NCBI GenBank assembly: GCA_947184155.2
Contig: CAMXCT020005013.1
Location: forward strand, 278,501 to 342,500
Reading direction: 5' to 3'
DNA from: Cladocopium goreaui
Lineage: Eukaryota > Sar > Dinophyceae > Suessiales > Symbiodiniaceae
Length of the DNA stretch: 64,000 nucleotides
Part shown: positions 1 through 64,000 of the stretch, one piece after another
Numbering within the stretch: position 1 is the first letter of the stretch
Layout: the number at the start of each line of letters is the position of its first letter
Translations under genes and position numbers: made by a program
Notes under the pieces: model-generated
Told to the model about the DNA's origin: nothing
The model's input: the letters and a program-made list of their open reading frames with translations, nothing else
The model's database searches: none

Positions 1-215
1 GTCAATAATGTACATAGAATGCTAACAATGGTTATATAATGATTAATAGTGGTTAATAAGGGTACAGCAAACGTAATTGCTAATATTGGTTAGCAATGGT
101 TAATAGTGGTTTTAAAAAAAGGGTAAATTATGATCAATAATGGTTTTCGTAATGGTTGACAATGGCTAATAATGGTCAACAACGGTTAATGATGGTTAAT
201 AGTGATTGATTCCAT
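1..215. repeat. degenerate TGGTTAATAA-type simple repeat
   Basis: Roughly ten-base units of the form tggttaataa, tggttaacaa and tggtcaataa recur through this block with point changes and small indels. No coding frame is supported. It is cut by the window start, so its full length is unknown. Confidence 0.6.
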
Positions 216-342
216 GGCACTGTGGGATGGTTTTTTTTAACGCATTTGTTGTGAAAAATATGCGAGTATAAAACTCATGGTTGGCGCTAATTGGACCCAC
301 ACAGAAAAATGGGGGATTTGTGGAAATATATATATATATATA

Positions 343-448
343 TACTGGTTGGTGGTTTCAACCCCTCTGAAAAATATGAGTTCGTCAGTTGGGATGATTA
401 TTCCCAATACATGGAAAAATAATCCAAATGTTCCAAACCACCAACCAG
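343..448. mobile_element. palindromic MITE family 2, copy 1
   Basis: The element begins CTGGTTGGTGG and ends CCACCAACCAG, a perfect terminal inverted repeat. The interior has the family landmarks ccctctgaaaaatatgag, gttgggatgattattccc and tggaaaaataa. It sits in TA-rich DNA (tata on the left, atat on the right), so the target duplication is blurred. It has no coding capacity and would depend on another element for movement. Confidence 0.8.
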
Positions 449-686
449 ATATTTATATATATATAATATACCCCTTAATAACCCTTCATATGCCTGGCTA
501 TACTAGTCATTTAGTGATTGAATTTGGTGAATATTTACAAAGTCATTGCGAAGCCACTGCGACAAAACCTCCGATGAACCCGGATTGAAATCTTACCAAT
601 TTCTGGCAGGTCAGAAAGGGGATTGTTTTTTCTTCGGCCCCAGCTGGACCCACGGTGGGGGTTTTGTTCTTTCATTGCATTAACAT

Positions 687-788
687 CTGGTTGGTGGTTC
701 ACCTACCCCTCTGAAAAATATGTGTTCGTCAGTTGGGGTGATTATTCCCAATATATGGAAAAATAAAAAATCTTCCAAACCACCAATC
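687..788. mobile_element. palindromic MITE family 2, copy 2
   Basis: Same layout as the copy at 343-448, with a slightly decayed right end (accaccaatcaa). The four bases acat occur directly on both sides, consistent with a 4-bp target-site duplication. Confidence 0.8.
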
Positions 789-1596
789 AAACATCTTCAA
801 TGGGTTCATATTGTTTTTCCCCTCTAGGTCCATGTTCAACCCCAACCTTCAAACCGAGTGTCGTTTATATAAGTCTTTAGTTTCTATTCATTTTGAATGG
901 TACCCAAATATATTAGGTGTTCCCGACCATATCAACCATGGTCCAGTTTTATGCAACCTTGCAGCTCCTATCTTGAGGTGGACCTGCAATTCGCAAAATT
1001 CTTGGACATCATCCAAAATAATCTGAATTCGTTCCAGAAAGCATCCCTGATGTCGTAAACGTAACAATGTCAACCCATCACTGGTCAGGATTTGTCATTC
1101 TGGACTGGCATAAATGACAAACAAAAAAAAACAGACACCATTTACCATCATAAACCATTGGGGCTATTAAAACTGTACCTAAGCCCTAAGCAACAGGTAT
1201 TCTATTCGGTCTGTTGGGTTCACCACATGAGAATCGAGAATTTCATACCATCTTTAACCTCACCGGGCGCCAATGAAGTGACAAATGGCTGGTCATTCTT
1301 AGGATCTTCAAATCCCGACAGGGGTCAGTGCTGATGATACGAGACTACATGACAATTTGCATTGGTGATGACAATTGATGATATGATATTATTTCTTGAT
1401 CATCCTTTATCTACCTGCCTGGCCTAGCTATCCATCTATCTACATATCTGCCGAATCTGCCTACATGAATATGAGAGAGAAAGAGGTATTTACAATAAAC
1501 AAACAAATACTATATATATATACATATATATATATATAATGGCTCTTTATTACTATGTAATCTCCTGCTTCCGTTGCAGCTCCATTCGCACAGGAA

Positions 1597-3009
1597 CTAC
1601 CTGAGGCACAAACGCTTGCTTCTTTTCAGATCTCCAATCACGTCTGCAAGTGTGGCCCCTGGATGTGCACGACAAACTGAGGCCAAAAGCTGCCCATCAG
1701 GCAAGACAACGCGAAGACTCGGCAGGCAAACGTTCAGTTTACGCGCGATACGCCTGTGAGCATCCCATGCGAGATCAGACCTAAGTAAACTCAAGCATAG
1801 GACTTCTTCCCCGGTCAGACCGGAGAATGTCAGCCGCACTTCATTCTCCTCACGAACAGGATCAAGCTGCAGCACAAGGTCTCTACCTTGCAACGTAGGG
1901 CAAACATAGAACGTCCCTGCTTGAGGCGACGGAATAATACATTCTCCATAAATGTTCTCTCCGCAAGCCACAGCACGGCCGTCGCTTCGGAGAAGTGCTG
2001 TATGGCTCCCTCCAGCAGAAACCTGGGTGTACGACACTCCATCATCCAAGGGCGGGATGTTGCATTGTCCAAATGCATTGTTTCCACAAACCACAACAAA
2101 TCCATCACTTCGGAGAAGCGCTGTATGGCTCCCTCCAGCAGAAACCTGGGTGTACGACACTCCATCATCTAAGGGCGGGATGTTGCATTGTCCGTATCTA
2201 TTGCATCCGCAAGCACCAGCACAGCCATCACTTCGGAGAAGCGCTGTATGACTCCCTCCTGCAGAGACGTGGGCGTATGACACTCCCTCGTCCAAGGGCG
2301 GGATGTTGCACTGTCCATATCTGTTGTTTCCACAAACCACAACAAATCCATCACTTCGGAGAAGCGCTGTATGGCTCCCTCCAGCAGAAACCTGGGTGTA
2401 CGACACTCCATCATCTAAGGGCGGGATGTTGCATTGTCCGTATCTATTGCATCCGCAAGCACCAGCACAGCCATCACTTCGGAGAAGCGCTGTATGACTC
2501 CCTCCTGCAGAGACGTGGGCGTATGACACTCCCTCGTCCAAGGGCGGGATGTTGCACTGTCCATATCTGTTGTTTCCACAAACCACAACAAATCCATCAC
2601 TTCGGAGAAGCGCTGTATGGCTCCCTCCAGCAGAAACCTGGGTGTACGACACTCCATCATCTAAGGGCGGGATGTTGCATTGTCCGTAGTCATTGCATCC
2701 GCAAGCCACAGCACAGCCATCACTTTGAAGAAGCACTGTATGACCCCCTCCCGCAGAAACGTGGGCGAATGACACTCCATCGTCCAAGGGCGGGATGTTG
2801 CACTGTCCAAATATATTGCTTCCACAAACCACAGCACAGCCATCACTTTGGAGAAGCGCTGTATGGCTCCCTCCAGCAGAAACCTGGGTGCACGACACTC
2901 CATCATCTAAGGGCGGGATGTTGCATTGTCCGTATGTATTGCATCCGCAAGCCACAGCACAGCCATCACTTTGGAGAAGCACGGCGTGAGTATCGCCTGC
3001 CGAAACCAT
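1597..3009 (-). CDS. RCC1-like tandem-repeat protein with ubiquitin-like tail
   Basis: The frame is open for 470 residues. Residues 1 to about 368 are nine near-identical 41-residue units with the core VSAGGSHTALLRSDG, a CGxNxYGQCNIPPLD stretch and DDGVSYTQ. This is the RCC1/beta-propeller pattern; seven to nine blades usually form one propeller. Residues about 369-470 include LRVVLPDGQLLAS, a segment typical of the ubiquitin-like tail on this dinoflagellate class. Function is unknown beyond a likely protein-binding scaffold. The ATG at 3009 is preceded in frame by TGA three codons upstream with no AG between, which favours this start. An acceptor just inside the frame (ggcag|GCGATAC) is an alternative. 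The last codons read CTCAG|GTAG, so a donor could remove the stop and extend the protein. The units are homogenised at DNA level with a 246-bp (two-unit) super-period. Confidence 0.85.
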   Translation of the reverse strand: MVSAGDTHAVLLQSDGCAVACGCNTYGQCNIPPLDDGVSCTQVSAGGSHTALLQSDGCAVVCGSNIFGQCNIPPLDDGVSFAHVSAGGGHTVLLQSDGCAVACGCNDYGQCNIPPLDDGVSYTQVSAGGSHTALLRSDGFVVVCGNNRYGQCNIPPLDEGVSYAHVSAGGSHTALLRSDGCAGACGCNRYGQCNIPPLDDGVSYTQVSAGGSHTALLRSDGFVVVCGNNRYGQCNIPPLDEGVSYAHVSAGGSHTALLRSDGCAGACGCNRYGQCNIPPLDDGVSYTQVSAGGSHTALLRSDGFVVVCGNNAFGQCNIPPLDDGVSYTQVSAGGSHTALLRSDGRAVACGENIYGECIIPSPQAGTFYVCPTLQGRDLVLQLDPVREENEVRLTFSGLTGEEVLCLSLLRSDLAWDAHRRIARKLNVCLPSLRVVLPDGQLLASVCRAHPGATLADVIGDLKRSKRLCLR

Positions 3010-3644
3010 TGCAGATCAATACCAAGCTGGCCAAGAGTGGGAAATTCTTGGGTTACAGGACAATTCTGTCATTTCCTGCATCAATAACGGTGTTTCGCGT
3101 GCCTGATGACTGCTGCTAGCTGTCTGGTAGGAGGATTTCAAGAAAAAAAGATGAAAAAGGTTGTGAAATCAAAACCTGCAATCGTGCTGCGGTGCTTGGG
3201 CCATTTGGCTATTGCCCTTCTCCTGGTTCCAAAAATTCACACGAAACTCCGCTCAATCTGTTGATTCATTGCTGTCATTTGAGGTTATTAGAAAATATAT
3301 ATAATATACTCATTTATACTCCGGCAAGGGGGCCCAAACAGCGTGTGGGAAGTTACTTGGGGGAAGCCTGGCGGGAAGTCACGCCCATGGACCTCTAGAG
3401 TCTAGAGTATCTTTGATTCTTATAGAAACCAACCAGGACAGAATCTTCCACGTTTGATCCTGCAAAAAAGGTGCGTTCTGCCGCGAGAGCTTAGGCTGGA
3501 TGAAAAACCACTGAGACCACCGCGTGCAGAGACGAATTGGGTCACAGATCAGGTAGCTCAAAGAGAAGAGAGAACACGGAGGCTAGAGACGCAGGCTAGA
3601 GAAGAGGTAGCTCAGTGAAGTAGGTTGGAGTAGAAGTAGCTTGG

Positions 3645-3795
3645 GATTTCCTTCATTCATTCATTCACCCACTCACTCACTAATTCAACACTACTTCATT
3701 AGTTCATTTACTCAAATACTCATTTGCTCATTCACTCATTTCACTCAATCATCTCACTAATCTCATTCATCTCATTCCGTCAACTCATTCAGTCA
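3645..3795. repeat. ATTCATTCA / CACTCA simple repeat
   Basis: Runs of attcattcattcac, cactcactcacta and catttactca-type units. Low complexity, no gene. The stretch from 3010 to 3645 shows nothing I can support as coding. Confidence 0.6.
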
Positions 3796-4017
3796 GTGAT
3801 GCATTCAAAAGACTTTCTTGCAGGCCCTTGTCCCATGCCATAGCCAGCACTCTTTCCGAAACGTCCACCCCGGCACGGCAGGGAACTGTACCAGTAGGAA
3901 TCTCCCGTGGCTGTTCCACCTGGGTTTGGGGGCAGCTACCCTATTTTCAGGAAAATTACTTTACTTCGTGTGATCCCCACCATGACATTTATACATTTTG
4001 TTACTGGCAAATCTTCT

Positions 4018-4285
4018 GGCATTCTATCTGACATTTTATCTGGCATTCTATCTGGCATACCTTCTGGCATTCTATCTGGCATATCTTCTGGCATTCTAAT
4101 CTGGCAAACATTCTGGCACTTTATCTGGCATATCTTCTGGCATTCTATTTGACATTTTATCTGGCATTCTATCTGGCATACCTTCTGGCATTCTATCTGG
4201 CATATCTTCTGGCATATCTTCTGGCATTCTATCTGGCATATCTTATAGCTTTCTATCTGGCATATCTTCTGGCATTCTTTCTGGC
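4018..4285. repeat. TCTGGCATATCTTCTGGCATT minisatellite
   Basis: About 20 imperfect units built from tctggcat plus short fillers (atctt, attcta, attttatc). Several frames stay open across it on both strands (for example repeating MPDRMPE and CQIECQK on the minus strand), which is an artefact of the repeat and not evidence for a protein. Confidence 0.85.
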
Positions 4286-4286
4286 C

Positions 4287-4532
4287 GTTGAGGTCCAGCA
4301 GTGCACACTGAGCTGGGAAGGTCCCAGGTTGAGGTCCAGCGGTGCACACTGAGCTGGGCAGGTCCCAGGTTGAGGTCCAGCGGTGCACACTGAGCTGGGC
4401 AGATCCCAGGTTGAGGTCCAGCGGTGCACACTGAGCTGGAACGGTCCCAGGTTGAGGTCCAGCGGTGCACACTGAGCTGGGAAGGTCCCAGGTTGAGGTC
4501 CAGCGGTGCACACTGAGCTGGGAAGTTGGCAA
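4287..4532. repeat. 41-bp minisatellite, six units
   Basis: Units start at 4287, 4328, 4369, 4410, 4451 and 4492, each beginning gttgaggtccagcggtgca and continuing cactgagctggg. Because 41 is not a multiple of three, each minus frame cycles through the same three short peptides (such as SSVCTAGPQPG and LSVHRWTSTWD). This explains several overlapping long open frames here. It adjoins the tctggcat minisatellite directly. Confidence 0.9.
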
Positions 4533-4973
4533 AGAGCTTGGCGCAGAGAGTCGGCGAAGAGAGTTGGCAAAGAGCTTGGCGAAGAGTTGGCAAGGCGGAA
4601 GTGCAGGTGGAAGTTGATGCAGACATGGTCGAGGAGAAACTGGAGGAGGAGGACGAGGAGGAAGAGGACAGCTAGTCGAGGAGGAGGAGGAGGAAGAGCG
4701 CTCTGATAAAATCTAACAACCCTCACCTGGCAGGTGGGGAAAAACCCATTGTGGTTGTGGATGCAAATGGTTGAACAAATGCCTCAACTTGTTTCAAATT
4801 ATGGTTCAATAATGTTCAATATCATTTTAGAAGCTGACATTTGCTATCCCAATTGACATAGACCCCAACTAATCACACATTTGAGAGGAGAGTAGTCTTC
4901 TCCCCATATTGGCCGTGCTAAGCCGTGAAAGCAACCGACGGTCAAAACTGCCCCGGTCCAGCTGGTGTGTGAC

Positions 4974-5037
4974 CAGGTGGAGGCTTCCGAAAAGAGACTG
5001 GGCTTCAACTCATCCAGACCTTTGACAACTCGGCGGG
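4974..5037 (-). CDS. putative internal exon, unknown protein
   Basis: Acceptor ctctgcag|CCCGCC and a GT donor (CACCTG|GTCACAC) bound 64 bp. The frame reads RRVVKGLDELKPSLFSEAST, with two bases at each end shared with neighbouring codons. Composition is protein-like and the patch is GC-rich against its surroundings. No family recognised. Neighbouring exons were not linked. Confidence 0.4.
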
Positions 5038-6680
5038 CTGCAGAGTGTGTCACTTGGGTCACCGACCCAATTGCGGTTGAATGGGGTTAATGGAGTTTAA
5101 CCCATCAGGTTATGGTGATTTTGTGGGATTTTAGATTTATATTATAATAGTATATAATAGTTATAATGGGAAATTGCCATGATTATCCATGATTACAATC
5201 CCATCAAGGGTTTTGTTCTAAAAAACTATCGGGGCTGTCGCGTTCGCAAATGATCCCCCAACTGGCGGAATCATCCCCAACTGGCAGATTAGAACCCCAT
5301 CCCCCACAACTCACGGGTTTTCGCTCGTTGGGGGACTTGCAATCCCAAGCCACTAAAAAAATGATGGGTTTAAACGTGGTTTATATAATAACTTATTATT
5401 GGCAATCCAATCTGCAACAGATTGAGTGAAGGAATATCAAGGAATAAACATGTTGCACCCAATGAATTGATGGTTTCAATTTGCTTGAAACATATCAATA
5501 AATTGCAACATGCCAAACTAGAATGGAGATACCAAAAAATGTTTCAGACTACAGGTATACCAGTTGACAAAACGGGGTCAAAATTTCAAATCCACCACTG
5601 GGATTTGACCAGTTTGACTCGGCTGCCTTCGCAGTTTGTTGCTGCATTTGCCGACCGCTAATCAAACATGGCAATGGGAAATCGTACAGAAAATAGAGGT
5701 TTGCAGCTGGGAAAAAATCTACAAAATCACAATTTTTCCATTGCCACGTTTGAATACCACGTTTGGTACTCATCATAAATCGCGCACACGTTGCCACTAC
5801 TGAGACCCAATGTAGTTGGTGAAGGCTAAGATGGCTAAGGTCAAACCCCCATGTAAGCAGCGTCACACCTTTGCTTGGTGTAACACCGGATTTTGCAGAT
5901 GGCCCCAGAAAAGAACATACTGTACCTGGGCATAAGTCTGGGTTACAGTAATGGGGATTAACTGGATATAGCTAGATATTCATTAGGATAAATATATCAT
6001 TATCTGTATATTTGTTCTGGATGAATCACAAAAAAACTCACTAACCTCATAAGTTCCGCTATTTCGGGATACTGCCACAATCATTCGTCAGCTGAGCCCC
6101 CTGGCCGTCATCGCCCAGCTCGGAAAAGACCCCATGCCGACCTGACACATATGGGGATGGGTCAAAAACCTCTAAAATCACCATATTGCCATTATATTAT
6201 TGGGGGTATCACTATTTGGTTTACTATTGCTTTACCCACATTATACCATATTTCGGGGGGAATAACAATCCTTACAAGAGAGTAAACATGTTCATATGTG
6301 TGTTTTCTGTGAAGGTGTTTGTCTGAACTGACTCTTTGAACTCCACTTTGTTGAAAGCTTTACTCGTTGGGGCTCGCCCTTGAAACAACTGAAAGCAAGG
6401 GAAACCCGAAATGACCGAGCCGTGAATCAAAGGTGATAGAAATTTGCCAAAGTCAATGGTCATGGTTGGTAAACCCTTAATTATGAATTCCTTGACTTTC
6501 CACTTGGACAAGTGAGTGAGACCATGTCAGAAGTGTTTTTTGTTGATACCTTACCTACCCGAACTTGCAAAGTTCAGACATGGCTACAAAAATTGGATCA
6601 AAACACATGGGAGTTTTCGAGGATTTCCTGTCAATAAACCCCCACTTTACTACTAAGGGAGGGTCCCATTTTTGCTCAAT
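5038..6680. other. AT-rich intron/intergenic stretch
   Basis: No supported gene. GC-richer islands at 5225-5335 and 6100-6160 could be tiny exons but lack a clear frame. The longer open frames here (around 5549-5866 and 5422-5661) have no splice or family support. Confidence 0.4.
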
Positions 6681-6766
6681 ACCCTCTGGTAAACTGACTT
6701 AGCTATGGAAAATGCATGGCTTTCTTAAGTAAATCATCTAACTATTGAGCCCGCCATGGCTTCAGC
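6680..6766. mobile_element. MITE family 1, truncated copy
   Basis: Left arm taccctctggtaaactgac and the inner segment ending gccatggcttca are recognisable. The right arm is missing and the sequence passes straight into a GC-rich patch at 6768-6836. Confidence 0.6.
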
Positions 6767-6786
6767 GAAGGCCCGATATGGCCCTA

Positions 6787-6827
6787 GCCGCACCGCACCT
6801 CTCTTCGGTCGAGCAATGGTCACCTGG
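6787..6827 (-). CDS. possible micro-exon
   Basis: On the minus strand an acceptor gccgcag|CCAGGT opens a frame PGDHCSTEERCGAA, with possible GC or GT donors near 6787. The plus strand is also open from an ATG at 6770 (MASAKARYGPSR). Strand and limits are therefore uncertain. Confidence 0.2.
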
Positions 6828-6881
6828 CTGCGGCGATGAATTCATCCATACATCATTCCATCCATCAACCACCTATTTATA

Positions 6882-6985
6882 CTGGTTGGTGGTTGAGCCA
6901 CCCTTCTGAAAAATATGAGTTCGTCAATGGGAAGGATTATCCCATATATTATGGAAAATAATAAATGTTCCAAACCACCAACCAG
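6882..6985. mobile_element. palindromic MITE family 2, copy 3
   Basis: Ends CTGGTTGGTGG and CCACCAACCAG with tata on both flanks. The interior carries the variant atgggaaggattatccc, shared with the copy at 34289, marking a subfamily. Confidence 0.8.
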
Positions 6986-7379
6986 TATATATATATACGA
7001 TGTAAATATTGTATATACGTGTATATATACATATAAATATATATATATATATCAGTATAACCTTTGCAACAAGCCTGAAAAATCTGAAAATGAAACTGCA
7101 TCTTTGGAGCTGACAGGAGTGCTTTAGTAACCTCATTCACGCCTTGCTGGTAAAAAACAAAAAAAACTGCCTAGTGCGCTACTCGTATGTCCGTTGGCCA
7201 ATCATACCAGCGGGATATGTTGGGGATCATCCCAGTGGCTATGGGATGCTGGTGTTGGTCAACTTCCTTAGCGGGAGAACCGGATCATCCTCGCTGTCAC
7301 CGGCGTTGTTTTTCCCAACTTTACTTGGGAAATTTTCACATGTCCGATAAGTTTTGAAGCTTCAAAAGCCCAATTGATC

Positions 7380-7485
7380 TACCCTCTGGTAAACTAACAT
7401 AGCTATGGAAAACCACCATTTTTTATAGGTAATTCAACTATAAATGGCCATTTTCAATAGCTATGTTAGTCATTACCAGAGGGTA
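7380..7485. mobile_element. palindromic MITE family 1, copy
   Basis: Starts TACCCTCTGGTAAACTAACA and ends with its near-complement TTACCAGAGGGTA. The interior holds catagctatgg on the left and aatagctatgtta on the right. If the outer TA is the duplicated target, the element proper runs from CCCTCTGGT to ACCAGAGGG, the layout of Tc1/mariner-related (Stowaway-like) non-coding elements. Confidence 0.85.
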
Positions 7486-7960
7486 AAGTTTGTGGGGCAT
7501 ATCATGCCCCTATCCACCTCAGTTGATCAAATCCTCACATCTCTTGTGACCCCATCCCGACCATCATCCCGCAACACTTTTATGGATTTTTCTGGGTAGA
7601 AGTTTCTACCCCATGAATTCCAGATGATGTAAGGTATCACTGTCATTAAGAAGTCATGTCAAATGACGATTTTTTCCCCCAAATATTAACCACCCAGAAA
7701 GCCATGGTTGAATAGGGGATAAAAAACCACATATTTGGGGACCATTTGGATGGGGATGTTTAAAGTGACCAGGGGATGAACCACTACTTGTGATGGTGAT
7801 CAAAATTCTTATTGACCCCATTAATATAAGATTAATATAAGTATGAAATTCACCGGTAAATATCCCACATATATCCCACATATCCACTGGGATTAACACA
7901 TATCACCCTATATCCACTGGAACCAGTACTCTATCCTCACTGGACCCAGCTCTTTGGAGC

Positions 7961-7996
7961 CTTCCGCTTCAGCGACGGAAGTGCCATGGGGTTACC
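7961..7996 (-). CDS. possible 36-bp micro-exon
   Basis: Acceptor cggggag|GGTAAC and a GC donor (CGGAAG|GCTCC) bound twelve codons, GNPMALPSLKRK. The frame stays open to SWVQ if the GC donor is not used. The GC-rich patch spans 7930-8040. No family recognised. Confidence 0.3.
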
Positions 7997-8644
7997 CTCC
8001 CCGACAGGCGAAATTCACACCACTTCCACTTGGAGCCAGGGATTGAAGGCATCAAAATGCTGAAAAAGATGGGGCGTGAGAAATCAAGTTAAAATTGAAC
8101 CCACCAGGGAAATAGATGGAAATGTTGGAGTTGAGATGAAAGCCTTGGGATATCTTTAAAAAAACGGTAAAAATATGGAAAAAAATAGAACTTGAGATGT
8201 ACAAATGGGATTAAACAACAAGAAATGTAAAGAAAGATTGATTTAAAATGACCTGATCAGCAAAAACTGGGCCTCGAAAAGCAAAATCATGTTGCTTGTT
8301 CTTGAGCGCAGCTTTTGCCATAAAAAAAACTCCTCATTCTGAGTGAACTCCAATTTCTTGTTAGATTCCAATGCCGTGTGGTTTTCCCTCCCATCATTTT
8401 GTTGGTTAAATCACTGTTTAACGACCGGTGTCTTGGCCCATGTTCAACTAAAAACCTAGGAGAAATTCAATTTTGAATTTCTATGAAATGTTCTGAAATG
8501 TTCAGGTATTTCCTAATTTGTTCATAAATATATAATATATCCAAAGATATCAGATATTCCCAATTCTGGGTCAAGTTATCCCCGTGATCTCCCTTAAAAC
8601 GACTGGTTTTATCTCCCTTTCCCCAGCCCACCACCCCACCATTC

Positions 8645-8718
8645 CTGTGCGCAGCTGTCAGGCCACTGACACCACCACCTACCACCACCACGTCCAAGGA
8701 GTCGTCAGACTTGGAGGC
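8645..8718 (-). CDS. exon with FAD/NAD dinucleotide-binding motif
   Basis: Acceptor ctgccttag|GCC and a GA donor (GCGCACAG|GAATGG) bound 74 bp. The frame reads ASKSDDSLDVVVVGGGVSGL then TAAHR. The hydrophobic strand VVVV followed by GGGVSGL matches the GxGxxG-type Rossmann fingerprint at the N-terminus of FAD-dependent amine oxidases, desaturases and protoporphyrinogen oxidases. The residues before it are polar, fitting a short N-terminal region. The exon would be entered in phase 0 and left in phase 2. Downstream exons (below 8.6 kb) were not identified with confidence, so the enzyme cannot be named. A lone exon or a decayed fragment is possible. Confidence 0.5.
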
Positions 8719-9950
8719 CTAAGGCAGTCGGTGTTTTTTGTCAGTGTTTCGACTTCAAAACTCCGAAAGGCTGAGGTTTTTCGTTGGGCATGTGACCCAA
8801 AACATGTATTATAGCTTGTTTGACAAACAAAATGGGGAGTTTGCCAGCAAAAACTATTGGATTCAATTTCATACCGAAAAAAGTTATTGTCTGGAATGTC
8901 TTGGTTTTTTTGGCTTGGGCTTCACGTTGAGATAGAGGTATACTCAAACACCATCTGCCCAGTAGCAGCTCAATGCATCGATTGCAAGCAAACAAACCCT
9001 ACAGTATGGATTCCCATCGTAGTATGGATTCCCATTGTAGAATCTATTCCATGTAGCCATTTAGGATCATTTAGGCCAAATGAAATTCTATTACTATTCT
9101 TACAGAAGTGCCAATAAACATACTGTGGTACCCTGCTGTAAATGTTGACATAGTTGTAGAAAAGCCACCAGAAAGGCAAATCATGTTCCGAACAGGCCCC
9201 ATGGGTTTTCCACATGGCAAGTGGGAATGTATCACAACAACCATCCCCAAACACACAGGCTGAAAACACAGCGTCCATCCCAAGAGGTTTCGGAACGAGA
9301 AAAAATCCCTTCGTCATTTCAGAAATACCCTCCAGTAATCATATAATACAAGCTAAGCTATTCCAATAAATAACGAATAGTAAATACTATTATCATTCTA
9401 TCATTCAGTTTACTGGAGGGCAATCTATTGATCCAAAAAAAAAACGATCAACAACTGATCTCCCAGTCCCATTCATGAATCCGACGCTTGAAACCAAAGT
9501 CCCAAGAACGCCCATCCCATTTAGTACAAACAAAACATCGCCAACGAAATATCTACGGTACCCAATCTATCCAAATGTTGTTCCCAATCTACCCATAGTG
9601 TGGGCCAATAATAAACCATCCCCAATATTACCACAGATGGCCTTTAATACCGTCCCTAAACGGTGGATTTACTACTGGGTTTACCACATTAAGAATAACG
9701 TATGATCATGTAAATAAATATTCAGAGGATGATATAATCAGATAAGAATGATTACTTTAATAGTATCTACCAATATTGATCCCATTGGTTAATTAGGTGG
9801 ATTCAATCATATTGGATATCCCATATAGATTTTTCCACAATTTTCCGCAATATTCCCACTGAATCACCATTAAATCACATATATATATATATATACTGTG
9901 TATATATATATATATAATAAATCCAAAAGTAAAACACCGAGCAACCACAA
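8719..9950. other. AT-rich stretch, no clear gene
   Basis: The patch at 9160-9300 is moderately GC-rich and open on the minus strand (for example GKPMGPVRNMICLSGG), but I found no convincing splice pair. The rest is AT-rich with short TA runs. Confidence 0.35.
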
Positions 9951-9953
9951 AAC

Positions 9954-10080
9954 ACTCTCTGGTAAACGTTTACATGACTATGGATAAACCAACATGACAA
10001 AAAGGAAAATCCACCCATTTTATAGCTGGGTAAATCAACTATTTCGACTGGGCCATGGCTTCAATAGCAAACTGCAACAA
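9954..10080. mobile_element. MITE family 1, subfamily b, decayed copy
   Basis: Carries ctctctggtaaacg on the left and the subfamily b interior gggtaaatcaactatttc then ggccatggcttcaatagcaa. The right terminus is lost. Confidence 0.55.
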
Positions 10081-10958
10081 ATCACCATGAAATCACCATG
10101 GTCTCCGCACCAGGCAGGTGGCCACCTCGGGCTGGTGATTGTTTTTCTGGTTAGTTAATGGTTAGTTAAATTGGTTTGTAAATGTTAATGCATAAAATTG
10201 GTCAAACGAACAGGTGGTGTTTTTGATGTTAATTGACGTTATAAATTGATGTAAATTCACAACTGGGTGATTTTTGTCCGCAAAACCAAGAATATATAGT
10301 AAAGAATTGGTGCTTGTTCAAGGATTGCACATGATTTAAGCAACAAACATGCTGGAATAAGAATGTGTAACATCAAGAATCATGGGATATAAAATGAGAG
10401 AAGCCCGTCCCAAGGCCACCCAGCATTATAAGCGTTAAAAAAAAATGGTTGTTACACGTTCCAATTTTAAGATGTGTAGGGATCATTCGTGAAAGATCAA
10501 CTGGGAACCCCACAAAGGGTTTGCCAGCTTGGATGTTAAGTTCCAATGAGTTTCCTGTTTTGTTACAAACTTCCTACTCCGGTGATATCATTACCCACCT
10601 AGTGCGAGTGGAAATGCGACTGTTTGTTGCGGAAAATTGCCATTTGGCGGTCTATCCTGCGCTCATGGCAAATCTATGCAAATCTTGGATAGCCTCTATT
10701 TTTTTTGCGTTGGCTCATTTGGGTTACTACAAGTACTTGCCAATTTACAAAAGATTCAAGTACTACACTAGCCGTCAAAAAAGGTTTACCAATTCATGAA
10801 GGCAAACTTCAACTACTGAAATTGAGGATGATTGCAATATTTCTCTCTGAAACAGGGCCATCTTTAGGGACTCACCAAAGAATTGGCACTGGGTACCTCC
10901 AATTTCAGTACCTTTGGTACCACCAGTTTTGATCAGCAAAACTCATGCTTAGAGTCTC

Positions 10959-11065
10959 TACCCTCTGGTAAACGGGCTAACATAACGGAAAATCACCATG
11001 CTATTAATGGGAAAACTCACTATAAATTGCCATTTTCAATAGCTATGTTAAATTACCAGAGGGTA
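10959..11065. mobile_element. palindromic MITE family 1, copy
   Basis: Starts TACCCTCTGGTAAAC and ends AAATTACCAGAGGGTA. The middle is aatgggaaaactcactata, which marks it as close to the copies at 12614 and 20069. Confidence 0.85.
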
Positions 11066-11166
11066 TCTTTGTTGATTCACTCCACATCTTGTGGTGAAAT
11101 CTGTAAGGAAACATCCCATGTTTCGAGTTTTCAGGCCGTCAAAACCGTCCCGTCCAAACCCTCCAC

Positions 11167-11223
11167 CTTCGCTGATCGCACACTCCGTCGCCGCGTGGTT
11201 TTGGAGGCGAGCCTCGCACTCGC
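11167..11223 (-). CDS. putative internal exon, unknown protein
   Basis: Acceptor catccaag|GCGAG and GT donor (AGCGAAG|GTGGAG) bound 57 bp. The best frame is ECEARLQNHAATECAISE with two bases in and one base out. A second minus frame (ASARLASKTTRRRS) is also open. No family recognised. Splice signals on both sides are good. Confidence 0.45.
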
Positions 11224-11999
11224 CTTGGATGAGATGGGAATGTGTTCAGCAGCAAAATCTTTGGGATGGAATTGGATTTCATCAAAAAAATAAGAACAAA
11301 ACGCATTGCAGTGCCACTAACTGAGACACAATATACGTGTATATATATACAATATATTGTATAATATATAAATAATATAATGTATAGGACTGGAACAAAA
11401 CATGATTTCTTGTTCTGTGGGATTCAGCGATCCCGTGAAACACACTAGGCCTCTGGGTCCTAAAGGTAACAGCTCTCCCCAAGGTGGCACATTGAAGCGT
11501 TAGATTGTTATGTGTTAATTTGAGATCATTTAAACGGCAACACTTTTGGGATTTAAGATGATTTAAGGATATGTTGAAGTTCGCAACAACCATGGTGATT
11601 CAACCAACAAAAAATGTGATTTAATCAATGAAAAAATGTGATTTCACAAAGGCTCTCCTGGTCTTTATCTTTGATAATTGCTGATCATTTCGTCTTGAGC
11701 TATCCCCAAATGTCTAATGGTGGAGTTTCAAGTGGCAGTCCCAGTCATAACCTGATTTTTGCAGGTGCTCATGGCGAATTGCCATGCCCAAAAATTGGTA
11801 CTCATTGGTTAAGGGGAAATCGCACCCCAACCAAGCCGGAGCTAAAAAAAGCATGGCGGTTAAGACTTTCCAATTGTTGATGTACTGGACCCCAATCAAG
11901 TTAACCCAGGTAATCCACAACCCCAGTTGTTTGACGGGGAATATTGAAGTAGCGTTTTTAGAACATCTTCCCACACACCAAACATTATCACCCTCGTAC

Positions 12000-12070
12000 C
12001 CGGGCAGCCGCACAAGCACCGCGACCCCTACGGAAGCCGCAGTGGGACGGTGCCTAAGCTTCAATGCTGG
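12000..12070 (-). CDS. putative internal exon, unknown protein
   Basis: Acceptor cgccacag|CCAGC and GT donor (CCCGG|GTACGAGG) bound 71 bp reading PALKLRHRPTAASVGVAVLV then RLP in phase 0. GC-rich patch in AT-rich surroundings. Family not recognised. Confidence 0.4.
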
Positions 12071-12488
12071 CTGTGGCGTTGGTTCAGGGGAAAAATTAGA
12101 AACAAACATCATCAAAAAAAACATTTCTTTTAAATAAATGGAGTTTACCAATATGAAATTAGATTTGATCAACAAATTGGAACTCTTAACAAAACCAATC
12201 GAGTGAATTCAACCAACACATGGATATGATTCAACCAGCCAAAACAAGTGGTTCAGCGTGATTCAGCTGGGCATCCAGTGGCTTTGCCAGCCAAGTTTAT
12301 TTGGCAACCACCAGAATGGACAGTATAATACTCACTTGTTTTATAGTAATTGAATAAAAACCATACAGGAAGGGCCCCTTTCTGAAACGTTGGTTGGTTT
12401 TACGAACCCATCCAAGGTTTATCATGGCTTATCCAAGAACCCCCTGTTTCTTGTTGGTACAATGAGCCGCTCGTTGCAGCGCAGCCAC

Positions 12489-12544
12489 CAGCGAGGCCCT
12501 TGGGTACCATGAGCATCATGGGCTGGCAGAGGTCGCGCTGCAAC
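12489..12544 (-). CDS. putative internal exon, unknown protein
   Basis: Acceptor gttttgcag|GTTGC and GT donor (CTCGCTG|GTGGC) bound 56 bp. One frame gives LQRDLCQPMMLMVPKGLA, another VAARPLPAHDAHGTQGPR. The second is in phase with the exon candidate at 13074-13154, so the frame is unsettled. Confidence 0.4.
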
Positions 12545-12613
12545 CTGCAAAACGCCAGGTCCCTAGGCATGGGAGATGTTGGGAAATATCAGCAGGAAAC
12601 ATGGCGATATGAC

Positions 12614-12717
12614 TACCCTCTGGTAATTGAACATAGCTATTGAAAATGGCCATTTATAGTGAGTTTTCCCATTAAAAATGGTGATTTTCCATAGTTATGT
12701 TAAATTACCAGGGGGTA
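12614..12717. mobile_element. palindromic MITE family 1, copy
   Basis: TACCCTCTGGTAATTGAACA at the left, TTAAATTACCAGGGGGTA at the right, with the family interior aaaatggccatttatagtga. Confidence 0.85.
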
Positions 12718-13073
12718 CCCTTTAAACCAGCCAAGGTTAACCTAGTTGACCTACAAAAATTGCGTGTGTCTTCTCTCGTTATGAGCTCCAGTTGTGCTAA
12801 CGTTGTACTGTGGATATATAATTATATATACACAAATCACATTTCATTACAGCACGTACCTGTCGTATCAAATAATTATCACCAACTTGGCATAAAATCA
12901 CAGTTCCCTAACCCTAATTCGAAATATAGTAAAAGGTCATCACATATGGAAAATGTCGTGAATCTTGTAGAGTTTTGCATATCAATATCCGAACATCTCC
13001 TAAATATGTCTCCAAAACTTACTCAAAAAAAAACAAAAATCACCGGAAATTCCATTGTTTTTCGATGGTCGAC

Positions 13074-13154
13074 CTCCGTCAGGGGCGCAGCCACCACCGC
13101 CGTGGCCGGCCGTGGCAGGGACAGCGACATAGCACGCGCCTCGAGAGGGGAGCA
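13074..13154 (-). CDS. putative internal exon, unknown protein
   Basis: Acceptor gctccaag|TGCTCC and GT donor (CTGACGGAG|GTCGACC) bound exactly 27 codons in phase 0: CSPLEARAMSLSLPRP then ATAVVAAPLTE. Alanine and proline rich. No family recognised. A family 1 MITE begins 36 bp upstream on the minus strand, inside the presumed intron. Confidence 0.45.
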
Positions 13155-13189
13155 CTTGGAGCAGTTTTGCCCGGATTTGATGTTTGTGA

Positions 13190-13296
13190 TACCCTCTGGT
13201 AATTTAACATAGCTATTGAACATGACCCATAGAAATAGTGGATTTACCCATTGAAAATTGTGATTTTCCATAGTTATGTTAGTTTACCAGAGGGTA
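13190..13296. mobile_element. palindromic MITE family 1, copy
   Basis: TACCCTCTGGTAATTTAACA on the left and TTAGTTTACCAGAGGGTA on the right. The interior (acccatagaaatagtggatt) differs from most copies. Confidence 0.85.
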
Positions 13297-13598
13297 TTTG
13301 AGAAGAACATGATTAAAAATGATGGAAAATTATAGAGCATGTCATATACATATATATATATATACCATAACTACCAGAACATATACATTCTTTCCTATGG
13401 GTGATGTGAAATCAATAATTTCAAGCTTTCTAATGATACTTCCCATCCATAATCATGTCATTGCATGTGGCACCAAATCACCAATTATCATATCAATGAT
13501 CTGACGCAGATATCCAGTTCTGAAATGTGAAGGCACCTCCTGTAAGTCTCCAGAAAGAAATCACGTGAAATGATATGAAATGGTATTGATACTATATA

Positions 13599-13705
13599 TA
13601 CCATCTGGTTATTTAACATAGCCATGGAAAATGGACCATTTATAGATGGTTTACCTATTTAAAATGATGGATCTTTCCATGGCTATGTTAAATAACCAAA
13701 GGGTA
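13599..13705. mobile_element. palindromic MITE family 1, copy
   Basis: Starts TACCATCTGGTTATTTAACA and ends TTAAATAACCAAAGGGTA. Both ends carry one change from the common sequence. The arms gccatgg/ccatggc pair well. Confidence 0.85.
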
Positions 13706-16311
13706 TATCATACTATATACGTCATGTAGTACGTCAACGCAATGTGATACGTATGTGACTTGGTATACATGGCCAATCTTGGAGTCTAAGTCAATATCAA
13801 TATCTTTAGCTGCGTCTGTTTCATTACAAAACTCATGTCAAAGAAACAAATTACCAATTATATTCTATCATAATCTATAATAATATATAACAACCTATTA
13901 ACCTAATGATACTAAACCTACCCAGCCAACGTTTACGAGCTGTATCGTCAAGCATCGTACATGAAAATTCCCTGTGCCTTCACCCAACTCGGGACAGCCA
14001 GTTTGGTACGTGAAGATACGAGAGTTGGACCAAGTCAAATTTGGGTATCAATTTGATGACTTTATTATCCTGGCTGGTGGTATATGGATGACTATTCCCA
14101 ATATATGGAAAAATAAAATTCATGTTCCAAAGCACCAATCAGATCATCATCATATTCCCATTGTTGTTGGTTTATACCAGATTAACCACTATTAACCACT
14201 ATTAATATCACTATTTTGGTGAAGTGATTCCCAAAAATGACCATCTGTGGTTACTTCGAGCCTCTGTGGCCCACGCGGCAGCGAAACGATCAAAAAACGG
14301 GCTGCAGATCACGTTCCAAAGGAGTTAGGCAGCAACTGCAGCAACGGACGAAGTTTGGACCATTTTGGACCCATGTAGTGGCAATGTAGTGGAGCTTTTC
14401 GTCAGAATGTTGTAAAATTTGTTGCACGACAGGCTTAGATTGGTTAGATGTAGTAACTTCAAGGTAGTTGGACTGCTATGTTGACAAACATATTGAATAA
14501 ATTTGCATAATTGACCTAATGATTTCCTTCAACTCGCATTTGGTTTTCAACCTGTTTCAGATGCGCTTCCCCCTCTCAAAGCTACAGATCCTATCCCCAA
14601 GTTCGATCAAGTTGGGTTCCCTTCCGTTCTGTTGTTCTATTTCACCCTTCTTGGATGATAGCAGGTAAATAATCCAAAACCATCTGCTGTGAGCGTTACA
14701 TCACAAATATTCATACATTGTCTTTCTTTGGGTAGTTGTTCAATGTCATTTGTTTGTTGAGGATAATGGGGTTCATCGAATTGTGAGTTGAACTTATTTT
14801 CAATAAAGTCCGTTGAGTCATTCAACATTTGCAAAGTCTTTACTGTAAATAGTTGTTTGTGGGTTGGCTGTCGGAATGTTTCGGACTGGAGTTGAACTTA
14901 ATTCAAAACTATTCTCAATAAAAATTAGTGGTTACAAAGAATATTTTGGATTACTCATAAAAAACTCAAGATACATATCAAATGCGTTTTTGATGTTTTT
15001 TCACTCGGATTCTCCAGAACACTCGTGGAGATCACAGTGACATCTCTTCCTTAACGGTTGAAGCGCCGAAGAACCAGCTGCTGCCCTCAATTTCTTGTTT
15101 TTTGCCATCACCAAAGGCATTACCAAATAGCAGGGCATCAAATCTGGATATTCTTGGGATGACCAGGTTGGGACACCCCAAAAAAGGTGACTGGGAAAAA
15201 CGAGAGGTTTGGCAAAGCGAGTTCAACAAAAATAAAGGACGCAATGAAACTAGGCCGGGCAATGATCGGACATATCCCACTGTCATACTGTTCCTGCCAC
15301 CTGCCAAATAAACTTTGTCCATAAACTGCATGTCAAAGGGGTAAGGCAAAATAGGCGTTTGGCTATTTTCGTTTTTGGTAACAATGTGGGCGTGCTTGTC
15401 ATCCTTCACAAGGAAAGTTGACATACTGAAAATGGCGGTTGGATAGGCTATACTATACAAAGTCATATATATATATATTGTATATGGTGAAAAAACATTT
15501 TTCACATAGATGGCTATTTATGCCCGAATTCTGGTTATGGGAATTGTCAAGAAAATTGGTTCGGATTGTCGTTGGCATTTCTGACAGTATATAGTTGGAT
15601 AATGCTGCATATGAATTTCTACCAAGAAATCATGAGAACTACCCCATTTAACCATTTAAGTCCATTCACATTGCATTTAGAAGAATCAGTCTTGGAAGAA
15701 TGTTTGAATGTTTTGAATTGGGTAACCTGTCCCACGCCCTGTGTCCTTTTTAAATATAGGTGTTCTTTAAAATAAGTCTTTGACCGATTGCTGGGATTGA
15801 CCTTCTTGGTGATCTCGCTGATGTCTTCTCAGCCTCGGCTCGAAAACAATTCATCGGATTTCCTGGGGTATTCATGGGATTAAAGGGAGATATCGGCAAC
15901 TATGATTTGGGTTTGAATGAAAATGAGATGTACTGCACCTTCCAAACGATCCCAAATGACCATGGGAAAAAATAATAATAATAATAAAATTAATGACAAT
16001 CAATAACCCAATATTCCCCAATGATATTAAGGGTACCACATGATCAAACAAACCCAAATAATCGTGTTCCTTGAATGTAGGAAATCCGTTCCCAAAGGTT
16101 TGGGAACAAATGCTCATCGTCCGGCTTAGGGAACAGGAGAGCATCCTTCTCAAATGTTTGGACCTAATGTAATGTCACGTTGCCAGAGCCTGCGTTATCC
16201 CATCATCCTTTTTCAGTCATGAGCACTGTGCAGGGACTAGCTACATCTAACTAAATTGTCAGCATTGAGGGAAAATATTTGCTTCCTTTTGGAAGCTTGA
16301 AGAAAGAGCTC
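13706..16311. other. AT-rich stretch with one decayed repeat and weak coding patches
   Basis: A shortened family 2 element lies at 14070-14142. A GC-rich patch at 14270-14350 and an open minus frame at 15032-15380 (SRFDALLFGNAFGDGKK) could hold exons, but no splice pair or family was recognised. Confidence 0.35.
14070..14142. mobile_element. MITE family 2, internally deleted copy
   Basis: Ends cctggctggtgg and caccaatcag are present, with the inner segment attcccaatatatggaaaaa, but the ccctctgaaaaatatgag segment is missing. Confidence 0.6.
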
Positions 16312-16672
16312 TCACTGCTCACGAAGCAAAAGGCCTTGGGGGTCTGTCGGCCATCTTTTGTTGGAACTGCTGAGTTCAATCGCAAACTCGTCATCGCTGC
16401 TGTCCCTGTCCACACCTAGGGATGGCAAACGAGACCTGGACCTGGACGGCGAACGAATCCTCAAAGATTTGCCTTCCGCACGCAGATCGGCCAAAAAAAA
16501 GGTCAGCACATCCTCGGCGAATTCCCGGACACTCCTCTCTTCGAAGATGTAGCCGGACTTGCGGAGAAACTCAACCTCTCCACTTTGTGAGCGCCCAAGA
16601 CTGCCGTCTGGTTTTGTGACAACGACAAGCTCACAACTCATCTCTTCTGCTCGACGTGTGTTCTCCATCCAC
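16312..16672 (-). CDS. unknown protein, C-terminal exon with stop
   Basis: Entered through acceptor cttgtgag|GTGGATGG and ending at TGA (16312-16314). The frame reads WMENTRRAEEMSCELVVVT, KPDGSLGRSQSGEVEFLRKS, GYIFEERSVREFAEDVLTFF, then an RSPSRSRSR basic-serine stretch and an acidic DRDSSDDEF tail. Alternation of charged and hydrophobic residues and absence of stops support coding. The first half looks like a folded domain and the last 50 residues look disordered. It continues the exon ending near 16.8 kb. The frame also stays open upstream of this acceptor to 16764, so the start of this exon is provisional. Family not recognised. Confidence 0.65.
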
Positions 16673-16779
16673 CTCACAAGCGCAACATGTTCCGGTTGAA
16701 CATGAACACAAATAATATAAATAATAATATATCCAACTCTGCCTTTAGGGAAGCATTTGTTCATCTATCTTTATAAGTA

Positions 16780-17460
16780 AGAACTGCGGCGCTACAATGA
16801 GTGAATGAAGGGAATCAAAATACATTGTGCTTGCAAGCAACATTTGGAACCAGCGGCAACCCCACTCCACGGTTTCGCCATACAGCATGTCACAGAAACA
16901 GCTTTTTTCAACTCTGTGTGCGAAATATCTTGTGGCGTGAACGCCATAGCCTGGTGTTTTCTTGTCGGGCAGAAACACACAACTGGTTTTCCAGCCACCT
17001 GCCCCCTCCATCAATCTGTTCCAAGCTCTGCCGTGTGCGCCCGAGAAGCTCACTATCACTCTGTCTCCTTGACTAAAAACTGGGGTGCCAAGGAATTTGA
17101 CCTTGGCTCCATCTACCACTTCGCACAATTTATCAAGAGCAGCAGGCGAGAATGATGATGAAATCGATGCCGAATCCGATTGTGTGGTGCTTCTGTGAAA
17201 TCGAGGCGAGAAGAAGTCGCTTCGCGGCGATAGCTCGGAGAGTTCCGTTTCCGTAATGGTCAAAAATGAATCACTTCTAGATAATGTGAATGAACCACTT
17301 CGGAGACACTCGGAGATTGAGATTGCCTCATGGGTTTGCCCATTTTTGCCACTCATACTGTACACAAGCGGCGCAACCTTTCCGTCATCCGTGAGATGGT
17401 CCTCTCTTGGGCCGAAAGGCTCTGGGGCCAAGCCGCATTGAATCAACTTGCAAGAACGCC
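16780..17460 (-). CDS. unknown protein, large central exon
   Basis: Acceptor cgcataacag|GGCGTT at 17460 is clear. The frame continues RSCKLIQCGLAPEPFGPRED, a serine-rich stretch (FTLSRSDSFLTITETELSEL), then ALDKLCEVVDGAKVKFLG, FSQGDRVIVSFSGAHGRAWN, CVFLPDKKTPGYGVH and CFCDMLYGETVEWGCRWFQM. Cys, Trp and Gly spacing in the second half suggests a conserved domain I cannot name. The donor is not certain; in phase 2 it could be CA|GTTC or AA|GATA near 16765-16785. The intron to the next exon would be only about 100 bp, AT-rich. The gap to the upstream exon is phase-consistent (one base plus two). Confidence 0.65.
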
Positions 17461-18315
17461 CTGTTATGCGTCTATGTAAGTACAGACATACATAATCATA
17501 CATATATAATCAGACACACACAAGACACATATTATATATAATATATATATATATGCTTGGCCGACAACAAGTTGCTTGCACATGCTGTCTTCAAAACTGC
17601 AACATCACCCACACTCTCTGAGTGTCCGGCAGAAAAGCTGAGGAAGTACACGATGAAAACCGGGCTGGATCAACCATTTGGATCCATTTAAGGGCTGTCG
17701 TTTCTACCATATCCCACCGAAAACAAGAACCGAAAAAAGGGACCTTTAAGGGACCTTTAAGGGACCTAACTATCAAATTTCATAAGCCCCATTTTTGGGG
17801 ATCATTCGTGACTGGTGTTTCCTCAGAAAAAGGAGCTGGTTGGATGTCTCAACCCAGTCGAACCATTGTCAAATAGAAATAGGTTCAAAGAGTGAATCGG
17901 CATCATCAAAATCCGAATTATGCATTGGGTGGTTTTATATATATATATATTATATATATATATGTGTGTGTGTGTGTGTTTGTGCGTATGTGTACATACT
18001 CAAAATACACACACACATGTATATAATACCGACCCTCCATTGACACAAATTACCAAACCTGATAGTTGTAAGTTGGTCTTGATTCACCCCATGAACTAGT
18101 TCGATATATCAACCATCACCATCCATCACCCCAACAGTTGTACTACTTATAGACATACCTAGGTAAACCCTCTTGGTCGAAACCCGATTTCCCATGAAAT
18201 CTCAAACTTGAAATCCGAAAAAAAAAAAAAAAAAAAACGAATTTCGACAAATTTCTGGCTGCCGCTCTCCTTTTTCCCCAACAAAAAACTGATGCCTCCG
18301 CGACTCTTTAAACAC

Positions 18316-18390
18316 CAGTGGCTTGGCCAGCTGGTGCGATCGTCATCGATGATCTCTGGGTGGGCTTCCCCAGCACAACGTCTTTGCAAA
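18316..18390 (-). CDS. unknown protein, upstream exon of the 16-17 kb gene
   Basis: Acceptor ctacaagcag|TTTGC and GT donor (GCCACTG|GTGTTT) bound 75 bp: two bases, 24 codons (CKDVVLGKPTQRSSMT then IAPAGQAT) and one base. The last base joins the first two of the 17460 exon to give Gly, so the junction is in phase. A further exon around 19.22-19.27 kb is possible but not resolved. Confidence 0.5.
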
Positions 18391-18897
18391 CTGCTTGTAG
18401 AACCCCAAGGCAATGAAAGCCTATACCAGTAATGCTAGATATTAGTGGTAAAATATACGTTTAAACAATTTTTAGGGGGTTCTATAAACGATGAGTAAGT
18501 TACTGAAGGGCGGAATGCACAAATTTAAATGCAAAAACATCCAAATCATCTTGGATGAGTTGGACAACTACAGCGGCCACCAACGTATCCAGAAAAAAAA
18601 AACATGTCATAATAGTCATAACTATTTTTCATATTTTTTTTCACTAATTATTAGTCATTACTGGCGGTGTCATAAAAAAATGCACTAACCTTAAAATAGC
18701 TGAAACTAAGACCAGACCGGCAGTTGGGGGATGATAAATCCCGCAATCGTCATTCCAGTGATTTCACAGTAAGGGTATTACTTGTTTGCGAATCTGTCTG
18801 TATATATCTCTCTCTCTCTCTATCATCTGTCTATCTATATCTACATCTAAGAATCTATATCGATCTTGTATTCAAAGTGTCATAATTATATATGGAG

Positions 18898-18945
18898 GTT
18901 TCCTAAAATGGGGGTAAACCCCTAATTCATCCATTTTATTTTCAG
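18898..18945. repeat. dispersed repeat beginning TTCCTAAAATGGGGGTA
   Basis: The start ttcctaaaatgggggta followed by cccctaa and a second attttatt block recurs at 48352-48400. Only two copies were seen, so the unit ends are not defined. Confidence 0.45.
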
Positions 18946-19054
18946 ATTGTCCATTCTAAATCATCTACGTTGGGGATTCCCCCATTGAGTCCCATTGATG
19001 GAAACCCCAGTATATACCATATAATATATAACATGTGTGTAATATATATATATA

Positions 19055-19159
19055 TACCCTCCGGTTATTTAACATAGCTATGGAAAATGGTCCATTTATA
19101 GTTGATTTACCCATTAAAAATTGTGATTTTCAATAGCTATGTTAAATAACCAGAGGGTA
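19055..19159. mobile_element. palindromic MITE family 1, copy
   Basis: TACCCTCCGGTTATTTAACA to TTAAATAACCAGAGGGTA, placed inside a TA microsatellite, as expected for a TA-targeting element. Confidence 0.85.
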
Positions 19160-20068
19160 TATCATACTATATATATATATATAATGTAATATCTACATAC
19201 AGTTTGAGCCAACCCAGCAGCCATCACGGCAGGTCACCGAAAATCGCGCCAACTGCTTGCCTCGGCTGCCGCTAAGGGATAACCCTAACTTGAACCGTTA
19301 ACCATGCGAAAAAACAAGAATGATGTATGGAATTAGATGGAAATACGAAACTATAGTAGCTATACGATTCTATACTTGTTTTTGTCCATGACCATGTTTA
19401 AAACTTGTTTTTGTCCATGACCATTTTTTAAGTAGACACCAACCATCACCAACCATTTGATCCATTTGATGGGGAGTACATATGGGAAATAAACATAGAG
19501 GAAACATGGGACATGACATGACCAACACTGATAGTGTTGTGCTCAGGCGCTGCAGCCCCGATTTGGGGTCGATTTTACCATCAAAAAAGGCTAGGATTTA
19601 ACCACAAGAAAAAATATATTTATATAACCAAGAAATTGATTTAAGATGATTTCCCTGGGGTTGGTAGTGGTTCAGTGAGGCATAGGTCTTACCGAAAGCT
19701 AGCACTTTCTGAATGCGTGAGGTTTGGGTATGAATCGAAACGTTTTATGGGCGAGCAAGCTGGGGTTGGAATATCTCGCTCGTAAAATTGGGCAAAGGTG
19801 AGCTTGGCCGATTGCAATCTGCTGCCGATGCTCCCTCTGTCTAACTCCCCACTGCACCAAGCGCAGTAAATCTACTGAACTGATGAGCCCCATAGTATCA
19901 GACGAAGGGCATCTTAATGAGATTCAATCAGTTAAAGACCTTTACCTTACCATCCGCTAAACTTTAAACTGACACAGCAATGGAAAATCACCTTTTTTCC
20001 AGTCAAGAATGTGCTTTCACGGGCCATGGTTCCGTAGATATGATAGATTATTATAGATTATTCAGATT

Positions 20069-20176
20069 TACCCTCTGGTAATTTAACATAGCTATTGAAA
20101 ATAGCTATTTATAGTGAGTTTTCCCATTAATAGCATGGTGATTTACCATAGTTATGTAAACGTTTACCAGAGGGTA
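20069..20176. mobile_element. palindromic MITE family 1, copy
   Basis: TACCCTCTGGTAATTTAACA at the left and AAACGTTTACCAGAGGGTA at the right. Confidence 0.85.
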
Positions 20177-20489
20177 TACCATCTATTTTTGAGCTCCCCG
20201 GCAGAGCCGGAAGCTTCCTGCAGCTGTGCACCTCATCTCATCCAGCAAAGCATTTAAGGTGCTCACCAGGTTACCGAGCTGTTGACCCATACAAAGATGA
20301 TCACATAATATCTTATCTCACAAACATATATAGTTATATATATATACACATTATATGTGAAGATGATACAAGTAAGATTGTGTACACATATGTTGACATA
20401 TGTGATATATAATGATATACATATATATATATATATGTTTTACATCATGCATATTCCATATAGGTCTCTGGGCCGCTTATTTTGTGGCA

Positions 20490-20650
20490 GGAAAAACCCT
20501 CCAGGTGCCCCTGGCAGTCCCGGTCCAAGGAATGTTGGCTCGGCCTGTCTTGGACGGGCCTGTGGGATGTCTGGGGGCCCGGCTGCCGATCGGCATCCGA
20601 AAGCCCATCGGCCCATCGGTTAATGGATGGGGGGTACTCCTCCAACAGGT
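20490..20650 (-). CDS. exon-like GC-rich patch, strand uncertain
   Basis: The minus strand is open in more than one frame (PVQDRPSQHSLDRDCQGHLE and RMPIGSRAPRHPTGPSKTGR). The plus strand is also open (LQVPLAVPVQGMLARPVLDG) with a good GT donor (CCAACAG|GTAGGG). Minus is preferred only because the neighbouring exons are minus. Confidence 0.3.
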
Positions 20651-21029
20651 AGGGTATACCAATGGTATCCTATTCTGATATGGTAGGATACCTATAGGGT
20701 ATACTTTTCCCATTCTCTGATACTTCAATGGTACCCTGGTACCCTCCCAATTAAACAACCTTAGGGCCTAGGGTTGACATTCTTCGGATGAAATGTTGCA
20801 AAACATATACACGCAGAGAGATACTGTATATATATATATATATACTGTATATTTACTTGAAACATAGTTGAAACCTCTAAACTCTAAACCAAAATATTGG
20901 GCTACCCTCTGGAAATCAGCTCCATGGCTTAAGCTGGAAACCCCCGTATTTATGGATGATATTTGTCCATTGAAACATATCAAAACCTCCATGCCGAGCC
21001 ATGTTTGATGACAAAAGGGTCCTGAATCC

Positions 21030-21124
21030 ATGCCACCCCTGCCGATAGCCATGCCGGCCACACGGTAACGTGCATAGAAGTTGAAGCAGGGAAAGCAGGG
21101 GCAGAGCGCATAAGCGCTCAAGAC
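21030..21124 (-). CDS. Cys-rich putative exon B
   Basis: Acceptor gctccgaag|GTCTTG opens VLSAYALCPCFPCFNFYARY then RVAGMAIG. The donor is uncertain (several GC or GT options between 21020 and 21050). The CPCFPCF cluster with aromatic residues suggests a membrane-associated or metal-binding segment. The six-residue AYALCP is shared with the exon at 22366, and the DNA differs only at third codon positions there. That supports this strand and frame. Resemblance to PLAC8-type Cys-rich proteins is suggestive only. Confidence 0.45.
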
Positions 21125-22365
21125 CTTCGGAGCATCGCGATCACCACTGGTCACTGGTTAAAAATGTTTAAAACCATAATTGGATGTAATTTGGGGATCT
21201 CTTATGCAGAACGTAATGCAATTTTTGGTTCTCTTCCTTTTCTCCGCTTAATTCCAGTGGGTTACAACATGTAAAACAACGATGTTTGTCTACAAAAATC
21301 ATGGTGGACAGGAAATTTCCCGGATCTAACTCAGAGGACTAGCTGACGGCCAGCGGAAAATCGTTGGATTTCCCGGTGAGTCGATCGTTGGAAAGATCCA
21401 CCGATCCACCATTTTTGAGCTAGGTAAAGCATCTATTTCGATTAGGGCCATCGAAAAACCATGGCAAACTGTTAGTCAGAACCAGGTTGGGTATATGTTA
21501 GTTAGTATATCCTAATGCTTGCGGAAGAGGGAAAGACATGTTTTAAGCTTTTTTAAGCCGCACTTTAGAGGGCTTAGTTAACGACCCCTTGCTAACTCAA
21601 TCAGCTCCAGTCATTCCCAAAACTATGGATGTATCATGATCATTCATCTCTCCAGGATGGGCCCTCTCAGTCAGTTCTGTTTGGTGACCCCCATCTAACT
21701 GTAGATATCCATAGGTATCCATGAATGAATCCCTATTGATAAGATATATATATATATAGTTCTAAACGAAGTTGAATATCTTGAGGCCCCCTTCTGGAAA
21801 AAGATTAATATTGTCCATCACTGTCGAGGCCCACATATTCGCCAATCCTGGCTGGTCGCCAGGTTTTTGTAGTCCATACTTGGTTCTGATGGTTTACAAC
21901 CATCACTGGCCAAAAAAGTCTGTGGATGAAAACAATTCATCCACCAACTTTCCACCAACTATATGACCCAAAAAAACTCTCACCCCATCATGGGTTTGTC
22001 TGAAAATAGGGCATATCCAAAATATCCCAAAATCCATCAAAATCCTATTGTTTATCGTCGCGTTTCGTAATTAAATTTGGCTTGTCTGAAAATCATGCAC
22101 CCCTAGATCCACTGGCTCATCATCACTTTCCGCATGACAATGTTTTTTTTTTGCGGGCATACCCTCTTTTCCAATACACCCAACTATCATATTAAGTTGG
22201 TTGGAAGCTATGGCTATAATCTCCACTGCTGTTCGGGTGTAATTGCGACTGATGTCCTATGTTCGAGATGAAACCCCAAACTAGGAAACTCCACTTCAAT
22301 TATATCCCCTTAAACCCCACTAAACCCCAAGTCTTAATGGCAATTTCCACCCAGCCCCGTGGCAC

Positions 22366-22443
22366 CTGGCGACAAATAGGGCACAGCGCATAGGCCAGCC
22401 AGAGGTCAGGGTCTTCGCAGAGCGAGCACAGGCCGTCCACGCC
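22366..22443 (-). CDS. Cys-rich putative exon A
   Basis: Acceptor tgccacag|GGCGTG and GT donor (CGCCAG|GTGCCA) bound exactly 26 codons, GVDGLCSLCEDPDLW then LAYALCPICRQ. Two CxxC pairs 12 residues apart could bind zinc (RING/treble-clef style). The GLCxLCEDPxL...CPxC pattern also recalls the PLAC8 family. Entered and left in phase 0, as is the exon chain upstream. I cannot choose between these families from 26 residues. Confidence 0.5.
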
Positions 22444-22804
22444 CTGTGGCATACACGGCGAAGAAGGTGGAAGATGGAAGGGGTGCAGAATATATGTAGT
22501 ATCAATGTTCCATATTCTGTCCACATTCTTCGAATGTTGTCCCATTTGGTTGCATCATATTATATATATATATATATATATGTAATTACATATGCACATA
22601 ACAACACACACACAGATATATATGTGTATATCCCAGATGGTATAAACCTCACGTTGTATTCAACACTTTGGATCCGAATGCTTCATGAGAAGAAGCAGGC
22701 TGGGGAAAGTGGCAGATTAGATGATTTCCTATCTCTAAACCTTCGTTTGTAGAAGATTTCCCTATCTCTCTCTCTCCATCGCCATCCCGAAGATTTTCCT
22801 ATGA

Positions 22805-22920
22805 AAACTCTCGTTTTTGGCAGATCTTTCCCATATTTTCCAGCTACGTCCTCAGCCTGCCTTGCAACTCCCAGCTGTGGGCCCTCTGCCAGCCTAGCCA
22901 GCGATTTATGTAGCCCTTTT
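22805..22920 (-). CDS. exon-like patch, unknown protein
   Basis: Open minus frame GLHKSLARLAEGPQLGVARQ followed by AEDVAGKYGKDLPKTRVFIG, with an acceptor ggctag|GCTGG and GC donor (GCAAG|GCAGGC) inside it. Protein-like composition; limits uncertain. Confidence 0.3.
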
Positions 22921-23148
22921 CGCCAGAATAGCATGATATCCGCAGGTCAGAAGTCAGAACAGGAGGCAGCTGTAGAGATAGCTATACATGCCTGTACATA
23001 ACTGGAATGATATAGCTATGTTTAAAATTTAGATTTATGGCATTTTGTAGCCATTAACAAAACACGTACTGAACCAGTTTCATCCAGTTTCCATATGAAT
23101 ATTTCAGCCGCTTGCAATATGGGTCATGAAATTCGTACCGTTGAGATC

Positions 23149-23227
23149 CATTGGGGCTGTCTGGGCCCTCAAGCTGGTCATTTTTGCGGGTCTGAATCTG
23201 AACTATCCACTTCAAGGGCCCATACGA
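23149..23227 (-). CDS. 23-26 kb gene, exon 6
   Basis: Acceptor actattcag|TCGTAT opens phase 0: SYGPLKWIVQIQTRKNDQLE then GPDSPN. A GA donor (CCCCAATG|GATC) or an earlier one is possible. It follows in phase from the exon ending at 23443. Unknown family. Confidence 0.45.
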
Positions 23228-23442
23228 CTGAATAGTTTCAGATCCGAAAATGAAGTCCAATATGAGTATATCATCCAATGACTATACTTTTTCGCTTTTG
23301 ATCAAGGCCCACATGAATTTAGCAAAATTCAGATTGGACATGAATATAATAGATGGAATGAAAAGACTTACGCCATACAAAACAATAGTGACCTAATATA
23401 ATATGATTCAGTGTTGTAGGGATAGGGGTGGTTGTTCTCAAC

Positions 23443-23511
23443 CTTGTCCATCAGGGGGATGAGATTGACCACTGCAATGGCAACTGGGCTATCCACCCCT
23501 GACCATCCCAT
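23443..23511 (-). CDS. 23-26 kb gene, exon 5
   Basis: A strong acceptor with a pyrimidine tract (ccatccttttcccag|ATGGG) and a GT donor (GACAAG|GTTGAG) bound exactly 23 codons: MGWSGVDSPVAIAV then VNLIPLMDK, phase 0 to 0. The other two frames hit stops, which supports this one. Confidence 0.5.
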
Positions 23512-23783
23512 CTGGGAAAAGGATGGAACATGCAGCCGCTTCCCGGACACCAAAAACTCTTTCCCAAGAGTCGTTCAACACACACACATATATATATATA
23601 TATGAAAACAGCACTTAGATCATCCATGTATGTCCATGCATGGTATATAATGGTATATAATGGTATATATATATATATATGGCTATAGCAGCTAGACTTG
23701 TTGCCTTTTCAAAGCACCCAAATGTAGTTCCTACATGGCGAATCTGAGCTACCCTGGAAAAATCCAACTTTTCGCCGGCCAAC

Positions 23784-23872
23784 CTTCACCGTCCCAAAGG
23801 TCAGCACTTCTTCGCCCGGCAAAAAGGGACACCTTTCACTGATTTCACCACGAAAAGTGTTGGGAGGGGTGG
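23784..23872 (-). CDS. 23-26 kb gene, exon 4
   Basis: Acceptor gaagtag|CCACC and GT donor (GTGAAG|GTTGGC) bound 89 bp: two bases then 29 codons TPPNTFRGEISERCPFLP then GEEVLTFGTVK. The two leading bases combine with the single base left by the 24659 exon to give Ala. The frame remains open past the donor (VGRRKVGFF). Confidence 0.5.
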
Positions 23873-24658
23873 CTACTTCACCAAGCCAACAAAAAATATG
23901 GGTTATTGTCTGGTTGAACATGGTTGAACCAACAGAACGGCTGATTTAGCCTCAATGTTAGCCTATGAACATCGGAGATGAGATTACAATTGGATATGTA
24001 CCAACCAAAGTTGGAGATTCGTTCAGCACATGGATTGATGTTTCAGTGGCTCATGCGAAGACAAAGGGAGCGGCAGGCGCGATCGAAGATGGGAAAAAGC
24101 CTGCTTTTGCAGCATAGAAAGCTGATGAGTAGGACACATGGCTCCTTCAAAATCTGGCACGTATTGTCAAAGACTAAGCTTGTTTTTGTTGTGGATTGGG
24201 CCTATCTTTTCATGAGTTTTCGATGGTTTTCGCTTCTGTGACATATTCATACATATTCACCATCCGAAATGGACACTCCCAACACCTGGAGTTGTCCACC
24301 CTGCCCAGACTAGATGACCAAAGAGTAGAGATACTAAGCTACGTAGCTGCAAATGTGCACAAGAATCGTGTGAAGTGTGTCATAACTCCAACATACTCTT
24401 GATGTGCCGACATGTATATCCAAATGTCCTTAAAATCATTCTATCACTTCTATGTGCTGTAAACATCATGCGCACACACACCCACGCCGTCATATGTATG
24501 CATCCACATATGCAGCATTATGTCACGTAAACATACAGAAACTAGACTTAAACCGCAATATGTGATACTTTGGTGCTGTCTCTGTTTCATGTGTGGTCAT
24601 AATGTCTAGATGTCTTGATACTTCTTGGTACTAACCTGTCTGGTGCTGTCTACACAAC

Positions 24659-24686
24659 CGAGGACCCGGCGGCACCATCCCCAGGC
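24659..24686 (-). CDS. 23-26 kb gene, exon 3 (28 bp)
   Basis: Acceptor gacctcag|GCCTGG and GT donor (GTCCTCG|GTTGTG) bound 28 bp coding AWGWCRRVL plus one base. In phase with the exons on either side. Its small size makes it the weakest link of the chain. Confidence 0.4.
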
Positions 24687-24872
24687 CTGAGGTCGTGCTC
24701 GATTTTTTGGATCCCGGTGGGGACCCAAGCAGTGGAATATGAAGAAATCCTGCACCAGTTAGGTGATACCAGGTGATCCATGTTGATCCATGATTTTTAG
24801 GCTTTCAACTCTTTAAAAACACCATCCTTTTGGTGGCAAGGATTTCACCCAGGACGCCCATCCTTTTTAAGC

Positions 24873-24928
24873 CTTCGCCCGCTTCCAAGTTTTGAACCAG
24901 GCGTCGGCGAGGGTGCGGCCGTGCAGGT
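24873..24928 (-). CDS. 23-26 kb gene, exon 2
   Basis: Acceptor cctcgag|ACCTGC and GC donor (GCGAAG|GCTTAA) bound 56 bp: two bases then 18 codons LHGRTLADAWFKTWKRAK. The leading AC joins the trailing G of the 25803 exon to give Asp. The non-GT donor is typical of dinoflagellate introns. Confidence 0.5.
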
Positions 24929-25802
24929 CTCGAGGGTTGACCCTCTGGTAGTGAAATTTGGCAAAAGTCCCAAAAGGTTGGCTGACGATGATTCAGGACA
25001 TGATTGATCGATTTAAAGAACGGTGATATTTTGTTTCACCAACAAATCGAACATAGCCATCTGCATTTTTTTCCTGAAAGGTGGACTGGATGCTTGTTCT
25101 ATACACCCCAAAGCTGAGACTTGAACCTTCTGTTTCTCTTCATTTTTTGCTATTCCCTAAGGATTTCTTCAGATTTTCCTAATTCCATAGATCCAGACGT
25201 TTTGCGACCTGACCAGCCAAGGCCAGCCTTTTTTAGCCAGCTGCCCATCTTATGTACATCGTTTCCAGCGTGCTGAAGTAGCTGATAGTGATTCGATGTG
25301 ATTCGAGCTGGATTTCCCTGGCCGCCCGTCGATACACTACAAAACTAGCTCAACACAGCTCAACATTACGGAACACAAGATAGCCTCAGCTCAATCTACA
25401 ATTCATGATAATTCATCTATATATATATATATATCTATCTATCTATATCTATATCTATCTATCAATTATCTATCTATATTACTGTATTATATATTCATGC
25501 TATCACGTCTTCCCCTTGTTGATGTAACTTCTGCGAAAAAAAATCCGGCTCCCTTTGGCTCCCTCATCTCATGGCTGTTCCTGGCGGGAAGGTGGTCTCG
25601 ACATGGCTTGGGAAATGGGGGTCGACCTGAAATTCTCTGCAATGTATGCAGTTTATGGGGAAAATGAGGTGAAAAACCCAGCTCAAGCGCTGGATTATGC
25701 AGTGCCCATCAGTGCCCTATGCCGGATCAATTCAGAAGCTACCGGTTCAGGAAGGTTTTATTATGATGTTGTGCTCCGCATCGGTTCACACCTGGGTTCC
25801 AC

Positions 25803-25859
25803 CTGGCATCCTGGGGCTGGTTTGGTACCACTCCCTGGTGATTCGGCTGAGTTTTTTGG
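25803..25859 (-). CDS. 23-26 kb gene, exon 1 seen
   Basis: Acceptor tattggaag|CCAAAA and GT donor (ATGCCAG|GTGGAA) bound 57 bp: two bases, 18 codons KKLSRITREWYQTSPRMP and one base. Basic and aromatic residues, no family recognised. A plus-strand frame of 104 codons overlaps here, but it lacks internal splice support and a family match. Confidence 0.5.
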
Positions 25860-26167
25860 CTTCCAATAAACCAAAAGGCTCGTCGCAACAGCAATGGTCA
25901 GGTTTATCCAACATTATGTGTATATATATATATATATATTAACGTATGTGTATATATATATATGTGTGTGAGAGAGAGAGAGAGTGTGTGGTCATATATA
26001 CATATATACACACACATTATGCGTACCCGGTTTTCTCAATTCAATGTCATAAAAAATTATAAAAACAATGCACTAGTGGTGGTGCCGGGCACTAAGGTAC
26101 TCCAAACTGGCCAAAACTAATTCAATAAAATGGGGGAACCGGGGAACCGCCATTTGTTGCCATTTTG

Positions 26168-26300
26168 GTTGACAATGGCACCCCCCATGCCACAAGGCGA
26201 AGCACCTCCTCGCTGGCGGACCCCGACGGGCCCGAAGCATCGCTGTATGCCGAGGTGCCGATCCTTGGTCAAATCGCGGCCCAAGCGAAGCTCAGTTGGT
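26168..26300 (-). CDS. exon-like patch upstream of the 23-26 kb gene
   Basis: After an acceptor tgaccaag|GATCGG, minus frames read DASGPSGSASEEVLRLVAWG or DRHLGIQRCFGPVGVRQRGG. The plus strand is also open (RSTSSLADPDGPEASLYAEV). A coding role is likely from GC content; frame and strand are open. Confidence 0.3.
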
Positions 26301-26399
26301 GAAGTCGGATCACCTTTGGAGATATATGATGTATATATGGTGTGTATATATGGTGTGTGCGTGTGTGGTAGGTATAATCAAAATTAAGCAAAAATAGCT

Positions 26400-27870
26400 C
26401 TAGTGAATGGATGGTTACGAGATGTTTAAACAAACTTCAAACTAGGGGCACCACTTTGTATGAAGTGACCGCCCATGTTGAACCAACGGAACAAGAATTG
26501 GGACTCTGATGTGGTTGGTACCCCCCAAGAAGATGCAGAAAAGTAAAATAACCCATCCCTAAAATATAATGGTACAATAATGTTAAAGGCAGACTATCTT
26601 TTTTTCTCAGGTTTTGCAATTGAAGATTGACTTTTCGAGAGTTGTGGTGGAAACCATGGAGTCAACACCTGAAGAATTTCAAGATATTTCAAGCAATACA
26701 AGGCTCCTGCATGGTTTGCGACATCCCATTTTTTTTAGCAAAAGCTGCTTGAATCCCTCAGTGACAGAAAATGAAATGACTCAATCTTGATCACAGTGCC
26801 AAGATCACAGTGCCAAGCACACGCCGACCATGGTCAAAAAATGGTTGAATGACCATGCCTCAACATGGTAATTAATTGGTTCAACCCAGCTAGTAAGCAG
26901 ATTGGTTCACACAAGTTCTGAACGGACATCGCACCTACTTACCCTACTTGTAACTGGGTTGATTTACCAAGTACCCTGGCAACTTATAGCTGATAGCTGC
27001 ACTGGACGAGCGTCCATTGGGCAGGAACAAACTGCTCCTCATCCTCAGAATCTCCCGACCAAACGCTCAACCTTGGCACAAAGAGGATGGACCTTAGCAC
27101 TAGGTCCCTAGGTGCGCAGCTGGGACCTAGTCAAATATGGCTGGGAAATAGGAACAGCATGGAACAGCCATCTACAAATGGATAATACATCGCGATTGCA
27201 AATGGCGTTTTTCAACGGATCTTCCACTGCCGGGTTTGGTCGACGCATCAGAGAGCGCACCAAATATGCAAAAAAAAAGTTGCACAAAAACGAACCAAAT
27301 CCATTATGTCATTTTATGTTTGGATATTTATACTGTTTGGCTATGCAGTATATCCCACGCTTACAAAGCTCAGGCATAGCCATCATAGATCTGTCGGTTC
27401 CCCACAGGATGGGCCCCCGTTTGATAGCGTTCAGATGCCGCATTGTGGTTTATGGTAGATATAGCCATGATATAACTATGATATAACGAACTAGTTCATG
27501 GGGCTTATAATGGTTTATAAACCAACTTATAACTGGGGGGCCATCCTGCATGACCATGCCCAGTGAGGGCCGGCCTGGGGGCTGACTCTCTCTCATTGAC
27601 CCAGAATGGAGACGTGAGAAATGGGTCCTTCACCCAAACAGCATCTCCTAAATCCACCAGAAAATTGATGGCTTAAGTCACTTAAGTCCCCCAAATTTGA
27701 TGTCAAATACCCCTGTTCTTCATGGCCAACCTTAGAGAACCAAAAAATATTGCTGGCTAGCAGATTCAATCGCAGATTCGAATTAAGCTGTACCAAACAA
27801 CTACCAACATTACCAGCTGTTCCCCATAACCAGATGATCATTTTGGAGTCAAACCTCCATGGCTGTCCTG
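26400..27870. other. stretch without a supported gene
   Basis: A short plus-strand frame runs from 26902 to 27111 and another from 27112 to 27486, neither with splice or family support. The remainder is AT-rich unique sequence. Confidence 0.35.
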
Positions 27871-27878
27871 GTTCAAAG

Positions 27879-28050
27879 TACCCTCTGGTACAGTAATTTA
27901 ACATAACTATTAAAAATGGATGAACATGGAAATTTATACTGTAGTTGATTTATCCATTCAACATTGTGATCCATTTATCCGTTTATCCATTCAACATTGT
28001 AGTTGATTTCCATAGTTGTTTGATGTTTTTTGTATGTTTGCCGGAGGGTA
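27879..28050. mobile_element. MITE family 1, enlarged copy
   Basis: Left end TACCCTCTGGTACAGTAATT, right end TTTGCCGGAGGGTA. The middle contains ttatccattcaacattgt twice, so about 65 bp was gained by internal duplication. Confidence 0.75.
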
Positions 28051-28091
28051 TCTTTCACTGGAGTTGAACATTGGTATCCCTCTCCCTCAAA

Positions 28092-28148
28092 TCCAGGCGG
28101 CAGCCCGCGCAGCTCGCCGCCAAAGCTTCCGCTGCGACAAATCCTGGG
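28092..28148 (-). CDS. possible exon
   Basis: Acceptor aatcccccag|GATTTG opens three frames, for example FVAAEALAASCAGCRLD, with a possible GA donor (CGCCTG|GATTTG). GC-rich in an AT-rich stretch. No family recognised. Confidence 0.25.
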
Positions 28149-28159
28149 GGATTTCTGGA

Positions 28160-29810
28160 TTCTGAATCATCCAGTCACCAATTGGTAAGGCGTGATATGT
28201 CAAGAATCAAAAATTGGATAAATCTGAAATTATGACAAATCTGGTTCTTGACTCTTGACATGACAATTTATTGGATAAAGATGGAGAACGTGTATATAGC
28301 TTAGTGCTTTTCTGGGTTTTTTCTTGGTTGTAGAAAATAGCAGGAAAAAATAACTAGAAGTGAGGGTAAAATCTGATAAAAGGGCCATCTTAAGACACAG
28401 GAAAATTTCATGTACCCTGTAAACCAAAATGGTAATGAAACACCCATGTGGATAATTTTCCAAGGGAAACCATTGGTATTTCACATCTATGTTACTTTGC
28501 CTTAGGGTAGTTCTTAGATGTTTTTAGCTGGTTAGAAGATTTTGTATGTCACAGGTCCTTGCTACTCGCGTGTTGTTTGACTTGAAAAAAAAAACGAAGT
28601 CTGGAAAGAAAAAGACATGCATGGTCAAATATCAGGTGAGATGGGCGTGATCATACTGCATTGGGTGATGCTGATATATATATATATATACCAAAGCGTG
28701 AGAAACGCGACATCCTGTACAGCCACGCTCGCTGGCTCATGTGCATGAGCCCTCTTGCTTCCAGATATATCGTTTAAATCACAAAAAGATTAAGTTCTCT
28801 CAAAAGTTGTAAACTATATAGTTTACAAACCCCATATAACTATAGAGTTTTATATTAAAGTAAACTATCCCCCCAAAATTTTCAGCATTAACCCCCATAG
28901 TTTGTTGTTTTAAAACATCATGGATGATGAGGCGGTTAAGCTCCAAGAAATCACCAGCAATTTTCCATGGCTGATTTATCATGGCCAAGTGTCGGAAAAT
29001 CAGTTATATATGGTTTTTCAGTTCGGTAAATCATGGTAAATCAACTAAACATAACTAAACTAGATGGTAAATCAAGACCATCTAGTAGTTGAGGCATCTT
29101 GATTTTTCTATAGTCGATAGCTGTGTTAAGTTACGAGCACCCGAGGGTACAGTAAATCATCTGAACAACTTCCAACCCATCTTTGATGGGACGACACGGC
29201 CCATCTTCGTATCTTCGTCCAAGGCACCACAGCTGCATCAGGGCCATGCCACAGTTCCTATGGGGATTTTTCTTCCGCCCAATGATGATAGATGGTTCAT
29301 AACATTGTTATGATGGTCTAATAATGGTTTTCTTCATGGTTAAATGGTTGATAAATGAATAGCCTCTGGCCTCTGGTACTTTGTTACAGTTTTGCCTATG
29401 GAAAATTGATGAAAATGGCCCATAGAAATCGTTGATTTACCGAACTGAAAGATGGTGATTTTCCATGGGTAGTGGGTCTAGAACCAATAGAAAAAGGGAG
29501 AGTGGACCTTTTGGACCAACATGGGGAATAGTTACTGGTTGTTGACTGTTTGTGGATGGTTATGGGTGGACATTCAGCAGCAATAATTCCGACTTTCACA
29601 CGAATGAAACAGGGATTTACCATGGGTTTACCATCCCCCAACTACCGTAGACCCTGAGAATAGCCCATGGCGGGAAAGTAGCCTTCCAACCCCTTGACAT
29701 CTTGGGTCTACATTCAGCCAGGAGTCAGCAGAAGAGTGAGGCCCAAGATCCTCGGTGTTGAGAATGTTGCAAGCTCCAAGATAGACAAGTGTGAAATTAT
29801 GAATCTAAAG
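28160..29810. other. AT-rich stretch with decayed family 1 remnants
   Basis: Worn family 1 arms are seen at about 29040-29150 and 29363-29475 (tcgatagctgtgttaagtta, gtgattttccatggg). No gene is supported. Confidence 0.4.
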
Positions 29811-29815
29811 ATATC

Positions 29816-29917
29816 CTGGTTGGCGGTATACCTACCCCTCTGAAAAATATGAAAGTCAGTTGGGAGTATTATTCCCAACATATGGGAAAATAAAAAATGT
29901 TCCAAACCACCAACCAG
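29816..29917. mobile_element. palindromic MITE family 2, copy
   Basis: CTGGTTGGCGGTATACCTAC at the left, CCAAACCACCAACCAG at the right, flanked on both sides by TATC, a clean 4-bp direct repeat. Confidence 0.85.
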
Positions 29918-29991
29918 TATCTAAAGTAGTGAGAAACTCTGATAAATTATTCAACTCAAAACTAAACTCTATCTTTTTCAGGGTCACTGTA

Positions 29992-30025
<34 letters not shown>

Positions 30026-30976
30026 AAAAAAAAATGTGCGCGTTTTCACGAATAACTTAACTCAATTTGTGGCTCGAAAAAGAAGCCCCTCCAGGAAGAA
30101 CATGGAAGAACATTGGCCCATGGTATCTGCAGGTCCGGATCCCGTGGGTATCTTCGAATGGTCTTGGCCTGGAAGCTTGGATAAGTGGGCATCATGTTGC
30201 ATCCCATCCCCTAGAACAATTCCTCAAGGGACAGATTCAGCAGATTGGATTTCTCAACTATCCAGACTATCCAGTTGTGTTTTGGATATATCAACTATCA
30301 CATCTATCACCTCTGATTTATCAACTATCATCAGATGTGATCAACCATCAGATTGGGAGGTTTTTGCGCTACCAGCACTGGGCCCCAGCCGCTCCCAGCT
30401 CCACATCTCTTTTTCCAACGGCTCGACTACTCAAAGGCGCACGGATGAGGCTTTAGGCACCTCGTTGTGATTTGCCCATGGCGGTTTTTTTGAATCGGGG
30501 GATGACCCAGTATCAGGTCAGAAAACATCAGAAACCCCCATGATTCATGGCCCATGATGTTCACAAATATGGTCATATGATGGTCATATTATGGTCATAG
30601 TAGTAATGATCAGATTACCGATGAAAAGACAATCCAGTCAACCAAACATTGTCCCCTGTCCCCATTCAATATCCCTCTTTCCTTCTCCAAACACCAAACT
30701 TCAAGTTTTTTCCGGAGAAATCTGGGTGTTTCTCGGTGTTTCTCTCCTTTTCTCCCCATTTCATGGCTTGGAAAAAAACGTGTCGCCGAGTCGCTCCTCT
30801 CCAGGTGCCGTTTGGCTCACGACGACTTGAGGAGCGCTGGCTCGGGGTGACCTAGGATAGGGAAGTCATATAATGAGGATATGAGAATATACATTACAGT
30901 ATCATGGTGTATATATATATATATACATAATGGTGGTTTATATAATGGTGTATATATATATACATATATACATTAT

Positions 30977-31085
30977 CTGGTTGGTGGTATACCTACCCCT
31001 CTGAAAAATGATGGAGTTCGTCAGTTGGGATGATGACATTCCCAACTATTGGGGAAAATAAAAAATGTTCCAAACCACCAACCAG
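30977..31085. mobile_element. palindromic MITE family 2, copy
   Basis: Complete ends CTGGTTGGTGG and CCACCAACCAG, with TTAT directly on both flanks. Small insertions lengthen the interior (aaaatgatggagttcg). Confidence 0.85.
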
Positions 31086-31099
31086 TTATATTAGTGAGA

Positions 31100-31990
31100 G
31101 TCCTAATATATAATGTATAATAAAGGGGATATATGCTAATGCATAGTCCTAATATACATCATATTAATGTTGATCCATTTAGTCATATAATTCATATAAT
31201 GATAGTCAATGATATACAATATATGATTTATATATTTACTTAAAAATAATAATAGAAGAAATGAGATATATGAAGAACATTTAAACTATCACATATATAA
31301 TATGATAGTATGATAATATGATTAAAGAAAATACTACGTATAATGATAGATGTGTATATATATATATATTGAGATACTAATGATAAATAAGAATATAGAG
31401 ATGAACTGGATATCATGATAATTCCTGTAATTCATGGAATGGCTATATAAACCCCCAATATTATGAACCATGTATTATCATACTTAGAATGGTATATGTA
31501 TTTATTTATCTATTTGAGGGTAAAGAAACGTGTATAAATCATTATAAATCGCTATATGGCTGAATATGAGCAATTTGCCCAAGTCTGACGGTGGCATGAT
31601 GGCATGTATGTTTGGCCAACTGTACGGAACTGAAGCCATCCTTTCTTCTCAATATTTCCCTACAAAAACAATGTATTACCGGGTATTACCGTGCCCAAGG
31701 TTTCTAAATATTCCCCTACAACACTTTCCCCATTATTGTTCCCCCTGTTAATTGGAATATCCCCAGCACGTTGCCATCCTCCAGTCATAATTCAGAATGA
31801 TTGGTTAAATTTGGTTTTAAACTTTAAACCAACACTATTTCAGGTCTCACTTGGTATAACCTCAAATTTCTTGCCGGTTAAACCACATTTTTTTGGCTAA
31901 AGTCCCGTGCTTCCCCATTTCTTGTGTTCTCACTGATTCTCAGCACCAAACTTCCAAACTGCCAGGGAACAGTCAAAGGTACTGGGTGGT
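31100..31990. other. very AT-rich stretch, no gene
   Basis: Dominated by atat, ataatg and gatat words without regular period. Nothing codes convincingly. Confidence 0.5.
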
Positions 31991-32049
31991 CTTTGTACAG
32001 CATCCTCAGTCATGCTGGACCAGCCAACTAGCCCAACGACAAAAGAAGC

Positions 32050-32290
32050 TCATGGGAACCCATTGGGAACCCATAGTGACAGTCCCAGTTGAAAAGGGCC
32101 CCGGACATTCCAAACCACCCGGCCCAAAACCACGAGCTGAGCATTGGGATGCACCCCGGAAGATTCCACTCCAAGCTGCAATTCCCAGTCCGCATCCGAC
32201 ATCCGTGGCATCCTTGGTAGCGGAGAGGATGCCACGAATGCCTTCGGTACTCCATGCTCCATGGAAGCCCCGCCCCATTCTTCGGGTTTC
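32050..32290 (-). CDS. coding-like patch, unknown protein
   Basis: Two minus frames are long and open: RMSDADWELQLGVESSGVHP onward to VVLGRVVWNVRGPFQLGLSL, and GIRGILSATKDATDVGCGLG. The plus strand is open too. GC-rich, with several possible AG acceptors. The patch is probably exonic, but limits and frame are not resolved. Confidence 0.3.
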
Positions 32291-32419
32291 TCTGAACATC
32301 TATAGGAGAAAACCCCTCAACTTGATGGCTTATCATCATTTTCCCCCACAAAAAGTGCCATAACTTGGATATATCCCGCATTTTCCGACGCATCATGACA
32401 TATCCATCCATCGGCAGCT

Positions 32420-32530
32420 GAATCCAGTTCCATGTCAGGTTGCTTGGGCGGCTGGCTGCATGGCAAAAATCCCGCCTTCGACAACTTGTTCCTTGGGTCA
32501 GGCTGGAGACAGTCTCTCAGGCAGCCATAT
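32420..32530 (-). CDS. coding-like patch, unknown protein
   Basis: Minus frame YGCLRDCLQPDPRNKLSKAG then FLPCSQPPKQPDMELDSAAD. An internal acceptor ctccag|CCTGAC and GC donor (TCGAAG|GCGGGA) could make a shorter exon. Not linked to a family. Confidence 0.35.
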
Positions 32531-33083
32531 GCAGCCACAAATGGCCACAACTAACAGTTTGACCCTGCCATGGAGGTTGGAAGATTATTAAGATTCTATC
32601 ATAGAATATGTATTATATAATGTATATATAGTGTCCACTAAAATTGGCAATGTTCACGGTCTTTGCTAATTTACTGAGGGTATATAATATAAGTATCTAT
32701 CTAAATAAATAAATTTGGTGCACCTTAGTTGCAGGGAAAAAAAAAGTGTCTTCCAGAAGTGAACCAGATTTGTGTTCAGTTTGAGGGGGGACCCTGGGAT
32801 ATGAACCAACCCCCAAAAACATGGGTCATCATAGCCACCATAGCTATCACCCTCTCCAGAAAAAACCCTTCCGCCATGATCATCCCAGCCTGCCCGGAGC
32901 CTGGTGACCTGGTGGAATCCGAATCTTTCCATGTCAATGTTTTTGACCACTAACCGTCAGTACAACCACCCGGTTAGGTCGTTGAAAATTTCCCTCCAAG
33001 ACTCCAAGACTCCAAGGTCGTTAGGTAGGACATGATGGGAAATTCAACCCCATCCAGCTCCCCAGTTCTCATAGTTTCCCATC

Positions 33084-33224
33084 CTTTCTGGGGCCCCACG
33101 GCATCCAAGATGCAACGCTTCCAGTGGTGAACGGGCCAGGCATGCGGCGTGCAGTTCGTACTCAACACCCGGCAGGTTTCGAGGGGAACTCACCAACCAA
33201 CCGCCACTGTACTCGTGGCCCAGC
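33084..33224 (-). CDS. putative internal exon, unknown protein
   Basis: Acceptor gcgacgcag|GCTGGG and GA donor (CCCAGAAAG|GATGGG) bound 141 bp: one base, 46 codons and two bases. It reads LGHEYSGGWLVSSPRNLPGV, EYELHAACLARSPLEALHL, GCRGAPE. A GTGAGT inside could act as donor, but the implied 33-bp intron is too short and keeps the frame, so it is read through. Protein-like throughout. No family recognised. Confidence 0.5.
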
Positions 33225-33977
33225 CTGCGTCGCGCCGCTGTTACAGAACTCAGTTACTAGTAGACATACCTGACATAAACCCTTATTAGTATTGTACAGG
33301 TAGTTATACATGTAATTAATTTATACCTCGTTTTGTTGGATTTGTTGGGTGATATTGCTGGGAGAATGGTTTGGGCACTGAAAAAATGGCAGCTGGTGAT
33401 GGAAGACCCCTTGATGGGCCCCTGCGGGCAGTGATTTGTTGGGTAATATTGGGTTACAAAGTGTTACAAATGGGTACAAGAGCCATCTCCGGATGTCATT
33501 TTCGGAGAAAATTAGATCAGGAAACCCATCGATCCAGATTGATTATGACTTGTAACCTTGAAAATGTCACACATGAACTGCCCAGTGGTAGGAACATTGG
33601 CTCATCGCTTTCCACCCCATGACATGTCAAGCGGACTTTTCGCCACAATTTCGTATAGTTAAACGGTAAACCCATAAACTACCCATACAAAGGGGTCACT
33701 GCAAGAATGGTTCCCTCCGGCAATTTCTGTTGCAAATTCCCTATTTATGGTGATCATTTACAGTACCTATGTATTATATGTATTAGCTCCATTGATTTCT
33801 GTGGTGATTTTCCAGTTCGCAAACTGTACTGTACTTAAATTACCTGAGGCTTTTGGCAGTAATAACTTAACCAATATTCTATTGACATTCCATTCATAGA
33901 TATCAATAGTTTGTTATATTCCCACAGAATTTGTATCCCATTAATAGAGATTAATATTAACCAATATCAACCAATAT

Positions 33978-34085
33978 TACCCTCCAGTAAATTAACATAG
34001 ACCCTGGCAGATAGAGGGTTGGAAGACTCGTGTCCACTACAAATGCCTTATTTTCAGGGTCAAACTCTTAATTTACCAGGGGGTA
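33978..34085. mobile_element. MITE family 1, decayed copy
   Basis: Ends TACCCTCCAGTAAATTAACA and AATTTACCAGGGGGTAA remain, but the interior (gacccтggcag-like, ggttggaagactcgtg) is unrelated to the family, so it has been replaced or heavily rearranged. Confidence 0.55.
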
Positions 34086-34157
34086 ATAATCCACGATATT
34101 CCCATGGACAACCCTATTAAACCATTAAAAGACCCTATTAAATCAAATCATGAAAAA

Positions 34158-34264
34158 CTTGTTGGTGGTATACCTACCCCTCTGAAAAATATGAGTTCGT
34201 CAGATTGGATCATCATCCCAACTATTGGGGTTTCAATAAAACTCATATTCCAAACCACCAATCA
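34158..34264. mobile_element. palindromic MITE family 2, copy
   Basis: Left end cttgttggtggtatacctac, right end attccaaaccaccaatca, with ggggtttcaataaaactc replacing the usual gaaaaataaaaaa. Only 24 bp separates it from the next copy. Confidence 0.75.
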
Positions 34265-34288
34265 TTAAAAGATATTGGAAAACCATAC

Positions 34289-34390
34289 CTGGTTGGTGGT
34301 TTTAATCATCTTGAAAAATATGAAAGTCAATGGGAAGGATGACATCCCATATATTATGGAAAATAAAAAATGTTTGAAACCACCAACCAG
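34289..34390. mobile_element. palindromic MITE family 2, copy
   Basis: CTGGTTGGTGGTTTTAATCA to GAAACCACCAACCAG with ATAC on both flanks. The interior has the atgggaaggatgacatccc variant seen at 6882. Confidence 0.85.
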
Positions 34391-34483
34391 ATACTAACTC
34401 CCGAGTTTTTTCTAGTTCAACCCCTATAAAATCACCAGCATTGGGCCATAAAAAGCTCCAGGACGCTCCAGGACGCTCCAGGC

Positions 34484-34523
34484 CTCAAGCGCACGTACTG
34501 CCGCGAGGTCTTCATCTGACAGG
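34484..34523 (-). CDS. putative micro-exon
   Basis: Acceptor cgaagcag|CCTGTC and GC donor (GCTTGAG|GCCTGG) bound 40 bp: one base then 13 codons LSDEDLAAVRALE. An alternative frame (CQMKTSRQYVRL) is open and would fit phase with exons farther upstream. A short tandem gctccaggac follows at 34456-34483. Confidence 0.4.
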
Positions 34524-34831
34524 CTGCTTCGGTGTTTTCCGCGTTAAGAAATGGTAGAAACTGCTTGGGGAAAGTGGAGAAGTTCAATTTTCAACCAAAA
34601 AATGGGGAAAATTGATTGAAGTTGGTTGAAGTTTTAGACATGTGGTTGAACATAGACTATAGATGATTGAACATGAATTGTGTTTTCTTTTAACGGCAAG
34701 CAAATAGAAATTTTGGCAAAGAACCTAGCTATCAGTTCGATGGGATCTGACAAGCAAAGAAACTGCAATTCTATCTGTTTAAATATGTTCGCTGCAAACC
34801 CTACGTTTGACCGTGCCGGAAGTCAACTTAA

Positions 34832-35168
34832 GTTCAGAGGGGGTGGGGGCATTTGATCCCTTATGAAGAGAAGTGGAATGAAGTGGAAGTCAATAAACCA
34901 TTCAACATATTTGTTCAGAGGGGGTGGGGGCATTTGATCCCTTATGAAGAGAAGTGGAATGAAGTGGAAGTCGATAAACCATTCAACATATTTGTTCAAA
35001 GGGGGTGGGGGCATTTGATCCCTTATGAAGAGAAGTGGAAGTTAATAAACCATTCAACATATTTGTTCAGAAGGGGGCGGGGGGATTTGATCGATTGGAA
35101 AAGAAGTGGAAGTCAATAAACAATTCAACATATTTGTTCAGAGGGGGTGGGGGATTTGATCCCTTATG
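34832..35168. repeat. 81/71-bp tandem repeat, five units
   Basis: Units start at 34832, 34913, 34994, 35065 and 35136, each beginning gttcagagggggtggggg and continuing catttgatcccttatgaaga. The first two are 81 bp and later ones lose about 10 bp (gaatgaagtg). The overlapping open frames are a by-product. Confidence 0.9.
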
Positions 35169-35455
35169 AAGATTAGATTCCCCTAGTAGAAAGCGTCCCT
35201 GTTAAACTTATGGATGTCTCAGCCGGATATCAGGACAGTTCAGGCTACAGTCCTTACTTTTGTCGCCAGAGAGTAGTGTGTTTGGAGGATGTAGTTCATG
35301 TTTGATTTAGATGGTAAAGGAGAGATCTTGTGGGTTATAGTCGAGGGTGGGGTTTGGCGCCAATATGTTTAAATATCTATTAATTTATTAAACGCAAAAG
35401 GGACATGTCATCCAGAAAACATGTGAAGTATCCAACCAAAATCTCCCATGTTCAC

Positions 35456-35515
35456 CGGCGCTTCGGGGTTGATCAGTGAAACCTGGTAGTTGCCATATAC
35501 TACCCACGTCGTAGC
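35456..35515 (-). CDS. putative internal exon, unknown protein
   Basis: Acceptor ccttgaag|GCTACG and GT donor (GAAGCGCCG|GTGAAC) bound 60 bp. Frames ATTWVVYGNYQVSLINPEAP (phase 0) and YDVGSIWQLPGFTDQPRSA (two bases in, matching the exon at 36115) are both open. Confidence 0.4.
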
Positions 35516-35631
35516 CTTCAAGGTGGCGGGAAGTATCACCAGTTTACCTAAAAATTGCCTGCATTTTCAGAGACACCCAGCTATCATATCAAGTTGGCTG
35601 CCTATATCCTATAACATATCCCTATTCCATA

Positions 35632-35768
35632 TACCCTCCGCTAATTTCACTATGGAAATTTGACCATATTTATATCATTTATATCATGGATGATTTACTG
35701 AAATCCATTGAAATCCCATGAAACATGGTGATTTTCCAGTTCGCTATGTTAAATAAATAACCAGAGGG
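35632..35768. mobile_element. MITE family 1, decayed copy
   Basis: Left taccctccgctaatttcact, right gctatgttaaataaataacc then agaggga. Interior enlarged by atatttatatcattta. Confidence 0.6.
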
Positions 35769-36114
35769 ATCCAGAAAATTCCACCTACAAGGACCGGCCA
35801 TGTCGATCCAAGGAATATGACCCTGGTTTTCTTCGGAAAACCCATCGGAAAAAAAAAAATAAAAAAAAAAACAATGTCGGAACAAGAAAGAAATGCTTTT
35901 GGAAAAAAAGTGCTTTTTTTTTCAAAACAGGGAGAAATGTTCGAATAAAAAGAGACAGAAACGAGAAAAGTTCACTGTCACAAGGGATCATCCCAAAGGG
36001 ACCTTCTTGGGATCGATGTCTATATAGGCATATAGGGTTTATCCATGTTTATCCTGATGTAGTCACATAAAATCATAATTAAATCATCTGATTTAAGATT
36101 CGAGACTGTCCTAC

Positions 36115-36193
36115 CTTTCTTGGTCTTTCTATTGAAGAGCACCCCGGTGCGATTGGCGGAGTTGACCACGTTTTTCCCACAAACACGCCGAAT
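36115..36193 (-). CDS. putative internal exon, unknown protein
   Basis: Acceptor atgtgcgag|ATTCGG and GT donor (AAGAAAG|GTAGGA) bound 26 codons plus one base: IRRVCGKNVVNSANRTGVLF then NRKTKK. Phase 0 entry matches the phase 0 exit of the exon at 36340. A single clear frame with no equal alternative. Confidence 0.5.
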
Positions 36194-36339
36194 CTCGCAC
36201 ATTTCGGCAGAAAAAAGTGGTGTGTTCAAGGTGGGTCTGCACACCAAAAATGGAATAAAATGGACATATCACATGGGACCTGGAAGACAAATGGGATGAA
36301 TGATGTCAAATTTCATATTCCATGCATTTCCTGCATCAC

Positions 36340-36425
36340 CGGTTCCATGAAAAAGGCCGTCATGGCCATGCGGATCCATCCGCGAAAAAAAGCGTTGCCC
36401 AGGTTCGCCCATTTGAAGCTCTCAG
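36340..36425 (-). CDS. putative internal exon, unknown protein
   Basis: Acceptor cttgtgtcag|CTGAGA and GT donor (GGAACCG|GTGATG) bound 86 bp: two bases and 28 codons ESFKWANLGNAFFRGW then IRMAMTAFFMEP. Strongly protein-like. The antisense frame is weaker. The intron to the next exon would be 146 bp. Confidence 0.55.
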
Positions 36426-37084
36426 CTGACACAAGCAATGCTTGGATGTTTATGGTACAATAATGAACCATCCATAACCATTCCCAATATCACCAGAAAT
36501 AAATAGAAATAGTGGATCATAGTGGAATTAAAAGATTTCAAGGTTATAAGCCATCCCGAAAATGAATGAAAATGGCACTCAGGTTAATGAATTTTATTTT
36601 TCGGTTTACAGCAATTGTCAGGTGATTCTGAAAACTTACCCTATCAAGAAATTGGTCACGATCATTCTTGAGCATTTGGACACATGTTTTGGGATAAATT
36701 GCCCCATTCCGATCTGGAAGGTAGAGAGCAAGAATGGGTAGCAAGTCTTCGATTTCGAAACCTCTCCTTGTTCAAACATGTTCCTGCTGATGTTCAAATA
36801 GATTTGATACAGAACACGTTAGAAACAAAATCAGCAAGCTGGGTCCTGCCCCGGCCGTTCGAAGTCATCAGAGTCGAGGACCACTGAAAGTATACGTTGC
36901 TGGTCACAAAACCACAACCACAAAACCTTGGCATCAAAGAACCATAGATCATATCTCAAAGCACAAAGCTGAAGATAGTCATCATTGGTGCTGTTTTTGA
37001 TGTCATCTAAGGTTTGGTGAAAGTTGATGATAGGTCATATATATATATATACGGTATATAATATCATGATGGTCTTATGAGCTT

Positions 37085-37205
37085 GTTCTTCGCTACCTGT
37101 AATCCATCATCGCTTTGGTGACCGAGAAACCTCGCTGAGAGGCTGAGCAAAACATGACGAAACTGCGATCCTTTTTGGGTACGCCCACGGCACAGAATTC
37201 CACGT
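37085..37205 (-). CDS. coding-like patch, unknown protein
   Basis: Minus frame GILCRGRTQKGSQFRHVLLS then LSARFLGHQSDDGLQVAKN. Splice limits not resolved. Confidence 0.3.
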
Positions 37206-37929
37206 ATTTTTTGAATCATGGAATTCCCATGGGATTTGTCAGATTCAAGAAGCAAGCAATTGGATATTGAGAATATGAAGAGAGAAAACAATGGGAAATA
37301 TATGAACATAACAGTAAATCATTGGGGAATGACACTTTTGATCTCTCCAATGATTTATCCAAGAACCAGGCATGAAAAAACTGGTTGATTCTTGGCTGTC
37401 CATGGATTTATATGTGATGTATGGAAATCCCAGCCGGATTTTTTTTGCCGCGGTGAATCTAAGGCTAGCAACGCAAAGGAGTGCCCCCGGCAATTGAACT
37501 TTGGCAATGACCAATCCAACGTTGTTCAAGTGGGAACATCATAAGACATTCATCATCTATCAAGCCAATACAAACAGGCGATTCTACAGCAAGAGGGTTG
37601 GATTACTGGAAGCCATTCACAAGGGTCTCACGCATAAACACGCATATCTAGGAAACCTTGGGGGGATGTGGTGGAATGTGGGGATACTTGGCGGGTCATA
37701 TTGCATTTCTTTGGCTGCTGCGTAATGTTCCCAGCCTTAAACTGAAACTAGTCATTAATATTCGTGAATTCATTCTGGGGTCTTAAAATTTAGAAGGGTC
37801 TCAATATTCATTAAATAATAATACTCATAAAATAATTTAAAGGATGGGATTGTGCCCAATTGTGCCAATTGAATCCAATTGACTGTCAACCTTTTCAAAA
37901 TTTCTCAATCCTTTGGCTGCCGAAGCCTC

Positions 37930-38200
37930 AGGCTGCCATCGAATTTACCCACGACTGCTGGCGCTAGACGTACCAAGCAGGGGGTCTGCAATAGATTCTC
38001 CAGTGCTCCGCAAGCTGCGCACGGGCCGCAGGGGAGGGGAAGTGGAGGGAAGCCTGGCGAAACAGGTTTTCAAGTTTTCGCCGTTTTCATGGGCCGCGCC
38101 CAATTTCAACCACCAAGTAATTGGGTGCGCTCGCATGCGCTCGCTACGAGATGTACCAGCAGCAATGGCTGGCTTCCTCTTGATGTTAGCGGTCTGACTA
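37930..38200 (-). CDS. GC-rich coding-like patch, strand uncertain
   Basis: The minus strand is open (RKPAIAAGTSRSERMRAHPI, TWWLKLGAAHENGENLKTCF, STGESIADPLLGTSS) after an acceptor acatcaag|AGGAAG. The plus strand is open in two frames. Coding is likely; strand is not proven. Confidence 0.3.
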
Positions 38201-38269
38201 GTTAAGACTCTAGCAACTACTGTTAGCATCTGTTCTGTAGAATATTGTAGAATGGTATCCAAACGGTTT

Positions 38270-39230
38270 GCTCCTGAATTTTCATCGAACTCACCACAGC
38301 TTTGGATTGGATTGTATAGCTATGACAACCAGGTCACGGCAGTTCGGACCGTGACCTGGTCCGGACGAAGGACCCACTACTCAAATGAGCGATGCGATTT
38401 TTACAAAGGTCACAGAAAGATCCCTATAAACAAGGCAGATTTCACAGGACAAAGTTAAGTGTCGTAATATGTTGTAACATGTTGTAACGATCTCTTAAGA
38501 ACCAAAACCACCTCTAGCCTCTACATGTTTTTCCGCTGTGTAATCGGAGGACCATGTATTCATATCGTGGATCCACTTGATTGTATTGGAACCTGATTCC
38601 AGTCACTCACTTGTAATCTAAACATTTTAAACTTATAACCACATCATTGCTCCTTCCCATTGTCGCCATTGTCCGACCGGCAGTAATCTTCCTGGAAGCC
38701 GGGCACGAAGGCGAATCGTAAACATGGCTTCAAAGAACCGATGCAGCACCACGAGCGGGGAATGCCCTGCACATTCATCCAATAGCCAAGCATGAAAAAG
38801 CTGGTTGACTACATGCAGTCAATGGGAAAATGTGTTTACCAAGCCGAAAACACAGCGACCTTTTCAGTAGAGGATCTAAGGCTGCCTATGAAAGGTATCT
38901 GGTGATAAGCTGTGGCAACAAATCCATTTGTTCAACAGGGACCTCATCTATCAATGGATATGTTGGCCCGACATAGCCCGACTAAATTACTGGATTCACT
39001 CTTCACTGTGATGGAAAAATTACCTCGCAACATTGTCAGAATCGGTTCTGTCATGACCAGTATCTCTACCAATAAACAGCCCCAAATCCAAAGGAGACTG
39101 TGGTGAATCTATTTTGATTATGTAGTAACTAATGTGGAGTCTCATTGAGTTGCAATTTCTGTGGCATGGCCGGCACGGCATTGTCTCAGGACCTGGCCAG
39201 TGGTGTCACACTATTGCTTGGGCGCTCGAC
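38270..39230. other. stretch without a supported gene
   Basis: A near-palindrome (aaccaggtcacggcag/cgtgacctggtccgg) lies at 38328-38364. Otherwise there is mixed sequence with weak frames only. Confidence 0.35.
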
Positions 39231-39231
39231 G

Positions 39232-40453
39232 CACCAGGCAATTCCTGCGAATCCCTTCATGGGAATTTCCTCTGCATCCCCCAAAGATGGCTTAACCGAG
39301 GTGCAAGTTCCACAGAACGCATGGCCCATGCTTTCATCTTTGGAGGGCAGCTGATGTAATTGCCAAGCGAAAACTGCAAAGAGTCCAGTTGCTGCAGGTG
39401 TTTACCAAGCGGTTTCCTCTAGTTTCCCTTGAACGGAGTCTCGGAAAACGGGCGTGCGTTTTAGACACACGCGCTCACACAAATTACCAAACGCGTGCAA
39501 TTGTATAGGTGTGGTGATCCATGATCATATACATAAGTGCAGGTGTGACAATGAAGGTTACAAGTCAATACAAGTCACATGTCTCCCCAAATATGAGGGT
39601 GAGAACAGTATAATAAAGTATTTATTATCATCTATGATTATATTATAAAACTATGTGACGCATCATACTCATCCCCCATTCATGTCAAACACCCCCAGAA
39701 TAACATAGAATAACCACACATCTTCGGGACGGGATGGCATTCATGATGACAACCATTGTTGAAAAAAACGAGCCTCCAGCAACTGGTCACCCATCCATAG
39801 CCCAAAAAAATTAAAACTATTGGCGTTGGTGCAAGCAATCGGGCTTTGGCTCAAAAAAGGTGGAACCAAGCGACCTGCCAAATTTGGCAATGTGTGCATG
39901 TGTCCATGCATTTTTGGAGATTGAATGGGACTGATATTTTTGAGCCACCCTCATGTTGCTATTAGCCTTTCTTGAAGCCATGGCAGCCACGCTGGCTGGT
40001 GACTTCTGGCATCCCCCTTTCAGAGAGCCAAATCGGACCCGCTGCGATGGTTTTTCCTATGTTCAGTTGTCTGTTTCAAGCACTGTCAATGAAACACGAT
40101 CCAACTCGATCCCTCAGCTCGCGCACAGTGAAAAATTGAACTTGGTTTTCGAGCAACTGGATGATGTCCAAATGATGTGGCAGTGCTTTGCTTTTGGAGG
40201 CAGCCTGCGGCGGAGACCCCCGCAGGTATATCTAACATGATATTAGATTGCATGATTACAGGTCCAGTTTTTTGAGGACCAGTGGCTGGATTCAGGGCTG
40301 CTGAATCTGGCTGACTCTTCTTTTAGTTTGTACTAGATTCATGGCATGTGAGATCATATAATATATACCAGTCCGGCAACTAGTTTGCTGTACATTGACC
40401 TACCAGTCACAAGTCCCTTGACCCTAACATCCCCATGCAGAAGCTTGAAATCA
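39232..40453. repeat. 1.22-kb direct duplication, copy A
   Basis: From caccaggcaattcctgcg to gaagcttgaaatca, nearly identical to copy B at an offset of 1263-1266 bp. Differences are scattered single bases and one 3-bp indel (ttctggcatcc against ttctggtggcatcc). It contains exon-like patches at 39232-39305 and 40118-40225. Confidence 0.95.
40118..40225 (+). CDS. possible exon in duplication copy A, strand uncertain
   Basis: Plus-strand acceptor gatccctcag|CTCGCG and GT donor (CCCCGCAG|GTATAT) bound exactly 36 codons: LAHSEKLNLVFEQLDDVQMM then WQCFAFGGSLRRRPPQ. The minus strand is open too (AASKSKALPHHLDIIQLLEN) after an acceptor ccgccgcag|GCTGCC, but lacks an equally good donor. No family recognised. 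Confidence 0.35.
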
Positions 40454-40494
40454 TGCGTTTCCAAGTGTGGGTCCGAGCCCAGCAACGCGAACTA

Positions 40495-41719
40495 CACCAG
40501 GCAATTTCTGCGAATCCCTTCATGAGAATTTCCTCTGCATCCCCCAAAGATGGCTTAACCGAGGTGCAAGTTCCACAGAACGCATGGCCCATGCTTTCAT
40601 CTTTGGAGGGCAGCTGATGCAATTGCCAAGCGAAAACTGCAAAGAGTCCAGTTGCTGCAGGTGTTTACCAAGCGGTTTCCTCTAGTTTCCCTTGAACAAA
40701 GTCTCGGAAAACGGGCGTGCGTTTTAGACACACGCGCTCACACAAATTACCAAACGCGTGCAATTGTTTAGGTGTGGTGATCCATGATCATATACATAAG
40801 TGCAGGTGTGACAATGAAGGTTACAAGTCAATACAAGTCACATGTCTCCCCAAATATGAGGGTGAGAACAGTATAATAAAGTATTTATTATCATCTATGA
40901 TTATATTATAAAACTATGTGACGCATCATACTCACCCCCCATTCATGTCAAACACCCCCAGAATAACATAGAATAACCACACATCTTCGGGACGGGATGG
41001 AATTCATGATGACAACCATTGTTGAAAAAAACGAGCCTCCAGCAACTGGTCACCCATCCATAGCCCAAACAAATTAAAACTATTGGCGTTGGTGCAAGCA
41101 ATCGGGCTTTGGCTCAAAAAAGGTGGAACCAAGCGACCTGCCAAATTTGGCAATGTGTGCATGTGTCCATGCATTTTTGGGGATTGAATGGGATTGATAT
41201 TTTTGAGCCACCCTCATGTTGCTATTAGCCTTTCTTGAAGCCATGGCAGCCACTCTGGCTGGTGACTTCTGGTGGCATCCCGCTTTCAGAGAGCCAAATC
41301 GGACCCGCTGCGATGGTTTTTTCTATGTTCAGTTGTTTGTTTCAAGCACTGTCAATGAAACACGATCCAACTCGATCCCTCAGCTCGCGCACAGTGAAAA
41401 ATTGAACTTGGTTTTCGAGCAACTGGATGATGTCCAAATGATGTGGCAGTGCTTTGCTTTTGGAGGCAGCCTGCGGCGGAGACCCCCGCAGGTATATCTA
41501 ACATGATATTAGATTGCATGATTACAGGTCCAGTTTTTTGAGGACCAGTGGCTGGATTCAGGGCTGCTGAATCTGGCTGACTCTTCTTTTAGTTTGTACT
41601 AGATTCATGGCATGTGAGATCATATAATATATACCAGTCCGGCAACTAGTTTGCTGTACATTGACCTACCAGTCACAAATCCCTTGACCCTAACATCCCC
41701 ATGCAGAAGCTTGAAATCA
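40495..41719. repeat. 1.22-kb direct duplication, copy B
   Basis: Second copy, separated from A by 41 bp. The left boundary falls at caccaggcaattt and the right at gaagcttgaaatca, after which copies diverge sharply. The high identity indicates a recent event. Confidence 0.95.
41384..41491 (+). CDS. possible exon in duplication copy B, strand uncertain
   Basis: Identical in sequence to 40118-40225, with the same splice signals and the same 36 codons. Differences between the copies lie outside this patch. The same strand doubt applies. Confidence 0.35.
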
Positions 41720-41860
41720 CCCTGGGGCAGCTGTTGCGCCCAGAAAAATGGTCAAGTTACAGGGTATATGGCCATCCCACCATCATGAATGGGATTCATT
41801 GCACATGATTATCATATATTATCATGATTATAAATATTTATGAAAGGCTTTATAATTTAC

Positions 41861-41950
41861 ATATACCATCTGGTTATTTAACATAGCCATGGAAAATCCA
41901 CCCATTTTTAAGAACGGTAAACCATCTATAAATGGACCATCTATACCATG
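41861..41950. mobile_element. MITE family 1, truncated copy
   Basis: Left arm taccatctggttatttaaca then catagccatggaaaatcca. After about 85 bp (ggaccatctataccatgg) it stops at a GC-rich patch and the right arm is absent. Confidence 0.6.
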
Positions 41951-41981
41951 GCTGCGACCGCCAACCCCCGGCCTGGACGAC

Positions 41982-42026
41982 CTCCAAAGGGCTTCGTCCA
42001 TGGGAGCTTCGCTGTTGGGGATCCAC
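41982..42026 (-). CDS. putative micro-exon
   Basis: Acceptor cttgatccag|GTGGAT and GT donor (TTTGGAG|GTCGTC) bound 45 bp. Phase 0 gives VDPQQRSSHGRSPLE (GRSPLE recalls the GxTPL of ankyrin repeats). The frame in phase with the 42205 exon gives GSPTAKLPWTKPFG. Confidence 0.35.
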
Positions 42027-42204
42027 CTGGATCAAGACGTACCCCCCGGTGATCCAATGGATTGGATGTTCCTCGTCTCAAAAATATTCAAAAAGATCTT
42101 GTAGCGCATCCCGCCCTATCTCAGCCTCTTGGTAAGTGACCGCTAATCCAACATGTTCCAACATGTTGCGGCATGTTTCGGCCCCTTTTTCTCAATAGAA
42201 AGAC

Positions 42205-42289
42205 CAGCCGACCAGCCCGTTTTCGAATGGTTCCCACTTTGAAGAGCCTTTCGTTGCAGCAATATGCGCACAACTCGGCGATTTCCTTC
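42205..42289 (-). CDS. ankyrin-repeat-like exon
   Basis: Acceptor gactcctgccag|GAAGG and GT donor (TCGGCTG|GTCTTT) bound 28 codons plus one base in phase 0: EGNRRVVRILLQRKALQSGN then HSKTGWSA. The pattern GNxxVVRILLQRxA followed 10 residues later by GWSA fits one ankyrin repeat (helix, helix, loop). Another frame (RKEIAELCAYCCNERLFKVG) is also open, so this is a moderate call. Confidence 0.45.
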
Positions 42290-42299
42290 CTGGCAGGAG

Positions 42300-43680
42300 T
42301 CAATCAACTGGCATGAAGAGTTTACGGAGAAAAATCATCTGAAACCGCAAACCCTGAAATCATCTGAAATCATAGTCTGAATCTGCAAATCAAAACAATG
42401 ATTGAGGCCTTTTTGTAGATCACCCAAAATATGTTGCTACCCCCGAATCATTTTTTCCAAACTCACCTATACCCGAGATTCCCCTGGAATACTGTAGACC
42501 TTTTTCGAGGATTCGTCAGTCACCAACTCGCCTGCGTTTCAAACTGTTTGAACCCCGCTGCAAAGCATCCGTTTGTTTGTTGCTATTTTGTCATAGTTTG
42601 TCTTCACCTACGTTGGGGATCGTTGGGGTAGAAACAATTAAAACGTTCCAATGTTGGTTGTTGGTTTTGCCCAATGTTGGTTGTTGGTTTTGCCTTTCTC
42701 ACTTTCGCTGACTAATTAGTTTCTGTTGGGCACTTATTTTGGCAAATAAACCTTGGAGACCCTATAGCGAATGGAACTCCTGTCCTGTTCCCATCCTCTA
42801 AGATGCAGGATATCATCAGGATATCTCATCTATTCCTCCAAGACAATATCAATCTAGAACCAGGGAGATATTTATCCATGTGGATATGGGTGATGTGGGC
42901 CAAACGTGCCAAAATTGGGTACCTTATCGGGTATGCCAACAGTTTATAAACAATCCAAAATCATCCAAAATCTATCACCCCCTGAGTTTTTGGCTCCTCA
43001 ATTTTCACCAATCCCCAAGTTTTCGTAACTGATGCATTAACCAGCATTTCTATCTCCATCGCCTTCTCAAAGAGTTCAGCTAAGCTAAGGGCGAGTGAAA
43101 AACAACCGCTCCACCAGGGTAGACAGGAGTGTCAGCAGCCAAGGTTAACCATCTCTCTCTCTCTACCCTTTTTTCCACATGATTTCCGGGGCTCCTTGGC
43201 TGCCACGTGAATGGGGAACAGCAGTTCCTGGCCATAAAAAAAAGGCTGGGTCCCTGGAGCCCGGAACCTATTGGAACCTGGAACCCACATTCGAAACCAC
43301 CCCCAAGTCATCACCATGAAGAGGTATAAAGAGGTGTATATATATATATATACCGTGTATATGTATGTATATATATATATATACATACGCATTTTTTATT
43401 ATAAACATCAATTTAAAAATATTAAACATCTATAAACCATCCCCTTTAAGAGTGGAGGTGGCATTGGGTTGCTTACATTAACCATGATCAACATGGAAAA
43501 ACCCTTCAATTTCCATTGGATTTTCCACATTTCAACCATTTCAACCCCAAATTACGAGGGTTTATTGGACGCTCCGGAGATCCAGCGGTCGCAAACCATG
43601 GCTAAATGGCTAAACTATAGGTACTTTCAAAAGAAGAAATTCCGAGAACTTTGGGGCTGGCAATCAAATGGTCCTCTTTT
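42300..43680. other. stretch without a supported gene
   Basis: A direct repeat (caatgttggttgttggtttt, twice) lies at 42649-42691, and TA and CA microsatellites at 43335-43390. The GC-rich area at 43080-43270 has no clear frame. Confidence 0.35.
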
Positions 43681-43872
43681 CTAGTTCGGCATTGACGCAG
43701 TCTCACATACTTCCATCAACCCTTCCCGATGTACCCGACTAGCTGCAAAATCTTGCTGAGCGACAGGACTCCGCAGCGGGAAACAGGAGGACAAGGCTCG
43801 TGACGATGTTCGGCTTGTGATGATGTCATCAAAGTCATGTTTGTCTAAAAACCTCTCCAACGCTTCTTCATC
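43681..43872 (-). CDS. putative C-terminal exon with stop
   Basis: Acceptor tctactgcag|GATGAA opens 63 codons to TAG (43681-43683): DEEALERFLDKHDFDDIITS, RTSSRALSSCFPLRSPVAQQ, DFAASRVHREGLMEVCETAS, MPN. Acidic helix first, then serine-rich. No family recognised. Because this ends with a stop, exons farther down belong to another gene. Confidence 0.45.
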   Translation of the reverse strand, partial: DEEALERFLDKHDFDDIITSRTSSRALSSCFPLRSPVAQQDFAASRVHREGLMEVCETASMPN

Positions 43873-44209
43873 CTGCAGTAGATTCGGGTCCCTTGGTTGG
43901 TTTTGGAAAAAGAAAATCTGGAGGAACCCCATGGGTGAAAAACCCCTGGTCCAGGAATCGAAGCCCGACTTGATTTTGAGTGGGAATCCATGCCAGACCA
44001 AGCCACAATAGAATAACCCTACTGACTATCAGTCTGACCTAGCAATTCAGAAACCTCAAAGAATTCCCATGAAGTGGATGATTCATGGGTTCTATTGGTT
44101 CCAAAAGGACAATTTCATGAATCCCTTCCAAATAGACAAGAAGATCATAAAGTTTGATGACATTTTCATATATGAGTTTATACGAAAATAGTATACCCAT
44201 CTAGAATTT

Positions 44210-44255
44210 TCGGACACATCCAACTATCATATCAAGTTGAGTAGCTTCATACCAC
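44210..44255. repeat. dispersed repeat with core ACTATCATATCAAGTTG
   Basis: The core, preceded by attttcggacacatcc, recurs at 35570-35602 (attttcagagacacccag) and 22172-22215 (ccaatacacccaactatc, with attaagttgg). Three copies, ends undefined. Confidence 0.5.
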
Positions 44256-44285
44256 GAAGCATCCCAAGATATGTCTCCATCATTC

Positions 44286-44520
44286 CCTGCCATACTCTGC
44301 AGTAAACTAACATAGGAGTAGCTATGCAGGCCATGGCCCATGTAATTATAGATGATTTACCTGTTAAACATGGTGGTTGTCCATAGCTTTTTGTATGTTT
44401 ACCAGAGGCTATCTCACATATGAGGCCCTATCATAATAGGTAAGGTAAATCATCTGCTTATCATCTATAAATGGGTCATTTTCCATAGCTATGTTAACAT
44501 TGTTAAATAAACAAAGAAAA
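44286..44520. mobile_element. cluster of decayed MITE family 1 copies
   Basis: One copy runs from actctgcagtaaactaacat to tttgtatgtttaccagaggc at about 44411. Arms ccatagctatgttaacattg follow near 44490, and further worn arms reach 44750. Probably nested insertions. Confidence 0.55.
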
Positions 44521-44774
44521 AGATCCATAGATGATAACTATTATGATAGTAAGCTTTATAGATGATAAACCTTTGCATAGTTAGGTAAATCATAGTAAAA
44601 TCATCATGATTATCATCTATGAATGATTATGAATGGGCAATGTTCATCCATTTTCCATATCATAGTAGGTCCAATCATCATGTTTGTCAATGTTTATCAT
44701 CTGTAAACGGGCAATTTTTCCATAGCTAGTTTCAATAACCCGAGGGTATCATTACTCCAACGTTGCTGCCCCTT

Positions 44775-44870
44775 CCACTTCCACCCGGCCATTCGCGGAA
44801 GAAAAGCGCACCTTTCGCTTTGTCACCCAGCGCTTGGCCCTGACGTCAAATTGCCAGGCGACATGTAAAC
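44775..44870 (-). CDS. coding-like patch, unknown protein
   Basis: Minus frame HVAWQFDVRAKRWVTKRKVR then FSSANGRVEVEGAATL, with an acceptor ttgacgtcag|GGCCAA and GT donor (GCGAAAG|GTGCGC) inside. Basic then acidic residues. No family recognised. Confidence 0.35.
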
Positions 44871-44981
44871 CCTCTGGTTGTCACCCTCTGGTCATACAAA
44901 AGCTATGGAAAATTGCCCTTTTATAGATGATAAACGTGATGATTTATGTACCTGGTACCTATTATGGTAGGGGAGATATCC

Positions 44982-45090
44982 TCTAGTAAACTAACATATC
45001 GAATTGGAAAATCACCATCTTTCATAGGTTGAACTATTTCTATGGGCCATTTTCAATAGCAAACTGTAACAAATTACCAAATGGTCACTG
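44982..45090. mobile_element. MITE family 1, subfamily b copy
   Basis: atcctctagtaaactaacat on the left and aatagcaaactgtaacaaat then taccaaatgg on the right, with atttctatgggccattttca between, the subfamily b layout also seen at 9954 and 61592. Confidence 0.65.
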
Positions 45091-46142
45091 GAAGTGGGAA
45101 GGCCACAGACCTAGCATTTGGAGATGGCTTATACATGTTTATACTACTTTACACCACCCATGTATGCCAACGATGGGATTGTTTTTGGATCGGGTTTGTC
45201 ACATTAAATATATATATATATATAATACGTGCGCGTGTTAAACATAGAAAAACCCGTCTTAGTGAGGATGCTTTGAAAGATCCAGATTCTACGCACGAAA
45301 AATAAGGATGAATATGTATGTATAGATATATATATATATACACATACCGTATATATGTATAAACTATAAGATTCACCCACATGAAAAGTTCGGCCATTTG
45401 GGGACAGTTTTCCTTACTAACCACCTTTGTAGTGACGTCGCAGAGGTCATTGTAAATCGCTATTATCTATCCATAAGTTTTATATATATATATATAATCT
45501 TTAATTATATATATATATATGTGTGTGTGAGTGTGTGTATGTATGTATGCATTTACTTATTTATGCATCTAAACGCACATTCATATGACTATATAATATA
45601 CTAAGACCTAAAACATTTCTTGGAGGTATATCCCAACTAGCTTGTGATTCATAAATTTCATAACTTACCAATGACTGCGGTATATCTCCCACAAATACAA
45701 CTCAGTACTGTTTTCGTATGGTTATTACTACCCACTTACTAAGTGGGAGGCACATCGCAGTGCTATTGTGACATATTTCCTGCTTCGGCATGTTCATGCT
45801 AGTGCTATTCCATTTCACCACATGGCTGGAAGATTGAACGGTGGAGAGCATTGGTCGGCACATGATACAGAAACTGCCCTGGAAAATTTCAGCGATGCCT
45901 CCGACCTGTACAAATGTTCATGACTGAAGCATCTTTCAACGGGTTGGCTTGAGTACAACCATGAAAACCATACTGGTTGCCTTTTCCAGAATTCAAACTC
46001 CAAGGATTCTAGGGGATTCAACCGCTTAAATGTTCCCTTCATCCAAGTTCTATCAATTTGTTCCATCTTGAGGCATGATATCCATCTATATAGTCATAAA
46101 ATCCCCATAGCCTAGATGGTGAAAGAGTGGTGACTCATCCTT

Positions 46143-46190
46143 GGGCCGCCCTCCGCTCCGCCGCTCCGCCGCTCCGCCGCTCCGCCCCGC
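46143..46190. repeat. GCTCCGCC short tandem repeat
   Basis: Four to five units of gctccgccgctccgcc in an otherwise AT-rich region. It could encode a short Arg/Ala run on either strand, but no flanking exon was identified. Confidence 0.6.
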
Positions 46191-46804
46191 GCCATCCGTT
46201 GGTTTGCTTCGGGCCCTTGCGATCAAGTGATCCTTGGATTCACATGGAAGAACTGAGCCGTAAGTATTAACTAACCGTTAGCCAATCTTTGGAAAAATAT
46301 ATGATAAGTTAATCATCATCTACATAATTATATAACATTAACCATTATATAACCATAATTATATAAGTTACATATAACCATTATATGATTTAGAGGCTGT
46401 TTCCAGGAATCGGCTTCGATGGGTCGGTTGACAGTCAGTCAGCAACTGTAGGTGAATAACCACTAATAACCACCTAGAAAAATGCATCAAAATGCTACAA
46501 AATGTCGGTGGTTAATAACCATTTATGGTGGTTATGGCTACAAAATGGCAATAAAACCAGCTCCCCCTTTTTCATCTTACATGCTCCCAATGTTGTTTTT
46601 TCCCAATTCATGAATAGATCCACAACACTTCACCCAAGTTCTGGTGGCTTTTTGGAATCTTGTGGATCTTGATGTTGTCCATTGATGGCCTTTGGGGCCT
46701 TGAACACTCCACTGGGATGGCGATTTTTGATGACAACTGTTCGACTTGTGGGTCCTAAAAGCCAAAATCCTGGCGAAAAAATCTCATCAAATCTCCATCC
46801 CCTT

Positions 46805-46946
46805 TCGGCAGGTCGGCAGGACCCAGCTTTCGGCAAGGCGCCATCTGCTTCTGCTCCTTGCTCGGCTTCCAAGCTTCCAGGAAGCTGCAGGTGTATATCC
46901 TGCCCCGCGAAACTGAGCTGTGAGGCGTACCGGAAAAGAGCAATGT
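46805..46946 (-). CDS. putative exon or exon pair, unknown protein
   Basis: Acceptor tttcgttgcag|ACATTG opens DIALFRYASQLSFAGQ to a GA donor (GGGCAG|GATATA). The frames run on as LPGSLEAEQGAEADGALPKA or FLEAWKPSKEQKQMAPCRKL. One exon of about 140 bp or two small ones would both fit. Confidence 0.4.
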
Positions 46947-47317
46947 CTGCAACGAAAATTTGGAATTTGAGGAAGAAAAATTGGAAGTTCCGGTTTTTAC
47001 CCACAAGAATGAACACATAAAACCAGCACAAATTGGTTGCTGGAACCCACAATTACACCTAAATCAAGGGAATCAGCATGATTCAACAAGCCAGCTAAAC
47101 CAGGTTTAAGCTGCAAAGATCAGATTTTTTGCCAGGAGTTGTGGAATTCACCATCACCATTACAGCGGTTTTGCAACCAACACACACTGGTGAATCACCA
47201 AGAAAAATCGGGATTTGGCCAGTAGAACATCGGGATAAGGTAGATCCTATTAGGATAGTCACCACACATTCAACAATAATAGAGTTCTCAAGACTAATTT
47301 GAGTACAGCTGTTAGAC

Positions 47318-47612
47318 TGTAATAACATGTAATAAAATGTAATAAAATGTAATAAAATATGTAATAAAATGTAATAGAGTGTAATAAGATGTAATAAAAT
47401 GACATAAAATGTAATAAAATGGTATAAAATGTAATGACATGTAATAAAATGCAATAAAGTGTAATAAAATGTAATAAAATGTAATAAAATGTAATAAAAT
47501 GTAATAAAATGGAATAAAATGATATAAAGTGTAATAAAATGTAATAAAATGATATAAAATGGAATAAAATGATATAAAGTGTAATAAAATGATATAAAAT
47601 GTAATAAGCCAT
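47318..47612. repeat. GTAATAAAAT short-period tandem repeat
   Basis: About 28 units of 10-11 bases (gtaataaaat, gatataaaat, gaataaaat). The minus strand stays open as a run of FITFYYILLH-like words, purely from the repeat. Confidence 0.9.
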
Positions 47613-48351
47613 GTGTTTCCATTTTCGGTGGTGCATCATGGCTCAGATGGACCCGAGAAATCCTTCGACAAAGATCGAGGACTGACCGTTTCGACAGCCC
47701 ACACCAATCATTCCCACAGGACTGTACCAAAAAAAAAGACCATATGAACTGTGGGGATATTCACTTACATAGGCCTGAAAAATAGGCCTTATATATGGAA
47801 TCGGTACCTCCATTTTAGGATCCTGAAATTCCCATTGAAAGACACAAAGTTTAGCTGGCTAGGTTCACTTATCCGACTTATCCCCATTGTATAATAGGAA
47901 ACGATAAAAGCACGAATCTACCTTTCACCAGGGTGTAGCCATATAATATGCATGGCTATATTTACCCCATGATATACTATTATTAAATTATCATAGAAAG
48001 GTTCCTAATATCCCTATGATATCCCAGTTTGTCCCAATATACGAAAAACATACACAATATACATATATACCTCTTGGAAGCTCTAAGTAACTAAGCCGCT
48101 AATTAACGTGGCAAATCCACTGAAATAAACCAGATCCAGTATCCATTGGGGGTCAAAATCGACATCATCCCAGTTGAGTTATGCCCACTACGGCTCTTGC
48201 TGGCTAAGCCACCAAACAAAACTATGCTCTTCAATGGGGATCAACATCCGAGTCAGATGGTTTTGAACATTCGAAGTTGTTTCAAACAGTTTCAAACCAA
48301 CCACCAAGCAAATCATCGGTTAGATGAAGTTATATGATGTTATTATATGTT

Positions 48352-48400
48352 CCTAAAATGGGGGTACCCCTAAATCATCGATTTTAGTGGGATTTTCCAT
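48352..48400. repeat. second copy of the TTCCTAAAATGGGGGTA repeat
   Basis: Matches 18898-18945 at ttcctaaaatgggggta, then cccctaaatcatc and gattttag. Confidence 0.45.
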
Positions 48401-48431
48401 GAAAAAAAAACATCCAGCGATTTTTAGGCGA

Positions 48432-48503
48432 TCCCCTAGGGAAACCCCTCGGTTTCCCCAGGCCCGGAGGAGCTCCTGAGGAGCGACGGCTGCAAAGTCC
48501 ATC
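48432..48503 (-). CDS. putative exon, unknown protein
   Basis: Acceptor gatccccag|GATGGA opens (one base in) MDFAAVAPQELLRAWGNRGV then SLG. The donor is not certain. Protein-like and GC-rich. Confidence 0.35.
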
Positions 48504-48894
48504 CTGGGGATCTCTGTTTCAATGGATATTTGAGGGAAATCAGTATAGGAAAGCATGGTTTTTCCTCCCAAAATATGGCCCTAATGTGCATACATATCTA
48601 TATATATATATATCAATGTATATCGGATCGACGAAACTGTTGAAAGGAAGAAATGTTCATCACACTCTGCAGCTGTACAGCCACCTGGGCCTCAGTTCAA
48701 ATGATCATCCCATGCTTTAGGCTTCAGGATAGGACCACAAATTCGTCAACAAAAATCAAAACCACAAATCAGATTTGGCTGTGTCCAATATGGTAACTAC
48801 GGTTAACACCCAAAATATCCCAAAATCCATTGCTTTGTCATCACTTTCCCGATCAAAACTGATAAATCGCGGTATTTCCCCATTACGTTAAAGA

Positions 48895-49065
48895 CACGTC
48901 GTTTGACCAGGCACCTGTGGGTTGGCTTCTGTGGCGAACGAATGGCCAACATCGCACACGACAAGGCGGCGAAAACTCGGGAAAAGCTGTGCCAGAAAAT
49001 CGCGGAAGCCGGTTTGTTGCGTTTCTGGGAACTTCTGGATGGGCCTGATCTGTTCATTTTCGGGT
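48895..49065. CDS. coding-like patch, strand uncertain
   Basis: The plus strand reads MANIAHDKAAKTREKLCQKI then AEAGLLRFWELLDGPDLF. The minus strand reads FRRLVVCDVGHSFATEANPQ between acceptor ttcccgag|TTTTCG and GT donor (CCCACAG|GTGCCT). Both are plausible. Context favours minus, composition favours plus. Confidence 0.3.
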
Positions 49066-49394
49066 GGAGCCTACCCAAAAAAAATGTATGTAGTGCCCGT
49101 TGGGGCCATCATGAATAGTTGAAACCACCAAGCAGGTATCCAAATTTTCACGTGTTTTGACCACTTTAGCAAAGCTTGCCCCCCCAAAAAAAGGTCCACT
49201 CAGTAACTGCTCAGAAACTATGGTGAAATATCCCAATCATAGTTCAAATAAGTCATCTACAATCAGTGACGTCGAATATCTTCGGATCTAACCGCATGCT
49301 GGATATTGTGTCATACATTACACAGGCCCAAAGAATTTAACAATTTGTTTCCCCTAGGGCCACCATCGTTTACACATCCAAGTCAGCCACGTTG

Positions 49395-49470
49395 GGCTTT
49401 CAACCCTCGTTGAAAACCAGCGGTCACGTCCCGTGAGCAGCGCGCCTCGTGCACCAATTCCTGTGTCTGC
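49395..49470 (-). CDS. putative exon, strand uncertain
   Basis: Minus acceptor caccccacag|GTTTTG opens FVPRPQTQELVHEARCSRDV or VLFHDRRHRNWCTR. A plus-strand frame of 125 codons from 49433 (KWRCLMEKHDQLLQRRKEKQ) overlaps. If the KCTD-like gene continues, this lies in its 3' part. Confidence 0.3.
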
Positions 49471-50332
49471 GGTCGTGGAACAAAACCTGTGGGGTGACCG
49501 GGTCGCTGTTGGTTTTCACCTTTGTATTTGCGAAAAAAAATCAAACGTGGCCCACATGGCCGCAAGAAAATGGAGGTGTCTGATGGAAAAACATGACCAA
49601 CTTCTCCAGAGAAGGAAGGAAAAACAACAGGATGATTTTGAACTTTTGAATCTTTTGAGACTTCAAAGTCTGGGAGATGTTTTGATACAACCAAAAAAAT
49701 TGGAGATCTCCAAAAATTGCGACACAACTGGTTGTTTTTCGGGGCTGGTTTTCGGGACCCTAGACGTGACCCTCGGAGCGACATCATGCAGTTTCTTCAT
49801 CACCAAATGAGGATTTCTTGAAATGGAGGGACACCAAAATTATCCAAAATGCATCATTCTTAACCGGGAAAGCAGTGGCTTTAGGGGCACCTGCAATTTA
49901 AGAAATCCCATGAAATCCCTAAATAAATCTAAATAGGGAAAGATCTCAGGACCCCTAAGTGACCCCGAGAAAACATGAGAAAACCACTGGGCCTACCATT
50001 GGCTCACCCAAGATCTGGCCAAGATCAATCCATGGTACCAAGATACAGGGACCTTCATCTGAAACCCTTGATGTTTAGTTTCCATCATTCGCCCTTTTCA
50101 CCTGACGGGCCAACCTACCTTGCAAACATTCCGGGAAGGATTTAAGATGATTTAAGGAGTAAGAATCTGATCTGGGTGAATGAAACATATTGAAACATGA
50201 AAATATAAATAACATATTAAAGATGGTAGAAGATATTAACCAGAATATATCAACCATAATAATATATAACATAAATATTAACCATCTTTAGATGGTAGAT
50301 ACAGACCTGAAAAGCTCAACCATCTAACTCGC

Positions 50333-50389
50333 CTGTGAAGGCTTTCGGAGCAGGTCGTGGTAAGGGCTCCTGCACAGTGCTGCCGAGTG
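50333..50389 (-). CDS. possible exon 6 of KCTD-like gene
   Basis: Acceptor cagcccacaag|CACTCG and GC donor (TTCACAG|GCGAGT) bound exactly 19 codons in phase 0: HSAALCRSPYHDLLRKPSQ. It follows exon 5 in phase. An earlier acceptor (ctttcag|CATCAG) gives other frames, so this is provisional. Confidence 0.4.
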
Positions 50390-50625
50390 CTTGTGGGCTG
50401 ATGCTGAAAGATAATGCCAGGAGCCAAATCTCAAGAACCTAAAATCAATTAATTAATATGTTTTCAATGTGTATATATATATATATATATCTACACATAT
50501 ACATATATATATATACTCTTGACATGTTTGATGATGTTTTTTTGATGTTTTTGCGGGCACCATGGAGCAGACAACTCATCACATCGTTCCAAACACCGTC
50601 CCCCCCTTTTTCACCGGAACCGGAC

Positions 50626-50676
50626 CTGCAAACCGCCAAGACTTTCATGGAGTTCGTCCAAGCCGTAGTACTTGGC
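50626..50676 (-). CDS. KCTD-like BTB/T1 gene, exon 5
   Basis: Acceptor tggacggtag|GCCAAG and GT donor (GTTTGCAG|GTCCGG) bound exactly 17 codons in phase 0: AKYYGLDELHESLGGLQ. This completes the T1 fold, matching the EAxYYxLxxL element that closes the domain in KCTD and Kv proteins. The preceding exon ends with LLLQE, so the junction restores LLLQEAKYYGLDEL. An overlapping plus-strand frame ending at 50772 is thereby judged spurious. Confidence 0.75.
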
Positions 50677-51274
50677 CTACCGTCCAAATTCAGATCACAA
50701 GATCCGGAACATTTTGGCCTACACCAAAATGCCGACAGTTTCCATTTTTCTTCGGCAAATCCATCATGGTGAAACACGAGTTTCCACTGATTTATGGCAA
50801 GAGAATGCCATGCTGAAGCTCCAAAGCGATCAGCCTATGTATATATATATATATACTGTATATGCATTCGCACAATAGATGTATGAAAATAGAGATACAT
50901 GCATGGGCGTGTGTGTGTGTGTATTGGTTTGCGTCTGTTCATGTCTACCTTAATTGACTAGTATCCGGTATACGATTGTATTGATTCATGTCATTCATGT
51001 CCTATCCAATTTACTAAAAGTGCTTGGTTTGCTTATCTGCAGTGGAGCTGCTGGACCTCGAAAAAATCCCATTCATATCACCTATATCTCCCGCTACATT
51101 TCATTAAACATATTTAAGCCATATTCAACCGATTTTAAACCATATTGAACCATATTTTTTTAAAAATATAAACGATATCAAACCAATTCAAACCATATTC
51201 ACCCATCATTTTTCATGATTAACCTTGATTAAACCAACCTGTTCCATCTCCATCTCCGATGTATCAAAAACTGC

Positions 51275-51363
51275 CTCCTGCAGCAGCAGGGTCCGATCCG
51301 CCCGCGAGAGGCCCAGAGGGAGCCGCTCGTCGCGGAGGTAGTTCAAGACGTGGCGGAAGAGGC
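51275..51363 (-). CDS. KCTD-like BTB/T1 gene, exon 4
   Basis: Acceptor cgacgtcgag|GCCTCT and GC donor (CTGCAGGAG|GCAGTT) bound 89 bp: two bases and 29 codons LFRHVLNYLRDERLPLGLS then RADRTLLLQE. LFRHVLNYLR is the hallmark of the T1/BTB_2 domain. Phase 0 exit. Confidence 0.85.
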
Positions 51364-52130
51364 CTCGACGTCGGACGTTTGAAAAATGGGGCTTGAAATG
51401 AGGGACATGATGGGTTTCAACGGAGGTTTTTTAATGGTTAACTGGGTTTTAAGTTTTGAATGGCTTTGAAAAAAGGAGTCTAATGGGCTGCAGTGTTCTA
51501 ATGGGGGTTTGATTGCCAATTCGATGTTGAAAACAAAAAACCATTGGGTGTGGGTCAAAGTTGGTGGGTCATTAATAGAAATGCACTGTAGATGGGGTTG
51601 TTTAATAGAAGTGTGTTCTCTTACTGGATTGTGCAAAGCCTCTAAAAATGGGAAGCTTAAAGTTTAAGTCATGAAAAAAGGGATTTCACCTGGGCTGATT
51701 TTCCAAGAAAAATGACATATACTGGAAACCATGGTTTCACCTAGGGGTACACTATCACATTGCCACTAATGAGCCAAAATTGTAATTGCAATGTACCATC
51801 AATTTGTCCAAAATATGTCCAGTATTAGCGAAAGGATTGAACCAAGTTTGTCTGGGGTGGTGATAATTACACGATATTACACCCCCAACAAAATCAACAA
51901 AAAAGAAAAGTAAAATCCGACTTAAATAATGAGCTAAACCCAATAATAAACCACCCCGAATTGGTGGTTGCTATTGGGTATACCTCTATTTGGGATTGAT
52001 TTGAAAGGACGCCCTGATCTTTTTCTGGATGGTCTATTGGGTTAAAAAAACACATGCGTGGCACATGGAATCCCATTAGAATCCCATTAGAATCCCATTG
52101 GAATCCATCGCCACACTGTCGCCGAGCATC

Positions 52131-52187
52131 GCCCGTCCCGGTCGATGCAGAGACGCGAGTTCTGGTCCCAGCTGCTCGGAAATTCTC
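52131..52187 (-). CDS. KCTD-like BTB/T1 gene, exon 3
   Basis: Acceptor caagaacag|GAGAAT and GA donor (GACGGGC|GATGCT) bound 57 bp: two bases, 18 codons EFPSSWDQNSRLCIDRDG and one base. Joined to exon 4 it yields IDRDGRLFRHVLNYLR, the canonical T1 motif. The alternative GG donor three bases earlier gives IDRDGLFRH and is less likely. Confidence 0.8.
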
Positions 52188-52784
52188 CTGTTCTTGTTGG
52201 CTTCAATGGCTCTTTTAATGGGTTTTTAAAGTTTTAACAGGTGTCAATTGGTTTTAATGGTGGTTCAATTGGTGTGAATGGGGTTTTAATATGTTTTAAT
52301 GAGATTTCAATGGTGTTTTAGTGGCTAACTAGATGAGGTGTCAACAGTTGCAATGGTACAAACTATATTTCAATGGCTTGGTTTTGTTTGGAGTTGGTTT
52401 CTAAGCTTGCTTGGCGAAATCTTCAATCTAAATCCATTCATGTGGGTGATTTATCAATCCAAACTTGTCATGCATCACACTGCAGGTTGATGGCCCCAGT
52501 GCTTCCACACAAATATGAAAGTCATAAGATGGTGTATACCCCAACTGCCTATGGTTATATATAACCAGAATATAACCAGAATAATTGAATAACCCCCTTG
52601 TTAGTTTAGTTTTATAATGTGTTATAAACCAACTTAGCAGACTGGGGCACCCGCCAGGACCGCGATGTGATGTAAAATGACCATTGTTTACAGCACCCCA
52701 CAGACAGAAAGGTAAAACTGAACGAAGATAATTAGTGCTAAATATATCTAAATATTACCTGTTGTTTTATCTTTAAAAAAATGC

Positions 52785-52862
52785 ACCCTCTGGTTATTTA
52801 ACATAGCTATAGATTATGTACTTATTAAAAGTGATTATTTTCCATGGGTATGTTAAAGAGCC
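52785..52862. mobile_element. MITE family 1, right-truncated copy in KCTD intron 2
   Basis: Left arm caccctctggttatttaaca, inner arm ttccatgggtatgttaaaga. The last 12 bases of the right end are gone. It lies wholly inside the intron between exons 2 and 3. Confidence 0.65.
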
Positions 52863-53173
52863 ATGCCACTTCTTAGTTGCAGCCAAATCTTTAGAGGTTC
52901 TGTGACCTACTCGCGTCGACCGGTGGCGTTTGTGGTGGATTTTCATGGCAAACCTCAGATACCCAACCAAATACAAAATATGACTAGTTATTTTTGTTTG
53001 CATATGGCTATCATATTTTTATAATATATATATATAATGTATATATATATATAATGTATATATATATATAATGTGTATAAATATAAATGTGCATATACGT
53101 ATGTTGTTTTCCGGGTATATGGCTTAAATAGATATACTAAACATGTTTTTCAGCGAGGAAACAGTGAACTCAC

Positions 53174-53250
53174 CGGCATCTCCCAGGACCTGGAGCCAGC
53201 CAGTTTTCGCACCTGAAAGCATCTTGGCCAGGACAGAGCTGGGATATTGC
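53174..53250 (-). CDS. KCTD-like BTB/T1 gene, exon 2
   Basis: Acceptor ctgagccaag|GCAATA and a consensus GT donor (GATGCCG|GTGAGT) bound 77 bp: one base, 25 codons QYPSSVLAKMLSG then AKTGWLQVLGDA, and one base. YPSSVLAKMLSG matches the FPxSxLxxMxSG element of the domain. Both junctions are in phase. Confidence 0.85.
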
Positions 53251-53302
53251 CTTGGCTCAGGTGACATCGCCCAGACCCAGGGCCGGCCCTAATCACTATA
53301 TA

Positions 53303-53407
53303 TACCCTCTGGTTATTTAACATAGCCATGGAAAATGGCCCATTTATAGATGGTTTACCTATTAAAAATGGTGATTTTCCATGGCTATGTTAAATAACCA
53401 GATGGTA
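53303..53407. mobile_element. palindromic MITE family 1, copy in KCTD intron 1
   Basis: TACCCTCTGGTTATTTAACA to TTAAATAACCAGATGGTAA, nearly perfect arms (aacatagccatggaaaatgg against ccatggctatgtt). It lies just inside the 3' end of intron 1 and abuts the tandem array at 53440. Confidence 0.9.
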
Positions 53408-53439
53408 AATGGATCCACGAACAAAATCACAAAAATCCA

Positions 53440-54325
53440 TATAAATCACTATACATCAATGGATAAACCACTATAAACCCCTGTCAATCCCTATCAATCA
53501 ATCGGTGAATCATGGTAAATCACTATAAATCCCATCAATCAATGGATAAATCACTATAAACCCGTGCCAATCCCTATCAATCAATCGATAAATCACTATA
53601 AATCCCATCAATCAATGGATAAATCACTATAAACCCGCGCCAATCCCTTTCACTCAATGCCCAAAAAATATAACCCCATGTCAATCCCTATCAATCAATG
53701 GATAAATCACTATAAACCCCTCTCAATCCCTGTCAATGTGAATCAATGAATGGTTTAAATCAATATAAATCCCTCTCAATCCCTATCAATCAATGGATAC
53801 TGTAAATCACTATAAACCCCTCTCAAACCCTATCATTCAATGGATAAATCACTATAAACCCTGTCAATCTCTATCAATCAATGGATGAATCACTATAAGC
53901 CCGTCTCAATCCCCATCAATCAATGCATAAATCACTATAAACCCTGTCAATCCCTATCAACCAATGGATAAATCATGATAAATCAGAAATCCCTGTCAAT
54001 CCCGTTCAATCGATGGATAAATCACTATAAACCAAATGTCAATCCCTATCAATCAATGGATAAACCACTTTAAACCCCCATCAATCCCTATCAATCAATG
54101 GGCAATCACTATAAACCCCTGTCAACCCCTATAAATCAATGGATAAATCATTGTAAATCCCATTTCAAGCCCTATCAATCAATGGACAAATCACTTTAAA
54201 CCCCATCAATCCCTATCAACTAATCACTAATCGCTATAAGCCCTCAATCCCTATCAATCAATGGATAAATCATGATAAACCCCTGGCAATCCCGTTCAAT
54301 CAATGGATAAATCACTATAGTATAG
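53440..54325. repeat. tandem array in KCTD intron 1
   Basis: About twenty imperfect units, usually 40-45 bp, built from aatcaatggataaatcacta, taaacccc and tgtcaatccctatc. Unit length varies through indels. No coding potential. Confidence 0.9.
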
Positions 54326-54561
54326 GGCATACACTTAAACACAAAATGCTTTCCATTTGTTTATACACTTAGAACACGTTTCCTCTGCGCGCAAAATGTG
54401 CCCTCTCTGTTCTTAGTGTATGACTCAGAACATGTTCTAAGTGTATCACTTAGAACAGGAGCCGAACATGTTTTCCAAAATGTCAATCTATAGTCTATAG
54501 TGTATGTCCTTAAGGTGTTATAAGCCCCTGTCAATCTATAGATCACCCCTCGCTGTCCAGC

Positions 54562-54635
54562 CGCTCCAGCGTCTTTCGCAGGGTCCAGTAGCACTCGCCG
54601 CCCACGTTGAGGCAGACCACGTCGCTTTGCGCCAT
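54562..54635 (-). CDS. KCTD-like BTB/T1 gene, first coding exon
   Basis: Starts at ATG 54635-54633 and runs 24 codons plus two bases to a GC donor (GGAGCG|GCTGGA): MAQSDVVCLNVGGECYW then TLRKTLE. The VCLNVGG...TLRKTL pattern is the opening beta-strand and helix of T1/BTB_2 (KCTD and Kv channel tetramerisation) domains. In KCTD proteins this domain forms oligomers and often recruits Cullin-3. No channel segment is seen in the exons found, so a soluble KCTD-like protein is favoured. The joined five exons give about 117 residues, a full domain. In the genomic frame TGA follows soon after the donor, which supports splicing there. Confidence 0.85.
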
Positions 54636-54924
54636 GGCGGCGCGGCATCACCAAATGGATGGAGAGTCAGCCCTCAAATGATGATCTTGCTATATATCAA
54701 TCGATATTGTATGTTACAGTAGTACATATTGATTTATAGCACGGAATATAATAGTAGTATATAGTAGTATATTTACGGGCAAACACCTCGATTTGCCCGC
54801 GCTTGTCGGCGGCCATCTTCGTATGTGCTGAAAACGTGGTAAAAATTGTAGTTTTTTGCATCATGGCTAACTTAATGTTGTATATCGGCACGCACCGCAT
54901 AGGGACCTGTGCGAGTCTCTTACA

Positions 54925-54928
<4 letters not shown>

Positions 54929-54965
<37 letters not shown>
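54929..54965. repeat. CAT trinucleotide repeat
   Basis: Twelve consecutive cat units. Produces a Met run on the minus strand and an Ile run on the plus strand in chance frames. Confidence 0.95.
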
Positions 54966-54967
54966 GA

Positions 54968-55242
54968 CCCTTATTGAAGATCTTCAATGAATGTAGAAGT
55001 TTAACGGGGGTGGGAGAATTAAACCCATATTTAAGATCTTCAATGAATGCAGAAGTTTAACGGGGGTGGGAGAATTAAACCCTTATTGAAGATCTTCAAT
55101 GAATGTAGAAGTTTAACGGGGGTGGGAGAATTAAACCCTTATTGAAGATCTTCAATGAATGTAGAAGTTTAACGGGGGTGGGAGAAATAAACCCTTATTG
55201 AAGATCTTCAATGAATGTAGAAGTTTAACGGGGGTGGGAAAT
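54968..55242. repeat. 56-bp tandem repeat, five units
   Basis: Units start at 54968, 55024, 55080, 55136 and 55192, each with cccttattgaagatcttc, aatgaatgtagaagttt and aacgggggtgggagaa. Spacing is exactly 56 bp and units are nearly identical. The gggggtggg box and terminal cccttat recall the 34.8 kb array. Confidence 0.95.
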
Positions 55243-55249
55243 TTATATT

Positions 55250-56540
55250 CCCTAAATACCCTGGTTGATCTTCCCAATTGAATGTAAAGTCTAACGTTTG
55301 ATATCCCCAAGTGTACAGCATAGAAGGGGTGTGGGCGAATCGGGGTGTTTGCGCGTATATTTACTCGCCTGATATGACTGGATATAACATGAAAATGACA
55401 TTAAATGACTATATTATAGTGTGGGGATCGTATATATATATATATTATATATATATATATATTGATAGTATTTGATAGTTCAAGGCTTGTTCAAGGTTAC
55501 CTTGAGTTATCACAATTTGAGTGGGATGAATTACTATGTTCTGCATCTTTTTCGGGGGTACTATATATGGATTTAGGGGATCTTGCGTGCAGATAAGTTT
55601 TGATTAGCATCTTTTTGAACTTAGAATCACTAGAGATGCTTAAATTTGAAATCCTAAACTGGAAACCTATAAACTCTGGGTAAAGCAATCTAAAGGGCGA
55701 TGATTCCCTGACCTATGCTTCTTTCCGGGGCGAACTCAACATAACCAAACCATACGAAGGCTCGTCGTTGTGAGGTCGTTAATTCATCTCAATTCGTAGC
55801 TCCTTGGCTCCATCCTATCCACCAGATAATACACAATATGAATTACGTATACTGAAACTATGCCAGAGCCGTGGTTCTGTTCAAACCAAGCCATGCTTGT
55901 GCAAATCACCCTTGGAACCTATGCAAACCATCTCCCAAATGAATCCAAATGACGTCTATCCCTGGATTGTATCAGATGTGCATCGTGTACCAGGGAACTC
56001 TAGACAGTCGACGCCCTGAGGGAAAAACATTTAAAGGGATATGGAATACTATATGATACATGATATACACGCCTTCCTTTATGGCGACAGATTAGCCTAT
56101 GATCTGACCTACCATCATCATGAAGATTTACCGATTGCTGCGCTGGATCCGCACAGGAAGATCCAAGGAATCCAAGGATCAAAGAGACTTGAAGCAAATG
56201 CTTCTGCGCTTGCCCCTCCAGCCTTAGATCTGGCCACAAAAAAATGTGGGAAGCCATGGAATGTGGCTTTCTTAGAATATGTTCGAATGGGGACGCCCCA
56301 AAAAATCATCCAAAATTAGACCTTTCTAGGATTGAAGCAGCCATGGTTTTGGTCACCCAATTTAAAAGATACACCCAATTGATGCTTATTTCCTCAGGGC
56401 TACGCGGCTACGAGGTTTCGACATACAACCATCGTTGGGTTTGCCTTAGAGGCACCCATCGTGCCTCAATCCATCCACTGCTTTGTCAGTAATCTCATTC
56501 ATTGGTCCACCAATTAGATAATTAGAATCTTTACAAATGT
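55250..56540. other. stretch with weak, strand-ambiguous coding signals
   Basis: Plus-strand frames at 55804-56019 (PPDNTQYELRILKLCQSRGS) and 56041-56319 (HEDLPIAALDPHRKIQGIQG) have protein-like composition, but so does the minus strand at 56118-56309 (ARSKAGGASAEAFASSLFDP). No splice pair or family resolves it. Confidence 0.3.
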
Positions 56541-56544
56541 CTCG

Positions 56545-56697
56545 GAATTGTATCGCAATCCGCCTGTTTTTCATAGCCATTCCGGCCATTCCCCGAAACA
56601 AAATTGCCATCCTGGCGCCATGACACTCCTCCAGGAACCATCCCACACCGGTGATAGTGCCCAAGGCCACAGCCAAATGCCAAGCGCCACAAAGCCT
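56545..56697 (-). CDS. putative exon, unknown protein
   Basis: Acceptor aacacgcgag|GCTTTG is followed by open minus frames ALWRLAFGCGLGHYH or LCGAWHLAVALGTITGVGWF, then ECHGARMAILFRGMAGMAMK. A GT donor (TATCACCG|GTGTGG) could end it after about 50 bp. Frame undecided. Confidence 0.35.
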
Positions 56698-57011
56698 CGC
56701 GTGTTTTCATGGCTGGGCCATGAAACATAGCGCCAGCTGATCCCGGTAGAAATGGTCGAAGTAAATTCGGGAGTTCCCATTTTTGAGATCGCTTCCGTCA
56801 TTTCTGTCCAAAACTCCTCTCAGCCGGCAAACAATCCCCAAAATCAAAAAAAAACTTCCAAAAAATCAAGAAACAACTCAATAACTCCCAACAAAAAAAC
56901 AAAAAGTTGATATTTTTATATATATATATATATAAGTTGACTATCCGACTATCCCCTTCAATCCCATGAATCTCCGCCCAGTTACGCTGCAGCCACTGCT
57001 GCCAAGCCCAC

Positions 57012-57050
57012 CGAGGTGATGGCTGCGGCACGGCGTTCACTAAGGCCCTC
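57012..57050 (-). CDS. putative micro-exon
   Basis: Acceptor cgaaaattcag|GAGGGC and GT donor (ATCACCTCG|GTGGGC) bound 13 codons, EGLSERRAAAITS. The longer unspliced frame LLDARKFRRALVNAVPQPSP then RWAWQQWLQRNWAEIHG is also open. Confidence 0.4.
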
Positions 57051-57317
57051 CTGAATTTTCGCGCGTCCAGCAGCTTCGTCCCCTAATGTCCCCTAAATTT
57101 GTTGGTGAATCCATCATTTATACAGTAGATGATTTTCAGTTTTTTTATGATTACGTTTTTCAGTTTTTTTTATGATTATGTTTCTTTCCCCATTACAACC
57201 TATATCTGTAGAGATTCTCCCATAAGACTTCCATTTTTGGAAATGGTTTTCCTAGTAACACCTCCATTTAGTTCGGGGATTTTCACACCAGCCACGTTTG
57301 ATTAGCAGAGGTCAAAT

Positions 57318-57369
57318 CCGGGGTGGGGTGGGGTGGGGTTAGGGTGGGGTTAGGTTAGGGTGGGGTGGG
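57318..57369 (+). repeat. G-rich telomere-like block
   Basis: ggggtggggtggggtggggt followed by tagggtggggttaggttagg and gtggggtggg. Mixed GGGGT and TTAGGG-type units, strongly G-skewed and able in principle to form G-quadruplexes. The known dinoflagellate telomere unit is TTTAGGG; this block is degenerate and interstitial. Confidence 0.7.
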
Positions 57370-57839
57370 ATGTTAACAGCACGCATCTAAGAACATTGGG
57401 GTGGGGTGGGACTTGCCATCTCAATTCTTCTTGTCCCTTTTCATGTCTTTTTTCCGGCTCAGATCACGTATTCTCTGCTCTTTTTTCGCTCCTCTACGTG
57501 ACATCAACTAATCTCAGCTCTTCTCAGCATTTCTCAGCCCTAATTATTCACATGAACTCAAATCTTCCCATCTCAACAACTACCTGCTCATTCATTCCTG
57601 CTCATGGTTTCAATCTGTCATTGCTTCTGCATCTCACAGACACCTCTAGGTCTAGGTCCTTACTCACGGGCTGAGTGACCAAATGCAAGGCATGCCATGC
57701 TTTCCCCTACCGGCGTGCACAAATGATCCAAATTCCGCGTGTACAGTGTACATGCGATGACACGACCGTTTAAACTTATTCAACCAACAGTCAACCAAAA
57801 CGCGTTTTAAACCACCCAGCCCGCTGGCACGTCAAAAAT

Positions 57840-58090
57840 CCGAATGGGATTCCGCAAATGCTGAGTTAAGCAGGGGAAATCCCTCCTTTAGCAAATTCCA
57901 GGTGTTATGCCACTCAAATGTGGCAGCACCAGATAATTCCACAAGAACAGCGACTTTAAGCCAACCAAACGTGGGGCAGAAAAGGGGCAATCTCCATCCA
58001 CAGTGGCAAGCCAAGGGTTCACCGGTGCACCATATCTGAGAGCATCGCTTCCCAGGGATAACTGTTTAAAGTTAGGCATGGGTTCCACCA
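57840..58090 (-). CDS. coding-like patch, unknown protein
   Basis: Two overlapping minus frames are open: NFKQLSLGSDALRYGAPVNP to 57888, and TFGWLKVAVLVELSGAATFE then WHNTWNLLKEGFPLLNSAFA to a stop at 57832. An exon junction or a frameshift between them is possible. Confidence 0.3.
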
Positions 58091-58154
58091 AGAAAATCAG
58101 ACGTCCATCACCAGCATTCCCGGAAAGCTATTGAGCTGCCAAAAACGAATGACT

Positions 58155-58259
58155 ATATCCTCTGGCAGATTTACCATAGCTGCCATAGCCATTGAAAATC
58201 ACCAGTTTGAATAGACAAATGCGCCATTTTCCATAGCTATGATAAATTACAAGAGGGTA
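58155..58259. mobile_element. palindromic MITE family 1, copy
   Basis: TATCCTCTGGCAGATTTACC on the left and GATAAATTACAAGAGGGTAA on the right, arms moderately worn. Confidence 0.7.
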
Positions 58260-58306
58260 ATTAATATCTGTGGATTCTGTTGGTGTCTACACCTACCTGG
58301 ACATAC

Positions 58307-58404
58307 CTGGGCTGAACCCTGACACCTGATGCGCTCGGCTTCTTCTTCCGCGTGGTGGGTCCAAACTGCGAACTGCTGCATCTCTGAATTGGTGCCCCAG
58401 CGAG
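58307..58404 (-). CDS. putative internal exon, unknown protein
   Basis: Acceptor cgtgatttag|CTCGCT and consensus GT donor (CAGCCCAG|GTATGT) bound 98 bp. The best frame (two bases in, phase 0 out) is RWGTNSEMQQFAVWTHHAEE then EAERIRCQGSAQ, acidic and helical in character. The second frame (SLGHQFRDAAVRSLD) is open too. Confidence 0.5.
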
Positions 58405-58935
58405 CTAAATCACGAAGGTGGTTTATGTTTGGTATAAAAGTAGAAGTGTTGGGTTTGTGGAGATTCGAACTGGTTAATGGAGTGTATAAACCAAGGAAAT
58501 AGAAACTAGCCAACATATATCATATTATATCGGCTATAAGTCCAATTTGTCTTGGTTAAGCCCGCATTTTTGCAGGATCACCATTTACAACTGTAGGGCA
58601 CCACCGAAGCTACATATCATCTGAGATGCGCATGCGACGATTTTCAGATGGGCACCAACTTGTGTCAATATGTTTTTTTGCCACCCCAAAAACAGCCAGC
58701 AACGCAGTCATACAATTTCTGTTGTATAATGTCTATATATATATACTTATGTAAACTTATGTGTATATATATATATATAATAGTAATATATTACAAAACA
58801 TATGCAGAAAATGTGTGTGTGTGTGTGATTTGTGTATGTGTACACCTCCTGCTGGTGAAATTGCCATGATTGTTGGTAGCATAGATCCCCATAGACCTCC
58901 AGCATTTTCTAGCACTGTCAGATTGCCTGATGTCG

Positions 58936-59075
58936 TCGCTGAAAAGCACCGTCAACATCTTTGATGACGGTTTTCTCGAATTTATTCGCTAGCAAGGTGA
59001 TACATGGCGCGCAGTGCGGCAAATGCTCCATGGACTCCAACAAACCACAAGTGCGGTCAATCAAACTTTGGAACA
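58936..59075 (-). CDS. putative exon, unknown protein
   Basis: Open minus frame SLIDRTCGLLESMEHLPHCA, PCITLLANKFEKTVIKDVDG, AFQRRHQ, ending near a GC donor (CATCAG|GCAATC). Possible acceptor ttccaaag|TTTGAT. Clearly protein-like. Family unknown. Confidence 0.45.
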
Positions 59076-59099
59076 CAACTCATGTGGTGCCAATCAAAA

Positions 59100-59940
59100 G
59101 CCACCCAATGCCTTTTTCTTTGTGGTTTATGAAATTGGGCACGTCCCTCCTCGGGATGGTTTATAGTACAATTTAGATGATGAAAACGATGAATAGAAAC
59201 AATAATCCTTGCAAAATATATAGTAGTAATAATAAATAGTAACAACCGCTATAACATGAACAACAAAAAATGATAAATGATCATGCAGAACAATACTCAT
59301 GATAAACCAAAAACAGCTATATAATTAACCGTCTATATACCCAAAAAATAACAACTACACTATTAAGGATATGTATATTGACCCTTTATCCTCTGGTAAT
59401 CAAACATGGTTTGCCGGAAAACACCCCATTTAGCTTGATGATGTGCCCATTTTAACCAACCATGTAGCTCGGGGATCTCCCAGCCATGTTTCATTATCTT
59501 ATTACATCCCCATGAATTCTAATCAAATACCTGTTTGTTCCTGGTTAAACCTGCATCTAAATGATGAACCATGAATTGCTTGGTGACATATGTGCGTTAA
59601 TCATTCCAGCTGGACATGGTCATCCTCAGCTCAGCCTCGCCGCCTCCGCCGATAGATTGGAGCTTCATGAATAAAATTGCCGTCTGAAGTTGTCTGGGTT
59701 TTATTTTGTTGTTGGTTCAGAAGGATTTCAGGTTTCCAAAACACATGGGATCGGTGCTATGGGCTTTTTTGCGGCTGTGGTGGGGTTTACTGCTGATCCA
59801 AGCTGGCCATCGAAAACTGATCACCACCGACCGACATGATGTCCCCATTTGCAGCATAACGACCAATCACCAGTTGGTGAACAGCCATTTTTGATAGTTA
59901 CCCCCACGAATTCAGGTGGCAAATTGCCATTCTTGGGAGT
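59100..59940. other. stretch with a family 1 remnant and one weak exon-like patch
   Basis: A left half of family 1 (tatcctctggtaatcaaaca) lies at 59389-59440. The minus strand at 59620-59670 reads MKLQSIGGGGEAELRMTMSS but is not anchored by splice sites. Confidence 0.3.
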
Positions 59941-59950
59941 ATTTTCAAGT

Positions 59951-60075
59951 TGCCCTCTGGTTATTTAACATAGCCATGGAAAATGGACAATTCATAGATG
60001 ATTTTCCTATTAATACCTCCATTTATAGGTGATTTTCCATGATTTTCCATGGCTATGTTAAATAACCAGAGGGTA
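59951..60075. mobile_element. palindromic MITE family 1, copy
   Basis: TGCCCTCTGGTTATTTAACA to TTAAATAACCAGAGGGTA. A local duplication (gattttccatgattttcca) lengthens the right arm. The left flanking TA has changed to TG. Confidence 0.85.
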
Positions 60076-60309
60076 CATCCCTAGCCATCCAGTTGGTTGA
60101 CCCAGATCATTTGCGCGGATGTTCTCCGACACCTTTGGGCGCTAGGTCTTCGGGTCGTTCAGCTGACCTCAGGCTTTTTGGGATGGAATTCTTGCATACT
60201 GGGCCTGTATATCTATACACACATCCACATGTGCATATGCATAAATATTTATATATATATAAACATATGTATATATATATATGTATATGTACATATGTAT
60301 AGATATATA

Positions 60310-60460
60310 TATATATAATGTTATATTATATTATATTATATTACATCATATTGTATTATACTATAATAATATTATATTATACTATATTGTATTATATTAT
60401 GTTATGTTATTCTATTATATTATATTGTACCATATGTTATTATATGATATTATATGTATA
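60310..60460. repeat. TTATATTA short repeat
   Basis: About 150 bp of ttatattata-type units with occasional C and G. It follows TA microsatellites at 60250-60315. Confidence 0.85.
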
Positions 60461-60548
60461 TATATATATATATACGTATATATGATGCATATGTGTGTGC
60501 ACATATTTCTTTGGTACAAGAAAAAAAAGGTAAACGGACATCCCCCTA

Positions 60549-60785
60549 CATCGTCCACGCATTGGTCCTGACCTCGTTTTCCAAGGACAGTGTCTCAAGA
60601 ATCGCTAGCTCTTTGTTGGTAAACTTACCCCAATAATCCCCAAGAACTATCGTGTGATCGTGTGGTGAATTTGTTGGGAAACTCCATTCGTAGCTCCAAC
60701 TGGCTCCCCGGTGAATTTCGATACCCCTAGCTCCACTAATCGTCCAGGTCCAAAAACGGAGCTGGAAACTGTTGCGAATTCCCAT
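60549..60785 (-). CDS. coding-like patch, unknown protein
   Basis: Minus frame SFQLRFWTWTISGARGIEIH, RGASWSYEWSFPTNSPHDHT, IVLGDYWGKFTNKELAILET to TGA at 60546. No clean acceptor and no recognised family. Confidence 0.3.
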
Positions 60786-60844
60786 GGGGATATAGTGGGT
60801 AACCAGTACTCAAGGGACAATCCTGGGGATATCATCAATAGGTA

Positions 60845-60934
60845 TGTCTGAAAATCTGGTACGTGCCCCAAACGACTGCCATTTTAAAAAGGGAATGAAA
60901 AACATCAAATTTGTGGGTGCCCCATTTTCAGACA
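60845..60934. repeat. short inverted repeat, possible third MITE family
   Basis: Begins tgtctgaaaat, has tgcccc near each end, and closes with attttcagaca, giving an 11-bp inverted end pair. Similar tgtctgaaaat starts occur at 21998 and 22084. Confidence 0.5.
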
Positions 60935-61591
60935 ACCCCATATATCACCCGGGTGGCAAGCTGACTTCAACAAGATAGCTTATAACATCGTATTGTGTAA
61001 TCTATGGACGTCGACATGGTTTTCCGAGATTTCCTGGCATCAACCCCTCCAAAAACATCAATCCTTGTGCATGATCATCCCAAAGATGGTGCGCTCAATG
61101 TTCCCGGTGATTTCGGGTGATTTCCCGACTAACCATCATTCCAGTGACGTCATCATCACGACGTGAGGTCATTGTAAGTCATACAAGAGTTGGTTGGCTG
61201 ACAACATCGAACATTTTTGTGGCAGCAAAAGCTTCCCATCCTGCAGGTTTCCAAGTTTTTGTTGACCAAGAGACTCATGTTGACGCCCTTAGCGCAAGCG
61301 ATCGTGAAAACACCCATGGCTTCCCATCTGTAGTTTCCTTTGAAAGAACCACAGAATGGCTTCCTTGGAATCACCTTAAGCGAATGTGCATCTGGAGAAA
61401 TATGTATACATTAATGTATACTCTCGCTGGTAACAGGCATGGCAAAGGGAAACCCATTGAATTTGCCTTTAAATGGGAAAATCATCTATAAATGGGGGAC
61501 TTTGCACTGCCATGTCTGATTACCTCCTCAAGCTCCTCATAGACACAAAATGCTACGAGAAAGTCTCCATAGTTTTCATGATCTTCAAGAT

Positions 61592-61697
61592 GACGGTAAA
61601 CTAACACAACTGTGGAAAATCACCATTTTTTATGGGTAAATCAACAATTCCTATGGCCATCGCTTCAATAGCAAACTATTAGTTTGCCAGAGGGCAA
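61592..61697. mobile_element. MITE family 1, subfamily b copy
   Basis: Left gacggtaaactaacacaact, right aatagcaaactattagtttg then ccagagggca. The interior ttcctatggccatcgcttca marks subfamily b. Confidence 0.65.
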
Positions 61698-61845
61698 TCC
61701 TCAATCATCCACTGAAGGATCCCTGCCACAAGTACCGATGAAACCCATCCCATCCGTTAAAAAAACAACCCCATTCTATGGTACCAAATATGTGGAACAT
61801 AAGCCCCTACTACACCATCTAGTTTTTTGCAGGCTGCTTAATATT

Positions 61846-61972
61846 ACCCTCTGGTATATTTAACAGTTAGCTATGGCCTATGGAAAATGGCCCATTTATA
61901 GATGATAAACATCATTTTTTTATCATGTTTTACCTACCAAAAATCGTGGATCTTCCAGTTCGCTACGTGGAA
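61846..61972. mobile_element. MITE family 1, right-truncated copy
   Basis: taccctctggtatatttaac through atggcccatttatagatgat to tcttccagttcgctacgtgg. It ends at a GC-rich patch (61980-62100) that is open on the minus strand (for example FRRRNPKSRQERNTRRHSYR) but has no clear exon limits. Confidence 0.6.
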
Positions 61973-62662
61973 CATGTTCGAAGGCGACCGGGGGATGGGC
62001 TGTTGATGTTTCCCTGCTGGGCTTCCCCAACCACTTCCAGGCGGTAGCTGTGTCGACGTGTGTTCCGCTCCTGTCGCGACTTGGGGTTGCGACGTCGGAA
62101 ATCCCGTCCTTTTTTTGTCACAGAAAAAAGGGGATAATCCAAAAAAACTCAGCTACCCCATGCATGATTGTGAGTAGTTTTTTTTTTCCGGAACTTGTTT
62201 CAGGCACCTAGATTGGCGTTCAATAATTATTGGGAATGATATACCCATCAAACATTCCAAGTATGGTCGATGTAAGGCCCGGATTTCAGGCTCTCGCAGA
62301 TGCTGTGGGGTCAGGAAGGGTTGATACTGGGCGTGGCAGGTACTCAGATCATGGACTGATGGCTGTCTTGAAACATGGTGTGCGGAATCATACAAAATCA
62401 AAAACCAGGGTAAGAACGGTTCTTGAACAAACCACAAAGATCACAAAGCTGAAACAACTGTGGTAGTGAAAACACGGTGCTTTTGACGTGTTCAATCAAG
62501 ATCACACTATACTATATAGATAGATATAGATATATAACTACATATAATAGATATATATATATACACATATATATACATATATATATAATTAAATAATATT
62601 ATACGATATCCCCGGAAGTCCATGCACGCCGGCCATCTATCTACTCCGTCCGATCCAACGAC

Positions 62663-62715
62663 CTTGATCTTGGATCTGCTTCTTTCAGGACCCCGGAAAA
62701 CAGTGTTCAGATGGT
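62663..62715 (-). CDS. putative internal exon, unknown protein
   Basis: Acceptor tggatttttag|ACCATC and GT donor (AAGATCAAG|GTCGTT) bound 53 bp: two bases and 17 codons HLNTVFRGPERSRSKIK. The open frame extends both ways (CFGFLD before, VVGSDGVDRWPACMDFRG after), so a longer exon is possible. Confidence 0.45.
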
Positions 62716-62847
62716 CTAAAAATCCAAAACAAATCGCTGCATCAAGACTTTCTCCCAAAGAGTAAAAAAAAATATGTTTAAAAGATCAAAATATATATAA
62801 GGAACCATTCAGAACCATTCACCTTTATTGAACATCAACTATTTCTA

Positions 62848-63018
62848 TGGTATTTCCTGCAACTCCTTGCGCTGTCGCCTGGCTATCAGGAGACACGGCA
62901 GCACTTTGCTTCAGGGCAGCGAGGTCATGCACCACCTAGCAGCGTCCGACGCCAGGGGAGTTCCTTGCACATGTCAACCACTGCCAGGGTGACAGCCAAT
63001 CCCTCTATGGGGAAAGGT
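62848..63018. CDS. GC-rich coding-like patch, strand uncertain
   Basis: The plus strand is open in two frames and has a GT donor (GGGGAAAG|GTGTAT). The minus strand reads VVDMCKELPWRRTLL before a GT donor and QSAAVSPDSQATAQGVA before a GA donor. Coding is likely, but strand is unresolved. Confidence 0.3.
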
Positions 63019-63149
63019 GTATTAATCCCATCACCCTAATAGCCCTAATATTGAACATTCCTTAAATGGTCCCAATTATGTGGAAATTCCCTCCTAAACC
63101 ATGGTTTCTAAGGGGGTGTTTAATATTAGGGGGAAGGGATTAATTCAGC

Positions 63150-63240
63150 CCAGGTTTGATATCCACCATGAATTGAAGCGTTTCCAACAGCCACTGGCTT
63201 TTTCTTCGACGTCCGCTGCATCGGAGAGAGCCCGATTGAT
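63150..63240 (-). CDS. putative exon, unknown protein
   Basis: Acceptor atgtgaccag|ATCAAT opens INRALSDAADVEEKASGCWK then RFNSWWIS. Acidic helix followed by aromatic residues. Donor not resolved. May belong with the exon at 62663. Confidence 0.4.
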
Positions 63241-63354
63241 CTGGTCACATGATCAGTGAACTTCACATTTGGGATTAAATAGCCTCCAGTAATCAAGTTG
63301 ATAGCTATCAGACCCGTTATAATACATATGTATATATATATATACATTACATAT

Positions 63355-63492
63355 ATGTATGTAATGTAATGTGATGTGATGTGATGAAATGTAATGTTAT
63401 GTAATGTTATGTAATGTTATGTTATGTAATGTAATGTAACGTAACGTAATGTAATGTATGTTTGTATGTATGTTTGTATGTATGTATTAATG
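63355..63492. repeat. ATGTAATGT / ATGTATGTTTGT short repeats
   Basis: Runs of atgtaatgttatgtaatg changing to gtatgtatgtttgtatgt. No gene. A second short run (catggtgattt, four times) lies at 63639-63690. Confidence 0.8.
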
Positions 63493-64000
63493 TACAGTAC
63501 ATTGGTTGATGGCTAAAATGGGGACATCTTCACCCCATCCGTGGCTCACCATCTGGCCAGGCCGATCGGGACCACCACTTGACATCCGCAGAGCTGGATT
63601 CGGCGTAGGATTCGTTTTATGGTGATTGAATTCCTGCTTATGGTGATTTCATGGTGATGTCATGGTGATTTCATGGTGATCTCATGGTGGTTTAATATGT
63701 TTAATGAAATATCTCATGGGATAATTATAGCTGACAGCTGACCAACTTGATATGGGTGAAAATTGAGATACAAAATGGATCAAAGTGGCAGTTCTCAAAG
63801 GGAAAGTGTGATTGGACCAGATTCGGACACAACTTTTGGACAAACACATATCCAGCTTGGGATAAAAACCTGGAAATGGATGGAAATGGATCCAAATGGC
63901 ATAAGACTATATGTCCCTCTTAGAATTGGGATAGTCTACCGTTGGTCTCGGATTCTGTTTGATTATTATGGAAACATTCTTCTTGATTCGTGCAGGCTCC

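Follow-up and report, generated by a model that had tools for sequence, protein, structure and literature searches.

The T1 domains of KCTD proteins form oligomers, and the proteins themselves act as adaptors. For dinoflagellates, a passage of one published study discusses expansions of BTB-MATH proteins (PMC8110479). As to gene structure, Table 1 of a report covering Cladocopium goreaui gives donor frequencies of 36.6% for GT, 43.6% for GC and 19.8% for GA, with AGG at 96.1% of acceptors, and figures quoted in the same source, for which Iso-Seq of this species was also generated, are a mean exon length of 120 bp, a mean intron length of 839 bp and a genome of 1.2 Gb in 6843 scaffolds with 44.4% GC (PMC9412976). 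For Symbiodiniaceae, values quoted in PMC11453091 put GC or GA donors at 25–74%, and those quoted in PMC11114475 put GC content at about 51% in Effrenium and the S1 group and at 45.8% in the S2 group of symbiotic lineages.

The sequence analysed here is a stretch of 64 kb (C5010:278501–342500, hereafter the window, within which positions are counted) from an assembly of 1.166 Gb in 6202 contigs. Its GC content of about 42%, varying between 0.37 and 0.50 per 2 kb, fits best with the lower-GC group. With a probability of about 93%, we regard a locus on its minus strand as the N-terminal portion of an ordinary nuclear protein-coding gene, of the Symbiodiniaceae type, in which five exons specify one complete KCTD-type BTB/T1 domain within about 102 residues, and whose product would be an oligomeric adaptor. 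Exon 1 (54565..54635, 71 bp) begins with ATG, reads MAQSDVVCLNVGGECYWTLRKTLE and has a GC donor; exon 2 (53213..53250, 38 bp) reads QYPSSVLAKMLSG, shares its last codon with exon 3 and has a GT donor; exon 3 (52131..52187, 57 bp) reads EFPSSWDQNSRLCIDRDG with a GA donor; exon 4 (51275..51363, 89 bp) reads RLFRHVLNYLRDERLPLGLSRADRTLLLQE with a GC donor; and exon 5 (50626..50676, 51 bp) reads AKYYGLDELHESLGGLQ and leaves in phase 0 at a GT donor. RNA splicing, which we infer in this form, would join them across four introns of 598–1314 bp (1314, 1025, 767 and 598 bp in order), all of which lie within the T1 domain and would use the donors (GT/GC/GA) and acceptors (AG|G) customary in the lineage.

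The first-pass annotation had proposed five minus-strand patches of 74, 77, 57, 89 and 51 bp, and these are present exactly as proposed, together with the gc, gt, ga, gc and gt donors and with AG followed by G at 4/4 internal acceptors; read on the minus strand, the patches join in consistent phase into 348 bp, or 116 codons, free of stops. We kept exons 3–5 unchanged, while exons 1 and 2 are better ended further inwards, judging from BTB_2 scores and spliced alignment as described below. The same annotation held that simple ORF calling would prefer a plus-strand frame over exon 5; a plus-strand frame of 109 aa does span this exon, but a wrong-frame stop-to-stop frame on the minus strand is longer (129 aa). 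Its suggestion that the splice sites are odd was not upheld, because Symbiodiniaceae genes normally use GT/GC/GA donors and AG|G acceptors according to the figures in PMC9412976. The locus carries just this combination of donors and acceptors, and it shares with the tabulated C. goreaui genes the donor classes, the AGG acceptor and exon and intron lengths of similar order, the exons of 38–89 bp being shorter than the 120-bp mean in that source. Neither the dinoflagellate spliced leader (0 matches at up to 3 mismatches within the window, which for one locus carries little weight) nor any Rfam family (0 matches at gathering scores across the window) was found.

An in-frame TGA precedes the ATG of exon 1 with no AG in between, so that exon 1 cannot reach further upstream, and most likely no other coding exon precedes it. 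Five copies of a 56-bp tandem unit (54967–55243, 95% matches) lie about 330 bp before the start codon, adjoined by a CAT run at 54925–54965. At the other end, alignable homology stops at DEL in exon 5, and the last residues and the donor are placed on the basis of the frame and of an in-frame TGA shortly downstream. The exons have 53–70% GC against 36–40% for the introns. The GC3 of the joined exons is 81%, which is not a lineage-wide standard because the two other frames measured, one on contig C5927 and an RCC1 frame in the window, each have 46%. The latter encodes, in a single frame, an RCC1-repeat protein of 470 aa (1597–3009, minus strand; Pfam RCC1_2 in 9 stretches), which lies on a 123-bp tandem repeat and is mirrored on the plus strand by a 374-aa frame. 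As for the introns, a degenerate minisatellite with 42/83-bp units (53424–54319) fills most of intron 1, which also contains one copy (53308–53402) of a MITE-like repeat, short and palindromic, whose ends read CATGGCTATGTTAAATAACCAGA; further copies are at 13604–13700, 19060–19154 and 59956–60070, one end is in intron 2 (52789–52811), and other single ends occur elsewhere. At up to 3 mismatches, 13 such ends were counted in the 64 kb, against 0 expected.

Pfam, PDB and the null distribution of the spliced alignment concordantly bear out the claim that five small exons, whose donors are a mix of GC, GT and GA, encode a complete KCTD-type T1 domain. Against Pfam PF02214 (BTB_2; profile length 94, cut-off 21.4 bits), the frame as initially joined, for which such a match had been predicted, gave 56.7 bits (E=3.2e-15) over profile positions 1–90 of 94, and the best exon set, with 71, 38, 57 and 89 bp for exons 1–4, gave 65.7 bits (E=4.8e-18) over the same positions. 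When the initial frame was used as a query against PDB, KCTD16, BACURD3, KCTD1, BACURD1 and KCTD9 led with E-values from 2.3e-11 to 7.2e-9, the best solved structure being that of KCTD16 (6i0q, E=2.3e-11). The T1 domain of Kv channels was rejected as the closer relative, because its best PDB match with this query reached only E=0.0026 and ranked behind KCTD. The locus shares with KCTD16 and other KCTD proteins the whole T1 domain, the LNVGG opening, the IDRDG.LF core, YLRD and the EA.Y end, whereas its domain is divided among five small exons, GC and GA donors included. A BTB match is also shared with the Kelch protein of PDB 4yy8 (E=1.7e-8), presumably Plasmodium K13 with BTB plus propeller. 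By analogy with KCTD proteins, the product would most likely oligomerise through T1 into a ring-shaped assembly that holds partners together as an adaptor, and it may perhaps serve as an adaptor of Cul3.

Within the same genome, a protein on contig C5927 belongs to the BTB_2 family as well (E=5.4e-11), but its 503 aa lie in a single frame that is uninterrupted from stop to stop, the domain occupying residues 91–178; its identity to the initial frame is 40% over residues 4–108, with E=0.068 only. A whole-genome search for the BTB_2 family found this protein alone and missed the locus itself, as would be expected with such small exons. Searching the genome with the initial frame listed nine matches, namely five to the locus itself, three to exons 3–5 on contig C5207 and one to C5927; this search detects single exons and scores the best candidates only, and further family members may escape it.

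For the exon boundaries, we used a purpose-written spliced aligner (BLOSUM62, donors GT/GC/GA, acceptors AG|G, three phases) to which exon positions were not supplied, with a 4.3-kb minus-strand target and the BTB sequence of KCTD16 as the query, and in addition we built 16 combinations of splice variants, scoring 7/16 with Pfam plus one with a 50-bp exon 2. The KCTD16 query recovered the same five patches with a score of 109. The most likely end of exon 1, judging from sequence comparison, is 54565 rather than 54562 as initially placed: this donor 3 bp further inwards raised the BTB_2 score from 56.7 to 60.1 bits with a 77-bp exon 2 and from 62.4 to 65.7 bits with a 38-bp exon 2, and it was also the end chosen by the aligner. 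For exon 3, the GA donor surpassed a GC donor 3 bp further on (end 52128) by 5.6 bits in Pfam and by 10 points in spliced alignment, and for exon 4 the GC donor surpassed a GT donor 3 bp further on by 3.1 bits in Pfam. The non-canonical donors are thus backed by homology, although GC may be used instead of GA at exon 3.

Where exon 2 ends is ambiguous, because all three candidate donors preserve the phase: GT at 53213 (38 bp), GC at 53201 (50 bp) and GT at 53174 (77 bp), which with the corrected exon 1 gave 65.7, 63.2 and 60.1 bits on BTB_2, respectively. Spliced alignment placed the end at 53201 with the KCTD16 query and at 53213 with the C5927 paralogue, and one of these two ends is most likely correct; the loop insert of 13 residues in the initial frame would then most likely be intron. 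It is rather unlikely that the longer, 77-bp exon 2 is genuine, either alone or as an alternative form, in which case T1 would have the 13-residue insert and the main explanation could still hold: its donor gtgagt at 53173 is in phase and both exon and insert are open, but neither query protein selected it and its use costs 5.6 bits on BTB_2. We consider very improbable a further idea, in which the three in-phase donors (GT, GC and GT for 38, 50 and 77 bp) would be used in turn so that one loop of T1 differs by 0, 4 or 13 residues, the mixed donor classes thereby tuning the choice of oligomer or partner.

Downstream of the domain, a weak candidate for exon 6 (48915..49070, minus strand, 156 bp) runs from AG|G to CAG|GT, enters and leaves in phase 0 and is compatible in phase, yet 99 of the 831 AGG acceptors on the same strand open frames as long or longer, and it is therefore a lead only; it had no Pfam family over the cut-off and no PDB match. 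Five proteins were scanned with Pfam, four being candidate downstream pieces by themselves and the fifth one of these fused to the domain; the fusion alone exceeded a cut-off, and the family was BTB_2. Exon-wise Pfam scans downstream of T1 gave no match over the cut-off for a KCTD C-terminal region or a Kv transmembrane domain, and these scans also miss the BTB domain itself. Unspliced frames with X at stops (minus strand 35.3–64.0 kb, plus strand 45.0–54.9 kb) gave nothing over the curated Pfam cut-off, a negative that is uninformative because the BTB exons included as a control were likewise blank; the four matches listed, to DUF6203, Rubredoxin, DUF3246 and Hydrophobin_2, each fell below their cut-off. 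Eight downstream candidates from codon log-odds trained on two ORFs were discarded, since in the known region this method gave only two stretches, both in the wrong frame. A tandem array of about 29 copies of the 10-bp unit TGTAATAAAA occupies 47318–47607.

A second copy of the window region from 52814 to 36520 is present on contig C5207 (20,715 bp), with long pieces 93–98% identical, and this may be either a segmental duplicate or a variant of the assembly. The homology begins at window position 52814, inside intron 2 and at a repeat end; the 832 bases of C5207 that precede this point yielded no match to exon 2, and exon 1 would fall past the contig end. Exons 3–5 are identical in both copies, and so is everything from about 51.8 to 49.4 kb including introns. 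Within 52.8–48.6 kb the strongest difference lies directly after exon 3. We rejected the copy as a test of constraint on exons 4 and 5, because the neighbouring introns are equally identical there. The exon 6 candidate differs between the copies by two amino-acid changes and one silent codon change, from which it gains no support. That downstream exons have not been established, and that the partial copy has exons 3–5 with exon 2 missing from the bases examined, could be taken to favour a pseudogene, in which the domain frame is intact and the gene is silent or broken downstream. This is improbable in our judgement, because all five exons of the locus are open and in phase with a strong domain match and its ATG sits within GCCGCCATGG, while the state of the C5207 copy bears little on this locus.

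Returning to the five-exon gene, its alignment score exceeds chance clearly. With the KCTD16 query, the maximum among 500 dinucleotide shuffles was 53, and among 56 window tiles on both strands, four of which are minus-strand tiles overlapping the locus, none of the remaining 52 scored above 44. The C5927 paralogue, which retained four exons only, scored 82 against 51 for shuffles and 46 for the 52 non-locus tiles. That unrelated patches were assembled by chance, as the free choice of the initial boundaries might suggest, has a negligible probability, since 0/500 shuffles and 0/52 non-overlapping tiles approach the observed score. The five-exon chain was stable at intron penalties of 6, 10 and 14 with AGG acceptors and lost exon 5 at 18 and 22, and when acceptors were relaxed to plain AG, exon 3 began elsewhere or small additional exons arose.

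The set of donors allowed has a direct effect on whether such a gene can be found. When the aligner was restricted to GT and GC donors, the score decreased to 99, and with GT alone it fell to 77 and a false chain was built in which exons 3 and 5 were lost; gene callers that accept only GT–AG introns can therefore miss genes of this kind. The biology of the gene appears ordinary for its apparent lineage and its domain belongs to a known family, and the locus is a clean example of how GT–AG-only gene callers can miss dinoflagellate genes.
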